Assembly (NCBI RefSeq): GCF_000834655.1
Contig: NZ_JXQQ01000033.1
Location: 62,001 to 126,000, forward strand
Reading direction: 5' to 3'
DNA: 64,000 nt
Source: Variovorax paradoxus
Lineage (GTDB): Bacteria; Pseudomonadota; Gammaproteobacteria; Burkholderiales; Burkholderiaceae_C
Part shown: positions 1-64,000 of the stretch, in pieces
Numbering within the stretch: the stretch's first letter is position 1
Layout of the letters: each line of letters begins with the position of its first letter
The notes under the pieces: generated by a model
Seen by the model: only the letters and a program-made list of their open reading frames with translations
Database searches by the model: none
Told to the model about the DNA's origin: nothing
Position numbers and translations under genes: made by a program

Positions 1-752
1 AGGGCGTCTCGGCGTACCTGGAGGCGCTGAAGGAACCCGACGCCTGGAGCGCGATCCGCCTCACGCTGATCACGGCCGCCATCACGGTGCCGCTGAACCT
101 CGTGTTCGGCGTGGCCGCGGCCTGGGCGATTGCCAAGTTCGAGTTCCGCGGCAAGGCCTTCCTCACCACGCTGATCGACCTGCCGTTCGCGGTGTCGCCG
201 GTGGTGGCGGGCCTGATCTACGTGCTGGTGTTCGGTGCGCAGGGCTGGCTGGGCCCGTGGCTCGCCGAGCACGACATCAAGATCATCTTCGCCGTGCCCG
301 GCATCGTGCTGGCCACCGTGTTCGTGACCTTCCCGTTCATTGCGCGCGAACTCATTCCGCTGATGCAGGCGCAGGGCACCGACGAGGAGCAGGCGGCCAT
401 CGTGCTCGGCGCGACCGGCTGGCAGACCTTCTGGCGCGTGACGCTTCCCAACATCAAGTGGGGGCTCCTGTACGGCGTGATCCTCTGCAACGCGCGCGCC
501 ATGGGCGAGTTCGGCGCGGTGTCGGTGGTGTCCGGCCACATCCGCGGCCAGACCAACACCATGCCGCTGCACGTGGAAGTGCTCTACAACGAATACCAGT
601 CGGTGGCCGCCTTCGCCGTGGCCTCGCTGCTGGCGATCCTGGCGCTGGTCACGCTGGTGATCAAGTCGGTGATCGAGTGGCGCCACGAGCGCGAGATGAA
701 GGCCATTGCCGAACTGCCGCCCGAGCGTCCCCCAGAAGCCACGGCCGCCTGA
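1..752 (+). CDS. cysW: Sulfate ABC transporter permease CysW (5' end outside window)
   Basis: Inner-membrane permease that pairs with CysT to import sulfate or thiosulfate, driven by CysA. The reading frame is open from base 3, so the first part of the protein is missing. Visible are several hydrophobic segments and a cytoplasmic EAA-type loop ([20 protein letters not shown], starting near base 390) that docks on the ATPase. Length and sequence fit the C-terminal three quarters of CysW. It lies 15 bases upstream of cysA, in the usual cysTWA order. Regulation cannot be judged because the promoter lies outside the window. Confidence 0.93.
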
Positions 753-767
753 GAGAAAGAAGAAATC

Positions 768-1865
768 ATGAGCATCGAAATCCGCGACATCAGCAAGCAA
801 TTCGGCGACTTCCGCGCGCTGCGCAACGTGAACCTCGACGTGGAATCGGGCGAGCTCGTCGCGCTGCTCGGCCCCTCGGGCTGCGGCAAGACCACGCTCT
901 TGCGCATCATCGCGGGGCTGGAGACGGCCGACACCGGCAGCATCCTTTTCTCGGGCGAGGACACCACCGACGTGCATGTGCGCGAGCGGCAGGTGGGCTT
1001 CGTGTTCCAGCACTACGCGCTGTTCCGCCACATGACCGTGTTCGAGAACGTCGCCTTCGGCCTGCGCGTGAAGCCGCGCAAGGAGCGGCCGAGCGATGCG
1101 CAGATCAAGGCCAAGGTGACCGACCTGCTCAAGCTGGTGCAGCTCGACTGGCTGGCCGACCGCTATCCGTCGCAGCTGTCCGGCGGCCAGCGCCAGCGCA
1201 TCGCCCTGGCCCGTGCGCTGGCGGTCGAGCCCAAGGTGCTGCTGCTGGACGAGCCTTTCGGCGCGCTCGACGCCAAGGTGCGCAAGGAACTGCGCCGCTG
1301 GCTACGCCGGCTGCACGACGAACTGCACGTCACCTCGATCTTCGTCACGCACGACCAGGAAGAGGCGCTCGAAGTGGCCGACCGCGTGGTGGTCATCAAC
1401 AAGGGGCAGATCGAGCAGGTCGGCTCGCCGCAGGACGTGTGGGACAAGCCCGCGAGTCCTTTCGTCTACGGGTTCCTCGGCGACGTGAACCTCTTCCACG
1501 GCCGTGCCGACAACGGCCAGGTGCAACTGGACGGCATGCGCCTGGATTCGCCCGAGCACAGCGGCGCGCGCGATGCCAAGGCCATGGCCTACGTTCGCCC
1601 GCATGACCTGGATGTGACCCGCTACCTGCCGGGTGCCACCGGCATCGTCGCCACGCTGTCGCGTGCCATCGTGGTCGGCCCGATCGCGCGGCTGGAACTT
1701 GAGCCCACCGAATCGAATCCTGATAATCCGGGCTCCGGAACCATCATCGAGGCGCAACTTCCTGCGCAACAGTTCCGTGACCTGGGCTTGAAGGAGGGCG
1801 ACACCGTCGTCGCCAATCCGCGCAAGGCCAGGGTGTTCGTAGAAGAAGATTGGGTGTCTCCTTGA
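768..1865 (+). CDS. cysA: Sulfate/thiosulfate import ATP-binding protein CysA
   Basis: Cytoplasmic ATPase subunit of the sulfate importer. Seen in the 365-residue protein: Walker [10 protein letters not shown] at 35-43, signature LSGGQ at 137-141, Walker B VLLLDEP at 157-163, an H-loop in VTHDQEEA near 200, and a C-terminal TOBE-like regulatory region from about 240. An AGAAAGAAGAAATC purine-rich site precedes the ATG. Its stop overlaps the dsbB start. Length matches the family. ATPases of related importers are similar, but position after cysW makes CysA the best call. Confidence 0.95.
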
Positions 1866-2365
1866 TCGATTGGTACTTCGGCGCGCCGCGCCGCGCGCTC
1901 GGGCTGATCTGCCTGGCCTGTGTCCTCATGCTGGCCTTCGGGCTCTACCTTCAGCACGTGGTGGGGCTGGAGCCCTGTCCCATGTGCATCGTGCAGCGGT
2001 ATGCGCTGGTGCTGGTGGCCCTCTTCACCGGGCTGGCCGCCATCTTCCGCAACCGCGCGCTGCAGGTGACGGGCGGGGTGCTGGCGCTGGTCTCGGCGGT
2101 GGGCGGCGCCTACACGGCGGCCTCGCAGAGCTGGCTGCAGTGGTATCCGCCCGAAGTCGTGTCCTGCGGGCGCGACCTCTACGGGATGATCGAGACCTTT
2201 CCGCTCAAGCGCGCGCTGCCGCTCATCTTCCGCGGCGGCGGCGACTGCTCCAAGGTCGACTGGTCGCTGTTCGGCCTGACGCTGGCGAACTGGTCGTTCG
2301 TCGCGTTCGTGGTTCTCTCCCTGCTGCTCATCACGCTGCTCCTGCGCCGCCGCACCGCGCGCTGA
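1862..2365 (+). CDS. dsbB: Disulfide bond formation protein DsbB
   Basis: Inner-membrane quinone reductase that reoxidises DsbA in the periplasm. The protein has four hydrophobic segments, a first periplasmic pair CPMC (Cys39/Cys42 from the start used here) and a second pair, one Cys in VVSCGRDL and one in GGGDCSK, about 30 residues apart. The start is a TTG overlapping the cysA stop (TTGA); a second in-frame TTG at 1850 would add four residues. Translation is probably coupled to cysA. Pairing of dsbB with sulfate uptake genes may be simple co-transcription. Confidence 0.9.
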
Positions 2366-2391
2366 GTTCCTTTTTCTTCTGCATCTGCCAC

Positions 2392-2438
2392 GGCGCGGTC
2401 CGCTGTCCCTGAACGGGACGGCGGACCGCGCCGTTTTC
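2392..2438 (+). terminator. Rho-independent terminator after dsbB
   Basis: An 18-base stem (2392-2409 pairing with 2415-2432, one mismatch) with a five-base TGAAC loop is followed by GTTTTC. It sits 27 bases after the dsbB stop and separates the cys-dsbB operon from the macAB export operon. The U-tract is short, so termination may be partial. Confidence 0.7.
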
Positions 2439-2568
2439 AGTGGAACTCAGGGGGAAGAATGCCGCGAAATGGCCTTTCGAGGGAACTCCGCCTTTAGCGG
2501 ATCTTCAGAATGCAAGGCTAGGATCAAGCCCGCTCGAACAGCAGCACCCTTCACTTTCACCTCACTGC

Positions 2569-3732
2569 ATGCCCAACACCCCTCCACGGCGATCGCGCAA
2601 GCTCCTTCTCGGTATCGCAGCGCTCGTCGTCCTGGCCGTCATCGCCTTCTTCTGGCTGAGTCCGGCCAAGAAAACCGAATACCTCACCGCCACCGTGCAG
2701 CGCACCGACCTCGAAAACGCTGTGCTGGCCACCGGCGTGCTGCAGGCGCTCAGGCAGGTGGAAGTGGGCGCGCAGGTCAGCGGCCAGCTCAAGTCGCTCA
2801 AGGTGGTGCTGGGGCAAACGGTGAAGAAGGGCGACTGGCTCGCCGAGATCGATCCGGTCATCTCGCAGAACACGCTGGCCCAGGAGCAGGCCAAGCTGGA
2901 GAACCTGCAGGCGCAGAAGCTCGCGAAGGAGGTGCGCGTGAAGCAGGCCGAGCTCACCTGGGCTCGGCAGCGCGAAATGCTTGCGCAGGACGCCGCGCCG
3001 CGACAGGACATGGAAAGCGCCGACGCCGAGTTGCGCGCGCTGCGCGCCGACGGCGTTTCGCTGGACGCGCAGATCCGCCAGCAGAAGCTCGCCATGGCCT
3101 CGGCGCAGACCAATCTTTCGTACACCCGCATCGTCGCGCCCATCGATGGTGACGTGGTTTCCATCAACACGCTCGAGGGCCAGACCGTGGTCGCCGCCTT
3201 CCAGGTACCCACGCTGATGAAGCTGGCCGACCTGTCGACCATGACCGTGAAGGCGCAGGTGTCGGAGGCCGACGTGGTGCGCGTGAAGGCGGGGCAGCCG
3301 GTGTACTTCACCATCCTCGGCGACCCCGACAAGCGCTACCACGGCACGCTGCGCGCGGTGCAGCCCTCGCCCGAGAAGATCAACAACGCGGTGTTCTTCA
3401 ACGCGCTGTTCGACGTGCCGAACCCCGACCGCACGCTGCGCGTCGACATGACGGCGCAGGTGGCCATCCTGCTGGGCGAGGCAAAGCAGGCGCTCACGGT
3501 GCCGCTCACCGCGCTCGGCGCGCGCGACAAGGACGGCCGCCAGGAAGTGCGCGTGCTCAAGCCCGACCAGACGGTTGAAAAGCGGCAGGTGCGCGTGGGC
3601 ATCAGCAACAACTTCCAGGCGCAGGTGCTCGAGGGGCTCAAGGAGGGCGACACCGTCATCACCGGCGATGCCTCGGCGCTCGATCCGGTCAGCAGCGGCG
3701 AAGGCGGCGGCAACAGAGGAAGGCGCCAGTGA
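2569..3732 (+). CDS. macA: MacA-type periplasmic adaptor of a tripartite efflux pump
   Basis: Membrane fusion protein that bridges MacB in the inner membrane and an outer membrane channel. The 387-residue protein has an N-terminal membrane anchor (about residues 14-31), a biotinyl-lipoyl half near 60-90, an alpha-helical coiled-coil hairpin rich in Q, K and L (about 95-180), the second lipoyl half near 190 and beta-barrel domains to the C-terminus, ending in a glycine-rich tail. The ATG at 2569 precedes the anchor directly; a longer frame from 2440 has no signal-like start. No good ribosome binding site is visible. It overlaps macB by four bases. Substrate is unknown. Confidence 0.88.
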   Translation: MPNTPPRRSRKLLLGIAALVVLAVIAFFWLSPAKKTEYLTATVQRTDLENAVLATGVLQALRQVEVGAQVSGQLKSLKVVLGQTVKKGDWLAEIDPVISQNTLAQEQAKLENLQAQKLAKEVRVKQAELTWARQREMLAQDAAPRQDMESADAELRALRADGVSLDAQIRQQKLAMASAQTNLSYTRIVAPIDGDVVSINTLEGQTVVAAFQVPTLMKLADLSTMTVKAQVSEADVVRVKAGQPVYFTILGDPDKRYHGTLRAVQPSPEKINNAVFFNALFDVPNPDRTLRVDMTAQVAILLGEAKQALTVPLTALGARDKDGRQEVRVLKPDQTVEKRQVRVGISNNFQAQVLEGLKEGDTVITGDASALDPVSSGEGGGNRGRRQ

Positions 3733-5711
3733 CGGAGCCGCTGCTGAAGCTGCGCGGCATCGGCCGCAGCTTTCCTTCGGGCGAGCAGGAAGTGCAGGTG
3801 CTCAAGGACGTCGACCTGGACATCGGCAACGGCGAGATGCTGGCCATCGTCGGCGCCTCGGGCTCGGGCAAGTCGACGCTGATGAACATCCTCGGTTGCC
3901 TCGACCGGCCCAGCAGCGGCACCTACACCGTCTCGGGCCACGACGTGGGCACGCTCGACAGCGACGCGCTTGCCCAACTTCGCCGCGAGCACTTCGGCTT
4001 CATCTTCCAGCGCTACCACCTGATGCAGCACCTGACGGCCGCGGGCAATGTCGAGGTGCCTGCCGTGTATGCCGGCACCGAGGGCGTAGCGCGCGATGCG
4101 CGGGCGCGGCAGTTGCTCGCGCGCCTGGGCCTCGCAGACCGTACCGAGCACCGGCCGAGCCAACTCTCGGGCGGCCAGCAGCAGCGCGTGAGCATCGCGC
4201 GCGCGCTGATGAATGGCGGCCAGGTCATCCTGGCCGACGAGCCGACCGGCGCACTGGACAGCAAGAGCGGCCAGGAGGTCATCGGCATCCTGCGCGAACT
4301 GCATGCGCAGGGCCACACGATCATCATCGTGACGCACGACATGCAGGTGGCCAGTTGCACCGAACGCATCATCGAGATCGCCGACGGCGTGATCGTGGGC
4401 GACAGGCCCAATGTGCCGACGATCGCGGCGCCTGCGCAGGCGGTCGGGACCGATGCATCGACACCGCCCCCCATGACCAGGCCCAAGCTCGGCATCGCGA
4501 GCCTGAGCACCGGCTGGGCCCGCTTCGCCGAGGCCTTTCGCATGGCCTGGCGCTCGATGATGGCGCACCGCATGCGCACGGCGCTCACCATGCTGGGCAT
4601 CGTGATCGGCATCACCTCGGTGGTGTCGATCGTGGCCATCGGGGAGGGCGCCAAGCGCTTCGTGCTGGCGGACATCCGCGCCATCGGCACCAACACGCTG
4701 GACGTGTACCCGGGCCGCGACTTCGGCGACGACAAGGCCGCGAGCATCCGCACGCTGACGCCGGCCGACCTGGAGGCGATCGCCGCGCAGCCCTATGTGC
4801 ACAGCGTGACGCCCACCGTCGTGCGCAGCCTGCGCCTGCGCTACCGCAGCGCCGACGTCAACGGCAACGTGAGCGGCGTGAGCGATGCCTTCTTTCGCGT
4901 GCGCGACATCCAGATGACCAGCGGCACGGCCTTCACCGCCGCCGACGTGCGCCACCAGGCGCAGGTGGTGGTGATCGATGCGAACACGCGGCGCAAGCTT
5001 TTCCCGGACGGCACCGACCCGGTCGGCAAGGTCATCCTGGTCGGCAATCTGCCGTGCACGGTGATCGGCGTCTCGCAAGAGAAGAAAGCCATGTTCGGCG
5101 AGAACAAGACGCTCAACATCTGGCTGCCCTACAGCACCGGCGCGAGCCGCCTCTTCGGGCAGCAGCACTTCGACGGCATCACCGTGCGCATCCGCGACGA
5201 CCAGCCGACCAAGGCGGCCGAGGACAGCATCGTGCGGCTGCTTACCCTGCGCCATGGGGCCAAGGACTTCTTCACCTTCAACATGGACAGCATCGTGAAG
5301 ACGGCCGAGCGCACGAGCCAGTCGCTCACGCTGCTGCTGTCGCTGATCGCGGTGATCTCGCTGGTGGTGGGCGGCATCGGGGTGATGAACATCATGCTGG
5401 TGTCGGTGACCGAGCGCACCCGCGAGATCGGCATCCGCATGGCCGTGGGCGCGCGGCAGAGCGACGTGCTGCAGCAGTTCCTGACCGAGGCGGTGCTCGT
5501 GTGCCTGGTCGGCGGCTTCATCGGCGTGCTGCTGTCGTATGGCATCAGCTTTCTGTTTTCGCTCTTCGTGACGCAATGGCAAATGATCTTTTCGATGGGG
5601 GCCGTGGTGTCGGCTTTTCTGTGCGCCTCGCTGATCGGCGTGTTGTTCGGCTACCTGCCGGCGCGCAATGCGGCGCGGCTCGATCCGATCGAGGCGCTGG
5701 CTCGTGAATAG
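3729..5711 (+). CDS. macB: MacB-type export ATPase/permease
   Basis: Inner-membrane ABC protein that with MacA expels macrolides, peptides or other substrates. The 660-residue chain has an N-terminal nucleotide-binding domain (Walker A GASGSGKST at 42-50, LSGGQQQR near 143, DEPTGALD near 166), a linker, then a first membrane helix near 285, a large periplasmic MacB_PCD domain and three C-terminal membrane helices with the FtsX-type core. The start is GTG, inside the macA stop region. Domain order and length are those of MacB. Neighbours supply adaptor and channel, so the pump looks complete. Confidence 0.93.
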   Translation: MTEPLLKLRGIGRSFPSGEQEVQVLKDVDLDIGNGEMLAIVGASGSGKSTLMNILGCLDRPSSGTYTVSGHDVGTLDSDALAQLRREHFGFIFQRYHLMQHLTAAGNVEVPAVYAGTEGVARDARARQLLARLGLADRTEHRPSQLSGGQQQRVSIARALMNGGQVILADEPTGALDSKSGQEVIGILRELHAQGHTIIIVTHDMQVASCTERIIEIADGVIVGDRPNVPTIAAPAQAVGTDASTPPPMTRPKLGIASLSTGWARFAEAFRMAWRSMMAHRMRTALTMLGIVIGITSVVSIVAIGEGAKRFVLADIRAIGTNTLDVYPGRDFGDDKAASIRTLTPADLEAIAAQPYVHSVTPTVVRSLRLRYRSADVNGNVSGVSDAFFRVRDIQMTSGTAFTAADVRHQAQVVVIDANTRRKLFPDGTDPVGKVILVGNLPCTVIGVSQEKKAMFGENKTLNIWLPYSTGASRLFGQQHFDGITVRIRDDQPTKAAEDSIVRLLTLRHGAKDFFTFNMDSIVKTAERTSQSLTLLLSLIAVISLVVGGIGVMNIMLVSVTERTREIGIRMAVGARQSDVLQQFLTEAVLVCLVGGFIGVLLSYGISFLFSLFVTQWQMIFSMGAVVSAFLCASLIGVLFGYLPARNAARLDPIEALARE

Positions 5712-7158
5712 CGCGCGCCTTGCCCTGAGTTCGCTCGCGACGGTGCTGGCGCTGGGTGGCTGCACGCTGTTCCAGCCCGAGCGGCGGGAGCAACGGCCGC
5801 TGGAGGTGCCGCAGGCGTGGCAGCAGCCGCAACCCGGCACGCCGAGCGCGGCCGCGGTGTTTCCGGCCCGATGGTGGCGCGCGTTCAACGATCCGCAGCT
5901 CGACGCGCTGATCGACGACGCGCTGCGCACCAACAACGACCTTGCCGCGGCCGGCATTCGCGTGCAGCGCGCGCAGTTGCAGGCGGGCCTGGCGAACACC
6001 AACCTCACGCCGGGCGTGGTGGGGCAGGCCAGCACCGGCCGCAGCTACGACCTCCAGCGCGGCAGCGTGGCCGGATCGAGTTCGTCGTCGGTCATCACGC
6101 TGAGCTATGAGCTCGACCTGTGGGGCCGGCTCGCAGCGCAGCGCAGTGCCGCCGACTGGGAACTGAAAGCCACCGAGTCGGACCGGCAGGCCACGGCGCT
6201 CTCGTTGATCGGTACGACCGCAGGGCTCTACTGGCAGGTGGGCTACCTGAACCAGCGCATCGCGCTCAGCGAAGCGGGCATGGAAGACGCGCGGCGCATC
6301 CTCGCGCTGGTGCGTGCGAAATATGCGGCGGGCGCGGTGTCGGGACTCGACGTTGCGCAGGCCGGGCAAAACCTGGCGAGCCAGGAGGCGGCACATACGC
6401 AACTGCTGCAGCAGCGTGTCGAGGCACGCCATGCGTTGGCGATCCTGTTCGACCGTCCGCCGGAAGCCGCGGCGCAGGAGCCGTCGCAACTGCCGAACAT
6501 CGAACTGCCCGCGATCGATGTCGGTCTGCCCGCCAGCCTGCTGAGCCGCCGGCCCGACCTGCGCGCCGCGGAGCAGCGCCTGCGCGGATCGCTGGCGAAC
6601 GTCGATGCAACGCGCACCAGCTTCTATCCGGCGCTGAGCCTGACCGGCTCGCTCGGCACGACGAGCACGGCGCTGGGCGAGCTGTTGAAGAATCCGGTCG
6701 CCACGCTCGGTGCGGGCCTGGCATTGCCTTTCCTGCAGTGGAACACCGCACGGCTGACCGTGGCCGTGTCGCAGGCGCAGTACGAAGAGGCCGTGCTCGG
6801 GTTCCGCCAGGCGCTCTACACGTCGCTGTCGGAGGTGGAGAACACCTTGTCGTCGCGAACGCAGTTGCGTGAGGAGAGCGGGAAGCTGGTGGTGGCGCTG
6901 CAGCAGGCGCAGCGCGCGGAGACTTTGTCCGAAGTGCGCTACCGCGCCGGCGCCACCGCGCTGCAGCCCGTGCTCGACGCCAAGGACAGGCGCCGTTCGG
7001 CCGAGGTGTCGCTGGCCCTCAATCGCTTGAACCAGCTCAATGCGACGATGACGCTCTACAAGGCGCTGGGTGGTGCGAGTGGTGCGGGTGGTGCCGGTGG
7101 TGCCGGTGGTGCCGGTGGTGCCGGTGGTGCCGGTGGTGCGGCGGCCGGTCAGTCCTGA
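5704..7158 (+). CDS. Outer membrane efflux lipoprotein (NodT/OprM family)
   Basis: TolC-like channel that completes the MacAB pump. From a GTG at 5704 that overlaps the macB end, the 484-residue protein begins with a lipoprotein signal ending in the lipobox LGGC, followed by two OEP domains rich in alternating hydrophobic and small residues and long helical stretches. A motif such as [15 protein letters not shown], typical of the NodT family, lies mid-protein. The C-terminus ends in a run of Gly-Ala-Gly triplets encoded by a 9-base tandem repeat. The last ten bases overlap the convergent glycosyltransferase gene. Confidence 0.9.
7072..7143 (+). repeat. 9-bp tandem repeat encoding a GAG tail
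   Basis: Eight consecutive 9-base units of the form GGTGCSRGT; five copies from 7090 to 7134 are identical (GGTGCCGGT). They encode GAS, GAG repeats and GAA at the C-terminus of the efflux lipoprotein. Identical units predict length variation between strains by slippage; the frame is kept because each unit is three codons. Confidence 0.9.
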
Positions 7159-7925
7159 AAGGGCGGCGCTCCGCGGAGCTTGCGAAGAATCAACGCGGGC
7201 AGTCGCAGGACGAATTCGACCATCAGCCGGGCGTGCATCCACGTCAGCAGCACGTTGTCGCGCCCGTAGCGGAAGTGCGAAACCCCGCCTTCCTCGGCCG
7301 TCAGGTACTTCACCGGCGCATCGATGTTCACAGGCTTGACGCCGCGCCAGGCGAGGCGCACGACCGCTTCGGTGTCGAAGTCGAAGCGCCGCATCCAGGG
7401 CTGGCGCGCCATCACGGCGATCAGGTCCGCGATGGGATACACGCGGAAGCCGTAGAGCGAATCGCCGATGCCGGCAAACAGCGTCTCGAGTTGCGTCCAC
7501 CCGTTCGACACGCGCCGCCCGCGCACCCGCAACAGCGGCGCGCTGGCATCGAACACGGGCCGCCCCAGCACCATCGTCTCGGGCCGGGCCAGCGAGGCCT
7601 GCATGAAGGAGGGGATCAGGTCGGCCGGATGCTGTCCGTCGGAATCCATCGTCAGCGCATGCGTGAAGCCGGCGTCCTTCGCCAGGCGCAGCCCGTGCAG
7701 CACGGCGGCGCCCTTGCCCTGGTTCTGCGGCAACACCCACACGCGCAAGCCCGGATCGCTGGCGGCCATCTGCTGCAGGCGCTCGCCCGTGCCGTCGTCG
7801 CTGCCGTCGACCACCACCCACACCGGGTTCCACTGCGCCCGCGCGCCCTCGACCGTCGAGAACAGGCGTTCGCCCGCGTTGTAGCTGGGAATCAGGACAA
7901 GGTGTGTGCGCGAGGCGTCTGGCAT
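7149..7925 (-). CDS. Family 2 glycosyltransferase
   Basis: GT-A fold transferase of 258 residues that adds a sugar or similar group from a nucleotide donor. It begins with the GT2 pattern [12 protein letters not shown], then [10 protein letters not shown] (donor-binding aspartates) and the metal-binding MDSDGQHP segment, like dolichol-phosphate mannosyltransferase-type enzymes. No membrane helix is obvious. The ATG at 7925 lies inside the upstream acyltransferase gene (34-base overlap), so the two are likely translationally linked. Similar GT2 and acyltransferase genes occur in xanthomonadin-type aryl-polyene clusters; substrate here is inferred only from that context. Confidence 0.85.
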
Positions 7926-8692
7926 TCGGGGGACGCGTCGGTTGCGCGCTGTTCCATGTGTTGGCGAAAGTATTGTTCGAGATCGGCTTGCAGGATGTCG
8001 CTGTCGGGCGTCGGCGAGAAGCGCTGGCCCAGCCTGAGGGTGAAGACGATCGGCAGCGGCGGCACGCGCCACAGCGGCCAGCCCTTGCTCAGATACGGTG
8101 AGTCGGTGTCGATGAACACCGTCTGGATCGGCGCCTGCGCGAGCTTGGCGATCAGCGTCACGCCGGGGCGAAACGCGTTGAGCGGGGGCGTCACGGTGCG
8201 CGTGCCCTCGGGAAAGATCACCAGCTGCCCGCCGCTGCGCAGGTCGTTCACCGCCAGCCGCACCATCGTGCGCGCCGATTCGTTGCTGATGTAGCGCGCG
8301 AGCCGGGCTCCGGCCCCCAGGAAGATGTTGCGCAGCAGGTCGGCCTTCATGATGCAGGCGCTGCGCGGAAGGCGCGCCACCAGGAGCAGCGCATCGAGCA
8401 TCGTCGGGTGGTTGGCCACGAAGATCACCCCGGGCTCGTTGCGCATCGGGTCCAGGCAGGCGGCGTCGATGCGCATCATGCCGGTCACGGAGGCGAGCCA
8501 CCAGAACATGCGGTAGGCGAGGGCGATCGTCATGCGGCCCAGCGTTCGGGCGGGCCCCACCGGCATCAGCGGATAGAGCAGCATCGCGACGAAGTTCCAG
8601 ACCAGCGAAATCAGTCCGAGGAACAGCAGCAGCGCGTAGAGCATCAGCGCGAGCGGGATCGCCCAGAGAATGCGCAGCACGCGGGTCATCAT
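7892..8692 (-). CDS. Lysophospholipid-type acyltransferase (PlsC family)
   Basis: Membrane-associated 1-acyl-glycerol-phosphate-type acyltransferase, 266 residues. Two or three hydrophobic segments fill the first 60 residues; the acyltransferase motifs NHPTMLD (HX4D) and FPEGTR follow at the usual spacing of about 75 residues. Two adjacent ATGs occur at the start (8692 and 8689); no Shine-Dalgarno site is clear. Located between the chorismatase and the glycosyltransferase in a minus-strand operon, it may move an acyl or aryl-polyene chain to a glycerolipid. A housekeeping PlsC role is the alternative. Confidence 0.85.
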
Positions 8693-8736
8693 GGAGGAAT
8701 GAATGGTCGGCCCCGGTCGGTCGAGCGAACCGCGGC

Positions 8737-9777
8737 TCAAGCCTGCAGCCTGCCGGCCGCGACCGTGTGGGCTTCGATCTCGACCAGCAGATCGCTGCGG
8801 CAGATGTCGGCTTCCAGGTACACCGCATGGCGTGCCATCGGGGCGTCGGCGCCCAGCGCGTCTTCGATCACGCGGCGCACCGCCGCGGTGTCCGAAGGGT
8901 GGCGCACGTACACCACGCAATCCAGATCCGCGAGCGAGAAGGTCGCGGTGGCGCGCTCGTTGGCGGCGGCGATCACGGCGCCCAGGTTGCGCAGCGTTTC
9001 GCGCGTCTGCTCCAGCACGTCGCCGTGGTGCTGCGTCTCGTGCCCGACGATGCTCGCGGTGCCGGAGATGAAGAGCGCAATGTTCCCGTCGCCGATGTCC
9101 GAGAGCGCTGCGCGAGAGAACGTCGGCGAGCGCGGTCCGTAGGTTTCGGGGTAGCGATAGGCCGAGACCTGCCGTGGGTTCTCGACCGGCAGCGGTGCCG
9201 CCTGGCCCGCGAGGAAGCGGATCGAAAGCATGCCCTGGTGGATGCCCAGCGCGCACGCTGCGGGCGCGCCCTCGAACGCGGCACGGCCGGCTTCCAGGAA
9301 GGCCTCCTGCCGGCCGAGGTTGAACTGGCGGTAGCGTTCGAGTCCGCCGCCGTCGGCGTTGATTTGCGGCAGGTAGTTCCAGATGCGCTGCAGGTGGGGT
9401 GTGCCGGCCTGCTCGAGCGTCTTGAAGAGATCGCGGTAGGCGCGGTGCGCGAGTTCGGCCAGGCCCTGCTTCTCGGCGGCTTCGTCCAGGTCGATGGCGC
9501 CGAGGAGCCACTGCCCGTCGGTGCGCCAGCGCGCGATGCCGGTGGTGCCCGATTCGACGTGCACGCCCGTCACGTGCCACACGTCGGCCATGGCGCCGTG
9601 CGACGACAGCACGCGCGCATTGACGGTCGGCATCCAGGCCACGCTGTGCGGCGTGCCGTAGCCAAGGGCTGCGAAAGGCGCCTTGCCGTTCGCGGCCAGC
9701 GCGAGGCTGTCGGCCAGCGAAAGGCGCTCGACGCGCAGGTGGGAAGAAAAGGTGTCGTCCTGAACTCGCACTGTCAA
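8737..9777 (-). CDS. Chorismatase of the FkbO/Hyg5/XanB2 family
   Basis: Predicted to hydrolyse chorismate to a hydroxybenzoate or dihydroxycyclohexadiene product, often annotated as pteridine-dependent deoxygenase-like. The 346-residue protein has the family pattern: PHSVAWMPTVNARVL near 45, a central RIWNYLPQIN, RYRQFNLGRQEAF, and the C-terminal RidA/YjgF-like half with SGTASIVGHE and an acidic EIEAH near the end. The TTG at 9777 overlaps the upstream stop; a GTG two codons later is preceded by AAGG at good spacing and may be the real start. XanB2 in Xanthomonas makes 3-hydroxybenzoate for xanthomonadin; product specificity cannot be read from sequence here. Confidence 0.82.
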   Translation of the reverse strand: MTVRVQDDTFSSHLRVERLSLADSLALAANGKAPFAALGYGTPHSVAWMPTVNARVLSSHGAMADVWHVTGVHVESGTTGIARWRTDGQWLLGAIDLDEAAEKQGLAELAHRAYRDLFKTLEQAGTPHLQRIWNYLPQINADGGGLERYRQFNLGRQEAFLEAGRAAFEGAPAACALGIHQGMLSIRFLAGQAAPLPVENPRQVSAYRYPETYGPRSPTFSRAALSDIGDGNIALFISGTASIVGHETQHHGDVLEQTRETLRNLGAVIAAANERATATFSLADLDCVVYVRHPSDTAAVRRVIEDALGADAPMARHAVYLEADICRSDLLVEIEAHTVAAGRLQA

Positions 9778-10562
9778 GCGGCCTTAGCGGTCTGTTCTGG
9801 TTTGCGGGCGGTGTAGGAAGAAAAGACTCCCAGGCTCGGGTAGCGGCGCACCTCGGTGAAGCCCGCATCGCCCAGCGCCTGCATGACCCGCGCGGGGGGA
9901 ATGCAAGCCTCGATGGTGTCCCAGTAGTAGCGCCACAGTTCGGATGTGTTGCGCTGGCGGCCGACCACGCGGGCGATCAGCGGCACCACGGCGCGCATGT
10001 AGCCCTTGAGCAGCGCCGTCGCGATGCGGCCCTCGGGCTTGGTGATTTCCAGCACGATCACGCGGCCGCCCGGACGCAGCACGCGATGGAATTCGCTGAA
10101 GGCGGCCGCCACGTCGCTGATGTGGCGCATGGCGTAGCCCATGCTCACGAAGTTGCAGCTGGCGTCGGGGCGTGGCAGGGATTCGGCCACGCCCTGCAGC
10201 AGCTCGACGCCGGGCAGCTTGACCTGTTCCATCATGCCGGCGCTGGGGTCGACGCCGGTGAGCTTGCCCGTGGGGCCGATGATCTTGAGCGCCTCGCGCG
10301 CCACGAGGCCGGTGCCGATGCCCACGTCGAGCACCTCTGCGCCAGCGGCAAGGCCGGCTTGCTGCAGTGCAGCGCGACGGTACGAGGGGCCGGTGCCGAA
10401 TGCGAGCACGGCCTCGATGCGGTCGTAGTCCGCCGCGGTGCTGTCGAAGATGCGGCGAAGGAATGCCTGGTGCTCTGCCTCATTGTTGTAGTACAGCGGA
10501 AGGGGCGCGTGAGGCGCGAGGGTGTCGGGATTCCCGGTTCCGACGGTAGGCGATGGCGTCAT
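9774..10562 (-). CDS. UbiE/COQ5-like SAM-dependent methyltransferase
   Basis: Class I methyltransferase of 262 residues. The SAM-binding motif VLDVGIGTGLVAREAL, the acidic motif II region GVDPSAGM, and the UbiE-like VSMGYAMRHISD and VLRPGGRVIVLEITKP are all present. It resembles UbiE but carries a longer N-terminus and a C-terminal YYWDTIEACIPP stretch not typical of true UbiE. First gene of a four-gene minus-strand operon with the chorismatase (overlap of four bases), so a methyl transfer on an aromatic or polyene product is a reasonable guess. The ATG at 10562 was chosen over upstream in-frame codons lacking coding character. Confidence 0.82.
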   Translation of the reverse strand: MTPSPTVGTGNPDTLAPHAPLPLYYNNEAEHQAFLRRIFDSTAADYDRIEAVLAFGTGPSYRRAALQQAGLAAGAEVLDVGIGTGLVAREALKIIGPTGKLTGVDPSAGMMEQVKLPGVELLQGVAESLPRPDASCNFVSMGYAMRHISDVAAAFSEFHRVLRPGGRVIVLEITKPEGRIATALLKGYMRAVVPLIARVVGRQRNTSELWRYYWDTIEACIPPARVMQALGDAGFTEVRRYPSLGVFSSYTARKPEQTAKAA

Positions 10563-10678
10563 CGAAAGATTATCGCCAAAAGCCCCGGCCGAAATCCTGG
10601 GGGCCGGCGGGCGTTGTGTGCGCCGGACAGTAAACTCGCACCTTGCTTTGAAAACACAAGACAGCGAGATAGAAAGCC

Positions 10679-11404
10679 ATGGCCGGACACAGCAAATGGG
10701 CAAACATCCAGCACCGCAAGGGCCGCCAGGACGAGAAGCGCGGCAAGCTCTGGACCCGCGCCATCCGTGAAATCACCGTGGCAGCCCGCGCCGGCGGCGG
10801 CGACCTGAGCGCCAACCCGCGGCTGCGGCTGGCGGTCGAAAAGGCCAAGGCGGTCAACCTGCCGATCGACACGGTCAAGCGCAACATCGACAAGGCCACC
10901 GGCAACCTCGAAGGCGTCAACTACGAGGAAATTCGTTACGAGGGGTATGGCATCGGCGGCGCCGCGATCATCGTGGACACCATGACCGACAACCGCGTGC
11001 GCACCGTGGCCGAAGTGCGCCATGCCTTCTCCAAGCACGGCGGCAACATGGGCACCGAAGGCTCGGTGGCCTTCCAGTTCAAGCACTGCGGCCAGATCAT
11101 CTTCGCGCCCGGCACCGATGAAGACAAGGTGATGGAAGTGGCGCTCGAAGCGGGCGCCGAAGACGTCGTCACCGACGACGACGGCGCCATCGAGGTGATC
11201 ACCGCCGCCCTCGATTTCGAAGCCGTCAAGAACGCGCTCGAAGCCGCGGGCCTCAAGCCCGAAGTGGCCGAAGTCACCATGCGGGCCGAGAACACGGTGG
11301 ACGTGGCCGGCGAGGACGCCGCGAAGATGCAGAAGCTGCTCGACGTGCTGGAAGACCTGGACGATGTGCAGGCCGTCTATCACAACGCCTCGCTCGCCGA
11401 ATGA
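10679..11404 (+). CDS. yebC: YebC/PmpR family protein
   Basis: Cytoplasmic protein of 241 residues, known in the family as a transcription regulator and more recently as a factor relieving ribosome stalling. The N-terminus [18 protein letters not shown] is diagnostic, and the length is typical. AAGCC precedes the ATG after a purine-rich stretch (GAGATAGAAAG). It is divergent from the methyltransferase operon across 116 bases, which must contain both promoters. purD follows after 54 bases. Assignment is firm; whether it acts in transcription or translation is not decided by sequence. Confidence 0.96.
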
Positions 11405-11458
11405 GCGATCGAGCGAATGAATGAACATTGATCCACAGCGAATGAAGAAGGCCCACGA

Positions 11459-12757
11459 ATGAAGGTACTGGTTATTGGAGGAGGGGGCCGTGAACACGCC
11501 TTGGCTTGGCGGTTGGCACAAGCCAGCCGGGTCAGCCGCGTCTACGTGGCGCCGGGCAACGGCGGCACCGTGAGCGACGAGCGCTACGACTGCATCGACA
11601 TCACCGAGCCCGCCGCGCTGCGCGAGTGGGCCATCCAGGAAAAGATCTCGCTGACCGTGGTCGGCCCCGAGGCGCCGCTCGCAGCGGGCGTGGTCGATGA
11701 ATTCCGGGCGCACGGGCTGCGCATCTTCGGCCCAACGCAGGCGGCCGCGCAGTTGGAGAGCTCCAAGGCGTTCTCCAAGGCGTTCATGAAGCGCCACAAG
11801 ATCCCGACCGCCGAATACGAGGCCTTCACCGACGCCGCGGCGGCGCATGCCTACATCGACGCCAAGGGCGCGCCGATCGTCGTCAAGGCCGATGGCCTGG
11901 CGGCCGGCAAGGGCGTGGTCGTGGCCATGACCGCGCAAGAAGCGCACGAGGCCGTCGACTTCATGCTGGTGGACAACAAGTTCGGCGTGTCGCACAACGA
12001 CGGCGGCGCACGCGTGGTCATCGAAGAATTCCTGCAGGGCGAGGAAGCCAGCTTCATCGTGCTGTGCGATGGCAAGAACGTCACCGCGCTCGCCACCAGC
12101 CAGGACCACAAGCGCCTGCTCGACGGCGACGAGGGCCCCAATACCGGCGGCATGGGCGCATATTCGCCCGCGCCGGTGGTCACCGCCGAGGTGCATGCGC
12201 GTGCGATGCGCGAGATCATCCTGCCGACCATCCGCGGCATGGAAAAAGACGGCATTCCGTACACCGGTTTCCTTTACGCGGGCCTCATGATCGATGCGAC
12301 CGGCCATCCGAAGACGCTCGAATTCAACTGCCGCATGGGCGACCCCGAGACGCAGCCGATCATGATGCGGCTGAAGTCCGACCTGTTCGAGGTGTTCTGG
12401 CACGCCACCGACGGCACGCTCGACCAGGTCGAGCTGCAGTGGGATCGCCGTGTCGCGCTCGGCGTGGTCATGGCGGCGCACGGCTATCCGCTCTCGCCGC
12501 GCAAGGGCGACCGCATCACCGGCATCCCCGCCGAGGCGCCCGATGCCGTGGTGTTCCATGCCGGAACGACCATGCAGGACGGCGACCTGAAGACCAGCGG
12601 CGGCCGCGTGCTCTGCGTGACCGTTCTGGCCGACAGCGTGAAGCTCGCGCAGCAGCGGGCCTACGAGGTCGCGGCGCGTGTGCGCTTCGACGGCGCGCAA
12701 TACCGCAAGGACATCGGATTCCGCGCAGTGCATGCGCGCAACGCGCCCCAAGCCTGA
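11459..12757 (+). CDS. purD: Phosphoribosylamine--glycine ligase PurD
   Basis: Cytoplasmic ATP-grasp enzyme that joins glycine to 5-phosphoribosylamine in purine synthesis. Seen: N-terminal [22 protein letters not shown]-grasp motifs [19 protein letters not shown] near 140 and [12 protein letters not shown], and [10 protein letters not shown] near 225, with [13 protein letters not shown] at the metal site. At 432 residues it is full length. It overlaps hemF by one base (TGATG). Its place before hemF is common in Burkholderiales. Confidence 0.97.
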
Positions 12758-13674
12758 TGCAGCAGACGAACCCCGCGGCAGTCGGCAGCTACCTGCGCGG
12801 ACTGCAGCAGTCGATCATCGCGGCGGTCGAAGAGGCCGATGGAGGCACCTGCCTGCACGATGCCTGGCACAAGGCACCGGGTGAGCCGCTGCAGGGCAAT
12901 GGCCTGACTTGCATCCTCGAAGGCGGGGCGCTCTTCGAGCGCGCGGGCTGCGGCTTCTCGCAGGTCCGCGGACCCAGGCTGCCGCCTTCGGCCACGCAGA
13001 ACCGGCCTGAACTGGCAGGCGCGCCGTTCGAAGCGATGGGCGTGTCGCTGGTCTTCCATCCGCGCAATCCGTACGTGCCGATCGTCCACATGAACGTGCG
13101 CATGCTGGCGGCGCTGCCCGAGGGCGGCGAACCGGTCTGCTGGTTCGGCGGCGGCATGGACCTGACGCCCTGCTACGGCTTCGAGGAAGACGCGGTGCAT
13201 TTCCACACCACGTGCCGCGACGCGCTCATGCCCTTCGGCGACGACAAGTACTCGCTCTTCAAGACCTGGTGCGACGAGTATTTCTTCCTCAAGCACCGCA
13301 ACGAACAGCGCGGCATCGGCGGCATCTTCTTCGACGATTTCGCCGAGGGCGGTTTCGAGAACGGCTTCGCGCTGATCCGCTCGGTCGGCGATGCCTTCCT
13401 GCCGGCATACCTGCCGCTGGTCGAGCGCCGCCGCCACACGCACTACGACGAGCGCGAGCGGGAATTCCAGCTGTACCGGCGCGGGCGCTACGTCGAGTTC
13501 AACCTCGTTTGGGATCGCGGCACCCACTTCGGGCTGCAGTCGGGCGGACGCACCGAGTCGATCCTGCTGTCGATGCCGCCGCTCGCGAGCTGGGCCTATC
13601 GCCAGCAACCCGAGGCGGGCAGCCCTGAAGCAGCGCTCTACACCGACTTTCTCCCGCGGCGCGACTGGTTGTGA
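12757..13674 (+). CDS. hemF: Oxygen-dependent coproporphyrinogen III oxidase HemF
   Basis: Cytoplasmic heme-synthesis enzyme that decarboxylates coproporphyrinogen III to protoporphyrinogen IX using O2. The 305-residue protein shows the family blocks [43 protein letters not shown], and [10 protein letters not shown], with the conserved active-site region [16 protein letters not shown] near the end. Start ATG 12757 overlaps the purD stop; its own stop overlaps the nadD GTG. Length fits the family (about 300). Confidence 0.97.
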
Positions 13675-14300
13675 ATTCTTCCGGCAAGGCCCCGCGCATC
13701 GGCGTCTTCGGCGGCGCTTTCGATCCGCCGCACAACGCGCACGTCGCGCTGGCCGAAGCCGCTCAGGCGCAACTCGGCCTGGCCGAGCTTCATGTCATTC
13801 CGACAGGGCAGGCCTGGCACAAGAGCCGCACCCTCACGCCGAAGGAAGACCGCCTCGCGATGACGCGCCTTGCCTTCGGCGACTTGAAGGGCAAGGTCGT
13901 CGTCGACAGCCGCGAAGTGCTGCGCGACGGTCCGACCTACACGCTGGACACCCTGCACGAGTTGCAGAAAGAGCAGCCAGGCGCCCAGCTGGTCTTGATC
14001 ATGGGCGCGGACCAGGCGGGCGCGTTGCCGACCTGGCACGGCTGGCAGGCTATACTCGGCATTGCTATCGTTTCTGTAGCGTATCGCGCACTATCGACGG
14101 GCGGCATTGCCCGTTTTGATCCGAACATGCTGCCCAACCTCCCGGCTGGCGCGCGTTTCGAGGCGCTAGAACTGCCTGCCATGGACACCAGCGCCACCGA
14201 GATTCGGCGGCGCGCTGCACTGGGCGTGGACATTTCCTCGCTGGTTCCGCCCACGGTTGCACGCTATATTGACCAACACCACCTCTACCGCTCTGCCTGA
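13671..14300 (+). CDS. nadD: Nicotinate-nucleotide adenylyltransferase NadD
   Basis: Adenylates nicotinate mononucleotide in NAD synthesis; cytoplasmic. The nucleotidyltransferase signature [15 protein letters not shown] lies at 11-25 and the ISSTXIR-type motif [10 protein letters not shown] near 175. The start is GTG within the hemF stop codon. Residues of about 130-150 are encoded by a locally AT-richer patch with a GCTAT...TAGC inverted repeat and do not match the usual NadD pattern there; this looks like an in-frame mini-repeat insertion (see separate entry). Frame is intact and the enzyme is probably functional. Confidence 0.94.
14058..14096 (+). repeat. AT-richer hairpin mini-repeat inside nadD
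   Basis: Bases 14064-14080 form GCTA...TAGC ends around a T-rich centre, followed by GTATCGCGCACTATCG. Composition differs from the surrounding GC-rich gene. Short GCTAT...TAGC repeats are, from memory, scattered through Comamonadaceae genomes, sometimes in genes. In-frame insertion would explain the atypical residues of NadD here. Confidence 0.4.
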
Positions 14301-14980
14301 TGACCACTGATGCCGCCGCCAAGAAAGACACCCAGAAACTCCAGCGAGCCATCATCGATGGTCTCGAAGACGTCAAGGCGCAGGACATCCAGGTATTCGA
14401 CACGGAGCACTTGTCGCCGCTGTTCGAGCGCGTGATCGTCGCCTCGGGCACCTCCAATCGCCAGACCAAGGCGCTCGCCGCCAGCGTGCGCGATGCGGTG
14501 CGCGAGGCCGGTTTCGGCAAGCCGCGCATCGAGGGCGAGGACAACGGCGAGTGGATCATCGTGGACTGCGGCGCGGCCGTGGCGCACATCATGCAGCCGG
14601 CCATCCGCCAGTACTACCACCTCGAAGAGATCTGGGGCGACAAGCCGGTGCGCGCCAAGCTCGGCGCCGCCAAGCCTGCCGCCAGCACCGCGTCGAGCAC
14701 GGAGGAAGCGGGCGAGAAGAAGAAAAAGCCCGCGGCCAAGGAGCCTTCGCTGCGCCGCGCAAGCGCCGCCAAGACCGCGGTCAAGGCTGCCGAACAGGAA
14801 GCCAGGGAAGAGAAGGCTCGCCGCTCACCCGCCAGAAAAACGGCCGCAAAGAAGGCACCCGCCAAGAAGCCCTCGACCACCACCGCGCGCACGCCGGTCA
14901 AGGTCATCGGCAAGCCTGCGGCAAAGAAGCCAGCGGCAAAGAAGGCGCCTGCCAAGAAGGCGCCAGCCCGCCGCGCATGA
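14300..14980 (+). CDS. rsfS: Ribosome silencing factor RsfS with long basic tail
   Basis: Binds ribosomal protein L14 and blocks joining of the 30S and 50S subunits in starvation. The first 110 or so residues are a normal RsfS domain ([49 protein letters not shown]). About 110 more follow, a Lys/Ala/Pro-rich tail with repeats of the kind AAKKAPAKK, like histone H1 tails. Usual RsfS is 105-140 residues. The ATG overlaps the nadD stop by one base, and rlmH begins inside its stop. The tail probably gives nucleic acid or ribosome affinity; this is inference. Confidence 0.94.
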
Positions 14981-15444
14981 AGCTCCTGGTGGTCGCCGTC
15001 GGGCAGCGCATGCCCGATTGGGCGCAGACTGCCTGGGACGACTACGCCAAGCGCTTTCCGCCCGAGCTCAAGCTCGAACTGCGCGCCGTCAAGACAGAAC
15101 CCCGCGGCTCCAAGTCATTGGAGACGCTCTATGCCGCCGAACGCGAGCGCATCGAGGGCGCCATTGCCCGCGGCATGCGTATCGTGGCGCTCGACGAGCG
15201 CGGCACCGCACTCACCACCAAGGCGCTTGCGGCGCGGCTGCAGGCCTGGCAGGGCGAGGGCGACGACGTGGCCCTCGTCATCGGCGGCCCCGACGGCCTC
15301 GACCCCGCCTTCAAGGCCGCGGCGCACGAACGCATCCGCCTCTCGGACCTGACCCTGCCGCATGCGATGGCGCGGGTGCTGCTGGTCGAGCAGCTATACC
15401 GGGCCTGGTCGGTCAACGCGGGCCATCCGTACCACCGGGAATGA
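14977..15444 (+). CDS. rlmH: 23S rRNA (pseudouridine1915-N3)-methyltransferase RlmH
   Basis: SPOUT-class methyltransferase acting on helix 69 of 23S rRNA in assembled ribosomes. The 155-residue protein has the family start [16 protein letters not shown], the SAM-knot motif [11 protein letters not shown] near 102 and the C-terminal [20 protein letters not shown] with the final NAGHPYHRE. It overlaps rsfS by four bases (ATGA), as is common for this pair. Full length. Confidence 0.97.
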
Positions 15445-16121
15445 CCGGGCCTGTCGCCTTGCTCGACGAGGCGGGCTACGCACTTCTGCCCGCACTGCTG
15501 CAGGCCGGGCACCTGGACGAGGTTGCAGCGTCGCTGGAGTCATGGCTGCAGGGCGCTGCCGGCAGCCGGAACCTCCTGAAACAACCGCGCTGCCGCGACA
15601 CGGCCGCGCTCCTCAAGACACGGCTCGTCGAAGCCGGCCTGCTAAACGCCGCATCGGCGGCCGTGCAGTGCACCCTGTTCGACAAGACCGCCGACCGGAA
15701 CTGGTTGGTCGCGCTGCACCAGGACACATCGATTCCTGCCTCGTCTAACCCGCCCGATGCGGCGCTGCCGGTGTCCGTCAAGGAAGGCGAGCCCTATGTG
15801 CAACCGCCGGTCGACGTGCTGGAGTCGTTGCTCGCGGTGCGCGTGCATCTGGACGCCTGCGGCGTCGATGCGGGCCCTCTGCGTGTCGTGCCGGGCAGCC
15901 ATCGCGCGGGCCGGCTTGGTGACGCAGAGGCGCGCGCCTTGCGCGACATGCATGGCGAAACGACCTGTACCGCCGCACGCGGTGATGCGCTCGCCATGCG
16001 CCCCTTGTTGCTGCACGCTTCTTCTCGCGCCAGGGCGCCCGTCCGCCGGCGCGTCCTTCACTTCCTGTTCGGACCTGCGCGCCTGCCGCATGGATTGGTC
16101 TGGAACCTCACGGAGCCCTGA
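15441..16121 (+). CDS. Phytanoyl-CoA dioxygenase (PhyH) family protein
   Basis: Predicted Fe(II)/2-oxoglutarate-dependent oxygenase, 226 residues. An HXD metal pair is visible in ALHQDTSIP (about residue 92) and the distal histidine and arginine lie in [19 protein letters not shown] near 190, with [20 protein letters not shown] between. The substrate is not known. It overlaps rlmH by four bases and sits two bases before maf, so it is translated as part of the nadD-rsfS-rlmH-maf-rng operon although it has no evident link to ribosome maturation. Confidence 0.85.
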
Positions 16122-16123
16122 AC

Positions 16124-16726
16124 TTGCCCGACTTCATCTACCTCGCGTCGCAGAGCCCGCGCCGCGCCCAACTGCTCGGGCAACTCGGCGTTCGCCATGA
16201 GTTGCTGCTGGCCACGCCCGACGAAGACGCCGAGTCGCTCGAAATCGTGCTGCCCAACGAGTCGCCGACGGCCTATGTGCAGCGCGTCACCGCCCTCAAG
16301 CTCGATGCTGCGGTCGCCCGGCGCAAGCGCCTCGGCCTGTCCGATGCACCCGTGCTCTGCGCCGACACCACGGTCGCCCTCGGCCGCACCATTCTCGGCA
16401 AGCCCGAAGACGGGCGCGATGCCGAGCGGATGCTCGCGCTCCTGTCCGGCAGCACCCACCGCGTGCTGACCGCCGTCGCGCTGCAGCATGGCCGCCGCCG
16501 CCATGCGGCGCTCAGCGTGTCGCGCGTGCGTTTCGCAGCGATCACGAAGAAGCAGATCGCCGGCTATGCTGCCGGCGGCGAGCCGCTCGGCAAGGCCGGC
16601 GCCTATGCGATCCAGGGGGCCGCGGCAGCCTTCATCGAGCACATCAGCGGGTCCTATTCGGGCATCATGGGACTCCCGATGTTCGAGACCGCGCAGCTGC
16701 TTCGCAGCGCCGGTTTCAATACCTAA
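16124..16726 (+). CDS. maf: Maf family nucleotide pyrophosphatase
   Basis: House-cleaning enzyme that hydrolyses non-canonical or excess nucleoside triphosphates to monophosphates. Seen: N-terminal [18 protein letters not shown] (the SxRR phosphate loop), [11 protein letters not shown] near 85 with the catalytic Asp, and the C-terminal [14 protein letters not shown]. The start is TTG at 16124, directly before the conserved N-terminus. At 200 residues it is full length. The Maf subfamily (dTTP/UTP versus m7GTP) is not decided here. Confidence 0.95.
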
Positions 16727-16733
16727 GAATTCC

Positions 16734-18260
<1,527 letters not shown>

Positions 18261-18269
18261 GCGAGCGGC

Positions 18270-20054
18270 TCAGAGCGTCGGGTCTTGCCCCGGCGTGGCG
18301 CTGCGCACCGCCAGCGTCTGCAGGCGCGCATAGAGGCCGTCCAGCGCCATCAGCTGTTGATGGCTGCCTTGCTCGGCGATGCGGCCTTGCTCCATGACGA
18401 TGATGCGGTCCGCGTGCTGGATGGTCGAGAGCCGGTGCGCCACGATCAGCGTGGTGCGGTTCTGCATCAGGCGCTGCAGGGCGTCTTGCACCAGCCGTTC
18501 CGATTCGGTGTCGAGCGCCGACGTGGCCTCGTCGAGCAGCAGAACGGGCGCGTTCTTGTAGAGCGCACGCGCAATCGCGAGCCGCTGGCGCTGGCCGCCC
18601 GAGAGCTGCGTGGCGTTGTGGCCCAGCACCGTGTCCATGCCCTGCGGCAGGTTCTCGACGTGGGCGCTCAGGTTGGCGGCGACCAGGCATTCGTTGACGC
18701 GCTCGCGGTCGATCTCCGAGCCCAGCGCCACGTTGGCCGCCAGCGTGTCGTTGAGCATGACCACGTCTTGGCTCACCATCGCGAACTGCGCGCGCAGGCT
18801 CTTCAATTTCCATTCGCTGGTGTCGTGCCCGTCGAGCAGCACCTGCCCGCCGCTGGGCTGCACGAAGCGCGGCAGCAGGTTTACCAGCGTGGTCTTGCCC
18901 GAGCCCGAAGGCCCGACGAAGGCCACCACCTGGCCGGGCTGGATGGTCAGGCTCACGCCGTCGAGTGCGCGTTGCTCGTCGTCGCCGCGATAGCTGACCT
19001 GCACGTTGCGCAGTTCGATGTGGCCGTCGGCGTGTGCCATCTCGAAGCTGCCCTGCGATTCGGGCGCGACCTCGTCGACCAGGATCAAGCCGCGTTCGAG
19101 TGCGGCGAGCCCGCGCGTGATGGGCCCGGCCACTTCGGCCAGTCGCCGGATCGGCGCGATCAGCATCAGCATCGCCGTGATGTAGGCGACGAATCCGCCC
19201 ACCGTGAAGCCCTGCTTGCCGCTTTGCCAGAGGGCGATCATCACCACGATCGAGAGCGCAAGCGAGGCCATCATCTGCGTGAGCGGCGTGGTCGCGGCCT
19301 GGGCGATGGTGGACTTCACTGCCAGGCGATTCAGGCGCTGGCTCAGTTGCTCGAAGCGGCGCTCCTGGGCCTGCTCGGCGCCGTGCAGCCGCACGACGCG
19401 ATGGGCGAGCACGTTTTCCTCGACCACGTAGGCCAGCTCGTCGGTCGCCTGCTGGCCCTGCTGCGTGAGCTTGTAGAGGCGCTTGGAGAACACCTTCATG
19501 ATCCAGGAGATGCTGGGCACCAGGAAGGCGACGATCAGCGTGAGCTTCCAGTTCAGGTAGACGAGGTAGCCCAAGAGCGCGATCAGCGTGAAGCCGTCGC
19601 GCGAAAGCCCGAGCAGCGCCTGCACCAGCAGCATCGCGCCGGTCTGGACTTCGTAGACCACGGTGTTCGAGAGCGCGCTCGCCGACTGGCGCGTGAACAG
19701 GGCGAGTTCGGCACCGAGCAGCCGCTCGAACAGCACGCGGCGCAGCTTCTGCATGCCTTCGTTGGCGATGCGCGAGAGGGCATATTGAGAGATGAATTGC
19801 GCGATGCCGCGCACGGCGAACAGCATCAGCACGGCGGCGGGCACGAACCACAGCGGCATCTCGCCGCGGGTGAAGCCGCGGTCGAGCAAGGGTTTGAGAA
19901 GGGCGGCCATCAGCGGCTCGGTGATCGCCGCCAGCATGGCCCCGCATAGCCCCACGGCCCACCATTTGCGCGAACTGCCGAACCAGGTCATCAGGCGCGC
20001 CAGACGGCGCATCAGGGGAGGGCGCGCGTTCTCGCTGCCAGGGGATGCTTGCAT
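18270..20054 (-). CDS. msbA: Lipid A export ATP-binding/permease MsbA
   Basis: Inner-membrane half-transporter that flips lipid A-core. 594 residues: six membrane helices in the first 330, then a nucleotide-binding domain with Walker A VGPSGSGKTT near 390, LSGGQRQR near 495, Walker B PVLLLDEATSALD near 515 and the H-loop IVAHRLST. The ATG at 20054 gives a short polar lead before the first helix. It is divergent from tolB. Generic lipid or peptide exporters of the same family are possible, but length and sequence favour MsbA. Confidence 0.92.
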   Translation of the reverse strand: MQASPGSENARPPLMRRLARLMTWFGSSRKWWAVGLCGAMLAAITEPLMAALLKPLLDRGFTRGEMPLWFVPAAVLMLFAVRGIAQFISQYALSRIANEGMQKLRRVLFERLLGAELALFTRQSASALSNTVVYEVQTGAMLLVQALLGLSRDGFTLIALLGYLVYLNWKLTLIVAFLVPSISWIMKVFSKRLYKLTQQGQQATDELAYVVEENVLAHRVVRLHGAEQAQERRFEQLSQRLNRLAVKSTIAQAATTPLTQMMASLALSIVVMIALWQSGKQGFTVGGFVAYITAMLMLIAPIRRLAEVAGPITRGLAALERGLILVDEVAPESQGSFEMAHADGHIELRNVQVSYRGDDEQRALDGVSLTIQPGQVVAFVGPSGSGKTTLVNLLPRFVQPSGGQVLLDGHDTSEWKLKSLRAQFAMVSQDVVMLNDTLAANVALGSEIDRERVNECLVAANLSAHVENLPQGMDTVLGHNATQLSGGQRQRLAIARALYKNAPVLLLDEATSALDTESERLVQDALQRLMQNRTTLIVAHRLSTIQHADRIIVMEQGRIAEQGSHQQLMALDGLYARLQTLAVRSATPGQDPTL

Positions 20055-20190
20055 GGCGGCGGATTCTACGGGTCGCCCCGGGGACGGCTTTCGGCAGGCA
20101 TCGTGTAGGACCGCGCCGATGGATAAACGTTTTGTGACGGCGGCGCCGGGCCAGTGTGTAACATGTGGCCCGTTGCGTCGGACCGAAACT

Positions 20191-20204
20191 TTTTCGGCCG
20201 AAAA
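20191..20204. promoter_or_regulatory. Perfect 14-bp palindrome in the tolB leader
   Basis: TTTTCGGCCGAAAA lies 14 bases before the tolB ATG, in the 164-base gap shared with msbA. It could be an operator or a leader hairpin close to the ribosome binding region. No regulator is implicated. Confidence 0.35.
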
Positions 20205-20218
20205 CCTCTCCGAACCGC

Positions 20219-21535
20219 ATGAACAAGCCGTTGCCAGCTCCTATCCCAACTCCTTCTTCATCACTTTTTGCACGCCGCACGCTCATTGCGGCCCTTGCTG
20301 CCACCCCCATGCTTCCAGCACTCGCCCAGTTCCGGGTCGAAGTGTCGGGTGTCGGGCTGACGCAATTGCCGATCGCGCTCGTTGCTTTTCGGGGCCAGGA
20401 CGCCGCGCCTCAAAAGATCTCGGACATCGTCCAGGCCGACCTCGAGAGAAGCGGCCAGTTTCGCGGCGTCGATGCCTCGGGCCAGGCTCTGGACGACACG
20501 TCTCGTCCCGACTGGTCGCTGTGGCGCCAGCGCACCGCCGACTCGCTGGTCGGTGGCAGCATCACCCGCCTGGCCGACGGCCGCTTCGATGTGAAGTTCC
20601 GACTGTGGGACGTGGTCAAGGGCCAGGAGCTGGGCTTCCAGAATTACACGGTGCCGCAGGGTGACCTTCGCCTGGTGGCGCACCGCATCGCGGACTTCAT
20701 CTACGAAAAGCTGACCGGTGAAAAGGGCATCTTCTCGACCCGCATCGCCTATGTCACCAAGGGCGGCAGCCGCTATGCGCTGTGGGTCGCCGATGCCGAC
20801 GGCGAGAACGCGCAGGCCGCGCTCGCCAGCTCCGAGCCCATCATCTCGCCTCGCTGGTCGGCCGATGGGCAGCAACTGGCCTATGTGTCGTTCGAGTCGC
20901 GCAAGCCCGTCGTCTACGTGCACAGCGTGTCCAGCGGACAGCGCCGCCAGGTGGCCAATTTCAAGGGCTCCAACAGCGCGCCGGCCTGGGCCCCCGATGG
21001 CGGTTCGCTCGCCGTCACGCTCAGCCGCGACGGCGGCTCGCAACTCTTCACGATCCCGGCGAGCGGAGGCGAACCGCGCCGGCTGACGCAGAGCGCGAGC
21101 ATCGACACCGAGCCCGTGTATTCGGCCGATGGCGGCACCATCTACTTCGTGAGCGACCGCGGCGGCGCGCCCCAGATCTACAAGATGAGCTCCGGCGGCG
21201 GTAGCCCGTCGCGAGTGACCTTCAGCGGCACCTACAACATCTCGCCCGCCATCAGCGGCGACGGCCGGTGGCTGGCGTACATCTCCCGTGTGGGCGGTGC
21301 TTTCAAGCTCCAGGTGATGGAGCTGTCGAGCGGCAATGTCGCGTCGATCACCGACACCACCGCCGACGAGAGCCCGAGCTTTGCGCCGAACAGCAAGCTG
21401 ATCGTCTATGCAACGCACCTGCAAGGCCGCGAAGCGCTCATGACGACCACGCTCGACGGAAAGATCAAGGCGCGGCTAGCCGGACAGGCTGGCGACATCC
21501 GAGAGCCGGACTGGGGACCGTTCCGCAAGCAATGA
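20219..21535 (+). CDS. tolB: Tol-Pal system protein TolB
   Basis: Periplasmic beta-propeller that links TolA and Pal in outer membrane constriction. From ATG 20219 the 438-residue protein has a Tat/Sec-like signal ending near ALA-Q, the N-terminal strand FRVEVSGVG equivalent to the TolA-binding box of E. coli TolB, an alpha/beta domain (KISDIVQADLERSGQF) and six propeller blades with WSADGQQLAYVS and WAPDGGSLAVT repeats. An in-frame GTG at 20165 would only add non-signal residues. tolQRA are not adjacent. The next gene is a second TolB. Confidence 0.95.
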   Translation: MNKPLPAPIPTPSSSLFARRTLIAALAATPMLPALAQFRVEVSGVGLTQLPIALVAFRGQDAAPQKISDIVQADLERSGQFRGVDASGQALDDTSRPDWSLWRQRTADSLVGGSITRLADGRFDVKFRLWDVVKGQELGFQNYTVPQGDLRLVAHRIADFIYEKLTGEKGIFSTRIAYVTKGGSRYALWVADADGENAQAALASSEPIISPRWSADGQQLAYVSFESRKPVVYVHSVSSGQRRQVANFKGSNSAPAWAPDGGSLAVTLSRDGGSQLFTIPASGGEPRRLTQSASIDTEPVYSADGGTIYFVSDRGGAPQIYKMSSGGGSPSRVTFSGTYNISPAISGDGRWLAYISRVGGAFKLQVMELSSGNVASITDTTADESPSFAPNSKLIVYATHLQGREALMTTTLDGKIKARLAGQAGDIREPDWGPFRKQ

Positions 21536-21569
21536 CCCGGACCAGATGCATCCTCAGAGGTTCGAAACG

Positions 21570-22895
21570 TTGAAACGCACGATTTATTCGCTGGTCATCG
21601 TGGCCTTGATCGCCGGTTGCGCGGCGAACACGAAGCCCGATGAACCGGCGGTGCCCGATCGCAGCGGCAGTGCGCGCCCGCAAGACAGCGCCGGCCCCTC
21701 GAAGCCGGCCGCCATCGGCGGGGGCTTGCCGGTCGCGTTCGTCCCCTTCAAGGGGCAGGACGCCTCGTCGCAGAAAATCTCCGACATCGTCCAGGCCGAC
21801 CTGGAACGCAGCGGCCAATTCCGCGGCGTCGATGCGTCGGGCCAGGCGCTGGACGAGGCCTCGCGTCCCGACCTGTCGCTCTGGCGCCAGCGCACAGCCG
21901 GCTCGCTGGTCGTTGGCAGCGTCACTCGGCTGGCCGACGGCCGCTTCGATGTGAAGTTCCGGCTCTGGGACGTGGTGAAGGGCCAGGACCTGGGCGGACA
22001 GAGCTACACCGTGCCGCAGGGCGACCTGCGCCTCGCGTCGCACCGCATCGCCGATTTCGTCTACGAAAAGCTGACCGGCGAGAAGGGCATCTTCTCGACC
22101 CGCATCGCCTACGTCACCAAGGGCGCCAACCGCAACACGCTCTGGGTGGCCGATGCCGACGGCGAGAACGCGCAGGCCGCGCTCGCCAGTCCGGAGCCGA
22201 TCATCTCGCCCACCTGGTCGTCCAGCGGCCAGCAACTGGCCTACGTGTCCTTCGAGTCGCGCAAGCCCGTCGTCTACGTGCACAACGTGACCAGCGGCCA
22301 GCGCCGGCTGCTGGCGAACTTCAGGGGCTCCAACAGCGCACCCGCCTGGGCGCCGGACGGCAATACGCTGGCCGTCACGCTCAGCCGCGACGGCGGCTCG
22401 CAGCTCTATACGGTGCCGGCGAACGGTGGCGAACCGCGTCGGCTGACGCAGAGCGCGAGCATCGACACCGAGCCCGCGTACTCGGCCGATGGCCGCACCA
22501 TCTATTTCGTGAGCGACCGCGGCGGCTCGCCCCAGATCTACAAGATGAATGCGAGCGGCGGCAACCCGACCCGGGTTACGACGAGCGGCACCTACAACAT
22601 TTCTCCGTCCGTCAGCGGCGATGGCCGGTGGTTGGCCTACATCGCGCGCGTGGACACTGCCTTCAAACTCCAGGTGATGGAGTTGGCGACCGGCAAAGTT
22701 GCGTCCATCACCGACACCACTGCCGACGAGAGCCCAAGTTTTGCCCCAAATAGCAAGCTGATCGTCTACGCAACGCGTCTTCAAGACCGCGAAGCGCTCA
22801 TGACGACCACGCTCGACGGAAAAATAAAGGCACGACTGGCGGGACAGGCGGGAGACATCAGGGAACCGGACTGGGGTCCGTTTCAAAAGCAATGA
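21570..22895 (+). CDS. Second TolB with a Pal-type lipoprotein leader
   Basis: Tandem TolB copy, 441 residues from TTG 21570. From LPVAFVPF onward it matches TolB with about 56 differences in 389 aligned residues (about 86 percent identity by eye). Before that, its first 35-50 residues match Pal instead: KRTIYSLVIVALIAGC with a lipobox, then a linker with TKPDEPAVPDRSGSA resembling TKLNDTPVTDGRGSA of Pal. The TolA-binding strand of TolB is absent. Residue +2 after the Cys is Ala, so outer membrane sorting is expected. The codon equal to the pal ATG is ACG here; AGAGG lies nine bases before the TTG. ATG 21546 is an in-frame alternative. Probably functional, not a pseudogene, as the frame is open throughout. 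Confidence 0.9.
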   Translation: MKRTIYSLVIVALIAGCAANTKPDEPAVPDRSGSARPQDSAGPSKPAAIGGGLPVAFVPFKGQDASSQKISDIVQADLERSGQFRGVDASGQALDEASRPDLSLWRQRTAGSLVVGSVTRLADGRFDVKFRLWDVVKGQDLGGQSYTVPQGDLRLASHRIADFVYEKLTGEKGIFSTRIAYVTKGANRNTLWVADADGENAQAALASPEPIISPTWSSSGQQLAYVSFESRKPVVYVHNVTSGQRRLLANFRGSNSAPAWAPDGNTLAVTLSRDGGSQLYTVPANGGEPRRLTQSASIDTEPAYSADGRTIYFVSDRGGSPQIYKMNASGGNPTRVTTSGTYNISPSVSGDGRWLAYIARVDTAFKLQVMELATGKVASITDTTADESPSFAPNSKLIVYATRLQDREALMTTTLDGKIKARLAGQAGDIREPDWGPFQKQ

Positions 22896-22919
22896 TTAGG
22901 TTTATTTGAGGAGTTTGAA

Positions 22920-23441
22920 ATGTTGAAACGCACAATTTATTCGCTGGCCATCGTGGCCCTCATCGCCGGTTGCTCGTCGGGCACCAAGCTCAACGACACG
23001 CCGGTGACCGACGGCCGCGGCTCGGCAGGCCAGCAGGGCGGCAGCGCAAGCGCCGTGACGCCGGTCAACGCCGACCCGAACGCAGGCACGGCGCAAGGCC
23101 CGGTGGGCGTTGCGCGCATCGTGTACTTCGACTACGACAGCTACACGGTCAAGCCCGAGTTCCAGTCGATCATCGACGGCCACGCGCGCTTCCTGAAGAG
23201 CGCTCCCCAGCGCCGCATCTCGATCGAAGGTCATACCGACGAGCGCGGTGGCCGTGAGTACAACCTGGCCCTCGGCCAGAAGCGCTCCGAAGCCGTCCGT
23301 CGTGCACTGACCCTCCTGGGCGTGAGCGACAGCCAGATCGAAGCCGTGAGCTTCGGCAAGGAAAAGCCGGCGGTCCAGGGCTCCGGCGAAGAGGCGTGGG
23401 CGCAGAACCGTCGCGCTGAAATCCGCTACACCACCCGGTGA
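22920..23441 (+). CDS. pal: Peptidoglycan-associated lipoprotein Pal
   Basis: Outer membrane lipoprotein that binds peptidoglycan and TolB. 173 residues: lipoprotein signal LAIVALIAGC, a low-complexity linker to about 65, then an OmpA-like domain with YFDYDSYTVKPEF and the peptidoglycan-binding motif ISIEGHTDERGGREYNLALG and RRAEIRY at the end. GAGGAG lies ten bases before the ATG. Its leader and linker are the evident source of the N-terminus of the preceding TolB-like gene. cpoB begins inside its stop. Confidence 0.97.
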   Translation: MLKRTIYSLAIVALIAGCSSGTKLNDTPVTDGRGSAGQQGGSASAVTPVNADPNAGTAQGPVGVARIVYFDYDSYTVKPEFQSIIDGHARFLKSAPQRRISIEGHTDERGGREYNLALGQKRSEAVRRALTLLGVSDSQIEAVSFGKEKPAVQGSGEEAWAQNRRAEIRYTTR

Positions 23442-24190
23442 TGCCACGCGTCCTGTTGCGGGGCGCGGCGCTGGCTGCCGCCCTGCTGTGCGTCTCGATG
23501 GGATCGCAGGCCGCGTTGTTCGAGGATGACGAGGCCCGCAAGGCCATTCTCGATCTGCGCCAGCGCGTCGAGGCGATGCGCCAGCAAACCGATCAGCGCC
23601 TGACCGACGAGAACGGCCAGTTGCGCCGCAGCCTGCTCGACCTGCAGAACCAGATCGAGCAGATGCGGGGCGACCTGGCGCGCATGACCGGCCAGAACGA
23701 ACAGCTCACGCGCACGCTGAGCGAAATGCAGTCGCGCCAGAGCACCCTCGACGACAAGCTCAAGCAGAGCGAGCCGTCCAAGGTGACTGTCGACGGCCGC
23801 GAGTTCAACGCCGATCCCAAGGAAAAGGCCGACTTCGAAGCTGCCCTCGGCATCTTCCGTGCCGGCCAGTTCGCGCAGTCGCAAACCGCCTTCGCCGAAT
23901 TCGTCAAGCGCTACCCGCAAAGCGGCTACAACGCCTCGGCGCTGTTCTGGCTTGGCAATGCGCAGTACGCCACGCGCAATTACAACGAGGCCATCGCGAA
24001 CTTCCGCTCGATGCTCTCGCTCGCACCCGACCACGCCAAGGCGCCCGAGGCCGTGCTGTCGATCGCGAACTGCCAGATCGAGCTGAAGGACACGCGTTCG
24101 GCACGCCGCACGCTGGAAGACCTGGCCAAGGCCTATCCGCAGTCCGAAGCCGCACAGGCGGGCCGAGAGCGTCTCTCGCGCCTGCGCTGA
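23441..24190 (+). CDS. cpoB: Cell division coordinator CpoB (YbgF)
   Basis: Periplasmic protein that ties Tol-Pal function to peptidoglycan synthesis at the septum. 249 residues: a signal peptide ending near SQA, a coiled-coil trimerisation helix (about 30-115, heptads rich in L, Q and R), then TPR-like repeats (FEAALGIFRAGQFAQSQTAF, ASALFWLGNAQYATRNYNEA). The ATG overlaps the pal stop (TGATG); a GTG one codon upstream is possible. Standard partner of pal. Confidence 0.94.
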   Translation: MPRVLLRGAALAAALLCVSMGSQAALFEDDEARKAILDLRQRVEAMRQQTDQRLTDENGQLRRSLLDLQNQIEQMRGDLARMTGQNEQLTRTLSEMQSRQSTLDDKLKQSEPSKVTVDGREFNADPKEKADFEAALGIFRAGQFAQSQTAFAEFVKRYPQSGYNASALFWLGNAQYATRNYNEAIANFRSMLSLAPDHAKAPEAVLSIANCQIELKDTRSARRTLEDLAKAYPQSEAAQAGRERLSRLR

Positions 24191-24209
24191 TGGCGGCGGA
24201 GTACGCCGC

Positions 24210-25052
24210 TTGAACGCTACCTTCCCAGCAGCGTCAACCACCCCAGTCGCCGCGGATGTCGTCACCGACACCGCGGCGCCTGACTTTGCGCGCCGCTTCG
24301 GCGGCCTGGAGCGCCTCTATGGCGTGGCCGGTGCCGCGCGCATCCGCAACGCGCACGTGCTGGTCGCCGGCATCGGCGGCGTGGGCTCGTGGGCGGTCGA
24401 GGCCCTGGCGCGCAGCGGGGTGGGGCGGCTGACGCTGGTCGACCTGGACCACGTGTCGGAATCGAACATCAACCGCCAGATCCACGCGCTCGATGCGACG
24501 GTGGGGCAGGCCAAGGTCGAAGCCATGCGCGACCGCATCGCGCAGATCAACCCCGACTGCAAGGTGCTCGCGCTCGACGAGTTCGTGGAGCCCGGCAACT
24601 GGGGTGCATTGCTCGACGCCGCGCAAGCCGCGAACGGCCCGGCCACCGTCGTCATCGACGCCTGCGACCAGGTGAAGGCCAAGCTGACCATGGCCGCGTG
24701 GGCACGCGCGTCGCGCGCTGCATTCATTACCGTAGGCGCGGCCGGCGGCAAGCGGCAGGCGCACAAGGTCGACATCGACGATCTTTCGCTCGTCACGCAC
24801 GACCCGCTGCTCGCCCAGCTTCGCCAGCGCCTGCGCAAGGACCACGGTGCGCCGCGCGAGGGCCGCAAGATCGGGGTGACCTGCGTCTTCAGCCGCGAAA
24901 GCGTTGCGCCACCCGATGCATCCTGCGCAATCGAAGGCGACGGATCGCTCAACTGCCATGGCTACGGTTCGGTGGTCAGCGTCACGGCCACTTTCGGACA
25001 ATGTGCAGCAGGTTGGGTTCTCGACAAAATCGCGAGCAACGCCACGCTATAA
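24210..25052 (+). CDS. tcdA: tRNA threonylcarbamoyladenosine dehydratase TcdA
   Basis: E1-like enzyme that cyclises t6A37 of tRNA with ATP. 280 residues: nucleotide-binding VLVAGIGGVGSWAVEALARS near 50, LVDLDHVSESNINRQIHAL near 77, and a C-terminal CVFSRESV and ATFGQCAAGWVLDKI. The TTG start at 24210 has GGAG nine bases upstream. The gene follows cpoB closely. Its stop codon overlaps the -10 box of the downstream tRNA-Lys promoter. Confidence 0.93.
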   Translation: MNATFPAASTTPVAADVVTDTAAPDFARRFGGLERLYGVAGAARIRNAHVLVAGIGGVGSWAVEALARSGVGRLTLVDLDHVSESNINRQIHALDATVGQAKVEAMRDRIAQINPDCKVLALDEFVEPGNWGALLDAAQAANGPATVVIDACDQVKAKLTMAAWARASRAAFITVGAAGGKRQAHKVDIDDLSLVTHDPLLAQLRQRLRKDHGAPREGRKIGVTCVFSRESVAPPDASCAIEGDGSLNCHGYGSVVSVTATFGQCAAGWVLDKIASNATL

Positions 25053-25053
25053 T
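25048..25053 (+). promoter_or_regulatory. -10 box for tRNA-Lys
   Basis: A consensus TATAAT overlaps the tcdA stop codon, about 50 bases before the tRNA. A TTGACA-like TCGACA at 25021-25026 is the only -35 candidate, with a long 21-base spacer. Confidence 0.55.
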
Positions 25054-25101
25054 CTTTGGCTTTGCCGGATTCAACGTCGGCAAGAAGCGAAAAATGGTTC
25101 C

Positions 25102-25177
25102 GGGACGTTAGCTCAGTTGGTAGAGCAGCGGACTTTTAATCCGTTGGTCACTGGTTCGAATCCAGTACGTCCTACCA
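25102..25177 (+). tRNA. tRNA-Lys(TTT)
   Basis: 76 bases fold into a cloverleaf: acceptor GGGACGT pairs with ACGTCCT, D arm GCTC...GAGC, anticodon stem GCGGA/TCCGT around loop CTTTTAA (anticodon TTT), T arm ACTGG TTCGAAT CCAGT. CCA is encoded at 25175-25177. Every helix is intact. Confidence 0.98.
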
Positions 25178-25203
25178 GCAGCCCAGCTGCATGGTCATTG
25201 AAG

Positions 25204-25237
25204 AGCCTGCTATCTGATCGGTAGCAGGCTTTTTTTT
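25204..25237 (+). terminator. Rho-independent terminator after tRNA-Lys
   Basis: A perfect nine-base stem (AGCCTGCTA at 25204-25212, TAGCAGGCT at 25222-25230) closes a nine-base loop and runs into eight T residues. It ends the tRNA transcript 26 bases after the CCA end. Confidence 0.92.
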
Positions 25238-25353
25238 GTGCTTTGCGCGGCGCGGGCGCAGGCCCGTTCCGCTTCGAGGTCGGGACTTCGACAGACGCAG
25301 TCGATGTGGATGGCCGAGTGCGATGACTTCGTGTGCGCTGAGATGCCTGGCGC

Positions 25354-25449
25354 TTACTTGCGCCGGTTCAGCAAGTAGCGGATCAAACCCAGCACGCACA
25401 GGCCCGCCAGCCATCCCCAGACAGTCGGATTGATCGACTCAAGATTCAA
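25354..25449 (-). CDS. Small single-helix membrane protein (31 aa)
   Basis: A short frame read from TTG at 25449 encodes 31 residues: a polar start (NLESINPT), one hydrophobic segment VWGWLAGLCVLGLIRYLL and a basic end NRRK. GGAG stands six bases before the TTG. The amphipathic-to-basic layout is that of a small inner-membrane protein with cytoplasmic C-terminus. No family is recognised. It lies alone between the tRNA terminator and a non-coding stretch. Confidence 0.4.
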   Translation of the reverse strand: MNLESINPTVWGWLAGLCVLGLIRYLLNRRK

Positions 25450-25717
25450 TTGGTGCTCCGTCGTGCGCGTCAAAAGTGTTGAATTTCCCGGGGAAAGCCG
25501 ACCCGGTTCATACGCCTTGCGAACTTCGAATCAAGGACGCCTGAACGAGTGGGGAGCGGCTCCGAGCAAGCCGCACCCAAGGCATGAGCTTGGCACAGTG
25601 CGCTTTGGAATACCGTCAAAGGCCTACAGCATGTAATCCTTCGAGCACGAGCTTTCTCGGACCATTCAGCCCGACCGGCGATGTACGGGAGTCACGCGGG
25701 TGCGGGCAGCAATCGAA
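25450..25717. other. Gap without a supported gene
   Basis: Between the small membrane protein and the DUF4148-like gene no frame shows convincing coding character or a ribosome binding site. No direct repeat of the tRNA-Lys 3' end and no integrase remnant was seen, so there is no proof of an island boundary, although accessory genes begin here. Confidence 0.4.
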
Positions 25718-26104
25718 TCAGCCGCCGGAGGCGCGGTTCCGGTTCGCGTCGGGAGTCTTGCGTGCCTGCGGTTCCAGAGACTTGTGGGTAGCGGGCCCGC
25801 TGGTCAAGCCAAGCACGCCAGCGCCGGCATTGTCTCCATACGGATTGCCTGCGCGGGCGATAGACAGCGCTGCGTTGCGAACTTCTGCCCGTGCCAATCT
25901 TTCGTTCGGCACATCGATCTTGCTGACAAAGGAAGCTTCGCCCGCGATCGGGTTGCGCGCGGCTTCACGCGCCTCGGCTGCCAGGTCGGCGCGGGGACGT
26001 TCGGACCGGATGGTGGCCACGCCATCGTAGTTTTCGGCCTGTGCGCTCGTCGCGATTCCGACTGCGGTGAAGGCGAGGGCGCTGAAGAATTGCTTGGTGT
26101 TCAT
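25718..26104 (-). CDS. DUF4148-like small secreted protein
   Basis: 128-residue protein of unknown function. The start MNTKQFFSALAFTAVGIA plus SAQA forms a clear signal peptide; the rest is polar with REAARNPIAGEASF and an Arg/Asn-rich end, similar to the short DUF4148 exported proteins common in Burkholderia and Variovorax. AGGA stands about ten bases before the ATG. A longer frame to 26170 is unlikely since it hides the signal. Probably periplasmic or secreted; role unknown. Confidence 0.75.
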   Translation of the reverse strand: MNTKQFFSALAFTAVGIATSAQAENYDGVATIRSERPRADLAAEAREAARNPIAGEASFVSKIDVPNERLARAEVRNAALSIARAGNPYGDNAGAGVLGLTSGPATHKSLEPQARKTPDANRNRASGG

Positions 26105-26248
26105 GTGAGTGTTTCCTAGGTTGAAATTGAAGTGAAGGGGGAACGGCAGGAGGCTGCTGGACGCTGCCATGCCGTGTGAGCCGGGTGGGACCGTGTTCCG
26201 AATGCCCAGACTCTTCGCAGGCTGCGATTCGTGGGTGGGATGAGGACG

Positions 26249-27838
26249 CTAGATGCCGTGGCTGGCACGGATCTCCTCGACCGCGCGCTCACCGATCACG
26301 ACGCACGGCGCCATCGTGTTGCCGCTGGTCACGTGCGGCATGATCGATGCGTCGGCAATGCGCAGACCTTGAAGTCCGTACACCCGGAGCTGACCGTCGA
26401 CCACGGACATCGGGTCTCGCCCCATCTTGGCGGTGCAGGACTGGTGCCAGTAGGTGACTGCAGCGTTGCGTGCGTAATTTTCGAGAGAGATCCTGTCCAT
26501 CTTCCCGGGCAGTCTTTCGCCCTTGACCAGGCCCTTGAAGGGAGCTTGTGCACCGAGTTCCTGGACGAAGCGGATGTTCTCCAACGCGCCGCGCAGATCC
26601 GCAGGGTGAGAGAGTGTGTTGGCCTGGATGATCGGTGCGTCGGTGACCTTCGCGCCCGAAAGCGTGATCTGACCGCGGCTCTGCGGATGCGCAAGGCCCG
26701 CGAACATCGTCCAGCCATGCGCAGGCACGCCGAGCGTCGCGTTTTCTGCGCTGGGCACCGGAAACTCGACCTGGCAGTGAAACATATCGGGAAGGCGCAA
26801 GGCGCTCTGGCTGCTCCAATAAAGCGTTGCCTCGGAACCTCCGTAGCCCACGGGCTGCGGCGATTCGTACTCGAAGATCACGGCAAACGACACGTGGTCC
26901 TGATGGTTGGCTCCAACGCCCGGCAGATGCTGGATTACCTTGATGCCATGGCGACCCAGTTCTTCTTCGGGGCCCACGCCTGACTGCATGAGAACCTTCG
27001 GTGTGTTCACGGCACCCAGCGAAAGAACGACCTCGCTGCGCGCACCGAAGCGAACCGACTGGCCATTCCTGACGGCTTCCACACCGATGACGCGCTTGCC
27101 TTGAAAGACCAGCCGGCTGACGAGCGTGTTCGTCAGAACGGTGAGATTGGGTTGGCCACGGCGCGGGTGCACGTAGGCACGGTAGATGGAGTTGCGTCGA
27201 CCTTCCTTGACGATCAGGTCATTCAGAGCGGCTCCGCCGCGACCTTCCATCATTTCGCCGTTCGGGTTGTCGAAGGTCGGCACGCCAAGCAAGCCGGCGG
27301 CCGAGATCATTGCATTCGCAATCGGTTGAGCATCGCGAGCTGGGGCGATATGGACCGGGCCACCCACACCGCGACGCGTTGCATCGGGCGTGCCGACATA
27401 GTCTTCCACGCGTCGATAAATGCCGAGCACCGATTCGTAGTTCCAGGCCGGGTTGCCGCTCTCTTCTGCGAAGTCTTCCCAATCGTTCTTGTGCCCTCGC
27501 GCCCACAGCATGACGTTGACACTCGAACCGCCGCCCAATGCCCGGCCCATGTTCAGCGGGATCTGCCTGTTGTTGACGTGAGGATTCGGGGCGCCGGCAA
27601 AGTTCCAGTCGCGCTCGCTGCCCAGGTTCAAGGGCCAGTTTCCTGGCTCCAGGATGTGCGGATGCTCGTCATCGGTGCCCGCCTCGATGAGCAAGACCCG
27701 CACTTCCGGGTTTTCGGCCAACCGGCCTGCAACCACGGAGCCGGCTGTGCCGGCGCCACAGACGATGAAGTCGAAGTCGGTGGCGCAAGCGTCACCGGAG
27801 GAGGCTGCTGAAGAGGTGTCTGGTATTTCCTGGTTCAC
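26249..27838 (-). CDS. GMC family FAD-dependent oxidoreductase
   Basis: Glucose-methanol-choline family flavoprotein, about 529 residues, oxidising an alcohol of unknown identity. The FAD-binding DFIVCGAGTAGSVVAGRL lies near residue 25, ALGGGSSVNVMLWARG (GMC signature 1) near 90, GAVNTPKVLMQSGVGP (signature 2) mid-protein, and the catalytic pair in YWHQSCTAKMG and MPHVTSGNTM near the end. GTG 27838 was chosen because the frame upstream to TTG 27934 has AT-rich, non-coding codon use. No cytochrome or acceptor subunit is adjacent. It is divergent from the HTH/GAF gene, which may regulate it. Confidence 0.9.
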   Translation of the reverse strand: MNQEIPDTSSAASSGDACATDFDFIVCGAGTAGSVVAGRLAENPEVRVLLIEAGTDDEHPHILEPGNWPLNLGSERDWNFAGAPNPHVNNRQIPLNMGRALGGGSSVNVMLWARGHKNDWEDFAEESGNPAWNYESVLGIYRRVEDYVGTPDATRRGVGGPVHIAPARDAQPIANAMISAAGLLGVPTFDNPNGEMMEGRGGAALNDLIVKEGRRNSIYRAYVHPRRGQPNLTVLTNTLVSRLVFQGKRVIGVEAVRNGQSVRFGARSEVVLSLGAVNTPKVLMQSGVGPEEELGRHGIKVIQHLPGVGANHQDHVSFAVIFEYESPQPVGYGGSEATLYWSSQSALRLPDMFHCQVEFPVPSAENATLGVPAHGWTMFAGLAHPQSRGQITLSGAKVTDAPIIQANTLSHPADLRGALENIRFVQELGAQAPFKGLVKGERLPGKMDRISLENYARNAAVTYWHQSCTAKMGRDPMSVVDGQLRVYGLQGLRIADASIMPHVTSGNTMAPCVVIGERAVEEIRASHGI

Positions 27839-28050
27839 GTTGGTTGTTTTAAAAGAAGAGGTGGATCGAATGGCCGCCGCATCGTTACTCGCAGAAGCCG
27901 ACGCAAGTATCTTCGTATTTGCCGAATCTATCAAATTTGTATGAATTCACGGACGCTTTTGGTCGGGCATTCGCAGCGGCTTTCGCCTGGCTTTAAGCTA
28001 GCCCCCTCGGCGTACGCCGCTTTGCGGGGCCGCCCCGAGATCTCAGCCCG

Positions 28051-29106
28051 ATGAAAGACAGTGTCCTGACCACCACACAAGCCGCTGGGTTGCTTGGCAT
28101 TTCGGTTCGTACCGCTCAGCTCCTGATCGAAGGGGGCGGGCTGCCGTCATGGAAGACGCCCGGTGGGCATCGGCGCGTTCATCGTTCGGATGTCGACGCA
28201 CTGATGGAGCAAGCCCAGGCCGATGTGCGGCATGCCTCGGCAGCAGTCCTCGTGGTGACCACGCAGGAGCGACTCCCGATGTTTCGGCAACTGTTCGCGG
28301 AGATCGGACATATCGCCCCGCAATTTCTTACGGACGTATGGTCTGCGGCCGTTGCCGCAGGCGGTCGCGCGCCCGCAGTGGTTGCGGTCGATCTGGACGG
28401 ATGGAAAGCCCCCGGATTGGCGCTGCTGCAAAACCTGGCGACAGACAGCCGTCTGAAGAACACCGAGTTCGTGGGCGTCGCCCAAGCACACATCGAGTCG
28501 GGAGACTTGCCCCCCCGAGTGCAGCAAGCGTCGCCCGATACGGTGGCGCAGACGATAAGGCAGTTGACCAGCGATCCACCGCGCCTCGTCGACCAAGTCG
28601 TGCAAGGCGATTTCCCATTGGCGCCCAACGAAGGAAGTCGGCTTCAGGCGGTGCGGCGTTCCGGGCTGGTCAATTCGCCAGCGGAGGATCGGTTCGACCG
28701 GATTACCTGGCTTGCAGCCGGCGCATTGAAGGCGCCCATCGCACTGATGACGTTGCTGACTCCGGAGCTGCAGTGGTTCAAGTCTCGCCAAGGCCTGGCG
28801 ATGGCCGAAACGCCCCGCAGTTGGGCGTTCTGCAATCACACCGTTTTGCAGAACGGGATCTTTGAAGTCCGAGACTTGAAAGAGCATCCCAGCTTCGCGC
28901 TGAACCCCGCGGTCGCAAATGCTCCCCACTTCCGCTTCTATGCGGGCGCGCCGGTCTACGACCCTGACGGCTTCGCACTCGGGTCGATCTGCGTCATCGA
29001 CTTTCGCCCGCGAAAGTTGGACGCCAGCCAAAAGCGCACCCTGCTGGAACTCGCTGCAATTGCTTCCGACGAAGTGAAGCTTCGCGAGTTGATGGCCAAG
29101 CCCTAG
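28051..29106 (+). CDS. HTH (excisionase/MerR-type) - receiver-like - GAF regulator
   Basis: 351 residues with three parts. Residues 1-55 are a helix-turn-helix of the excisionase/MerR type (LTTTQAAGLLGISVRTAQLL, WKTPGGHRRVHRSDV). Residues 65-180 look like a degenerate receiver domain with alternating strands (AAVLVVTT, PAVVAVDLDGW, EFVGVAQ) but an incomplete phosphorylation site. Residues 205-350 are a GAF domain (FDRITWLAAGALKAPIALMT, FCNHTVLQNGIFEVRDLKEH, FYAGAPVYDPDGFALGSICV). A DNA-binding sensor of a small ligand is likely. A GC-rich hairpin with CGGCGTACGCCG at 28008-28019 lies just upstream. Confidence 0.8.
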   Translation: MKDSVLTTTQAAGLLGISVRTAQLLIEGGGLPSWKTPGGHRRVHRSDVDALMEQAQADVRHASAAVLVVTTQERLPMFRQLFAEIGHIAPQFLTDVWSAAVAAGGRAPAVVAVDLDGWKAPGLALLQNLATDSRLKNTEFVGVAQAHIESGDLPPRVQQASPDTVAQTIRQLTSDPPRLVDQVVQGDFPLAPNEGSRLQAVRRSGLVNSPAEDRFDRITWLAAGALKAPIALMTLLTPELQWFKSRQGLAMAETPRSWAFCNHTVLQNGIFEVRDLKEHPSFALNPAVANAPHFRFYAGAPVYDPDGFALGSICVIDFRPRKLDASQKRTLLELAAIASDEVKLRELMAKP

Positions 29107-29262
29107 AGAGGCGATCGGGCCTGCAGCCGGCAGGACCATGCGAGCGGCATGCGGACGACGATGCAAAGCATCCAGCCCACTGGCCTGAAGCGCGCCACGC
29201 GTCGTCACGGACATGCAGCGCGCCCCAGTCGACGTTGAAGGTCAGTGCCGCGTCTGACGGGA

Positions 29263-30042
29263 TCACTGGGCTTTGCGCCCGGCTTCCCTGGCCGCACGAT
29301 CGATCACATCGGCGACAGCCTTCGGCTGTGTCATGAAGACTGCGTGGCTTGCCTTGACCTCTTGAACGGTGGCACCGATGCGCTTGGCCATCTTGTGCAG
29401 CATCCGCACATCGAACGCCCGGTCTTCGGTCGCAATCACGGCCCAGCTTGGCTTGGTTCGCCATGCTGCGTGATTGAGCTTGGTCGCGAACACCGACATG
29501 TCGATCGGCACCTGCGAGTCGCGCAGGAACGCCGCGTCCGCATCGCTGGCATCTCCGGCGAAGCCGATCTTGAACTTCTCGCGATTGACGAATCCGAATC
29601 CGTCGGACTGCGTGTCGATCACGAAATCAGGGGCCGTGAATCCGGCGTACTGCTCGCTGGTGGTCTCGCCGGCGTCGGGCGACAGGGCAGAGACATAGAC
29701 AAGACCGACAACCTTCGGATTGGTGCCCGCCTCGGTAATGACCGTGCCACCCCAGGAGTGACCGACGAGGATGGTGGGACCGTCCTGGCGGGCGAGTGCC
29801 CTCTGGGTCGCCGCAACATCGTCCGCCAGGGACGTCAAGGGGTTCTGGACGATGGTGACCTTGTAGCCTCGTCCAATGAGCTCGTCATAGACACCGCGCC
29901 AGCCCGATCCATCGGCAAAGGCGCCATGGACCAGCACGACGTTTTTGGCCTGAGCCGGCTGTGCATGGGCTCCGCCACCGGGGCCCACGATGCTGGCGGT
30001 TGCTACAGCGGCGACGAAAAACTTGCGAATAAGTGAGTTCAC
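29263..30042 (-). CDS. Exported alpha/beta hydrolase
   Basis: 259 residues, signal peptide MNSLIRKFFVAAVATASIV to about AHA, then an EstC/HNL-like esterase fold: oxyanion region VVLVHGAFADGSGW, nucleophile elbow VGHSWGG, and C-terminal ASHAVFMTQP with the catalytic His. Substrate unknown; homologues are general esterases or acyl hydrolases. The GTG start at 30042 has AAAGG nine bases upstream. A cluster of TTCGCAA inverted repeats stands 47-101 bases upstream of the start. Confidence 0.87.
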   Translation of the reverse strand: MNSLIRKFFVAAVATASIVGPGGGAHAQPAQAKNVVLVHGAFADGSGWRGVYDELIGRGYKVTIVQNPLTSLADDVAATQRALARQDGPTILVGHSWGGTVITEAGTNPKVVGLVYVSALSPDAGETTSEQYAGFTAPDFVIDTQSDGFGFVNREKFKIGFAGDASDADAAFLRDSQVPIDMSVFATKLNHAAWRTKPSWAVIATEDRAFDVRMLHKMAKRIGATVQEVKASHAVFMTQPKAVADVIDRAAREAGRKAQ

Positions 30043-30088
30043 TGTGTTGCCTTTGAAGTTGATGGAAAGAGTCGAAATCGTAGAAAAA

Positions 30089-30143
30089 TTCGCAATGAAA
30101 GGGGTTGCGAAAATGGCCTGAGATTCGCAATATCGATTGCGTA
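30089..30143. promoter_or_regulatory. Cluster of TTCGCAA inverted repeats (operator)
   Basis: Four half-sites: TTCGCAA at 30089-30095, its complement TTGCGAA at 30105-30111, TTCGCAA at 30124-30130 and TTGCGTA at 30137-30143. They form two head-to-head pairs about 34 bases apart, upstream of the hydrolase gene. Strong candidate for a dimeric repressor or activator site. Confidence 0.6.
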
Positions 30144-30316
30144 AAACGCGCATCGGCAAAACCTCAGGCTGAATTCTTCTGGATGTACGCAATAAAAGAT
30201 CGAGACGAACGCGTGCCTCGAGGTCGCAGCGGGCCTATGCCCCTCAAGCACTTAGGCGTATGGGGCTAGTCCGCGCCTGCCTTGTGAAGCAGCCTGTGGG
30301 TAATGGGCTTGGCCCG

Positions 30317-31099
30317 TCAAACCGTCGGGACCGTGCCCCCATCGATCACGTGCTCCGAGCCTGAAATCGAGCCTGCCCGTGGCGATGCCAGAAAGACAAT
30401 CAGGTCGGCGACCTCCTGCGGCTTGGCTGGCCGTCCGAGAGGAATCCCGCCAAGCGATTGCATGATGATCTGCTTGCCGCCCTCGTAGTCGGTGCCCGCC
30501 TGGTCGGCGAGGCGCTCGGCCAGCGCCACCGACGCCTCGGTCTCGATCCATCCGGGGGAGACGCGCAGCACCCGCACTCCCTTGGGTGTCACCTCTTTCG
30601 ACAACGCCTTGCTGTAGGTAGACAAGGCAGCCTTGGCGGCCGCATAGGCAGTCGTCGACTCCGGCAGTGGCAACACGCGCTGGATCGAGCTGACATGGAC
30701 GATGACGCCCGAACCCTGCGCGAGCATGGCCGGCAGCAATGCTCGATCGAGCCGGACGGCCGGCATGAGGTTGTGATTGAGTTCGGCGAACCACTGTGCA
30801 TCGTCAAGCGCTGCAAAACCGCCGCCCGGCGCACTGGAGCCGCCGACCACGTTGACCAGGATGTCCACGCCACCCCAGTGTTGGAGCACCGACTGCGCCA
30901 CCTTGTCCGCGCCCTCGGCCGTCGAAAGATCGGCGGCAACATGAATCACGTCTCCGGTCGACCGCGCGGGCGCGGCGCGTGCCGTGGTCATCACGCGCAC
31001 ACCGGCGTCCTGCAGAGCTTGAACGACTGCGGCGCCAACACCCTTGGTCCCGCCCGTGACGAGCGCGCGCAAGCCGGCGATTTGAAGGTCGAAGCTCAT
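30317..31099 (-). CDS. Short-chain dehydrogenase/reductase
   Basis: NAD(P)-dependent oxidoreductase of 260 residues. Cofactor motif VTGGTKGVG (TGX3GXG) near 14-22, DILVNVVGG near 80, catalytic Ser in [13 protein letters not shown] (Tyr/Lys) near 155, and PGWIETEA after it. The ATG overlaps the SnoaL-like gene by four bases, so both are one operon. Divergent LysR gene beyond probably controls the pair. Substrate unknown. Confidence 0.92.
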
Positions 31100-31425
31100 G
31101 CTGTGATCTCCAGCGATGCGATCAGTCCCCGTTGGAGGCGAAAGCGATATTGAAGAACCACGGGGCTGCCGGGAAAGTCGCCTGTCACCCGCGCTCGAAC
31201 AAGCTGAGCGCCTTGCTCCTGCTCCAGGACAAGCGGTTCGGTCGTGAAGGTGTATTTGGCCGATGCGGCCGCCTTCCACGCCTTGATTTCTTCCGGGCCG
31301 GTGTAGGCATGGCCTTCATCCTTGACGACGGCTTGCGCGGTGAAGCAGCGCGCAAGCGCTTCGGGAGTTTGTTGCTCAGCCGCGTAGTAGGCGGCAATCG
31401 GTTCGGGAAGGTTCAGCTGGTGCAT
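31096..31425 (-). CDS. SnoaL-like / NTF2-fold protein
   Basis: 109 residues with the short NTF2-like pattern: [20 protein letters not shown] at the start, [18 protein letters not shown], and a beta-rich end with [19 protein letters not shown]. Such proteins are small isomerases, hydrolases or ligand binders. It is the first gene of a two-gene operon with the SDR and faces the LysR gene. No catalytic residue assignment is attempted. Confidence 0.85.
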
Positions 31426-31470
31426 GGAGACGACTCCTTGGTGATGAAGTCCTCAGAATGCGCCTGCGGG

Positions 31471-31500
31471 ATCAATTAGAGAATCTCCTAGAATCTTCAT
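31471..31500. promoter_or_regulatory. LysR-type operator/promoter region
   Basis: In the 99-base gap between the SnoaL-like and LysR genes, GAATCT occurs at 31481-31486 and again at 31491-31496, exactly one helical turn apart, in an AT-rich stretch. TAGAAT at 31489-31494 could be a -10 box. Likely binding region of the neighbouring LysR protein. Confidence 0.45.
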
Positions 31501-31524
31501 GAGTTATGAAGTAGGAAATACATA

Positions 31525-32427
31525 ATGCGCGGGTCCGATTTCGCCGAGTTGAAGGCCTTTTCCGCCGTGGTCGAGCGAGCAAGCTTTGCGCGAGCCGCCG
31601 AGCATCTGGGGCTTTCGCCTTCCGCTCTGAGCCAGACAATCCGGCAACTCGAGGCGAGATTGGGAACGAGACTCCTGAACCGCACCACGCGCAGCGTGGC
31701 GCCTACCGCCACGGGGACACAGCTTCATGAGCGCATCGCTCCACTGTTCCGCGAAATGGCCGAGGCGGTGGACGAAGCAAGTGCGACCGGCGGTCATACG
31801 CGCGGCGCGCTGCGCATCAACACCTTGGGAATGGCCGCGCGCCAGGTCATCGCGCCCCGGCTGGGGCGGTTTCATCGTGCGCACCCCGAGGTGGTGCTCG
31901 ACATCGTCGTGGACGATGCACTCAGCGACATCGTCGGTGGCCGCTTCGATGCCGGTATCCGCGTGGGAGGCCGACTGGAGAAGGACATGATCGCGGTGCG
32001 CTTGACGCCAGACGTGAAGATGATTGCGGTGGCGTCTCAAGACTACCTGGCACATCGCGGCACGCCACGCACGCCGGTGGACCTGCACGACCACGCCTGC
32101 ATCAACTGGCGACTCCAGGCCGACGGACGCGCTTACCGCTGGGAGTTCCAGAAAAAGGGAGAGCGGATCGAGGTGCCGGTCGAAGGACCGCTGGTCACCA
32201 ACAATTCCGACATCGGGGTGGCTGCGGCGCTGCAGGGATTGGGCATTGCGTATGCGTTCGAGCGCACAAGCGTGGATGAGCATCTTGCCCAAGGCCAGCT
32301 GGTGCAGGTGCTCGCCGATTGGTCGATCACGCGCCCGGGATTGTTTCTCTATCACCCCAGCAGACGCCACATGCCCCCGGCGTTGCGAGCTTTCATCGAC
32401 TGCATGCTGGACAAGCCTCGACCGTAG
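31525..32427 (+). CDS. LysR family transcriptional regulator
   Basis: 300 residues. N-terminal winged helix with DFAELKAFSAVVERASFARA and LGLSPSALSQTIRQLEARLG, followed by the effector-binding domain to the end, including DAGIRVGGRLEKDMI. The ATG lies 24 bases after the paired GAATCT sites. Divergent from the SnoaL-SDR operon, its probable target. A perfect eight-base inverted repeat (32416-32423 with 32427-32434, three-base loop) overlaps its stop codon; without a T-run its role as terminator is doubtful. Confidence 0.93.
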   Translation: MRGSDFAELKAFSAVVERASFARAAEHLGLSPSALSQTIRQLEARLGTRLLNRTTRSVAPTATGTQLHERIAPLFREMAEAVDEASATGGHTRGALRINTLGMAARQVIAPRLGRFHRAHPEVVLDIVVDDALSDIVGGRFDAGIRVGGRLEKDMIAVRLTPDVKMIAVASQDYLAHRGTPRTPVDLHDHACINWRLQADGRAYRWEFQKKGERIEVPVEGPLVTNNSDIGVAAALQGLGIAYAFERTSVDEHLAQGQLVQVLADWSITRPGLFLYHPSRRHMPPALRAFIDCMLDKPRP

Positions 32428-32572
32428 GTCGAGGAGCGTGCAAGCGGCCGCCGATTCGCTGCATCGACCGCTCAGCTCAGCGTCCGCCTGTCCGTCCCCC
32501 GCTGCTCGCGCACGCTCTATCGTGCGCGCGGCCAAACAGGAACACGTGCGACGTCGTGCGTTGGTGTTGAAC

Positions 32573-33973
32573 TTATCCTGCGCTTTCGGAAGCCCAGCAG
32601 AACCTGGCCGTGAAGTTGCGCAAGAGCTTGGGCTCATAGGTGAAGTCCATCCCCCGGATGGCGTGCGCGCGTCTGGCCACCGCCGCGAGGGCATCCGCAA
32701 CGTAGTCCATGTGGTCGTTGGTGTAGACCCTTCGCGGTATCGTCAGCCGCATCGACTCCAGTGGCGCTTTCTCTTGCTTGCCGGTCAGCGGATCGCGCCC
32801 TAGCAGCAGCGACCCGATCTCGACGGCTCGCACGCCGGACTCGATGTAGAGCTCGCAGGCCAGTGCATGCGCGGGAAACTGCGCGGGGGGAATGTGCGGC
32901 AGCAACGCTGCGGCATCCACGAACACCGCATGCCCCCCGGTGGGATATTGAATCGGGATGTTCTCGGCACGAAGGCGTTCGCCCAGGTAGGCGACCTGCC
33001 CGATGCGGTAGTTCAGGTAATCCGGGTCCATCGCTTCTTCGAGCCCCACGGCCAACGCCTCCATGTCCCGGCCCGCCAGGCCGCCGTAGGTGATGAAGCC
33101 TTCGCTGACGACGCAGCGCTCCTGCACGGCACGGAAGAGATCCTGGTCGTCACGGAAAGCGCAGAACCCGCCGATGTTGACCAGCCCGTCTTTCTTGGAC
33201 GACATGACGGCAATGTCGGCGCAGGCCATCATCTCTCGCACGATCTGCGCAATGCTGTGCTGGGCGTACGCCGCCTCGCGTTCGCGAATGAACCATGCGT
33301 TCTCAGCGAAACGGGTCGCGTCTATCACCACCGGAATGCCCGCCTGCCGCGCCATCTGCGATGCGGCCCGCAGGTTGGCCAGCGCCACCGGCTGGCCGCC
33401 GGTGGTGTTGCACGTCACCGTGGCCACGATGGCCGCGACATTGGCAGCGCCTTCCGTCTCGATGAGCCGGGCCAGTTCGAGCAGATCGAAGTTGCCCTTC
33501 CAGTCGTGGTACTCCCTGGTGTCGAGCGCCTCCTTGTTGAGTGCGTTCAGGGCGCGCGCGCCGGCCAGTTCGATGTGCACCTTGGTGGTGTCGAAATGGA
33601 AGTTCGACAGGAACACCGGCTGTTCGGAGCCGCGGCGCTTGACCAGCTCGGGGTACAGCATCTGCTCGGCGCCGCGCCCCTGGTGAGCGGGCACCAGGTA
33701 CGGGTAGCCGAACACCTTGTCGACGGTATCGACCAGCCGGTAGTAACTGCGGCTGCCCGCATAGGCCTCGTCCGCGGCCATCATCGCGCTCCATTGGCGA
33801 TCGCTCATGGCGCCGCTGCCGCTGTCGGTCAGCAGGTCGATGTAGACGTCGTCGCTGCGCAGCAGGAAGGGGTTGAGCCCTGCGTGGCGCAGCGCCTTCT
33901 CGCGGTGCTCTCGCGTCGTCATCGCGATGCGTTCGATGGTCTTGATGCGAAATGGCTCGGGTATGCGTTTCAT
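32573..33973 (-). CDS. tnaA: Tryptophanase-like PLP lyase
   Basis: 466 residues of the tryptophanase/tyrosine phenol-lyase family, releasing indole (or phenol), pyruvate and ammonia. PLP lysine lies in [29 protein letters not shown] and [11 protein letters not shown] are conserved. Substrate-site residues follow tryptophanase: Asp in HFDTTK (E. coli Asp137) and Val/Ile in RAVEIGS (Val394/Ile396), not the Thr and Arg of tyrosine phenol-lyase. But E. coli His463 is Asn here (LLRNFTARF; Phe in tyrosine phenol-lyase), so specificity may differ. ATG 33973 matches the family start. No tnaC leader peptide or permease is seen; the divergent Lrp-type gene probably controls it. Confidence 0.88.
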
Positions 33974-34045
33974 GATCGTTGGTTCCACACAGGATGAGGA
34001 TTGCACGGAAGCACATTGCGCTGATTGACTACGCAACGCGCTTTT

Positions 34046-34118
34046 GTTGTGAACAACGATCAATTGTTCTTTCAAGCGAGAGAGATGAGATTTCTTATCA
34101 GCCTCCTCTCGTTTGAAA
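34046..34118. promoter_or_regulatory. Palindromes in the tnaA-lrp intergenic region
   Basis: The 194-base gap is AT-rich. It holds GTTGT-GA-ACAAC at 34046-34057 and a 13-base inverted repeat, TTTCAAGCGAGAG at 34070-34082 with CTCTCGTTTGAAA at 34106-34118 (one mismatch). Spacing of about 36 bases between repeat starts fits multimeric Lrp-type binding. Confidence 0.55.
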
Positions 34119-34167
34119 AAAGAGGAAAGGTTGTATGGATTGATGCTTATGTGAGAAGCTATTGCAT

Positions 34168-34638
34168 ATGATCAAACTCGATCGAATCGATGTTCGCATC
34201 CTTGCCCTTCTTCAAGAGAACGGCCGCATGTCCAACCTGGAGCTGGCCGAGGCGATAGGACTGTCTCCGGCGCAGTGCAGCCGGCGCCACCATCGCCTGG
34301 AGGAGGGCGGGGTGATCGCCCGGTACGAAGCGCGCCTGCGGCCCGCCGCGCTGGGCCTGCAGGTGACGGCTTTCGTGCACATCGGCATGGAGCGGGGCCA
34401 CATGCGCGATCTCAAGCTGTTCCGGCAAACGCTTGCCGGCATGCCCGAGGTGCTCGAATGCCATTCGGTCACCGGCGACGTCGACTACGTTCTGAAGGTC
34501 ATCGCCCGGGACCTGGAGGGACTCAACGTCTTTCTCACCGAGCGGCTCGTGGCACTGCCTGGCGTCAACTTCGTCAAGTCCAGCGTGTGCCTGGAAGAGA
34601 TCAAGCCGCGCTCGGGGTTGCCCTTGTCCGAGCAGTGA
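34168..34638 (+). CDS. Lrp/AsnC family transcriptional regulator
   Basis: 156 residues: N-terminal HTH ([39 protein letters not shown]) and C-terminal RAM ligand-binding domain ([20 protein letters not shown]). GAGAAG lies about ten bases before ATG 34168; a TTG two codons earlier is less likely. Divergent from the tryptophanase gene, so it is likely to sense an amino acid, perhaps tryptophan, and control that gene. Its 3' end converges with the histidine kinase gene, 35 bases away. Confidence 0.93.
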
Positions 34639-34673
34639 TCTGAAACAGCGTGCGGCGCAGCAATGGCGCTGGC

Positions 34674-36665
34674 TCAGACGCCGGGTCGCTTGCGACCGCT
34701 GATCAACGTGAGCAACGCATGCGGCTGCAGCGGCTTGCCCAGGTGCGCGTCGAAGCCGGCTTCGGTCGCCTTGGCGTGATCCTGCGGCCGGGTGAACGCC
34801 GTGTGAGCCACCGAGAACAGCCGCGGCCTGCCGAGCGCATGCTCGCGTTGGCGCACTTCCCGGATCAGGTCGTAGCCGTCGCGTCCCGGCAGCCCGATGT
34901 CGCTGAGCAGCACGTCGGGCCATTTCTGGTCGAGCAACTGCATGGCGCTTTCGCAGTCCGTGCCCAAGCGCACGGTAGCGCCCGCGTCCGTCAGCACGAC
35001 GGTCATGATTTCGCTGGCATCGGCGTTGTCTTCCACCACGAGCACATCGAGGCCGGCGAGCAGGCGGTCGTTGATCACCGCCGGGCGTGCATCGAGGGCG
35101 TCCAGCAGCACGATCGGCGCATCGTCCGAAGGCACGACCCCCAGCGTCACGCGCAGCGTGGTGCCGAGCCCTTCGCCCTCGCTGTGCGCCCAGACGTCGC
35201 CGCCGTGAAGTTCGGCCAGGTTCTTGACGATCGAGAGTCCGAGGCCAAGCCCGCCGTGGAAGCGGTTGTCCGGCGAGTCGTTCTGCGAGAAGCGGTCGAA
35301 AAGGTGCAGCAGAAAATCCTGGCTGATGCCGCGCCCGAAGTCCTGCACCGAAAGGTCCAGCAGATCGCCCTCGCGATGCAGGTGGATGAGGATGCGCCCG
35401 TCCTCGTGGGAGAACTTGATCGCGTTCGACAGCAGATTCCAGACGATCTGCTGGAAGCGGGTGGCGTCGAGCCAGGCGGGCGGGTCGGCAGGTCCCGCCT
35501 CGAACACGATGTCCAGCCGCTTGGCAGCGGCCGGCGCGGCCAGCGCCTCGATGGCCGAGACCACCAGGCCGCGCGGCTCGATCCACTCGCGGTGCAGCCG
35601 CAGCTTGCCCGAGCTGATGCGCGAGACGTCCAGGATGTCGGCGATCAACCGCGTTTGCGCCTTGACGCTGCGGTCGATGGCTTCGAGTCCCTTTTCCATC
35701 TGCTCCGGCGTGCGCTTGCCCACCTTCAGCAGATGCACCCATCCGCCGATCGCGTTGAGCGGGTTGCGCAGTTCGTGCGAAAGCACGGCGACGAAATCGT
35801 CCTTCGTGCGGCTCAGGCGCTCGGCCGCGACGCGCGCGGCCTGCTCGCGCTCGAGCACTTCGCGGCGGCGCGTTTCGAGTTCGAAGCGCTCGGACACGTC
35901 CAGTGCGATGCCCACGCGCAAGCCTGGCTCGATGGGGGCAGACATCGTCCATTCGAGCCGGATCCAGGAGGCGTCTTGCCGAAGCAGCGGGAATTCGCCT
36001 TTCCACGGTGCCCCCAGGGCGGGCGTGAGCGAGGCGCCGCCCGTGTGGGCCTCGACGAAGGCTGTCCATTCGTCGGGTGCGAAGGCGCTGACAGGCTGGC
36101 CGATCAACGCGTCGCGCGACTGCCCCAGCATCCCGACCATCGCGGGATTCACGTCGGCGAACCGGCCGTCGGCGTCGATCAGCGCCATGCCTGTGGGCGC
36201 ATGGTCGTAGATGGCACGAAATCGCGCTTCGCTGCTTCGCTGCTTTTCCTCGGCCATGCGCGCGCGGATCAGCGCTTGCAAGGTCGCGACGAGAACCGGG
36301 GGTTCCACAGGATGCACCAAGTAGGCGTCGGCACCCGCGTTGAGGCCCGCCACCTTGTCCTCGTTGCGAACGAACGTGGCCGATAGATGCACCACCGGCA
36401 GCGTTGCGGTCGAAGGCTTGACGCGCAGTTCGCGGCACACCTCGAAACCGCTGAAGTCGGGCAGGTGCACGTCGAGCACCACGGCCGAAATCTGATGCGT
36501 GGCGAGCATGAGCGCTTCGCCGCCGGTACTCGCCTGGCGCGTCTGAAAACCGGCGGCGCGGATCACGCGCTCGGTGGCGTAGCGCGTGGTGGGGTTGTCG
36601 TCCACCACAAGCACTGTGTGGCGCGATCGGTCGATCGTGGTGTTTATCAGCGGCTCGGGCGACAT
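34674..36665 (-). CDS. Hybrid histidine kinase (REC-PAS-HK-REC)
   Basis: 663 residues: an N-terminal receiver (VLVVDDNPTTRYATE, phosphoacceptor Asp in VVLDVHLPD), a PAS domain about 145-265 (ARFRAIYDHAPTGMALIDAD), dimerisation domain with phospho-His in VLSHELRNPLNAIG, catalytic ATPase with NLLSNAIKFS, DFGRGIS and GLGLGLSIVKN, and a C-terminal receiver (VLVVEDNADASE, LLSDIGLPG). No membrane segment. Last gene of the stressosome operon, two bases after the preceding kinase gene. It can relay phosphate within itself; no separate response regulator is adjacent. Confidence 0.92.
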   Translation of the reverse strand: MSPEPLINTTIDRSRHTVLVVDDNPTTRYATERVIRAAGFQTRQASTGGEALMLATHQISAVVLDVHLPDFSGFEVCRELRVKPSTATLPVVHLSATFVRNEDKVAGLNAGADAYLVHPVEPPVLVATLQALIRARMAEEKQRSSEARFRAIYDHAPTGMALIDADGRFADVNPAMVGMLGQSRDALIGQPVSAFAPDEWTAFVEAHTGGASLTPALGAPWKGEFPLLRQDASWIRLEWTMSAPIEPGLRVGIALDVSERFELETRRREVLEREQAARVAAERLSRTKDDFVAVLSHELRNPLNAIGGWVHLLKVGKRTPEQMEKGLEAIDRSVKAQTRLIADILDVSRISSGKLRLHREWIEPRGLVVSAIEALAAPAAAKRLDIVFEAGPADPPAWLDATRFQQIVWNLLSNAIKFSHEDGRILIHLHREGDLLDLSVQDFGRGISQDFLLHLFDRFSQNDSPDNRFHGGLGLGLSIVKNLAELHGGDVWAHSEGEGLGTTLRVTLGVVPSDDAPIVLLDALDARPAVINDRLLAGLDVLVVEDNADASEIMTVVLTDAGATVRLGTDCESAMQLLDQKWPDVLLSDIGLPGRDGYDLIREVRQREHALGRPRLFSVAHTAFTRPQDHAKATEAGFDAHLGKPLQPHALLTLISGRKRPGV

Positions 36666-36667
36666 GG

Positions 36668-37537
36668 CTAGTCCGGTTGCGCCGCGGGCTGGCGCTGCAG
36701 CTGCACCGGCAGCGTCACGGAGAACACCGAGCCCTTGCCGAGTTCGCTTGCCACTTCGACCCGGCCGCCCAGCAGCCCCGCGAGCTGCCTGCACAGGGAC
36801 AGGCCCAGACCTGTGCCGCGCAGGCGCTTTTGCACCGGCGAGTCGACCTGGGAGAAGTCGTCGAACACCGCGGCATGGTGTTCGGGCGCGATACCGATGC
36901 CGGTGTCCGCGACCGAAAACCGGATCGAGTCTTCGCCCACCGGCATCGCCGTCACCCGCACCTCGCCATGTGGCGTGAACTTCAACGCGTTGGAGATGAA
37001 GTTGCGCAGGATCTGAGAGAGCTTGCGGTCATCGGTGTAGAGCTTGGGCAGGCCTTCGGGCTCCTCGAAGATCAGCGCGGTGGCCGGGTTGTGCAGCACC
37101 GGGCGGAACATGCCGCGCAGCGCGGAGAAGAGGTCGACCATCTCGAACCACGCCGGCGAGATGTCGACGCGGCCGGCCTCGATCTTGGCCAGGTCGAGCA
37201 GGTCGTCGACCATTTCGGCCAACTCGGTCGCGGTGGTGTCCACGAAGCCGACCTGCTTTTCCTGCTCGGGGGTCAGCGGCCCGTCGACCCGATCGCTGAG
37301 CAGCCTTGCGATGCTGCGGATCGCGCTGATAGGCGTGCGGAATTCATGGCTCATGTAGGCCAGGAAGCGGCTCTTGAGTTCGGTGGCCTTCTGAAGCTGC
37401 TCCGCCTGGGCGTCGAGCTCGGCGTAGAGCGCCACCACGCCGCGGTTGGTCTCCTCGAGCTCCGCGCGCAATTCGTCGACTTCGCGTCGACTGGCCGCAA
37501 GCGCATCTTCTGCATCGACCACGTCGGTGCTGTTCAT
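36668..37537 (-). CDS. Soluble sensor histidine kinase
   Basis: 289 residues. A coiled coil (about 10-55, EVDELRAELEETNRGVVALY) leads to the HisKA region with AYMSHEFRTPISAIRS and a catalytic domain (NFISNALKFTP, VADTGIGIAPEH, GTGLGLSLCRQLAGLLGG). No membrane segment or sensor domain, so input probably comes from protein contacts, here with stressosome components. Between the RsbX-like phosphatase and the hybrid kinase genes, with gaps of three and two bases. Confidence 0.92.
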   Translation of the reverse strand: MNSTDVVDAEDALAASRREVDELRAELEETNRGVVALYAELDAQAEQLQKATELKSRFLAYMSHEFRTPISAIRSIARLLSDRVDGPLTPEQEKQVGFVDTTATELAEMVDDLLDLAKIEAGRVDISPAWFEMVDLFSALRGMFRPVLHNPATALIFEEPEGLPKLYTDDRKLSQILRNFISNALKFTPHGEVRVTAMPVGEDSIRFSVADTGIGIAPEHHAAVFDDFSQVDSPVQKRLRGTGLGLSLCRQLAGLLGGRVEVASELGKGSVFSVTLPVQLQRQPAAQPD

Positions 37538-37540
37538 TGG

Positions 37541-38569
37541 CTATTCCTTCCGGCGCATCACCACGATGGTCGCATCGTCACGGTGACGGGTATGGTCGCG
37601 CAAAAGGACCGCCGCGACCAGCGTGGGATCCCTCTGCAGCAATGGGCGGATGCGATCGACGCTCCAGCGCGTCTCGATGCCGTCGCTGTGCAGCACCACC
37701 AGCGCATGCGCCGGCAGCTCGAACGAGGTGATCTCGGGCTTGCGGATCTGCATGCCGGCGGTGCCGTGCTGGGTGACGATCGATTTGTCGAACACGCCCG
37801 ACAGCACCCGGCCCACGATGTTGCCGGCGCCGCTGTAGGAGACAGTGCCGGCGGCTGCATCGACGCGCAGCGCGCAGATGGCGGCCCCGCGGGTGGTCTG
37901 CAGCGCGCGATGCACGCGCTGCACGGTCTCGCGCAGGTCGTCCTGCGGCGCGTCGGCGAAGGCCGCGGTGGCTGCGTCGGACGCCTTGGCCGCCTCGGGT
38001 CCGTGGCCCAGACCATCCGCCATGAGAAGCGTGGTCTGCCCCTCCTGGGTGAAGCCGGCCCAGCCGTCGCCGCACACCGACTCGTGCGGTGCGGGCAGGC
38101 AGACCGCGCCGATCTCGAGCGCTGGCGCGGTAGCGCTGCCCGCCGAGGCGCCGGGCGAGGCGATCTGGCGCACGCGCGCCACGCTCACCGTCCCGTCGGG
38201 CACGGAGGAATGGATATCGAATTCGTTCGCCAGCCGTCGCACGGCGCCCAGGCCGGTGCCCGGCGTGCTGCCCGAGGAGTGGCCGTCCTGCATGGCGAGC
38301 GGGATGTCCGGAATGCCCGGGCCTTCGTCGATGGAAATCAGTTCGACCTCGCTGGCTGTCGGGCGCGAAGCTATCAGCAGCCGGCCACGGGTGGCATGGC
38401 GGTGCAGGTTGGTGCCCAGCTCCGTCACCACCAACGCCAGACGGCCGGCATCGACCTCGCCCCAACCCATTTCCGCGGCGGCCTGGGCCGCATGCCGACG
38501 CGCCTCGCCCACGCGGCTCGCGTCGTCCATGGGAAACGCCTTGTGTGTCCAGCCCGTGGTCACTTCCAC
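37541..38569 (-). CDS. ATP-binding anti-sigma-like / SpoIIE (RsbX-type) phosphatase fusion
   Basis: 342 residues. The N-terminal 130 form an HATPase_c domain of the RsbT/RsbW type (LVVTELGTNLHRHATRGRLL, IDEGPGIPD, GTGLGAVRRLANEFD). The C-terminal 200 form a PP2C-like SpoIIE domain (GDGWAGFTQEGQTTLLMADG, VSYSGAGNIVGRV, LHSDGIETRW, RDDATIVVMRR). RsbX resets stressosomes by dephosphorylating RsbR and RsbS; here the same protein also has a kinase-like fold. GTG 38569 overlaps the rsbT stop by ten bases, implying coupled translation. Confidence 0.88.
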   Translation of the reverse strand: MEVTTGWTHKAFPMDDASRVGEARRHAAQAAAEMGWGEVDAGRLALVVTELGTNLHRHATRGRLLIASRPTASEVELISIDEGPGIPDIPLAMQDGHSSGSTPGTGLGAVRRLANEFDIHSSVPDGTVSVARVRQIASPGASAGSATAPALEIGAVCLPAPHESVCGDGWAGFTQEGQTTLLMADGLGHGPEAAKASDAATAAFADAPQDDLRETVQRVHRALQTTRGAAICALRVDAAAGTVSYSGAGNIVGRVLSGVFDKSIVTQHGTAGMQIRKPEITSFELPAHALVVLHSDGIETRWSVDRIRPLLQRDPTLVAAVLLRDHTRHRDDATIVVMRRKE

Positions 38570-38964
38570 TTGGTGATACTCACTCGGGTGCCCTGGCCCG
38601 ACGCCGACACGATGTCGAAGTCATTGACGAGCCGCTTGCTGCCGGGCAGCCCCAGGCCCATGCCGCTGCCGCTGGTCCAACCGTCGGTCAGGGCCAGGGC
38701 GAGGTCGGGGATGCCGGGCCCTTCGTCCTCGAAGTGCAGCATCAGGCCGCGCCGCCCGTTGCGTTCGACGAATTCCCAGCGCATGCGACCCCCGCCGCCG
38801 TGGATGAGGGTGTTGCGGGACAGTTCGCTCGCGGCCGTGATCATCTTCGTCTGATCGACCAGCGAGAGCTTCAGATCCTGGCAAAGGGCGCGCACCATCT
38901 GGCGGCTGGCGACGATGTTCTGCTCGGTGAGCAGCGGCAACGTGCCTGAGGTTTCAATGGTCAA
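38560..38964 (-). CDS. rsbT: RsbT-like serine/threonine switch kinase
   Basis: 134 residues, a GHKL ATPase domain: ITAASELSRNTLIHGGGG (N box), EDEGPGIPDLALAL (G1), GSGMGLGLPGSKRLVNDFDI (G2). Family members phosphorylate RsbR and RsbS and are then released to switch on an output. The start is TTG at 38964, overlapping the rsbS stop by eleven bases. Length matches RsbT. Output partner is not an RsbU here; two histidine kinases follow instead. Confidence 0.9.
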   Translation of the reverse strand: MTIETSGTLPLLTEQNIVASRQMVRALCQDLKLSLVDQTKMITAASELSRNTLIHGGGGRMRWEFVERNGRRGLMLHFEDEGPGIPDLALALTDGWTSGSGMGLGLPGSKRLVNDFDIVSASGQGTRVSITKWK

Positions 38965-39328
38965 GGACGTTCTCCAGCCGGGAACGCCGCAGAAGCTCCA
39001 TGCCGCGCTCGACGTTGAGCGCCGTCTTCACGCCCTCGAGGGACAGGCCGAGTTCGACGAGCGTGATGGCCACCGCGGGCTGCATGCCCACCACCACGGT
39101 CGTCGCAGAAAGGATGCGGGCAATGCCTGAAATGCTGGTGAGCATGCGCCCGACGAACGAGTCGACGATCTCGAGGGCCGAGATGTCGATCATCACGCCC
39201 GAGGCACCGGTCTTGGCGATGCGGTCCGCCAGATCGTCCTGGAGGGTCAGTGCGGTCTGGTCCTGCATGTCGACCTGGATGGTCACCAGCAGCGTCTCGC
39301 CCATGCGAAGGATTGGAATGCGATCCAC
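38954..39328 (-). CDS. rsbS: RsbS-like STAS protein of the stressosome
   Basis: 124 residues, a single STAS domain: IPILRMGETLLVTIQVDMQD, then GVMIDISALEIVDSFVGRML, in which Ser57 matches the serine phosphorylated by RsbT in Bacillus RsbS. Structural core of the stressosome shell with RsbR. GTG 39328 has GAAAGG eight bases upstream; longer frames lack such a site. It lies ten bases after rsbR. Confidence 0.9.
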   Translation of the reverse strand: MDRIPILRMGETLLVTIQVDMQDQTALTLQDDLADRIAKTGASGVMIDISALEIVDSFVGRMLTSISGIARILSATTVVVGMQPAVAITLVELGLSLEGVKTALNVERGMELLRRSRLENVLDH

Positions 39329-39338
39329 GGCACGCCTT

Positions 39339-40184
39339 TCAGTTGTCGCGCGAGACGCGCCAGCCGGTCTGCTGCAGTGCGAGCGCGAGCGCATCGGCCA
39401 GCGTCGCCTTGGTGCGCACGCCTTGCAGGTCGATGCCCAGATGCACGATGGTCTGTGCGATCTGCGGCCGGATCCCGCTGATGATGCAATCGGCGCCCAT
39501 GAGGCGGATCGCGGTCACCGTCTTGAGCAGGTGCTGCGCCACCAGCGTATCGACCGTGGGCACGCCCGTGATGTCGATGATGGCGAGTTCGGAGCCGGTC
39601 TCCACGATGCGCTGCAGCAGGGCTTCCATCACCATCTGCGTGCGGCTGCTGTCGAGCACGCCGATCATCGGCACGGCGAGCACGCCTTCCCACAGCTTGA
39701 CGACCGGCGTGGACAGCTCCAGCAGCTCTTCCTGCTGGCGACGGATGATCTCCTCGCGGGCCTGCTGGTAGGTGGCCACGGTGTTCTGTGCCAGCTTGTC
39801 GACGGTGGTCGACAACGCCCAGAGGGAAGCGGCCATGGCGACTGGGTCCGCGGCCAGGCGCTTCTGGATGGCGGCGAAGAGCGGTTTTTTCAGCGCGAGC
39901 ACGAAGAGGCTGGTCTCTGCGGCCGTCTGGCCTTTCGCTGCGCGCGTCTTGGACAGTGCGCCCAGTGTCTCGCGAAGGCCGGCCCAGGCGGGCGCCTCGA
40001 ATCGCGAGGGATCGCCGTCCGCCTGCAGGCCATCGCGCAACTGGGCCAGGATGTCGGCCGCTTCGGCATGCGCTGCTCGGCGCGCGCCGGGTTCGCTCAC
40101 CTGAGCTTCATCGAGCCAGGTATCGATGACGGTGGTTTCATCCTCGCGCAGGGTGGCCAGCAACGCTTGGTATTCGCTCTTCAT
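39339..40184 (-). CDS. rsbR: RsbR-like stressosome sensor
   Basis: 281 residues. The helical N-terminal 155 look like an RsbRD-type sensory domain, not a haem globin; the C-terminal 125 are a STAS domain (VPMIGVLDSSRTQMVMEALL, IIDITGVPTVDTLVAQHLLK, CIISGIRPQIAQTIVHLGID). Thr206 and Ser236 lie in the segments where Bacillus RsbR carries its RsbT-phosphorylated threonines (mapping by eye). AGAGGA precedes ATG 40184 by seven bases. First gene of a six-gene operon; the 266 bases upstream must hold its promoter, but no clear box was found. Confidence 0.9.
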   Translation of the reverse strand: MKSEYQALLATLREDETTVIDTWLDEAQVSEPGARRAAHAEAADILAQLRDGLQADGDPSRFEAPAWAGLRETLGALSKTRAAKGQTAAETSLFVLALKKPLFAAIQKRLAADPVAMAASLWALSTTVDKLAQNTVATYQQAREEIIRRQQEELLELSTPVVKLWEGVLAVPMIGVLDSSRTQMVMEALLQRIVETGSELAIIDITGVPTVDTLVAQHLLKTVTAIRLMGADCIISGIRPQIAQTIVHLGIDLQGVRTKATLADALALALQQTGWRVSRDN

Positions 40185-40450
40185 GAAGTTCCTCTGGAAT
40201 TTGGAGTGGCGGTCTTTCAACGACCTGCTTGTAGACCACGCTTGCGCCTGCCGCGAAAGGTCAAGTTACAGATCGTAGCCGGTGCATCCGTGCCCGGGCA
40301 CGGTTTCGTCACCAAAGAATCGTCAGTTCGTGTAGGCCGTTTCTCACACGCGCAGGCGCCTCTAAGCGATCTTGTGAAGGGCCGCAATGTCTTTTGCTTG
40401 GGCTCGATCAAATGGCGATGCGATGTGGCTCCTGGTTTCGTCGGGTCGAC

Positions 40451-40723
40451 CTAGCGCAATCGTGCAATGTCCGAGGCGAGCAGCTCCATGGGATTGTTGA
40501 CGGTGTAGTAGCCGCCCCGTGCCAGCTTGGCGCGAATGGCCGCATGGATGGCGTCCATGTTGATGACGTACGCCAGCGTCAACGATTGCCCTGCGCTTCG
40601 TGCGCCGAAGTGATCGTCGAACACATCGCGACTGATCTTCACGGGCGTGCTCTCCCTGCCGCGGCGCATGCGCACTTCCAGCCACTCTTCATCTGCGTCG
40701 GTTGCAGTCGGTCTGTTTCCCAT
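40451..40723 (-). CDS. Small conserved-looking protein, DUF1488-like
   Basis: 90 residues, no signal or membrane segment. VKISRDVFDDHFGARS and AIHAAIRAKLARGGYYTVNN recall short DUF1488 proteins, whose function is unknown; the match is from memory and weak. It stands alone between the stressosome operon and a non-coding stretch. Codon use fits the genome. Confidence 0.6.
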   Translation of the reverse strand: MGNRPTATDADEEWLEVRMRRGRESTPVKISRDVFDDHFGARSAGQSLTLAYVINMDAIHAAIRAKLARGGYYTVNNPMELLASDIARLR

Positions 40724-41089
40724 GCGTTTGCTTCGCCCTTCTGGACTCGCCGAGGACGTGGGCGAGCAAGCACGGCGATCGACGGGCCCTTCATGGCGGA
40801 TGCACCGGTGCCGATGTCGGTTCGGCAAAAGGTCCGCAGGCGTGAGGCGTGACAGCCAGGAAACCTTAGGCAGAAGGGCCCGGCATGTCTGTCGGAGGTA
40901 GCAGCGATGCGCAAGGAAGGGGCGCCGAGTGTGAACGGGTTCACACCCTGGCGCTGCTGCGGACGATCTGGCGGCATCGTCCGTGGGCGATACGCGCAAA
41001 CCGCATAACCAAGCGCGAAAACCGGATTTCCCTCCTGTCGAGCCGCAGGCAAGACTCGAAGGCTCTCCGACAACCTTCGTCTTCCCCGG
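40724..41089. other. Non-coding stretch before the monooxygenase operon
   Basis: 366 bases without a convincing gene. It holds the perfect palindrome at 40929-40946 and presumably the promoter of the monooxygenase operon. No terminator for the minus-strand gene's upstream side or other element was recognised. Confidence 0.5.
40929..40946. promoter_or_regulatory. Perfect 18-bp palindrome (possible operator)
   Basis: GTGTGAAC-GG-GTTCACAC, 143 bases before the monooxygenase ATG. Size and symmetry fit a dimeric repressor site (GntR, TetR or LacI class). No regulator gene is adjacent. Confidence 0.5.
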
Positions 41090-42166
41090 ATGCCCGGCAT
41101 TTCCAGCAACCCTTCGCGCCCGCTTCGCCTCGGCTTCTTCAGCCGCCTGCTCGACGACACCTCCGCCGCCGAACGCTACCGCCTTGTCGCCGCGCAGGTC
41201 GCCCATGCCGAGGCCTTCGGCTTCGATTCGGCCTGGGTGGCGCAGCACCACTTTCACGAACACGAGGGCGGGCTGCCGTCGCCGTTCGTGTTCCTGGCCT
41301 ACGTGGCCTCGCGCACCAAGCGCATCCGGCTGGGCACGGGCATCGTCACGCTGCCGCTGGAGAACGCAGTGCGCGTGGCCGAGGATGCGGTCGTGCTCGA
41401 CCTGCTCTCGAAGGGCCGCCTGGAGGTGGGCGTGGGAACGGGGGGCACGCCCGAGTCGTTCGCCGCGTTCGGGCTGGACGGCAACGACCGCTCGGCCCTT
41501 TTCGCAAGACAGCTGGCCGCGGTTCGAGCGGCGTGGGCAGGCCAGCCGCTTGCGGGCGGCGACACGCTGTACCCCGCCGGCGCGCCATTGCTCGACCGCA
41601 TCTGGCAGGCCACGTTCTCGGTGAGCGGCGGCACGCGCGCGGGGCAGGCCGGCGACGGGCTCATGCTCTCCCGCACGCAGCCGCGTCCCGAACACGCGCC
41701 CGATGCGTCGCTCGCCGATATACAGAACCCGATCGTCGATGCCTACCTGGCTGCGCTGCCGCCCAGCCGTGCGCCGCGCATCGTGGGCTCGCGCAGCGTC
41801 TTCGTGGCGGACACGCGCAAGGAGGCGCTGCGCCTCGCGGACATCGGGCTGCGCCGCTCGGCCGCCCGCTTCGCCGCCTCGGGGCAAGCCGGTCTCGCAG
41901 ACCGTGCCGGTCCGGATGCCTCGCTCGAACAGTTGATCGCTGCCTATGACGTGCACGTCGGCTCGCCCGAGGACGTGATCGCTTCGCTGCGCGCCGACCG
42001 CACGCTCTCGCGCGTGACCGACCTGGTCTGCCAGGTGCATTCGGTCGATCCGCCGCACGAGGCGATCCTGCGCTCCATCGAACTGACCGCCACCGTGGTC
42101 GCGCCGGCCCTGGGCTGGGCGCGGGGCGAGGGCGTGTCGGACCTTCAATCCCTTGCACTTCTCTAG
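41090..42166 (+). CDS. Luciferase-like FMN monooxygenase (KPN_01858-type)
   Basis: 358-residue LLM-class flavin-dependent monooxygenase: RLGFFSRLLDD at the start, FDSAWVAQHHFHEHEGGLPS near 40, IRLGTGIVTLPLENAVRVAEDA near 85, GRLEVGVGTGG near 115, and QAGDGLMLSRTQ. Such enzymes use FMNH2 from a partner reductase to open C-S, C-N or C-C bonds. First of three plus-strand genes with two CMD-fold proteins, a set I recall from the KPN_01858/Avi_7170/Avi_7169 families. Substrate unknown; the converging SsuABC-like importer hints at an organosulfur or related compound. Confidence 0.87.
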   Translation: MPGISSNPSRPLRLGFFSRLLDDTSAAERYRLVAAQVAHAEAFGFDSAWVAQHHFHEHEGGLPSPFVFLAYVASRTKRIRLGTGIVTLPLENAVRVAEDAVVLDLLSKGRLEVGVGTGGTPESFAAFGLDGNDRSALFARQLAAVRAAWAGQPLAGGDTLYPAGAPLLDRIWQATFSVSGGTRAGQAGDGLMLSRTQPRPEHAPDASLADIQNPIVDAYLAALPPSRAPRIVGSRSVFVADTRKEALRLADIGLRRSAARFAASGQAGLADRAGPDASLEQLIAAYDVHVGSPEDVIASLRADRTLSRVTDLVCQVHSVDPPHEAILRSIELTATVVAPALGWARGEGVSDLQSLALL

Positions 42167-42178
42167 GCTGGACTTCCC

Positions 42179-42823
42179 ATGAACGCCACGGTTTCTTCTC
42201 CTGCATCGGCGGTGCCCGATGTGATCGACCGGCTCGTCGGCATCGCGCCGGGCAGCCATCTCGACGAGGTTCGCGCGCAGCGCGAGCAGGCGCGCACGAA
42301 CGCGCAGCAGAGCTACCTCTCGCTGTTCGCGCCGACGCCGCCCGTGTTCGGCGACTTCGAGATCGCGGACCGGTTCGCCATCGCCGCCTTCGTGGCCGGA
42401 CTGCACGGGCACCCCGACGTGGCGCGCTTCTATGCCGACGCGATGGCCGGGCAGGGCGCGCGCACGGGGTTGGCCGAGGCCATCGCCATCGAAACGCAGC
42501 GAGGCGCCGCGGAAGGGCCTTATGGGCGCTATCCCGCGGGCCCGCTCAGTGCAGAGGACGTGCCCGGACCTTCCTATGCTGTCGACGCCGCGCAGCACGC
42601 GGTGCTCGGCGAGCGGCTTTCGGCCGGCCTCGCGCATGCGCACCTGCTGGTCTTCCATCCGCGCGATGCGAGCCCGGCCGCGCTGCAGGCGCTGCTCGAT
42701 GCCGGCTGGACGAGCACCGGGATCGTGACGCTGTCGCAGCTCGTGGCATTTCTCGCGTTCCAGATCCGCGTCGTCGTCGGCCTGAAGGCGCTGGCGCAAC
42801 GGCCCGTCACCCTGGTCGATTGA
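42179..42823 (+). CDS. CMD-fold protein (Avi_7170-type)
   Basis: 214 residues. VIDRLVGIAPGSHLDEVRAQ opens the protein; FEIADRFAIAAFVAGLHGHP and a hydrophobic TLSQLVAFLAFQIRVVVGL near the end follow the carboxymuconolactone-decarboxylase-like CMD fold, but the CXXC pair typical of AhpD is missing. It may be a non-catalytic partner of the next protein or an isomerase. It follows the monooxygenase gene by 12 bases and precedes the AhpD-like gene by 17. Confidence 0.78.
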   Translation: MNATVSSPASAVPDVIDRLVGIAPGSHLDEVRAQREQARTNAQQSYLSLFAPTPPVFGDFEIADRFAIAAFVAGLHGHPDVARFYADAMAGQGARTGLAEAIAIETQRGAAEGPYGRYPAGPLSAEDVPGPSYAVDAAQHAVLGERLSAGLAHAHLLVFHPRDASPAALQALLDAGWTSTGIVTLSQLVAFLAFQIRVVVGLKALAQRPVTLVD

Positions 42824-42840
42824 CCGATCCGAGGCACCCC

Positions 42841-43452
42841 ATGACCACAGAATCCACGCTGACCCATCCCGGCAACACCCACCCGAGCGTCTTCACGCAG
42901 GCGCAGCTCGAATGGCTGCCCTGGCTGGAGCCGCTGCCCGAAGCCGAACTGACCGAGCGGCACTTCGCCGGACTGGTGGACGCATCGCGCGCCAAGTCGC
43001 CTTACTTCCGCCTGCTGGCGCGCGACCCCGACATCCTGGGCGCGCGCACCCGCACCGACAAGGACATCTTCTACAACCCCGAAGCGGGCCTCCCGCGCGC
43101 CGAGCGCGAGCTTTCGGCGGCCGCGGCCTCTCGCTACAACGGGTGCATCTACTGCGCCGCGGTGCACGCGCGCTTCGCCTCGCATTTCTCGCAGCGCACC
43201 GGCGACGTGCAGCGCCTGCTCGACGAAGGCGTGAAAGCCGACCTGGGCGAGCGCTGGAACGCGATCGTCGCGGCCTCGGTCGCGCTGTCGGCCACGCCTT
43301 CGGCGTTCGGGCCCGAGCACATCGAGCTGCTGCGCGCGCAGGGGCTGGACGACCTGGCGATTGCCGACGTGATCCACGGCGCGGCTTTCTTCAACTGGGC
43401 CAACCGCCTGATGCTGTCGCTGGGCGAGCCGCAGGAGAACGCGGGCGCCTGA
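42841..43452 (+). CDS. Alkylhydroperoxidase-like CMD protein (Avi_7169-type)
   Basis: 203 residues with the AhpD redox motif CXXCXXXH in YNGCIYCAAVHARF near 100. Related proteins reduce peroxides via these cysteines. Conserved WLPWLEPLPEAELTE and DLAIADVIHGAAFFNWANRL flank it. GAGG precedes the ATG by seven bases; an upstream TTG at 42820 lacks this. Possibly disposes of a peroxide formed by the monooxygenase, or acts on its product. Convergent with the ABC ATPase gene, 16 bases away. Confidence 0.82.
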   Translation: MTTESTLTHPGNTHPSVFTQAQLEWLPWLEPLPEAELTERHFAGLVDASRAKSPYFRLLARDPDILGARTRTDKDIFYNPEAGLPRAERELSAAAASRYNGCIYCAAVHARFASHFSQRTGDVQRLLDEGVKADLGERWNAIVAASVALSATPSAFGPEHIELLRAQGLDDLAIADVIHGAAFFNWANRLMLSLGEPQENAGA

Positions 43453-43468
43453 GCACTCCGGCGTTCGT

Positions 43469-44329
43469 TCACCAGGCCAGTTGCAGCCGCTGCGGCACGG
43501 CGCCGATGGGCAGCCCCCCACGCGGCGGCGGCGTCACCCGCGGATGCGGCTCGGTGTCCAGGAAATCGCTCAGCACATCGTCCCGCAACCGGATGAACGC
43601 CGGATCGCTCCGGTTGCGCGGATGCGGCAGGTCGACATCGACGATGCGCCGGATGCGCCCCGGCGAGGGCTGCATCACCACCACGCGGTTGCCGAGGAAC
43701 ACGGCTTCCTCCACGTCGTGGGTCACCAGCAGCATCGTGATCTGCTCCTTCTGCCAGATGCGCTGAAGTTCGTTCTGCAGCCGCGAGCGCGTGAGTGCGT
43801 CGAGCGCGCCGAAGGGCTCGTCCAGCAGCAGCACGCGCGGGCGGTTGACCAGCCCGCGCGCGATGGCCACGCGCTGGGCCATGCCGCCCGAGATTTCGTG
43901 CGGCCACGAGCGCTCGAAGCCGCCCAGGCCCACCAGCGCCACATGCTCGGCCACCAGCTCGGCCTTTTCCTTCGCGCTGTAGGGCGCGTTGCGCAGGCCC
44001 ACGGCGATGTTCTGCGCTACGGTGAGCCACGGAAAGAGCCGGTGGTCCTGGAACACGATGCCGCGCTCGCGCCCGGTGCCCGAGATCGGCTGGCCGCCCA
44101 GGAGGATCTGGCCTTCGTACTGGTCGTCCAGCCCGAGCACCAGTCGCAGCAGCGTCGACTTGCCGCAGCCGCTCGCGCCCACGATGCTCACGAAGCTGCC
44201 GGCGGGCACGTGCAGGTCGATGTGGTCCAGCACCTGCAGTTCGCCGCCGTCGGACTGCGTGTTCGCGTAGCGCTTGCCGAGGGCGCGGATGTCGAGTTCG
44301 TTCGAGGCGGTGATGGTTGCGTTGCTCAT
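43469..44329 (-). CDS. ABC importer ATPase, SsuB/TauB-like
   Basis: 286 residues. Walker A VGASGCGKSTLL near 50, FQDHRLFPWLTVAQN (Q loop), ISGGMAQR signature near 150 and Walker [13 protein letters not shown] near 170, VTHDVEEA H-loop. Family members drive uptake of sulfonates, taurine or nitrate. Last gene of the minus-strand transport operon, 150 bases beyond the permease gene and separated by a REP-like repeat, so its expression may be reduced or independent. The C-terminal 30 residues are extra and proline-rich. Confidence 0.9.
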   Translation of the reverse strand: MSNATITASNELDIRALGKRYANTQSDGGELQVLDHIDLHVPAGSFVSIVGASGCGKSTLLRLVLGLDDQYEGQILLGGQPISGTGRERGIVFQDHRLFPWLTVAQNIAVGLRNAPYSAKEKAELVAEHVALVGLGGFERSWPHEISGGMAQRVAIARGLVNRPRVLLLDEPFGALDALTRSRLQNELQRIWQKEQITMLLVTHDVEEAVFLGNRVVVMQPSPGRIRRIVDVDLPHPRNRSDPAFIRLRDDVLSDFLDTEPHPRVTPPPRGGLPIGAVPQRLQLAW

Positions 44330-44387
44330 GGGTTCGATGGGTTATGCGATGTCATGCGGATACGGGCTGTGCCGAGCTGAAGACCGC

Positions 44388-44451
44388 AACCGTTCGGGCC
44401 GAGCTTGTCGGGGGGGGCGCGGCGCTTCGACAGGCTCAGCGTGAACGGGTT
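44388..44451. repeat. REP-like imperfect palindrome
   Basis: Arms 44388-44410 and 44428-44451 (CGACAGGCTCAGC and complement) pair over about 21 bases with four mismatches. The right arm resembles the CTTCGACAGGCTCAG...GAACGG repeat scattered through many proteobacterial genomes, Comamonadaceae included (from memory). It interrupts the transporter operon between permease and ATPase genes. Confidence 0.65.
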
Positions 44452-44479
44452 GGGGTCTGTTGGCTCGGCACAAGTCGGT

Positions 44480-45301
44480 TCAGGCGCGCCCCGTCCAGCG
44501 CGACAGCCGGCGCTCCAGCGCGCGTGCCGAGGCGTTCATGAGCCAGCCGACCAGGCCGATCACGAACATGCCGAAGATCACCAGGTCCATCTGGAAATGC
44601 TCGCTGCCTTCGATCAGCGTGTTGCCGATGCCCCGGCCCGCCACCAGCAGGTATTCGGCGCCGATGGTGGCGAGCCAGGAATAGATGAGCGCGAGATACA
44701 CGCCCGTGAAGATCGAGGGCAGCGCCGACGGCAGCACCACCTGCGTGACGGTCTGCCAGCGCGTGTAGCCGTAGACGCGCGCCACCTCGAGCAGGCCGGC
44801 CGGCGCGGTGCGGATGCCGTCGCAGGTGTTGACCACCACCGGCACCAGCGCCGCCAACGACAGAAACACCACCTTGGCCACGTCGCCGAGGCCGAACCAC
44901 ACCGAGATCAGCGGAATCCACGCGAACAGCGAAATCTGCTTGAAGGTGTTGAAGCTCGGGCCGACGATGCGGTTGAAAAGGGGCGACAGGCCCAGCAGCG
45001 CGCCGAGCACCAGGCCCGACGTGGTGCCGATCAGGAAGCCCGTGGCCTCGCGCGCAAGGCTCGCGCTCAACGCGCGCCAGAGGCGGCCGCTCGCGACCTG
45101 CTCGACCGCGGTGTCGAACACCTTGGCCGGCGAGACCAGCAGCGCCGAGTTGACGACATCGAGCGAGGACAGCAGCCACCACAACGCGACGGCCGCCACC
45201 GGCAGCACGAAGCCGCGCCAGCGGCTGCGCTGCTCGGGCCGCAGCGGCTGCACGGCGGCCAGCTCGGCCGCATCCCGCGCAGCGGTGCGTGTCGCGCTCA
45301 T
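44480..45301 (-). CDS. ABC importer permease, SsuC-like (second)
   Basis: 273 residues, about six membrane helices after a polar 30-residue lead. The cytoplasmic EAA loop lies in LEVARVYGYTRWQTVTQVVL. BPD_transp_1 family. Together with the preceding permease it may form a heterodimer, unlike the homodimeric SsuC. The ATG overlaps the first permease's stop by four bases. Confidence 0.9.
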   Translation of the reverse strand: MSATRTAARDAAELAAVQPLRPEQRSRWRGFVLPVAAVALWWLLSSLDVVNSALLVSPAKVFDTAVEQVASGRLWRALSASLAREATGFLIGTTSGLVLGALLGLSPLFNRIVGPSFNTFKQISLFAWIPLISVWFGLGDVAKVVFLSLAALVPVVVNTCDGIRTAPAGLLEVARVYGYTRWQTVTQVVLPSALPSIFTGVYLALIYSWLATIGAEYLLVAGRGIGNTLIEGSEHFQMDLVIFGMFVIGLVGWLMNASARALERRLSRWTGRA

Positions 45302-46158
45302 GGCGCGGCTCCGCCGGCCCGGCGGCGATGCACCGCGGTCTCCAGCCTGTCGAGCAGGCGGTCGATGGCATAGCCGATGGCGCCCACCACGATCACGGCG
45401 GCCATCACCAGGTCGAGCTGGAACAGCTGGCGGCCGTAGACGATGAGGTATCCCAGCCCCTCGCTCGACGCCACGAGCTCCACCACGACCAGCGAGAGCC
45501 AGGCCTTGGTGAAACCCAGCCGCACGCCGGTGAAGAGCGTCGGCACGGCGTGCGGCAGCACGATCTCCAGCACCTGCTGGCGCCGGCTGTATCCGTACAC
45601 GTCGCCCACCTCGCGCAGTGCGGCGGGCGTCTGGCGAAAGCCCTGCAGCGTGTTCAATGCCACCGGCACCAGCGCCGCCTTGGCGATGAGGATGTACTTC
45701 AGCGGCTCGCCGATGCCCACGATCAACAGCACGAAGGGCAGCCAGGCGAGCACCGGGATCTGCACCAGCGCATTGAAGGTGGGCAGCAGGTAGGCCTCGA
45801 CGCTGCGCGACAGGCCCATGGCCGAGCCCAGCACCAGGCCAAGCAGCGTGCCCGCCGCGAAGCCGACGCCCACGCGCGTGAAACTGGTGCTCACGTGCAG
45901 CCACAGGTCGCCGCTCGTGGCGAGGTCGCGCAGGGTCTCCCATACGAACTGCGGCGGCGGCAGCACCTGCGGCGAGATCCAGCCTTGCTCTGCGCCGGTG
46001 AACCAGAGCGCCAGCAGCGCGACGGGCAGCAGCCAGGGGAGGGCGCGGTCGCCGATGCGGCGCCAGGGCAGTGACGATGCGAACGAGCGCGCCCCGGCGG
46101 ACGCGGGCGCGTCGTCGCGAGGCCGCAGGACGGCTGTCAATTCCGCTTCGGCGCTCAT
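45298..46158 (-). CDS. ABC importer permease, SsuC-like (first)
   Basis: 286 residues, polar N-terminal lead of about 35, then about six membrane helices; EAA loop in LREVGDVYGYSRRQQVLEIV. Only partly similar to the second permease, so the pair is not a recent duplication. It overlaps the binding-protein gene and the second permease gene by four bases each, indicating coupled translation. Confidence 0.9.
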   Translation of the reverse strand: MSAEAELTAVLRPRDDAPASAGARSFASSLPWRRIGDRALPWLLPVALLALWFTGAEQGWISPQVLPPPQFVWETLRDLATSGDLWLHVSTSFTRVGVGFAAGTLLGLVLGSAMGLSRSVEAYLLPTFNALVQIPVLAWLPFVLLIVGIGEPLKYILIAKAALVPVALNTLQGFRQTPAALREVGDVYGYSRRQQVLEIVLPHAVPTLFTGVRLGFTKAWLSLVVVELVASSEGLGYLIVYGRQLFQLDLVMAAVIVVGAIGYAIDRLLDRLETAVHRRRAGGAAP

Positions 46159-47264
46159 CGGGCCGCGACCGATGCGGCTGCGCCGCCCTTGGGATTGCCC
46201 TTGGCGTCGTACGCCGTCCAGTAGTTCTCCAGCCCCTGCTTCTTCAGCGCGGTCTTCAGGTAGCGCGTGTCGAACCAGTCGTCGACCGTCACCTCGCGCC
46301 GGATCAGCTTGAGCTTGAGCGCGTCGGCCACCACGGCCTTGTAGCGGCCGACGATGAAGTCGTCCGCCAGCGGCGAATTGCGCAGCGCGAGCTGCTGCTG
46401 GTCGAACTCCGCCACCCAGGAAGCGACCGGAGTGCCGCTGCGCGCCCAGATGCGGAAGAGCTCGTCGCGGTTCTTCTCGTCCGATGACCAGTGCGCCGCA
46501 CGCACGAACACATCGACCACGCGCTGCACCTCGGCCGGGTTGGCCTGCTCGAAGTCGCTGCGCACCAGGAGCGCCGCCTGCCGCGTGTACGACGGGTCCT
46601 GCCCCCGGGTGGAATACACCACCTTGGCGAGTCCCTGGTCGCGCACCTTGAACCACTCGTAGCCGCCGAAGGCCGCGTCCACGCCGTTGGAGACCAGCGC
46701 CGCCTGGGCGCTGCCGGTGTCCAGGTTCACGCCCTTGACGTCGCGCTCGGCCAGGCCGTTGGCGGCCAGCACGTTGATGGCGACGATGTGGCCGTTGGTG
46801 CCGCGAAAGATCGAGACGTTGCGGTCCTTCAGGTCCTTGATCGAGCGGATGTCGGACTTCGGCGGCGTCACCAGGTAGAGGTTGTTGCGCGCGCCGCTCA
46901 CCACCAGGAGCTTGGTCTTCAGGCCGTTGGAGCGCCCGACGATCGCGGGCAGGTCGCCCTGGTAGGCGAAGTCGATCTGCTTGTTCGAGAGCGCTTCGTT
47001 CACCGCCGGGCCCGCGCCCTTGAAGAACAGCCACTCGACCTTCACGCCCGAGGCCTTGAACTCGTCCTCCAGCCAGTTGTTGACGCGCGCCACGCCGCCG
47101 GGCGAGCCGCCCCAGGTGACCGGGTCGCCGCCGCCCGCGGTGGCCACGCCGATGCGGATGGTGTCGGGCGCCGCGTGCGCGGTCAGCGCCGCAGTCGTCA
47201 TCAGTGCAAGTGCGCTGAGCGGTGCTGCCCAGCGGCGAAGGCGAGTGAGCACGGTCGCGTTCAT
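46155..47264 (-). CDS. Periplasmic substrate-binding protein, SsuA/TauA-like
   Basis: 369 residues, signal peptide ending near AHA, then a periplasmic binding fold: IRIGVATAGGGDPVTWGG, WLFFKGAGPAVNEALSNKQI and DFAYQGDLPAIVGRSNG, RGTNGHIVAINVLAANGL, a pattern of sulfonate/nitrate-binding proteins. Ligand unknown. The ATG overlaps the amidohydrolase stop (four bases), linking transport and hydrolysis. Confidence 0.9.
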   Translation of the reverse strand: MNATVLTRLRRWAAPLSALALMTTAALTAHAAPDTIRIGVATAGGGDPVTWGGSPGGVARVNNWLEDEFKASGVKVEWLFFKGAGPAVNEALSNKQIDFAYQGDLPAIVGRSNGLKTKLLVVSGARNNLYLVTPPKSDIRSIKDLKDRNVSIFRGTNGHIVAINVLAANGLAERDVKGVNLDTGSAQAALVSNGVDAAFGGYEWFKVRDQGLAKVVYSTRGQDPSYTRQAALLVRSDFEQANPAEVQRVVDVFVRAAHWSSDEKNRDELFRIWARSGTPVASWVAEFDQQQLALRNSPLADDFIVGRYKAVVADALKLKLIRREVTVDDWFDTRYLKTALKKQGLENYWTAYDAKGNPKGGAAASVAAR

Positions 47265-48778
47265 TTCGCGCCTTTCAGGCCCAGCTTTCGGCCGACCTCG
47301 GTGCCTTCGAAGAAGCGCGGATTGGACTCGGTGTAGAAGCGGTGCGGGTTCTCGAAGACGAAGGCCTTGAAGTCCGCGGCGGAGATCACGCCCTGTTGCA
47401 CGAGGTCCCAGGTTTCGGCCAGCGGCTCGGTGAATTCGGGCACGTCCCAGTGGCCCACGTCGGATGACCAGATCGCATTGATCTTGGTGCCCAGCGGGTT
47501 CACCTTGGTGTTGAACGCGGCGGCCACGGTGCGGTCGTCGGCCTCGGAGCCGAAGTAGAAGTTGTCGACCCAGCGGTCGCGGATGTCCTCGACCTTCTCG
47601 ATGCCGGCGAGCGCGAAGTCGTCGATCTCCGAGTCGTCCGGCTCGCGGCTGTGCGGCAGCGCAGAAATGCCCAGGCTGTCGCGCAACAGCGTCGACTTGT
47701 CGATGGTGCGGCCCTTGAGCAGGTCGCCGCCATAGCGCTCGAACAGCGAGGCGAGCAACTCGATGTCGGCTTCGGCCGGGTCGTAGTTGCGCACCACGTT
47801 CCTGTTGCGCTTTTCCCAGCGGTCCACCAGGTGCGTGTAGACATGCGAACCCCAGTCCGCGCCGCCTTCGAGCAAGGCCACGCGCAGGCCCGGGAAGCGC
47901 CGCGTCACGCCACCGAAGAACAGCGCCTTGGCAAAGGCCTGCGAGCCGTCGGCGAAGTGGCCGACGTGGTTGTTCATGTAGTTGCTGATCGACTGCCGTC
48001 CGGTCCAGCCCTGGCTGCCGTAGTGCGTGGTCACGGGCACGCCCAGCTCGACCACCTTGGCCCAGAACGGGTCGTAGTCGTACTCGCTGTCGATGCCGTA
48101 GAAGTCGATGTAGCCGGCCTGCTTGGCGATCTCGGGGTGCTCGGCGGCCGGGTACTTTTCGGCAATGGCGCGGATCGGCCGGCGCACGCCGCCGGCGATG
48201 TTGATGACCTTCAGGCCCAGCGTCTTGACCGCGAACTCCAGCTCCTCGATGCCTTCCTTGGGCGTGTGCAGCGGAATGCCCGCCACCGGCGTCAGGCGGT
48301 CGGCGTAGGGGCGGTACTGGTCGGCGTGGAAGTGGTTGATCGCGCGGTGCAGCGGCTGGCGGTATTCGCTGCCGGCCGCGGCAGGGGAGAGCACGTCGTT
48401 GGGGAACAGGATCGAATAGTCCGAGCCCTGTTCGCTCAAGCGTTCGTAGAGCAGCGCGGGCAGCGTGTAGGTCGCCAGGTCGTAGGTGTTGCGCGTCACG
48501 CGGGCCCACCAGGGCGCGCGCAGCGTGCGGTGGAACTGGCGCTCCTCGGGGGTCTGCTGGTACCAGTCCTTGCCCGCATTGCTGCGCGTGACGAAGCGTC
48601 CGCCCAGGGCCTTGCGCAACGCATCGACAAGCTTGTTGCCGCCGTACTGCGCCACGTAGTCCTCCAGCACGGGCGCGTAGTCGTTGACGTGGACATCCGT
48701 GTCGATCACGGGATGGTCGAGGCCGGCCTTCACGGCGGCGGAGCGCGATGCGTGCACGCGGTTCAAACGATCGTTCAT
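47261..48778 (-). CDS. Amidohydrolase family protein (ACMSD-like)
   Basis: 505 residues of the amidohydrolase-2 type TIM barrel. An early DTDVHVN holds the metal-binding HXH-like start, PVTTHYGSQGW and LLEGGADWG carry further likely metal or catalytic residues, and WSSDVGHWDVPEF the C-terminal Asp. Such enzymes act as hydrolases or decarboxylases on carboxylic acids. First gene of the transport operon. Longer than the usual 300-350 residues. Substrate unknown. Confidence 0.85.
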   Translation of the reverse strand: MNDRLNRVHASRSAAVKAGLDHPVIDTDVHVNDYAPVLEDYVAQYGGNKLVDALRKALGGRFVTRSNAGKDWYQQTPEERQFHRTLRAPWWARVTRNTYDLATYTLPALLYERLSEQGSDYSILFPNDVLSPAAAGSEYRQPLHRAINHFHADQYRPYADRLTPVAGIPLHTPKEGIEELEFAVKTLGLKVINIAGGVRRPIRAIAEKYPAAEHPEIAKQAGYIDFYGIDSEYDYDPFWAKVVELGVPVTTHYGSQGWTGRQSISNYMNNHVGHFADGSQAFAKALFFGGVTRRFPGLRVALLEGGADWGSHVYTHLVDRWEKRNRNVVRNYDPAEADIELLASLFERYGGDLLKGRTIDKSTLLRDSLGISALPHSREPDDSEIDDFALAGIEKVEDIRDRWVDNFYFGSEADDRTVAAAFNTKVNPLGTKINAIWSSDVGHWDVPEFTEPLAETWDLVQQGVISAADFKAFVFENPHRFYTESNPRFFEGTEVGRKLGLKGAK

Positions 48779-49054
48779 CTGCGAATTCCTCGGTGGGGGA
48801 AGGGAGCGGAAAAGGAACGGCGCAGGCTACGCGCGGCCCACGCGCTCGCCAAAGAAGGCTTTTGGGATTGCTTAGCCGCTGCGTGCATATAGGCGATCGG
48901 GAGACCGCCGCATGCGGAAAACAGATATCGAAGCGCCCATCCGTTGTTTGGCTCCGAAAGCGGCGCGACTAACCTGCGACGCCCATGCCTTCTGCGCGAC
49001 GCGGAAGGTGAACGAACAGAACCTGCCAATCAATCTCTCGAGGGATCCAGAACC

Positions 49055-49858
49055 ATGTTGCTTTCCATCCGACGCGCACTTTCCGCTGCAGCGCTTGCCG
49101 CTGCCAGCCTTGCCGCCACCTCTCACGCCCAGGAGGTGCTGCGTGTGGCCGCTTCGCCGGTGCCGCACGCCGAGATCCTCGAATTCATCCGGCCGCAGTT
49201 GAAGGCGCAGGGCGTGGACCTGCAGGTCAAGGTGTTCAACGACTATGTGCAGCCGAACCTGGCCGTGAGCGACAAGCAACTGGACGCGAACTTCTTCCAG
49301 AACCGCCCCTACCTGGAGTCCTTCAACAAGGACCGCAAAACCGACATCGTGGAAGTGCCGGGCAGCGACGTGCACATCGAGCCCTTCGGTGCGTACTCGC
49401 AGAAAATCAAGAAAGCCTCCGAGCTGCGCGAAGGCGCCGTCGTCGCGATCCCGAGCGATCCGTCGAACTCGGGCCGGGCGTTGTCGCTGCTGGCGCGCGA
49501 AGGCCTCATCAAGCTCAAGGACCCGAGCAACATCAAGTCGACCGCGCGCGATATCGTCGCCAATCCGAAGAAGTTGGTGATCCGCGAGCTCGAATCGGCG
49601 CAGCTCCCGCGTGCGCTGCCCGACGTGGACCTGGCGCTCATCAACACCAATTACGCGCTGGAGGCCAAGCTCGACCCGAGCAAGGACGCGCTCTTCATCG
49701 AAGACGGCCGAAAGTCGCCGTACGCCAACTTCATCGCCACGCGCAAGGACAACGCGGCATCGCCGGCCGTCGGCAAGCTGGTGGCGGCGCTGCACACGCC
49801 CGAGGTGCGCAAGTTCATCCAGGACAAATACAAGGGCGCGGTGATCCCGGCCTTCTGA
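49055..49858 (+). CDS. MetQ/NlpA family substrate-binding protein (orphan)
   Basis: 267 residues, signal peptide ending near SHA, then the NlpA-type fold: VLRVAASPVPHAEILEFIRP, VFNDYVQPNLAVSDKQLDAN and FFQNRPYLE, VAIPSDPSNSGRAL, LINTNYAL. Family members bind methionine or related amino acids for the MetNI importer. No metN or metI is adjacent. There is no lipobox cysteine, so it is probably soluble in the periplasm, unlike typical MetQ. Start ATG 49055 was chosen for the signal peptide. Confidence 0.88.
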   Translation: MLLSIRRALSAAALAAASLAATSHAQEVLRVAASPVPHAEILEFIRPQLKAQGVDLQVKVFNDYVQPNLAVSDKQLDANFFQNRPYLESFNKDRKTDIVEVPGSDVHIEPFGAYSQKIKKASELREGAVVAIPSDPSNSGRALSLLAREGLIKLKDPSNIKSTARDIVANPKKLVIRELESAQLPRALPDVDLALINTNYALEAKLDPSKDALFIEDGRKSPYANFIATRKDNAASPAVGKLVAALHTPEVRKFIQDKYKGAVIPAF

Positions 49859-49974
49859 TGGTGTACAGCGCGCGCCTTCGGCCTACGCGAATGTCCGCCG
49901 CCCGCTGAGCAGGGCCGGCGCGTTCGCAGGCGAGGCTTGGTCGTGAGATCAACCTACAAGGAAAGGCTTTCCCC

Positions 49975-50295
49975 ATGAGCGCCAACCACACCCGGCTTTC
50001 GGGCCCGATTGCAGAAGAACTGACGCCACTGGAGATTTCCCAAGGCATCCTGGAAAGCGAAGAAAACCCGAGCGCCCTGCGCGCGGTCACGCCGCTGGAG
50101 CGGGCCGCTTCAGGCGAGGGCGGCGGCGGTGAACCGCAGCGCTCGCGCATCGGCCGGTTCCTCTTGAACCCGGTCGTGCTGGGTGGCGCTGCCGCGACGG
50201 GCGTCGGCCTGATCCTGGCGCTGGCGTTTGCGAAGAAGTCGCCACGCGCCGAACTGCGGTCGCACCTGCGAGCGCTAGGCTCGTTCAGGTTCTGA
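49975..50295 (+). CDS. Small membrane protein of unknown function
   Basis: 106 residues. Polar first 60, then one hydrophobic helix (FLLNPVVLGGAAATGVGLIL) and a basic end KKSPRAELRSHLRALG. GGAAAGG stands about ten bases before the ATG. A strong terminator follows directly, so it is a single-gene unit. No family recognised. Confidence 0.75.
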   Translation: MSANHTRLSGPIAEELTPLEISQGILESEENPSALRAVTPLERAASGEGGGGEPQRSRIGRFLLNPVVLGGAAATGVGLILALAFAKKSPRAELRSHLRALGSFRF

Positions 50296-50300
50296 GACGG

Positions 50301-50332
50301 ATGCGGCGCGAACAGGCGCCGCATTCTTTTTT
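50301..50332 (+). terminator. Rho-independent terminator
   Basis: Perfect nine-base stem ATGCGGCGC (50301-50309) / GCGCCGCAT (50316-50324), six-base loop, then TTCTTTTTT. Ends the small membrane protein transcript five bases after its stop. Confidence 0.93.
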
Positions 50333-50427
50333 CACCGATGAACGAATCTGCTGTGCGCAACGTGCCGTATTGAAGGCAGCCGCCGCGCATTTTCGCGGCG
50401 TGCTCGTCACACCACAGGAGCATCTTC

Positions 50428-50988
50428 ATGCACAGCAAACTTCATCGCCTCGCAGCCGTCACTCTCGCCGTCGCGCTTTCCGCCGGCGCCTACTCGGCCA
50501 TGGCGGCCAGTGTCATGGTCGGTGGCGCGCCGATGCTGCCCACCAAAGACATCATCGACAACGCCGTCAACTCCAAGGACCACACCACGCTGGTGGCTGC
50601 AGTGAAGGCAGCAGGCTTGGTCGACACGCTCAAGGGCCCGGGTCCGTTCACCGTGTTCGCGCCGACCAACGCAGCGTTCGCGAAGCTGCCGGCCGGCACC
50701 GTCGACACGCTCCTCAAGCCCGAGAGCAAGGATGCGCTGACCGGCGTGCTGACCTACCACGTGGTGTCGGGCAAGCTCGATGCGGCCGAGCTGAAGAAGG
50801 AGATCAAAGCCGGCAAGGGCTCCGCGGAGCTCAAGACCGTTGCCGGCGGCACGCTCGTGGCCAAGAGCAAGGGCGGCAAGATCACCCTCACCGACGAGAA
50901 GGGTGGCACTGCCACCGTGACGATCCCGAATGTCTACCAGTCGAACGGGGTGATCCACGTGGTAGACAAGGTGCTGCTCCCCAAGTAA
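50428..50988 (+). CDS. Fasciclin domain-containing secreted protein
   Basis: 186 residues, signal peptide ending near SAMA, then a single FAS1 domain with the H1 block DHTTLVAAVKAAGLVDTLKG, PFTVFAPTNAAFAKLPAGTV and the C-terminal VIHVVDKVLLPK. FAS1 proteins mediate adhesion or surface contacts; the role here is unknown. AGGAG precedes the ATG by about eight bases. Length fits single-domain bacterial FAS1 proteins. Confidence 0.94.
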   Translation: MHSKLHRLAAVTLAVALSAGAYSAMAASVMVGGAPMLPTKDIIDNAVNSKDHTTLVAAVKAAGLVDTLKGPGPFTVFAPTNAAFAKLPAGTVDTLLKPESKDALTGVLTYHVVSGKLDAAELKKEIKAGKGSAELKTVAGGTLVAKSKGGKITLTDEKGGTATVTIPNVYQSNGVIHVVDKVLLPK

Positions 50989-51038
50989 TTCCCCGGTCTT
51001 CCAGATCCCTGTCTTCTTCCAGCAAACATCGCGGGACT

Positions 51039-51106
51039 GGCTCCGCCAGGCCGCAGGTGTTGCCCCGGCAGGGGGAAGGCGGAGCGACACGAAGTGCGCG
51101 CACCCT
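51039..51106. repeat. Dispersed hairpin element, copy A
   Basis: Nested hairpin in the 301-base gap after the fasciclin gene: outer stem GCTCCGCC (51040-51047) / GGCGGAGC (51078-51085), inner CCCC/GGGG, then conserved tail GACACGAAGTGCGCGCA. A second copy lies at 59069-59143 with compensatory changes in the outer stem. Confidence 0.75.
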
Positions 51107-51128
51107 GGAGGCGAGCAACAAGCCTTTT

Positions 51129-51210
51129 AAAAAAAACAGCCCGCACGAGGCGGGCTGGAAGGTGACCTGCTGGAGGAGGGAGGATCAGAGAGGATGCAGG
51201 TCACGGGAGA
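51129..51210 (-). ncRNA. Candidate small RNA with C-rich loop
   Basis: Read on the minus strand: a perfect nine-base stem GTGACCTGC (complement of 51196-51204) / GCAGGTCAC (complement of 51162-51170) encloses a 25-base loop with CCUCUC, CCUCCC and CCUCC runs, complementary to Shine-Dalgarno sites. Sixteen to eighteen bases on, a terminator hairpin (51138-51144 with 51150-51156) is followed by eight U. No minus-strand gene lies upstream that this terminator could serve. The 5' end is undefined; no clear sigma-70 promoter was found. Only structure and position support the call. Confidence 0.5.
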
Positions 51211-51261
51211 GCCCTGACTGTGCGCGCTCAAGCTGTACGCAACCTGACCTCACCTGGCTCC

Positions 51262-51291
51262 TTGCACCGTCTCGTGTGACAAAAATAGAAT
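51262..51291 (+). promoter_or_regulatory. Promoter of the GAF gene, possibly leaderless
   Basis: TTGCAC at 51262-51267, an 18-base spacer and TAGAAT at 51286-51291. Transcription would start near 51298-51299, at the ATG itself. No Shine-Dalgarno site precedes either candidate ATG. Confidence 0.5.
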
Positions 51292-51298
51292 GCGCGAC

Positions 51299-51889
51299 AT
51301 GGTTTTTTATGATCCCGACTACGCACCGGACGCGTTCGAAGTCCGAGTCTCCGAATTGCTGGTGGCCACGCCCGATGGCACCGATGCACTCATCGATGGT
51401 TCCGTGACCGAGGTCTTGCGCATGGTGCTCGACCACCTGCAGATGGACGTGGTCTTCGTCTCCGAATTCAGCGAAGGTCGCCGCGTGTTTCGCCGCGTCG
51501 AAACGAAGCCCGAGGCGCGTGTGATCGAGCCGGAACAGTCGTCGCCGCTGGAAGAGTCGTTCTGCCAGCGCGTGGTCGATGGGCGCCTCCCGCAACTCGT
51601 GCAGAACGTCGGCGCGCTGCCGAATTTCGACGAACTTCCGCCGACCGATTTTTCGATTGGCGCGCACCTGAGCACCCCCATCGTGCTCGACGACGGCCGC
51701 GTCTACGGCACGCTGTGCTGCTTCAGCTTTGCGCCCAACGAGCAGTTGACGCAACGCGACCTGAAGAAGCTCGAGGTGTCGGCCCAACTGGCCGCCAAGA
51801 AGATCAACCTGCGCCGGGCCCGCGAGGCGGAAACGGCGATGGCCAACTGGGCGCTGGAGCCCCACGTCACGCCGCCGCGACTGCGCTGA
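51299..51889 (+). CDS. Stand-alone GAF domain protein
   Basis: 196 residues from ATG 51299 (ATG 51290 would add three). A single GAF domain: TEVLRMVLDHLQMDVVFVSE, SFCQRVVDGRLPQLVQNVGA, IGAHLSTPIVLDDGRVYGTL and CCFSFAPNEQL, close to GAF modules of EAL/GGDEF and histidine kinase proteins, but no output domain follows. It may sense a ligand and act on a partner. Promoter position suggests a leaderless message. Confidence 0.85.
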   Translation: MVFYDPDYAPDAFEVRVSELLVATPDGTDALIDGSVTEVLRMVLDHLQMDVVFVSEFSEGRRVFRRVETKPEARVIEPEQSSPLEESFCQRVVDGRLPQLVQNVGALPNFDELPPTDFSIGAHLSTPIVLDDGRVYGTLCCFSFAPNEQLTQRDLKKLEVSAQLAAKKINLRRAREAETAMANWALEPHVTPPRLR

Positions 51890-51917
51890 TCAAGCCTCGC
51901 CGATCAATCCTGGCTGA

Positions 51918-52628
51918 TCAGTCTTCGTCTTCCCACTTGCCGATGACGGTGCCGAGCACGACGAACGGCGCACGGATCGGTTCGTGCCTGGGGTTCAGCG
52001 GCAGCAGCCACCGTGGGCCGTCCTGCTCCTTGAATTCCTTGAACGTGAGCTTGTTGCTCTCCGTGAGCAGGGCGATCACGCGCTCGCCGTCATCGGGGGT
52101 CTTGAGGTTGGTGTCGACGAAGATGATCGAGCCTTCGGGATAGCTCTTCAACTCGCCGCTCGCCGCGGCCATGCTGTCACCTTCGACGCGCAGCGCGTAG
52201 GTTTTTTCGGGGGCGTGGTGGGCGATGCAGGGAATCCATCGGTCGGCACTTTGCTTGCCGGCGCTTTCCCAGTTGGCCGCCTGCGCCCACGAAATCAGCG
52301 GCACCGTGTCGGGTGTTCCGGGCGCGAAGCAGGGCAGTTCGGGCGGCACGCGCACCACCCGGTAGATGGCTGCGGGCTCGTTGGCCTGGTGCTGCGCCTT
52401 GCGGATCTGGATCGGGTCCCATGGCGCCGGGCCGTCGCCGGTGTCGAGCCAATTCGGGTCGGCGCGGTAGATACGCGCCAGCGCGAGCAGGCCGGTCGTG
52501 CGGATGGTGTCTCCGCGTTCGATCTTCGAAATACTCCCTTGCTTGATGCCGGACGCGGCTTCGGCTTGTTTTTGGGTCAGGTTGGCGTAAAGGCGTGCCG
52601 CCTTCGCACGTGTGGCAATGGTCTCCAT
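51918..52628 (-). CDS. CI-like repressor (XRE HTH plus S24 peptidase)
   Basis: 236 residues. N-terminal HTH (LTQKQAEAASGIKQGSISKI), linker, and a C-terminal S24/LexA-type domain with the nucleophile in VEGDSM and a lysine in SNKLTFKEF. The usual Ala-Gly cleavage site after ISW is read here as AQAANW, Ala-Ala rather than Ala-Gly, so RecA-stimulated self-cleavage is uncertain. Divergent from a Cro-like gene across a 65-base AT-rich operator region, but no other phage genes are near. Confidence 0.87.
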   Translation of the reverse strand: METIATRAKAARLYANLTQKQAEAASGIKQGSISKIERGDTIRTTGLLALARIYRADPNWLDTGDGPAPWDPIQIRKAQHQANEPAAIYRVVRVPPELPCFAPGTPDTVPLISWAQAANWESAGKQSADRWIPCIAHHAPEKTYALRVEGDSMAAASGELKSYPEGSIIFVDTNLKTPDDGERVIALLTESNKLTFKEFKEQDGPRWLLPLNPRHEPIRAPFVVLGTVIGKWEDED

Positions 52629-52693
52629 GCCGCGGATTTAATCTTGAACGAATATTATAGTTAGACTCAAAAATATAAAAATGGGAGTTATCA
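52629..52693. promoter_or_regulatory. Divergent promoter/operator of the CI/Cro-like pair
   Basis: The 65 bases are strikingly AT-rich against the GC-rich genome, with ATTATAGTT, TTGAAC and ATATAAAA elements that can serve promoters in both directions. AACGAATATTATAGTT holds a weak inverted repeat. GGGAG before the Cro-like ATG is its ribosome binding site. Confidence 0.5.
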
Positions 52694-52930
52694 ATGAAGC
52701 CACGCGAGTTGGTGCAGGCGCTGAGGGCCATGGGCCTGACGCAAAAACAGATCCAGGAGCGCACCGGGATTCCTCAACCCACCGTCAGCAAGATCGGCCT
52801 CGGGCGGGTGCACGACGTGATGTCGCGGCACTACGTGGCGCTGCTTACGGCCTACGAGCAGCAGGTAAAGGCCGAAGCCCCCGGTGCCGCGCGCGGCCCC
52901 GCGCCTTTCAACTGGCCCCGCACCAAATGA
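52694..52930 (+). CDS. Cro-like HTH protein
   Basis: 78 residues, essentially one helix-turn-helix (LTQKQIQERTGIPQPTVSKI, near 16-35) and a Pro/Ala-rich tail. GGGAG stands seven bases before the ATG. Opposed to the CI-like repressor gene, so it may compete for the shared operator. Small size fits Cro/C1-type proteins. Confidence 0.8.
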   Translation: MKPRELVQALRAMGLTQKQIQERTGIPQPTVSKIGLGRVHDVMSRHYVALLTAYEQQVKAEAPGAARGPAPFNWPRTK

Positions 52931-52937
52931 CGGGGCA

Positions 52938-53171
52938 ATGCGCCGTTCTCGATCGTGGGGCCTCTGGCTCGACTGGACCCTGTGCGCGCTGCTGGCGTTG
53001 CTGGCCATTGCCGCGCTGATCCATGGACTGCTGACCAGCGACGCGCGCTTCACGGGCATGGCCATGTTCGGCCTGGCCGGGGCGCTGTGGGCCGCCTGCG
53101 TGCTGCTCGACGGCGCTACGTGCCAACGGGCACGTGCGGTTCGGGAGGCGCTAGACCGAGAGTGGCGCTGA
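52938..53171 (+). CDS. Small two-helix membrane protein
   Basis: 77 residues with two hydrophobic helices (LDWTLCALLALLAIAALIHG and MAMFGLAGALWAACVLLDG) between basic ends. It follows the Cro-like gene by seven bases, so likely co-transcribed. The last 56 bases overlap the convergent EcsC-like gene. ATG 52938 was chosen as the first after the upstream stop; GACGGGG precedes it. No family recognised. Confidence 0.65.
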   Translation: MRRSRSWGLWLDWTLCALLALLAIAALIHGLLTSDARFTGMAMFGLAGALWAACVLLDGATCQRARAVREALDREWR

Positions 53172-53625
53172 CGCGCACGCAGTCCTTGATGTGCTGCTCG
53201 CCCAAGGCGCGCAAGGCCGCGTAGCCAAGCGCTGCAGAGACGAGTTGTCCGGCAATCGGCACGTACTTGGTGGCTTGCTTGGCGGTCAGTCGCACGCCGG
53301 CGTGTTTCGCCAGCTTGATCAGCAGGTCGCGCGTCACGAGCCTGCCGACCAGCAGAGCGCCCACGGTCGTGGCGGCTTTCTGGATGCGCTCGCGCTGGTG
53401 CGGCGCGAGCTTTTCGACCTGGGTGACCGAGAGCCCGAATTCAGCGCTGATCTGCGGCACAAGCCGCGAGAGCAGCGCCGCATCGGCGGCCCAGTCGATG
53501 CCCGGCAGCGGGATCGCGCTCGCGGCCGCCGCCATCAGGGCCTTGCGGCCGATCAGGCGCCGGCTGCGGTGGATGGCCGCGATGAGTTTCTCGTCACCAT
53601 GGGCCAGTTCGATCGCGGACGGCAT
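53116..53625 (-). CDS. DUF697/EcsC-like membrane-associated protein
   Basis: 169 residues, Ala/Leu-rich: LIGRKALMAAAASAIPLPGI, IDWAADAALLSRLVPQISAE, and KYVPIAGQLVSAALGYAALR, the hydrophobic pattern of DUF697 and EcsC proteins, which are often near GTPases or ABC systems. Function unknown. It follows the ABC-F gene by 23 bases in the same direction. Confidence 0.75.
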   Translation of the reverse strand: MPSAIELAHGDEKLIAAIHRSRRLIGRKALMAAAASAIPLPGIDWAADAALLSRLVPQISAEFGLSVTQVEKLAPHQRERIQKAATTVGALLVGRLVTRDLLIKLAKHAGVRLTAKQATKYVPIAGQLVSAALGYAALRALGEQHIKDCVRVSATLGLAPPEPHVPVGT

Positions 53626-53648
53626 GCGGCTTGTCTCCCCGGGGTGTT

Positions 53649-55628
53649 TCAGGCGGCCAAGGCCTCCAGCTGGTCCGAGAGGGCCAGCCAGCGCTCCTCG
53701 AGCCTGGCGATTTCGTCGTTCAGTGCCTTCAGCCGCTTGCCCGCATCGGCGATCTCGCCAGACGGAAGGGGCTGGGCCAGGCGCGCTTCCAGCGCGGTGC
53801 GCTCGATGCCCGCGGCAGCAAGGCGTTCGTCGATCTGGGCGATCTCGCGCTTGATCGGCTTGGCCTGGTCGCTGCGCTGCTGGCGGTCCTGGGCGTTCTG
53901 GGCGTTGGACTTGGCCGGCGCTGCAGCCGCAGCCGCGGCCACCACCGCGCTTTCGGCCTCGCGCACCGCGATCTTGGCCTCTTCGCGCAGGCGCTTGGCT
54001 TCGTCCAGCAGGTAGCGCTGGTAGTCGTCCAGGTCGCCGTCGAAGTCGGTGACGACGCCGCGGCCCACGAGCCAGAACTCGTCGCACACCGAGCGCAGCA
54101 GCGCCCGGTCGTGGCTCACCAGCATCAGCGTGCCCTCGAACTCGTTGAGCGCCACGGCCAGGGCCTCGCGGGTGGCCAGGTCCAGGTGGTTGGTGGGCTC
54201 GTCCAGCAGCAGAAGGTTGGGGCGCTGCCAGACCATCATCGCGAGCACGAGGCGGGCCTTTTCGCCGCCGCTCATGGTGCCCACGGGCTGCTTGACCATG
54301 TCGCCGCTGAAATTGAAGCTGCCCAGGAACCCGCGCAGCGCCTGCTCGCCGGTGCTTTCCTTAACGGCGCTGCCCAATTCGCGGGCCATGCGCACCATGT
54401 GCTCCAGCGGGTTGTCCTGCGGGCGCAGCACGTCCAGTTCCTGCTGCGCGAAGTAGCCGATGTTCAGGCCCTTGCCCTCGGTGACTTCGCCGGCCAGCGC
54501 ACCCATTTCGCGCGCGATGGTCTTCACCAGCGTCGACTTGCCCTGGCCGTTGGCGCCCAGGATGCCGATGCGCTGGCCCGCCAGCACAGAGCGGCTCACG
54601 CCGCGCAGGATGGTCTTGGGCTCGGCGTCTTCCACCTCGTAGCCGAAGCTCGCATTGGCGATGGAGAGCATCGGGTTAGGAATGTTGCCCGGCTCCTTGA
54701 ATTCGAAGGTGAAGTCGGCTTCGGCCAAGAGCGGCGCCACTTTTTCCATGCGCTCCAGCGCCTTGACCCGGCTCTGCGCCTGCTTGGCCTTGCTGGCCTT
54801 GGCCTTGAAGCGGTCGATGAACTTCTGCAAGTGGGCGATCTTGTCCTGCTGCTTGGAGAACGCGACCTGCTGCTGCTCCATCTGCAGCGCGCGCATTTCC
54901 TCGAACTTGCTGTAGTTGCCGCCGTAGCGCGTGAGCTGGGCGTTGGCGATGTGCAGGGTGACGTCGGTCACTGCGTCGAGGAACTCCCGGTCGTGGCTGA
55001 TGACGATCATCGTGCCGGGGTACTTCTGCAGCCAGGCTTCGAGCCAGACGAGTGCGTCCAGGTCCAGGTGATTGGTGGGTTCGTCCAGCAGCAGCAGGTC
55101 GCTCGGGCACATCAGAGCGCGGGCCAGTTGCAGGCGCATGCGCCAGCCGCCCGAGAAGCTGTTGACGGGGCCGTCCAGCTCGTGCGACTTGAAGCCCAGC
55201 CCGAGGATCAACGCCTGCGCGCGCGGCACGGCGTCATGCTCGCCGGCATCGGCGAGGTCGGTGTAGGCGTGGGCCAGTTCCATGCCGATGTCGGCGTCGT
55301 CGGGGTTCTCGGCGTAGGCGGCCTCGATGGCGGCGAGCGTGGCGCGCAGCTCGGCCAGCCGGGTGTCGCCGCCCACCACGAAGTCGGTGGCCGACTCCTC
55401 GGTCTCGGGCATGTCCTGCGCCACCTGGGCCATGCGCCACTGCTTGGGCACGTAGAAGTCGCCGCCGTCTTCGTGCAGCGAACCGTTGAAAAGCGCGAAC
55501 AGCGTGGACTTGCCCGCGCCGTTGCGCCCGACGAGACCGACCTTTTCACCGGGGTTGATGGTGACGGTGGCGCCGTCGAGCAGTTTCTTGGCGCTGCGGC
55601 GAAGAATGACGTTTTTGAGAGTAATCAT
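53649..55628 (-). CDS. ABC-F ATPase, YheS-like
   Basis: 659 residues with two nucleotide-binding domains and no membrane segment: Walker A GRNGAGKST and GANGQGKST, signatures SFSGGWRMR and TMSGGEKAR, Walker B LLLLDEPTNHLD and NLLLLDEPTNHLD. The inter-domain arm region is near 240-290, and a Lys/Ala/Glu-rich tail with a coiled coil ends the protein. ABC-F proteins act on the ribosomal E site. Uup is the alternative; sequence order and start MITLKNVILRRSAKKLL favour YheS. Confidence 0.93.
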   Translation of the reverse strand: MITLKNVILRRSAKKLLDGATVTINPGEKVGLVGRNGAGKSTLFALFNGSLHEDGGDFYVPKQWRMAQVAQDMPETEESATDFVVGGDTRLAELRATLAAIEAAYAENPDDADIGMELAHAYTDLADAGEHDAVPRAQALILGLGFKSHELDGPVNSFSGGWRMRLQLARALMCPSDLLLLDEPTNHLDLDALVWLEAWLQKYPGTMIVISHDREFLDAVTDVTLHIANAQLTRYGGNYSKFEEMRALQMEQQQVAFSKQQDKIAHLQKFIDRFKAKASKAKQAQSRVKALERMEKVAPLLAEADFTFEFKEPGNIPNPMLSIANASFGYEVEDAEPKTILRGVSRSVLAGQRIGILGANGQGKSTLVKTIAREMGALAGEVTEGKGLNIGYFAQQELDVLRPQDNPLEHMVRMARELGSAVKESTGEQALRGFLGSFNFSGDMVKQPVGTMSGGEKARLVLAMMVWQRPNLLLLDEPTNHLDLATREALAVALNEFEGTLMLVSHDRALLRSVCDEFWLVGRGVVTDFDGDLDDYQRYLLDEAKRLREEAKIAVREAESAVVAAAAAAAPAKSNAQNAQDRQQRSDQAKPIKREIAQIDERLAAAGIERTALEARLAQPLPSGEIADAGKRLKALNDEIARLEERWLALSDQLEALAA

Positions 55629-55768
55629 GAAATAGGAACCGTAGGGGCGATTATCCCGTCCGGCCCCGGGCGGTCTGGCGCGAGGGGCAAAAGAGGGGCA
55701 TCACCCGGTCAAGGGGACCGCAGCCAATGCTGCGGAAAGCGGCAAGAAGAGGGCTTGGGCGGGCGCAG

Positions 55769-58987
<3,219 letters not shown>

Positions 58988-59068
58988 CGGTCTCTCTCCT
59001 CGGGTGTTGTTTGAATCATTCGCCAGCTGCGCACGGACCATGTTCTTCGCGGTCAACGCCGCCGAACC

Positions 59069-59143
59069 GGCTTCGCCGGGCCGCGGGCGTTGCCCCCTGC
59101 AAGGGGGTGTGCGAAGCGACACGAAGTGCGCGCAGCATGGGGG
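59069..59143. repeat. Dispersed hairpin element, copy B
   Basis: Same design as the copy at 51039: outer stem GCTTCGC (59070-59076) / GCGAAGC (59111-59117), inner CCCCCTGC/GCAAGGGGG, tail GACACGAAGTGCGCGCA. It lies between dapD and the PilU-like gene. Confidence 0.75.
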
Positions 59144-59153
59144 TGTACCTGGT

Positions 59154-59987
<834 letters not shown>

Positions 59988-60039
59988 GGAGAAAGTCTCG
60001 GGTGAAAAATCGGGGCCAGGAGCCTTGGGAGGCGGTGCG

Positions 60040-61251
60040 TCAGCGCCGGCCGTCTCGAACGAAGCTGACGATGCGGCCGGCGGCTTCCACGCACTCGGCG
60101 GTTTCGGCCACCAGGGCCATGCGGATGCGGCCCCGGCCCGGGTTGGCGCTGTGCGTCGTGTTTCGCGCCAGATAGCTCCCCGGCAGAACCGTGACATTGT
60201 ATTGAGCGTAGAGCGCGCGGGCGAAGGCTTCGTCGTCGCCAGCCCACACTTCGGGAACGCCCGCCCAGAGGTAGAAACTGGCATCGGGCAGGCGCACGTC
60301 GAGCACGGGTTCCAGCAGCGGCGTGACGGCGGCGAACTTGGCGCGGTACTTGGCGCGGTTCTCGACCACGTGCGCCTCGTCGCCCCAGGCCGCGATGCTG
60401 GCGGCCGCCACGATGCCGCTCATGGCGCTCCCGTGGTAGGTGCGGTAGAGCAGGAATTTCTTGATGATGGACGCGTCGCCCGCCACGAAGCCGCTGCGCA
60501 GGCCCGGCACATTGCTGCGCTTCGAAAGAGAAGTCAGGGCGATCAGGTTCCTGAAATCGGGCCGGCCCAGCTTCACCGATGCTTCCAGGCCGCTGAGCGG
60601 AGGCTCGTCGCGGAAGTAGATTTCGCTGTAGCACTCGTCGGCCGCGATCACGAAGCCGTGGCGGTCGGACAGCGCGAAGAGCTTCTGCCATTCCTCCAGC
60701 GCCATCACCGCACCGGTCGGATTGCCCGGCGAGCAGACGAACACCAGCTGCGTACGGGCCCAGATGTCGTCGGGCACGCTGTCCCAGTCGACCGCGAAAT
60801 TGCGCGACGGCACGCTCGGCACGTAGTACGGCTCGGCGCCCGAGAGGAGGGCTGCACCCTCGTAGATTTGATAGAACGGATTGGGCGACAGCACCACCGG
60901 CTGCGGCGAGACGGTGGCATCGATCACCGTTTGCGCCAGCGAGAACAGCGCCTCGCGTGAGCCGTTGACGGGCAGCACCTGCGTGGCTGGATCGAGCGCG
61001 AGGCCGTAGCGCGTCTGGAGCCAGCCGGTGAAGGCGCTGCGCAGTTTCAGGTCGCCGGCGGTGGCGGGGTAGGCGGCCAGTGCGCCGAGGCTGGCGCTCA
61101 GCGCTTCCTTGATGAAGGCCGGCGTGGCGTGCTTGGGTTCGCCGATGCCGAGGCTGATGGGAGCGAATTCGGGAGCGGGCGTGACGCCCGCGAACAGTTG
61201 CTTGAGCCGCTCGAAGGGGTACGGCTGCAACCTGGAAAGCAAGGGATTCAT
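60040..61251 (-). CDS. dapC: Succinyldiaminopimelate transaminase DapC
   Basis: 403-residue class I PLP aminotransferase. PLP lysine in [28 protein letters not shown] and DECYSEIYF for cofactor contacts, C-terminal Arg in GRGRIRMAL. Position before dapD marks it as DapC rather than a general aminotransferase. ATG 61251 was chosen over 61287, since [16 protein letters not shown] is the typical start. Confidence 0.93.
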
Positions 61252-61283
61252 GCGCGGGATTATCGGCGACGGGGGTGTCGGCT

Positions 61284-62150
61284 TCACGACGCCAGGGCCT
61301 CGATCGTGCAGTCGATGAGCGCCCGAAGCCGCGCCAGGCGCCGCAGGTCGCGGTGGTAGCCGAGCCAGACGTCGCGCCCGGGCGGCGCTTCGCCGAGGTC
61401 GATGCGCCGCAGGCCCGGCGTCTGGCCGCCCAGCGCGACGGGCAGCACTGCGAGGCCAGTGCCGGCGGCGCAGAGCCGGGCCTGTACTTCGCGGCTGTTG
61501 CTGGCGAAGGCGATGCGGGCGTTGGGCAGCATGCGGCGCAGCCAGACCACGTCGGGGAAGTCGCGGTAGGCGGTGTCGAGTGTGACGAGCGCGGTGCCGG
61601 TGCCATCACCAGCTGTCGGTGCTTCTTGTCCCTCGGTCCCGAACACCGCGTAGTCCATGTGCATCAGCTTGCGCTGGAGGATGTAGGGCTCGTCGAAGGG
61701 CTGGATGCGAAAGACGAGGTCCGCTTCGCGCCGCGCGAGGTTCAGGAGCCGCGTGTCGGTCAGCAGCTCGACGCTCACGCCCGGGTGCCGGCGGATGAAC
61801 CCCGCCAGCATCGGCGAGAGCACGTACACGCCGAACCAATCCGAGGACGACACGCGCAGCGAGCCCTCCAGCTGCTGCTCGCTGCCCTGGAGTTCGCGCT
61901 GGAAGGCGAGCGCCTGTTCCTCCATGCGTTCGGCGTGGCCGAGCACCGATTCGCCCTCGGCCGTGAGCACGAAGCCGTCGCTGGTGCGCTGGAAGAGCGT
62001 GAGCGAGAGGCTCGCCTCGAGCGCCTTCAGCCGCCGCCCCATGGTCGGCTGCGACAGGCCGATCTGCCGGGCCGCGGCCATCAAGGTGCCGGTGCGGGCG
62101 ATGGCCAGGAAGACCTTCACGTCGCTCCACTCCATGGGGGTGCTATTCAT
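61284..62150 (-). CDS. LysR family transcriptional regulator
   Basis: 288 residues: HTH VKVFLAIARTGTLMAAARQI and GLSQPTMGRRLKALEASLSL, then a substrate-binding-type effector domain. Divergent from the quinone-oxidoreductase gene across 92 bases with LysR-like sites. It probably controls that gene. Confidence 0.94.
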   Translation of the reverse strand: MNSTPMEWSDVKVFLAIARTGTLMAAARQIGLSQPTMGRRLKALEASLSLTLFQRTSDGFVLTAEGESVLGHAERMEEQALAFQRELQGSEQQLEGSLRVSSSDWFGVYVLSPMLAGFIRRHPGVSVELLTDTRLLNLARREADLVFRIQPFDEPYILQRKLMHMDYAVFGTEGQEAPTAGDGTGTALVTLDTAYRDFPDVVWLRRMLPNARIAFASNSREVQARLCAAGTGLAVLPVALGGQTPGLRRIDLGEAPPGRDVWLGYHRDLRRLARLRALIDCTIEALAS

Positions 62151-62193
62151 TTATGAATGATAAGCCTGCAGTTCTGTCAATTTACTTGCAGTT
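62145..62193. promoter_or_regulatory. LysR-type operator region
   Basis: ATTCAT-TT-ATGAAT at 62145-62158 overlaps the lysR start. TTATGAATGATAA (62153-62165) is a T-N11-A box with inverted symmetry. TGCAGTT occurs at 62167-62173 and 62187-62193, 20 bases (two turns) apart. Likely autoregulation and control of the oxidoreductase. Confidence 0.6.
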
Positions 62194-62242
62194 GTGTTCA
62201 TCGAAGAATCGATCCATCCATTCACGACTTGAGGATTTCCCA

Positions 62243-63250
62243 ATGACAGCTTCTCCTTCCACCATGCGCGCCGCCGTGCTCGAGGCCGCCGGCCATCCCT
62301 TTCGCAGCGCCGAACTCGCGCGGCCCACGGCCGGCCGCAACGAGGTGCTGGTGCGCATCCACGCGAGCGGCGTGAATCCGCTCGATACCAAGATCCGCGC
62401 CGGCCAGGCCGCGCATGCGCAACAACCGTTGCCCTCTGTGCTGGGCATGGACCTGGCCGGCGTGGTCGAGGCGGTCGGCCCGGGCGTGACTCGCTTCAAA
62501 CTTGGGGACGAGGTGTACGGCATGGCTGGCGGCATCGGCGGGCTGCAAGGCACGCTCGCCGAATACGCGGCCGTGGATGCCGACCTGATCGCCCTCAAAC
62601 CGCGCAACCTCGGCATGCGCGAGGCGGCGGCCATTCCGCTGGTGTTCATCACCGCATATGAAGGGCTCGTGGACCGCGCGAAAACGCAGGCCGGACAGAC
62701 GGTGCTGGTGCACGGCGGCGCGGGCGGCGTCGGCCACATGGCGGTGCAACTGGCGCGATCGCTCGGGGCCGAAGTGTTCGCGACCGGCACGCCGGCGCAG
62801 GCCGAAACCATCCGGCGATTCGGCGCGACGCCGATCGATTTCACGGCGACCTCCGTGGAGGCGTACGTGGCCGAGCACACGGCCGGCGAGGGCTTCGACG
62901 TGGTCTACGACACGGTCGGCGGCGCGGTGCTCGATGCGTCGTTCGCCGCTGCCCGCCGCTACGGCGGCCATGTGGTCAGTTGCCTCGGCTGGGGCACGCA
63001 CAAGCTGGCGCCGCTGTCGTTCCGCGCGGCGACCTATTCGGGCGTGTTCACGCTGATACCGATGATCCTGGGCCGCGGCCGTGCGCACCACGGCGAGATC
63101 CTCGAAGCCGCTGTCCGGCTGGCCGAAGCCGGGCAACTCGTGCCGCTGATGGACGCGCGCCGCTTCACGCTGGACGAGGCCACGTCCGCCCACGAAGCCG
63201 TCGAATCGGGCAAGGCCCGCGGCCGCATCGTGGTCGACATCGGGGCTTGA
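62243..63250 (+). CDS. Quinone oxidoreductase-like zinc-independent MDR protein
   Basis: 335 residues of the medium-chain dehydrogenase/reductase family. NADPH-binding VLVHGGAGGVGHMAVQLARS near 155, GVNPLDTKIRAG near 50 in the quinone reductase pattern, no structural zinc cysteines. Likely reduces quinones or alkenals. GAGGA precedes ATG 62243. The divergent LysR protein is the likely regulator. Confidence 0.93.
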   Translation: MTASPSTMRAAVLEAAGHPFRSAELARPTAGRNEVLVRIHASGVNPLDTKIRAGQAAHAQQPLPSVLGMDLAGVVEAVGPGVTRFKLGDEVYGMAGGIGGLQGTLAEYAAVDADLIALKPRNLGMREAAAIPLVFITAYEGLVDRAKTQAGQTVLVHGGAGGVGHMAVQLARSLGAEVFATGTPAQAETIRRFGATPIDFTATSVEAYVAEHTAGEGFDVVYDTVGGAVLDASFAAARRYGGHVVSCLGWGTHKLAPLSFRAATYSGVFTLIPMILGRGRAHHGEILEAAVRLAEAGQLVPLMDARRFTLDEATSAHEAVESGKARGRIVVDIGA

Positions 63251-63267
63251 CCGCGGCCTGAACCGCG

Positions 63268-64000
63268 TCAGCAGAGCGGGTGGTTGAACTGCCCGATCAT
63301 GTTGGCGAAGTTCTGGTTGTAGCGGTTGGCCGAGTTGACGATGCTGGAGCTGCGCATGTGCGCCGGCAGCCGGGCCATTGCGCCGGTTTCCTTGCGGGCG
63401 AACACGCCGTCCTTGATGTCCTTGACCATCGAGCGCGACTGGCCGATGAACTCGTTGATCTGCAGCATGCCGCCGCTGCAGCTCTTGCCGCTCTGGCTCG
63501 ACTGCTCGGCCATCTTCTTGCTCCAGCCCGCGGCCGAGTCGGCCACGAGCGCCAGCGAGGCTTCGAAGGCGGCGAGCGCCTTCGGATCGTTGGGCGCCGC
63601 GAAAAGCGCGCTCGCATCGGCGTGGTTGACCTTGCCGTGATAGATGAGCCCGGCGCGGTAGAAGGCGGCGGTGTCCTTGGGCGCCTTCTCGAAGGCCTCC
63701 TTCGTGAGCGCCCGGTCGCGGGCGCCCATGCCCTTGTCGAATGCCGCTTCGGCCTCGGCAACGGTGGTGAGCGCGGCCAGGTAGTCCTTGTTCAACTGGC
63801 GCGCCTTGTCGCCGTTGTCGGCCAGGTAGCCCTTGGAGTTGGCGTAGTCGTTCAACTCGCGGCTGAGCGGCGAGAGCACCTTGAGCGCGGCCGAGAACGC
63901 CTTGGCCGATTCGTCGATCTCCGGCAGCGGCGCGGCAATGGCAACCGCTGCGTCCAGCTTCTTGGCAGAGCGGTCGACCAGGATGTCGTTCTGGATGCGC
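63268..64000 (-). CDS. DUF3829-like protein (5' end outside window)
   Basis: Frame open to the window edge; at least 243 residues. Helical, Ala/Lys/Asn-rich, with ELNDYANSKGYLADNGDKAR and KSCSGGMLQINEFIGQS; the pattern recalls DUF3829 lipoproteins, whose function is unknown. The N-terminus, where a lipobox is expected, is missing. Convergent with the oxidoreductase gene, 17 bases away. Confidence 0.75.
   Translation of the reverse strand, partial: RIQNDILVDRSAKKLDAAVAIAAPLPEIDESAKAFSAALKVLSPLSRELNDYANSKGYLADNGDKARQLNKDYLAALTTVAEAEAAFDKGMGARDRALTKEAFEKAPKDTAAFYRAGLIYHGKVNHADASALFAAPNDPKALAAFEASLALVADSAAGWSKKMAEQSSQSGKSCSGGMLQINEFIGQSRSMVKDIKDGVFARKETGAMARLPAHMRSSSIVNSANRYNQNFANMIGQFNHPLC

Follow-up and report, generated by a model that had tools for sequence, protein, structure and literature searches.

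In Variovorax paradoxus, a second tolB gene carrying the lipoprotein leader of pal lies between a canonical tolB and pal. We propose, with a probability of roughly 0.45, that its product, TolB2, is an outer-membrane-tethered Pal partner to which TolA would be blind, created by a tandem duplication that placed a TolB body behind the lipoprotein signal of Pal. In the 64,000-nt stretch of DNA analyzed (the window), which comes from a 6.9-Mb genome, the gene order is msbA (reverse strand), tolB1, tolB2, pal, cpoB, and a thiF-like gene, the msbA and thiF-like labels having been assigned from translations.

A TolB body behind a Pal-type leader

TolB1 and TolB2 both exceeded the curated TIGR02800 cutoff of 343.15 bits, and both matched PF04052 and PD40 in a Pfam scan (Table 1). 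Their bodies were identical at 333 of 389 residues (85.6%), in agreement with the figure of about 86% in the original prediction. TolB1 has its own cleavable-type, RR-containing signal and has the TolA-binding strand. The Pfam and NCBIfam scans matched TolB2 to no OmpA-type peptidoglycan-binding domain. Judged from its sequence, TolB2 is a TolB by descent without the TolA-binding strand. The best of five AlphaFold2 models of TolB2 had a mean pLDDT of 80.5 over 441 residues (the others ranged from 63.5 to 78.1), and its 19 best Foldseek matches were TolB structures, both free and Pal bound. In this model, TolB2 keeps the N-terminal alpha/beta domain and the six-bladed propeller of an intact TolB fold; residues 1 to 50 had pLDDT values below 50.

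Table 1. Features of the tolB1-tolB2-pal region in window coordinates
Feature	Position	Strand	Evidence or remark
tolB1, canonical TolB	20219..21535	+	TIGR02800 480.1 bits; sits where relatives have their single-copy tolB
QFRVEVSGVG, TolB1 residues 37-46, holds the TolA-binding strand	20327..20356	+	Alignment to E. coli TolB
Tandem unit copy 1 (tolB body, gap, Pal-type leader), ~1.36 kb, ends approximate	20366..21620	+	Offsets 1360/1353 nt
Possible TolB2 N-terminal extension	21546..21569	+	Starts at an in-frame ATG; the AGAGG within it may serve TTG 21570 as a ribosome site
tolB2, TolB body with Pal leader, predicted outer-membrane lipoprotein	21570..22895	+	TIGR02800 468.8 bits
TolB2 signal peptide and lipobox LIAG-C, Pal derived	21570..21620	+	47/51 nt the same as the pal leader
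TolB2 linker, residues 18-52	21621..21725	+	Pal-linker-like over about the first 22 residues; predicted disordered
tolB2 region with PF04052 and PD40	21726..22892	+	TolB fold in AlphaFold2 model
Tandem unit copy 2 (tolB2 body, gap, pal leader), ends approximate	21726..22973	+	Alignment to copy 1
pal, intact, OmpA domain	22920..23441	+	TIGR02802 141.6 bits (cutoff 125.35); PF00691
cpoB/ybgF	23438..24190	+	TIGR02795 113.8 bits (cutoff 90.1)

It had been predicted that the N terminus of TolB2 matches Pal in its signal, lipobox cysteine, and linker, and the nucleotide comparison bore this out. The 17 leader codons agreed with those of pal at 47 of 51 nt, and the next best ungapped 51-nt match to the leader, with both strands of the rest of the window compared, reached 29 of 51, so that a chance likeness is excluded. 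TolB2 begins with MKRTIYSLVIVALIAG-C and Pal with MLKRTIYSLAIVALIAG-C. The lipobox LIAG-C was identical in the TolB2 proteins of the window and of the two other species that carry the tandem, IB41 and 770b2. Residue +2 after the lipobox cysteine was Ala in all three, i.e., not Asp, the residue that serves as the criterion at this position in Lol sorting of outer-membrane lipoproteins. We judge that TolB2 carries a Pal-type lipobox signal and not a soluble-type cleavable signal.

Most of the aligned TolB signal peptides, from window positions 20219 to 20326 and from relatives, contain an RR motif (such as ARRTLIAA) and resemble Tat signals. If this motif is a Tat signal, TolB2 would have switched its export route besides gaining a lipid anchor.

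The position that corresponds to the pal ATG is ACG or ACA in tolB2, which leaves either TTG 21570 or the in-frame ATG at 21546 as the start codon. The gene boundaries of the original prediction, 21570 to 22895, are correct given the TTG, which would be a weak start. Each of the three tandem genomes has the upstream ATG. By eye, three sites vary among these genomes between this ATG and the TTG, all at third codon positions; translation of tolB2 may begin at this ATG instead. The lipobox is intact under both candidate starts.

Residues 38 to 46 of TolB1 (FRVEVSGVG) align with residues 23 to 32 of E. coli TolB (numbered as in chain 7nst), whereas the alignment of TolB2 begins only at E. coli residue 30. 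This implies that, as had been predicted, the TolA-binding strand is gone from TolB2, with the linker in its place. The QFRVEVSGVG pattern was present in 126 of the 127 loci tested in Variovorax and related bacteria: once per locus in all 80 loci of one set (L053 to L132) and in 46 of 47 others, the single miss being L051. The two sets overlap, some genomes being in both. Two tandem loci fell in the set of 80 and had the pattern once each, as expected if TolB1 alone carries it.

According to the available parts of a study of E. coli TolB (PMC7066135), the propeller binds Pal and the N-terminal strand binds TolA, TolB and peptidoglycan are mutually exclusive for Pal binding, and deletion of residues 22 to 33 abolishes the septal buildup of Pal; this deletion also inhibits TolA binding (PMC7391070, available parts). 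In the steered simulations of the former study, parting TolB from Pal took more force with the strand in place, and the strandless TolB2 may therefore grip Pal less.

In the accessible text of two E. coli studies, H146, D150, and T165 form the interdomain network of TolB (PMC7066135), and M203, F219, H245, L268, T291, T305, S306, D307, and P312 lie in the canyon, where colicin A contacts or buries them (PMC2821528). At the 12 E. coli TolB positions that we mapped, TolB1, TolB2, and the single-copy TolB of ZS18.2.2 had the same residue as one another. All three proteins have Ser in place of H245 and L268, and the contact map of E. coli TolB is therefore only partly transferable. Changing H246 or T292 is described as stopping Pal binding (PMC7066135, in the part available), and we read these residues as H245 and T291 in the numbering of PMC2821528, likewise available in part; only the Thr of this pair is kept in TolB2, and equally in TolB1. 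From these residues, TolB2 may still bind Pal.

With 24 single-copy TolB proteins of the family as the reference and TolB2 numbering, residues seen in none of the 24 occupied 8 sites in TolB1 and 12 in TolB2. Those of TolB1 were E96D, L102W, D140E, G143F, and S145N in the first domain and P208S, L247K/Q, and Q439R later on. Those of TolB2 were I55V, P67S, D111G, Y189N, I282V, F338T/V, S359A, G362D, G363S/T, and G406D, with two further changes at the more variable sites 327 and 376. Nine of the 12 TolB2 sites lie in the propeller (residue 172 onward), and with such TolB2-only residues there (positions 338, 359, 363, and 406 among others), Pal binding could be altered. Compared with two sister species, fixed differences numbered 11 in the N-terminal domain and 11 in the propeller for TolB1 and 3 and 14, respectively, for TolB2, a weak domain bias (Fisher p 0.049) in a comparison that was chosen after the alignment had been viewed.

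Origin, distribution, and age of the tandem

The tolB2 body lies 1360 nt after the tolB1 body, and the pal leader lies 1353 nt after the tolB2 leader. These near-equal offsets fit one tandem duplication with its ends inside tolB and the pal linker, the duplicated unit extending from near codon 48 of tolB to near codon 42 of pal (end points estimated from the alignment). A single tandem duplication of a unit of ~1.36 kb would most simply explain the layout, without an extra deletion. In the original prediction, tolB-pal was duplicated in tandem, and a deletion then ran from the first pal into the second tolB. The tolB-pal rearrangement stands, whereas the deletion is needless given the offsets, and the two-step route is less simple than one duplication.

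Of 101 Variovorax genomes searched, three had the layout of tolB, a lipobox-bearing tolB, and pal: that of the window, Variovorax sp. IB41, and Variovorax sp. 770b2. Over their full length, the TolB2 proteins of the latter two were 95.7% and 93.0% identical, respectively, to that of the window, and tolB2 adjoins pal in all three species. A TolB_N match was present in 98 of the 101 genomes, the three without one being 69 to 89% complete; two matches occurred in four, namely, the three tandem genomes and G049, whose second match is a distant chimera on another contig. An assembly or annotation artifact, for which relatives had been put forward as a test, is practically excluded: the layout recurs in two further independent assemblies, the contigs that contain it in the three genomes measure 149 kb, 1.39 Mb, and 3.36 Mb, the sequences are orthologous and not identical, and nothing in the three tandem assemblies was found to favor it.

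The search for further fusions that had been suggested yielded two more genomes within Variovorax and no adjacent pair of full TolB_N matches in the 394 family genomes outside the genus. The family search covered 399 genomes, one per species and 5 of them from the genus; a TolB_N match was present in 383 and absent from 16. Two matches occurred in the window's genome and IB41 within the genus and in 26 genomes outside it, all of which we rechecked. Twenty-four of the 26 had one full match and a weaker match elsewhere, at most 48.7 bits (the best in G231 and G135); G461 (78% complete) had two full matches on separate contigs, and the two matches of G103 were overlapping pieces of a single frame-broken gene. 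In a phylum sample, the TolB model matched 198 of 200 genomes. Among the 110 best-scoring N termini of this sample, 109 were readable (L145 was not), and no TolB2-like lipidated TolB was found among them by eye. A loose lipobox pattern flagged 13 N termini, one of which (L153) had been misread and was unflagged on rereading; by eye, each flagged pattern was either part of an ordinary signal peptide or located far upstream, the least clear cases being L181 and L197. Across all the genomes searched, we met the fusion only in a single small clade of Variovorax.

In a tree of msbA, pal, cpoB, and thiF, the three tandem species formed one clade (support, 97/96) beside five single-copy relatives (85/77). 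With other taxa, the support for the tandem clade was 82/51 (msbA, cpoB, and thiF) or 85/79 (pal alone). The stems of the TolB bodies were 0.096 (TolB1) and 0.055 (TolB2) changes per site, compared with a species stem of 0.0084 on the flanking genes. Within one genome, TolB1 and TolB2 differed by a dS of 0.37 to 0.50; between the tandem species and two sisters, dS was 0.22 to 0.27 for msbA and 0.13 to 0.25 for cpoB. Since dS is raised and the stems are long, stem length is perhaps partly a matter of age, not speed. In relative-rate tests, TolB1 and TolB2 behaved alike at the protein level (six comparisons; highest chi-square, 1.53). At the DNA level, 2 of 6 comparisons exceeded 3.84, as did 1 of 6 at third positions (7.02), with TolB1 the faster copy.

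Within the clade, the synonymous divergence of TolB2 was 0.13 to 0.21, and dN/dS was 0.07 to 0.08 for TolB1 and 0.05 to 0.20 for TolB2, the highest values (0.14 to 0.20) coming from comparisons with the TolB2 of 770b2. The corresponding ratios were 0.16 to 0.23 between TolB1 and TolB2 of one genome and 0.034 between the single-copy TolB proteins of two sisters. These ratios indicate that TolB1 and TolB2 have diverged strongly and are under purifying selection within the clade, looser than that on single-copy TolB. Tandem copies are easily lost by simple recombination; that three species have kept this one suggests that it is useful.

The synteny and age of the fusion had been named as a check; as to synteny, the layout is shared by three species. 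In DNA trees, TolB2 grouped with the sisters and TolB1 fell outside, but a single clade of TolB1 and TolB2 was not rejected (AU p 0.458). The duplication possibly took place on the stem of the clade, with fast change, or was possibly an older event, lost afterward in the sisters through collapse; the import of one tolB copy is a further possibility.

The last ~97 nt of tolB2 (window positions 22796 to 22892) were 100% identical among the tandem species; identity to ZS18.2.2 was 99% there but only 84 to 86% at the 3' end of tolB1. A role of the tolB2 3' end as a control element for pal was not supported: 20 single-copy genes showed no dip in fourfold-site diversity there (0.29 in the last block, versus 0.25 to 0.39 elsewhere).

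Several other TolA- or TolB-like genes came to light in the genus. G049 has an orphan TolB-TolA-like chimera between metabolic genes (locus L035, positions 3349 to 4575, minus strand) with a lipobox-like signal, LLGC. It matched PF04052 at 34.5 bits, has a short TolB-like propeller stretch, scored slightly below the cutoff for PF06519, and ends in a TonB/TolA-type PF13103 domain (52.3 bits). In other Variovorax genomes, orphan frames of ~250 to 300 residues (L281, L282, L285, and L286, i.e., four of the seven such places fetched, read by eye) combine a lipobox-like signal with two TolA-C-terminal-like domains. From their sequences, such proteins are possibly outer-membrane decoys of TolA. The TolA C terminus itself occurs as two clearly different alleles (L251 to L255 versus L256 to L280). 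The rarer one was found in 5 of the best-scoring 30 of 98 TolA-matching genomes, namely, the three tandem genomes, G049, and G062, a spread that suggests exchange between species. Coevolution of the tandem tolB with TolA, apparent when the tandem species were compared with two sisters, is retained as a lead and not as evidence, as the special TolA C terminus is also present in G049 and G062 and so is not specific to the tandem.

Possible roles of TolB2 in the Tol-Pal system

We found no description of a lipidated, second, or duplicated TolB among the papers listed in the open-access literature searched, mostly by title, which agrees with the earlier statement that no lipidated TolB has been described. 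Among the titles listed in this literature, none was relevant to Variovorax TolB and Tol-Pal, to Tol-Pal gene duplication, or to a TolB decoy. Myxococcus has TolB-like motility proteins. The available part of another study (PMC12204202) treats the TolB-like proteins of Thermotogae and OMP-TolB-like proteins, in which a TolB-like periplasmic domain is tied to the outer membrane, as is predicted for TolB2; those proteins are outer-membrane barrels and a proposed source of TolB, whereas TolB2 is a Pal-leader fusion of a true TolB, present in a single genus.

TolB2 shares with TolB (TIGR02800; E. coli structures 1C5K, 2HQS, and 2W8B) its domain order, propeller, place beside pal, interdomain residues, and most mapped canyon residues; it differs in its lipoprotein signal, in having no TolA strand, and in being a second operon copy. 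With Pal (TIGR02802), it shares the 17-codon signal, the lipobox, and the start of the linker, but it has no OmpA/peptidoglycan-binding domain and its linker has ~35 residues, compared with ~50 in Pal. E. coli TolB lacking residues 22 to 33 reportedly remains soluble. As far as the accessible text describes it (PMC7066135), this laboratory mutant is without the TolA strand, like TolB2; it replaces the native TolB, whereas TolB2 is predicted to be membrane anchored and coexists with an intact TolB1.

We propose that TolB2 would be exported via the Pal route, lipidated at Cys17, and, with Ala at +2, taken to the outer membrane, where its propeller would bind Pal as that of TolB1 does. TolA would be unable to grip it. 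Part of the Pal would be kept off peptidoglycan and mobile in the plane of the membrane, and Pal on TolB2 would not be pulled off by the proton-motive-force machinery; TolB2 might also tune the amount of wall-bound Pal as an alternative to keeping a mobile Pal pool. TolB1 would stay the TolA-driven, recycling TolB, the work being split between TolB1 for force coupling and TolB2 as a resident holder or buffer of Pal. An intact TolA is encoded elsewhere in the genome and was found in all five genomes searched, including the three tandem ones. A more far-reaching version, which we regard as doubtful, would make TolB2 a natural, selected separation-of-function TolB with a second, force-independent mobile Pal pool, its origin having driven the specialization of TolB1 as well; L102W, D140E, G143F, and S145N, in the TolA-facing domain, would be the sites of that specialization.

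It is unlikely, in our view, that TolB2 acts as a decoy whose propeller canyon, displayed at the outer membrane, baits the TolB-binding segments of bacteriocins or phages, so that import would stall for want of a TolA grip and the cell would be protected. We know of no bacteriocin or phage that acts via TolB in Variovorax, which counts against such a role, and a decoy that bound Pal too would disturb Pal. Group A colicins do use the Pal-binding canyon (PMC2821528 and PMC7391070, in the parts available), the mapped canyon residues are the same in TolB2 and TolB1, and both TolB copies have long stems. Outside pressure on Tol is hinted at by the two TolA C-terminal alleles in the genus and by the lipobox-like signals, read by eye, at four of the seven fetched TolA-C-terminal-like places. 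The link to the TolA allele is not independent, however, as the three tandem species belong to a single clade and, of the five genomes in which the allele was found, two have no tandem tolB. We rate a Pal holder above a decoy because tolB2 stays beside pal and its mapped canyon residues are as in TolB1.

The 12 sites at which TolB2 has residues seen in none of the 24 single-copy proteins, most of them in the propeller, would suit a scaffold that mainly holds envelope proteins other than Pal at the outer membrane; we think this quite improbable, given that the mapped canyon positions are as in TolB1 and that tolB2 adjoins pal in every species that has it. Nor do we give much weight to a near-neutral by-product, i.e., a tolerated duplication with little expression or effect. 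The rarity of the tandem in the genus (3/101), the possibly weak TTG start, and the looser constraint than on single-copy TolB, most of all in 770b2, fit such an origin, but an open frame, a lipobox, and a dN/dS well below 1 have been kept in three species across a TolB2 synonymous divergence of 0.13 to 0.21, and the easy loss by recombination has not occurred in any of the three.

As a tethered Pal partner, TolB2 would bear on a step of the Tol-Pal mechanism, the TolA- and proton-motive-force-driven parting of TolB from Pal, that is still partly a model; in the available text of PMC7066135, force-driven dissociation in vivo is described as yet to be demonstrated. Predicted to be fixed in the outer membrane without a handle for TolA, TolB2 would be a ready-made test of this mechanism: beside a normal TolB, the same cell would have one in which the binding of Pal is separated from force coupling. 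The fusion is also a clear case of a duplication that makes a new protein through a swap of export signals, a swap that most likely changed the compartment and the role of TolB2 together.
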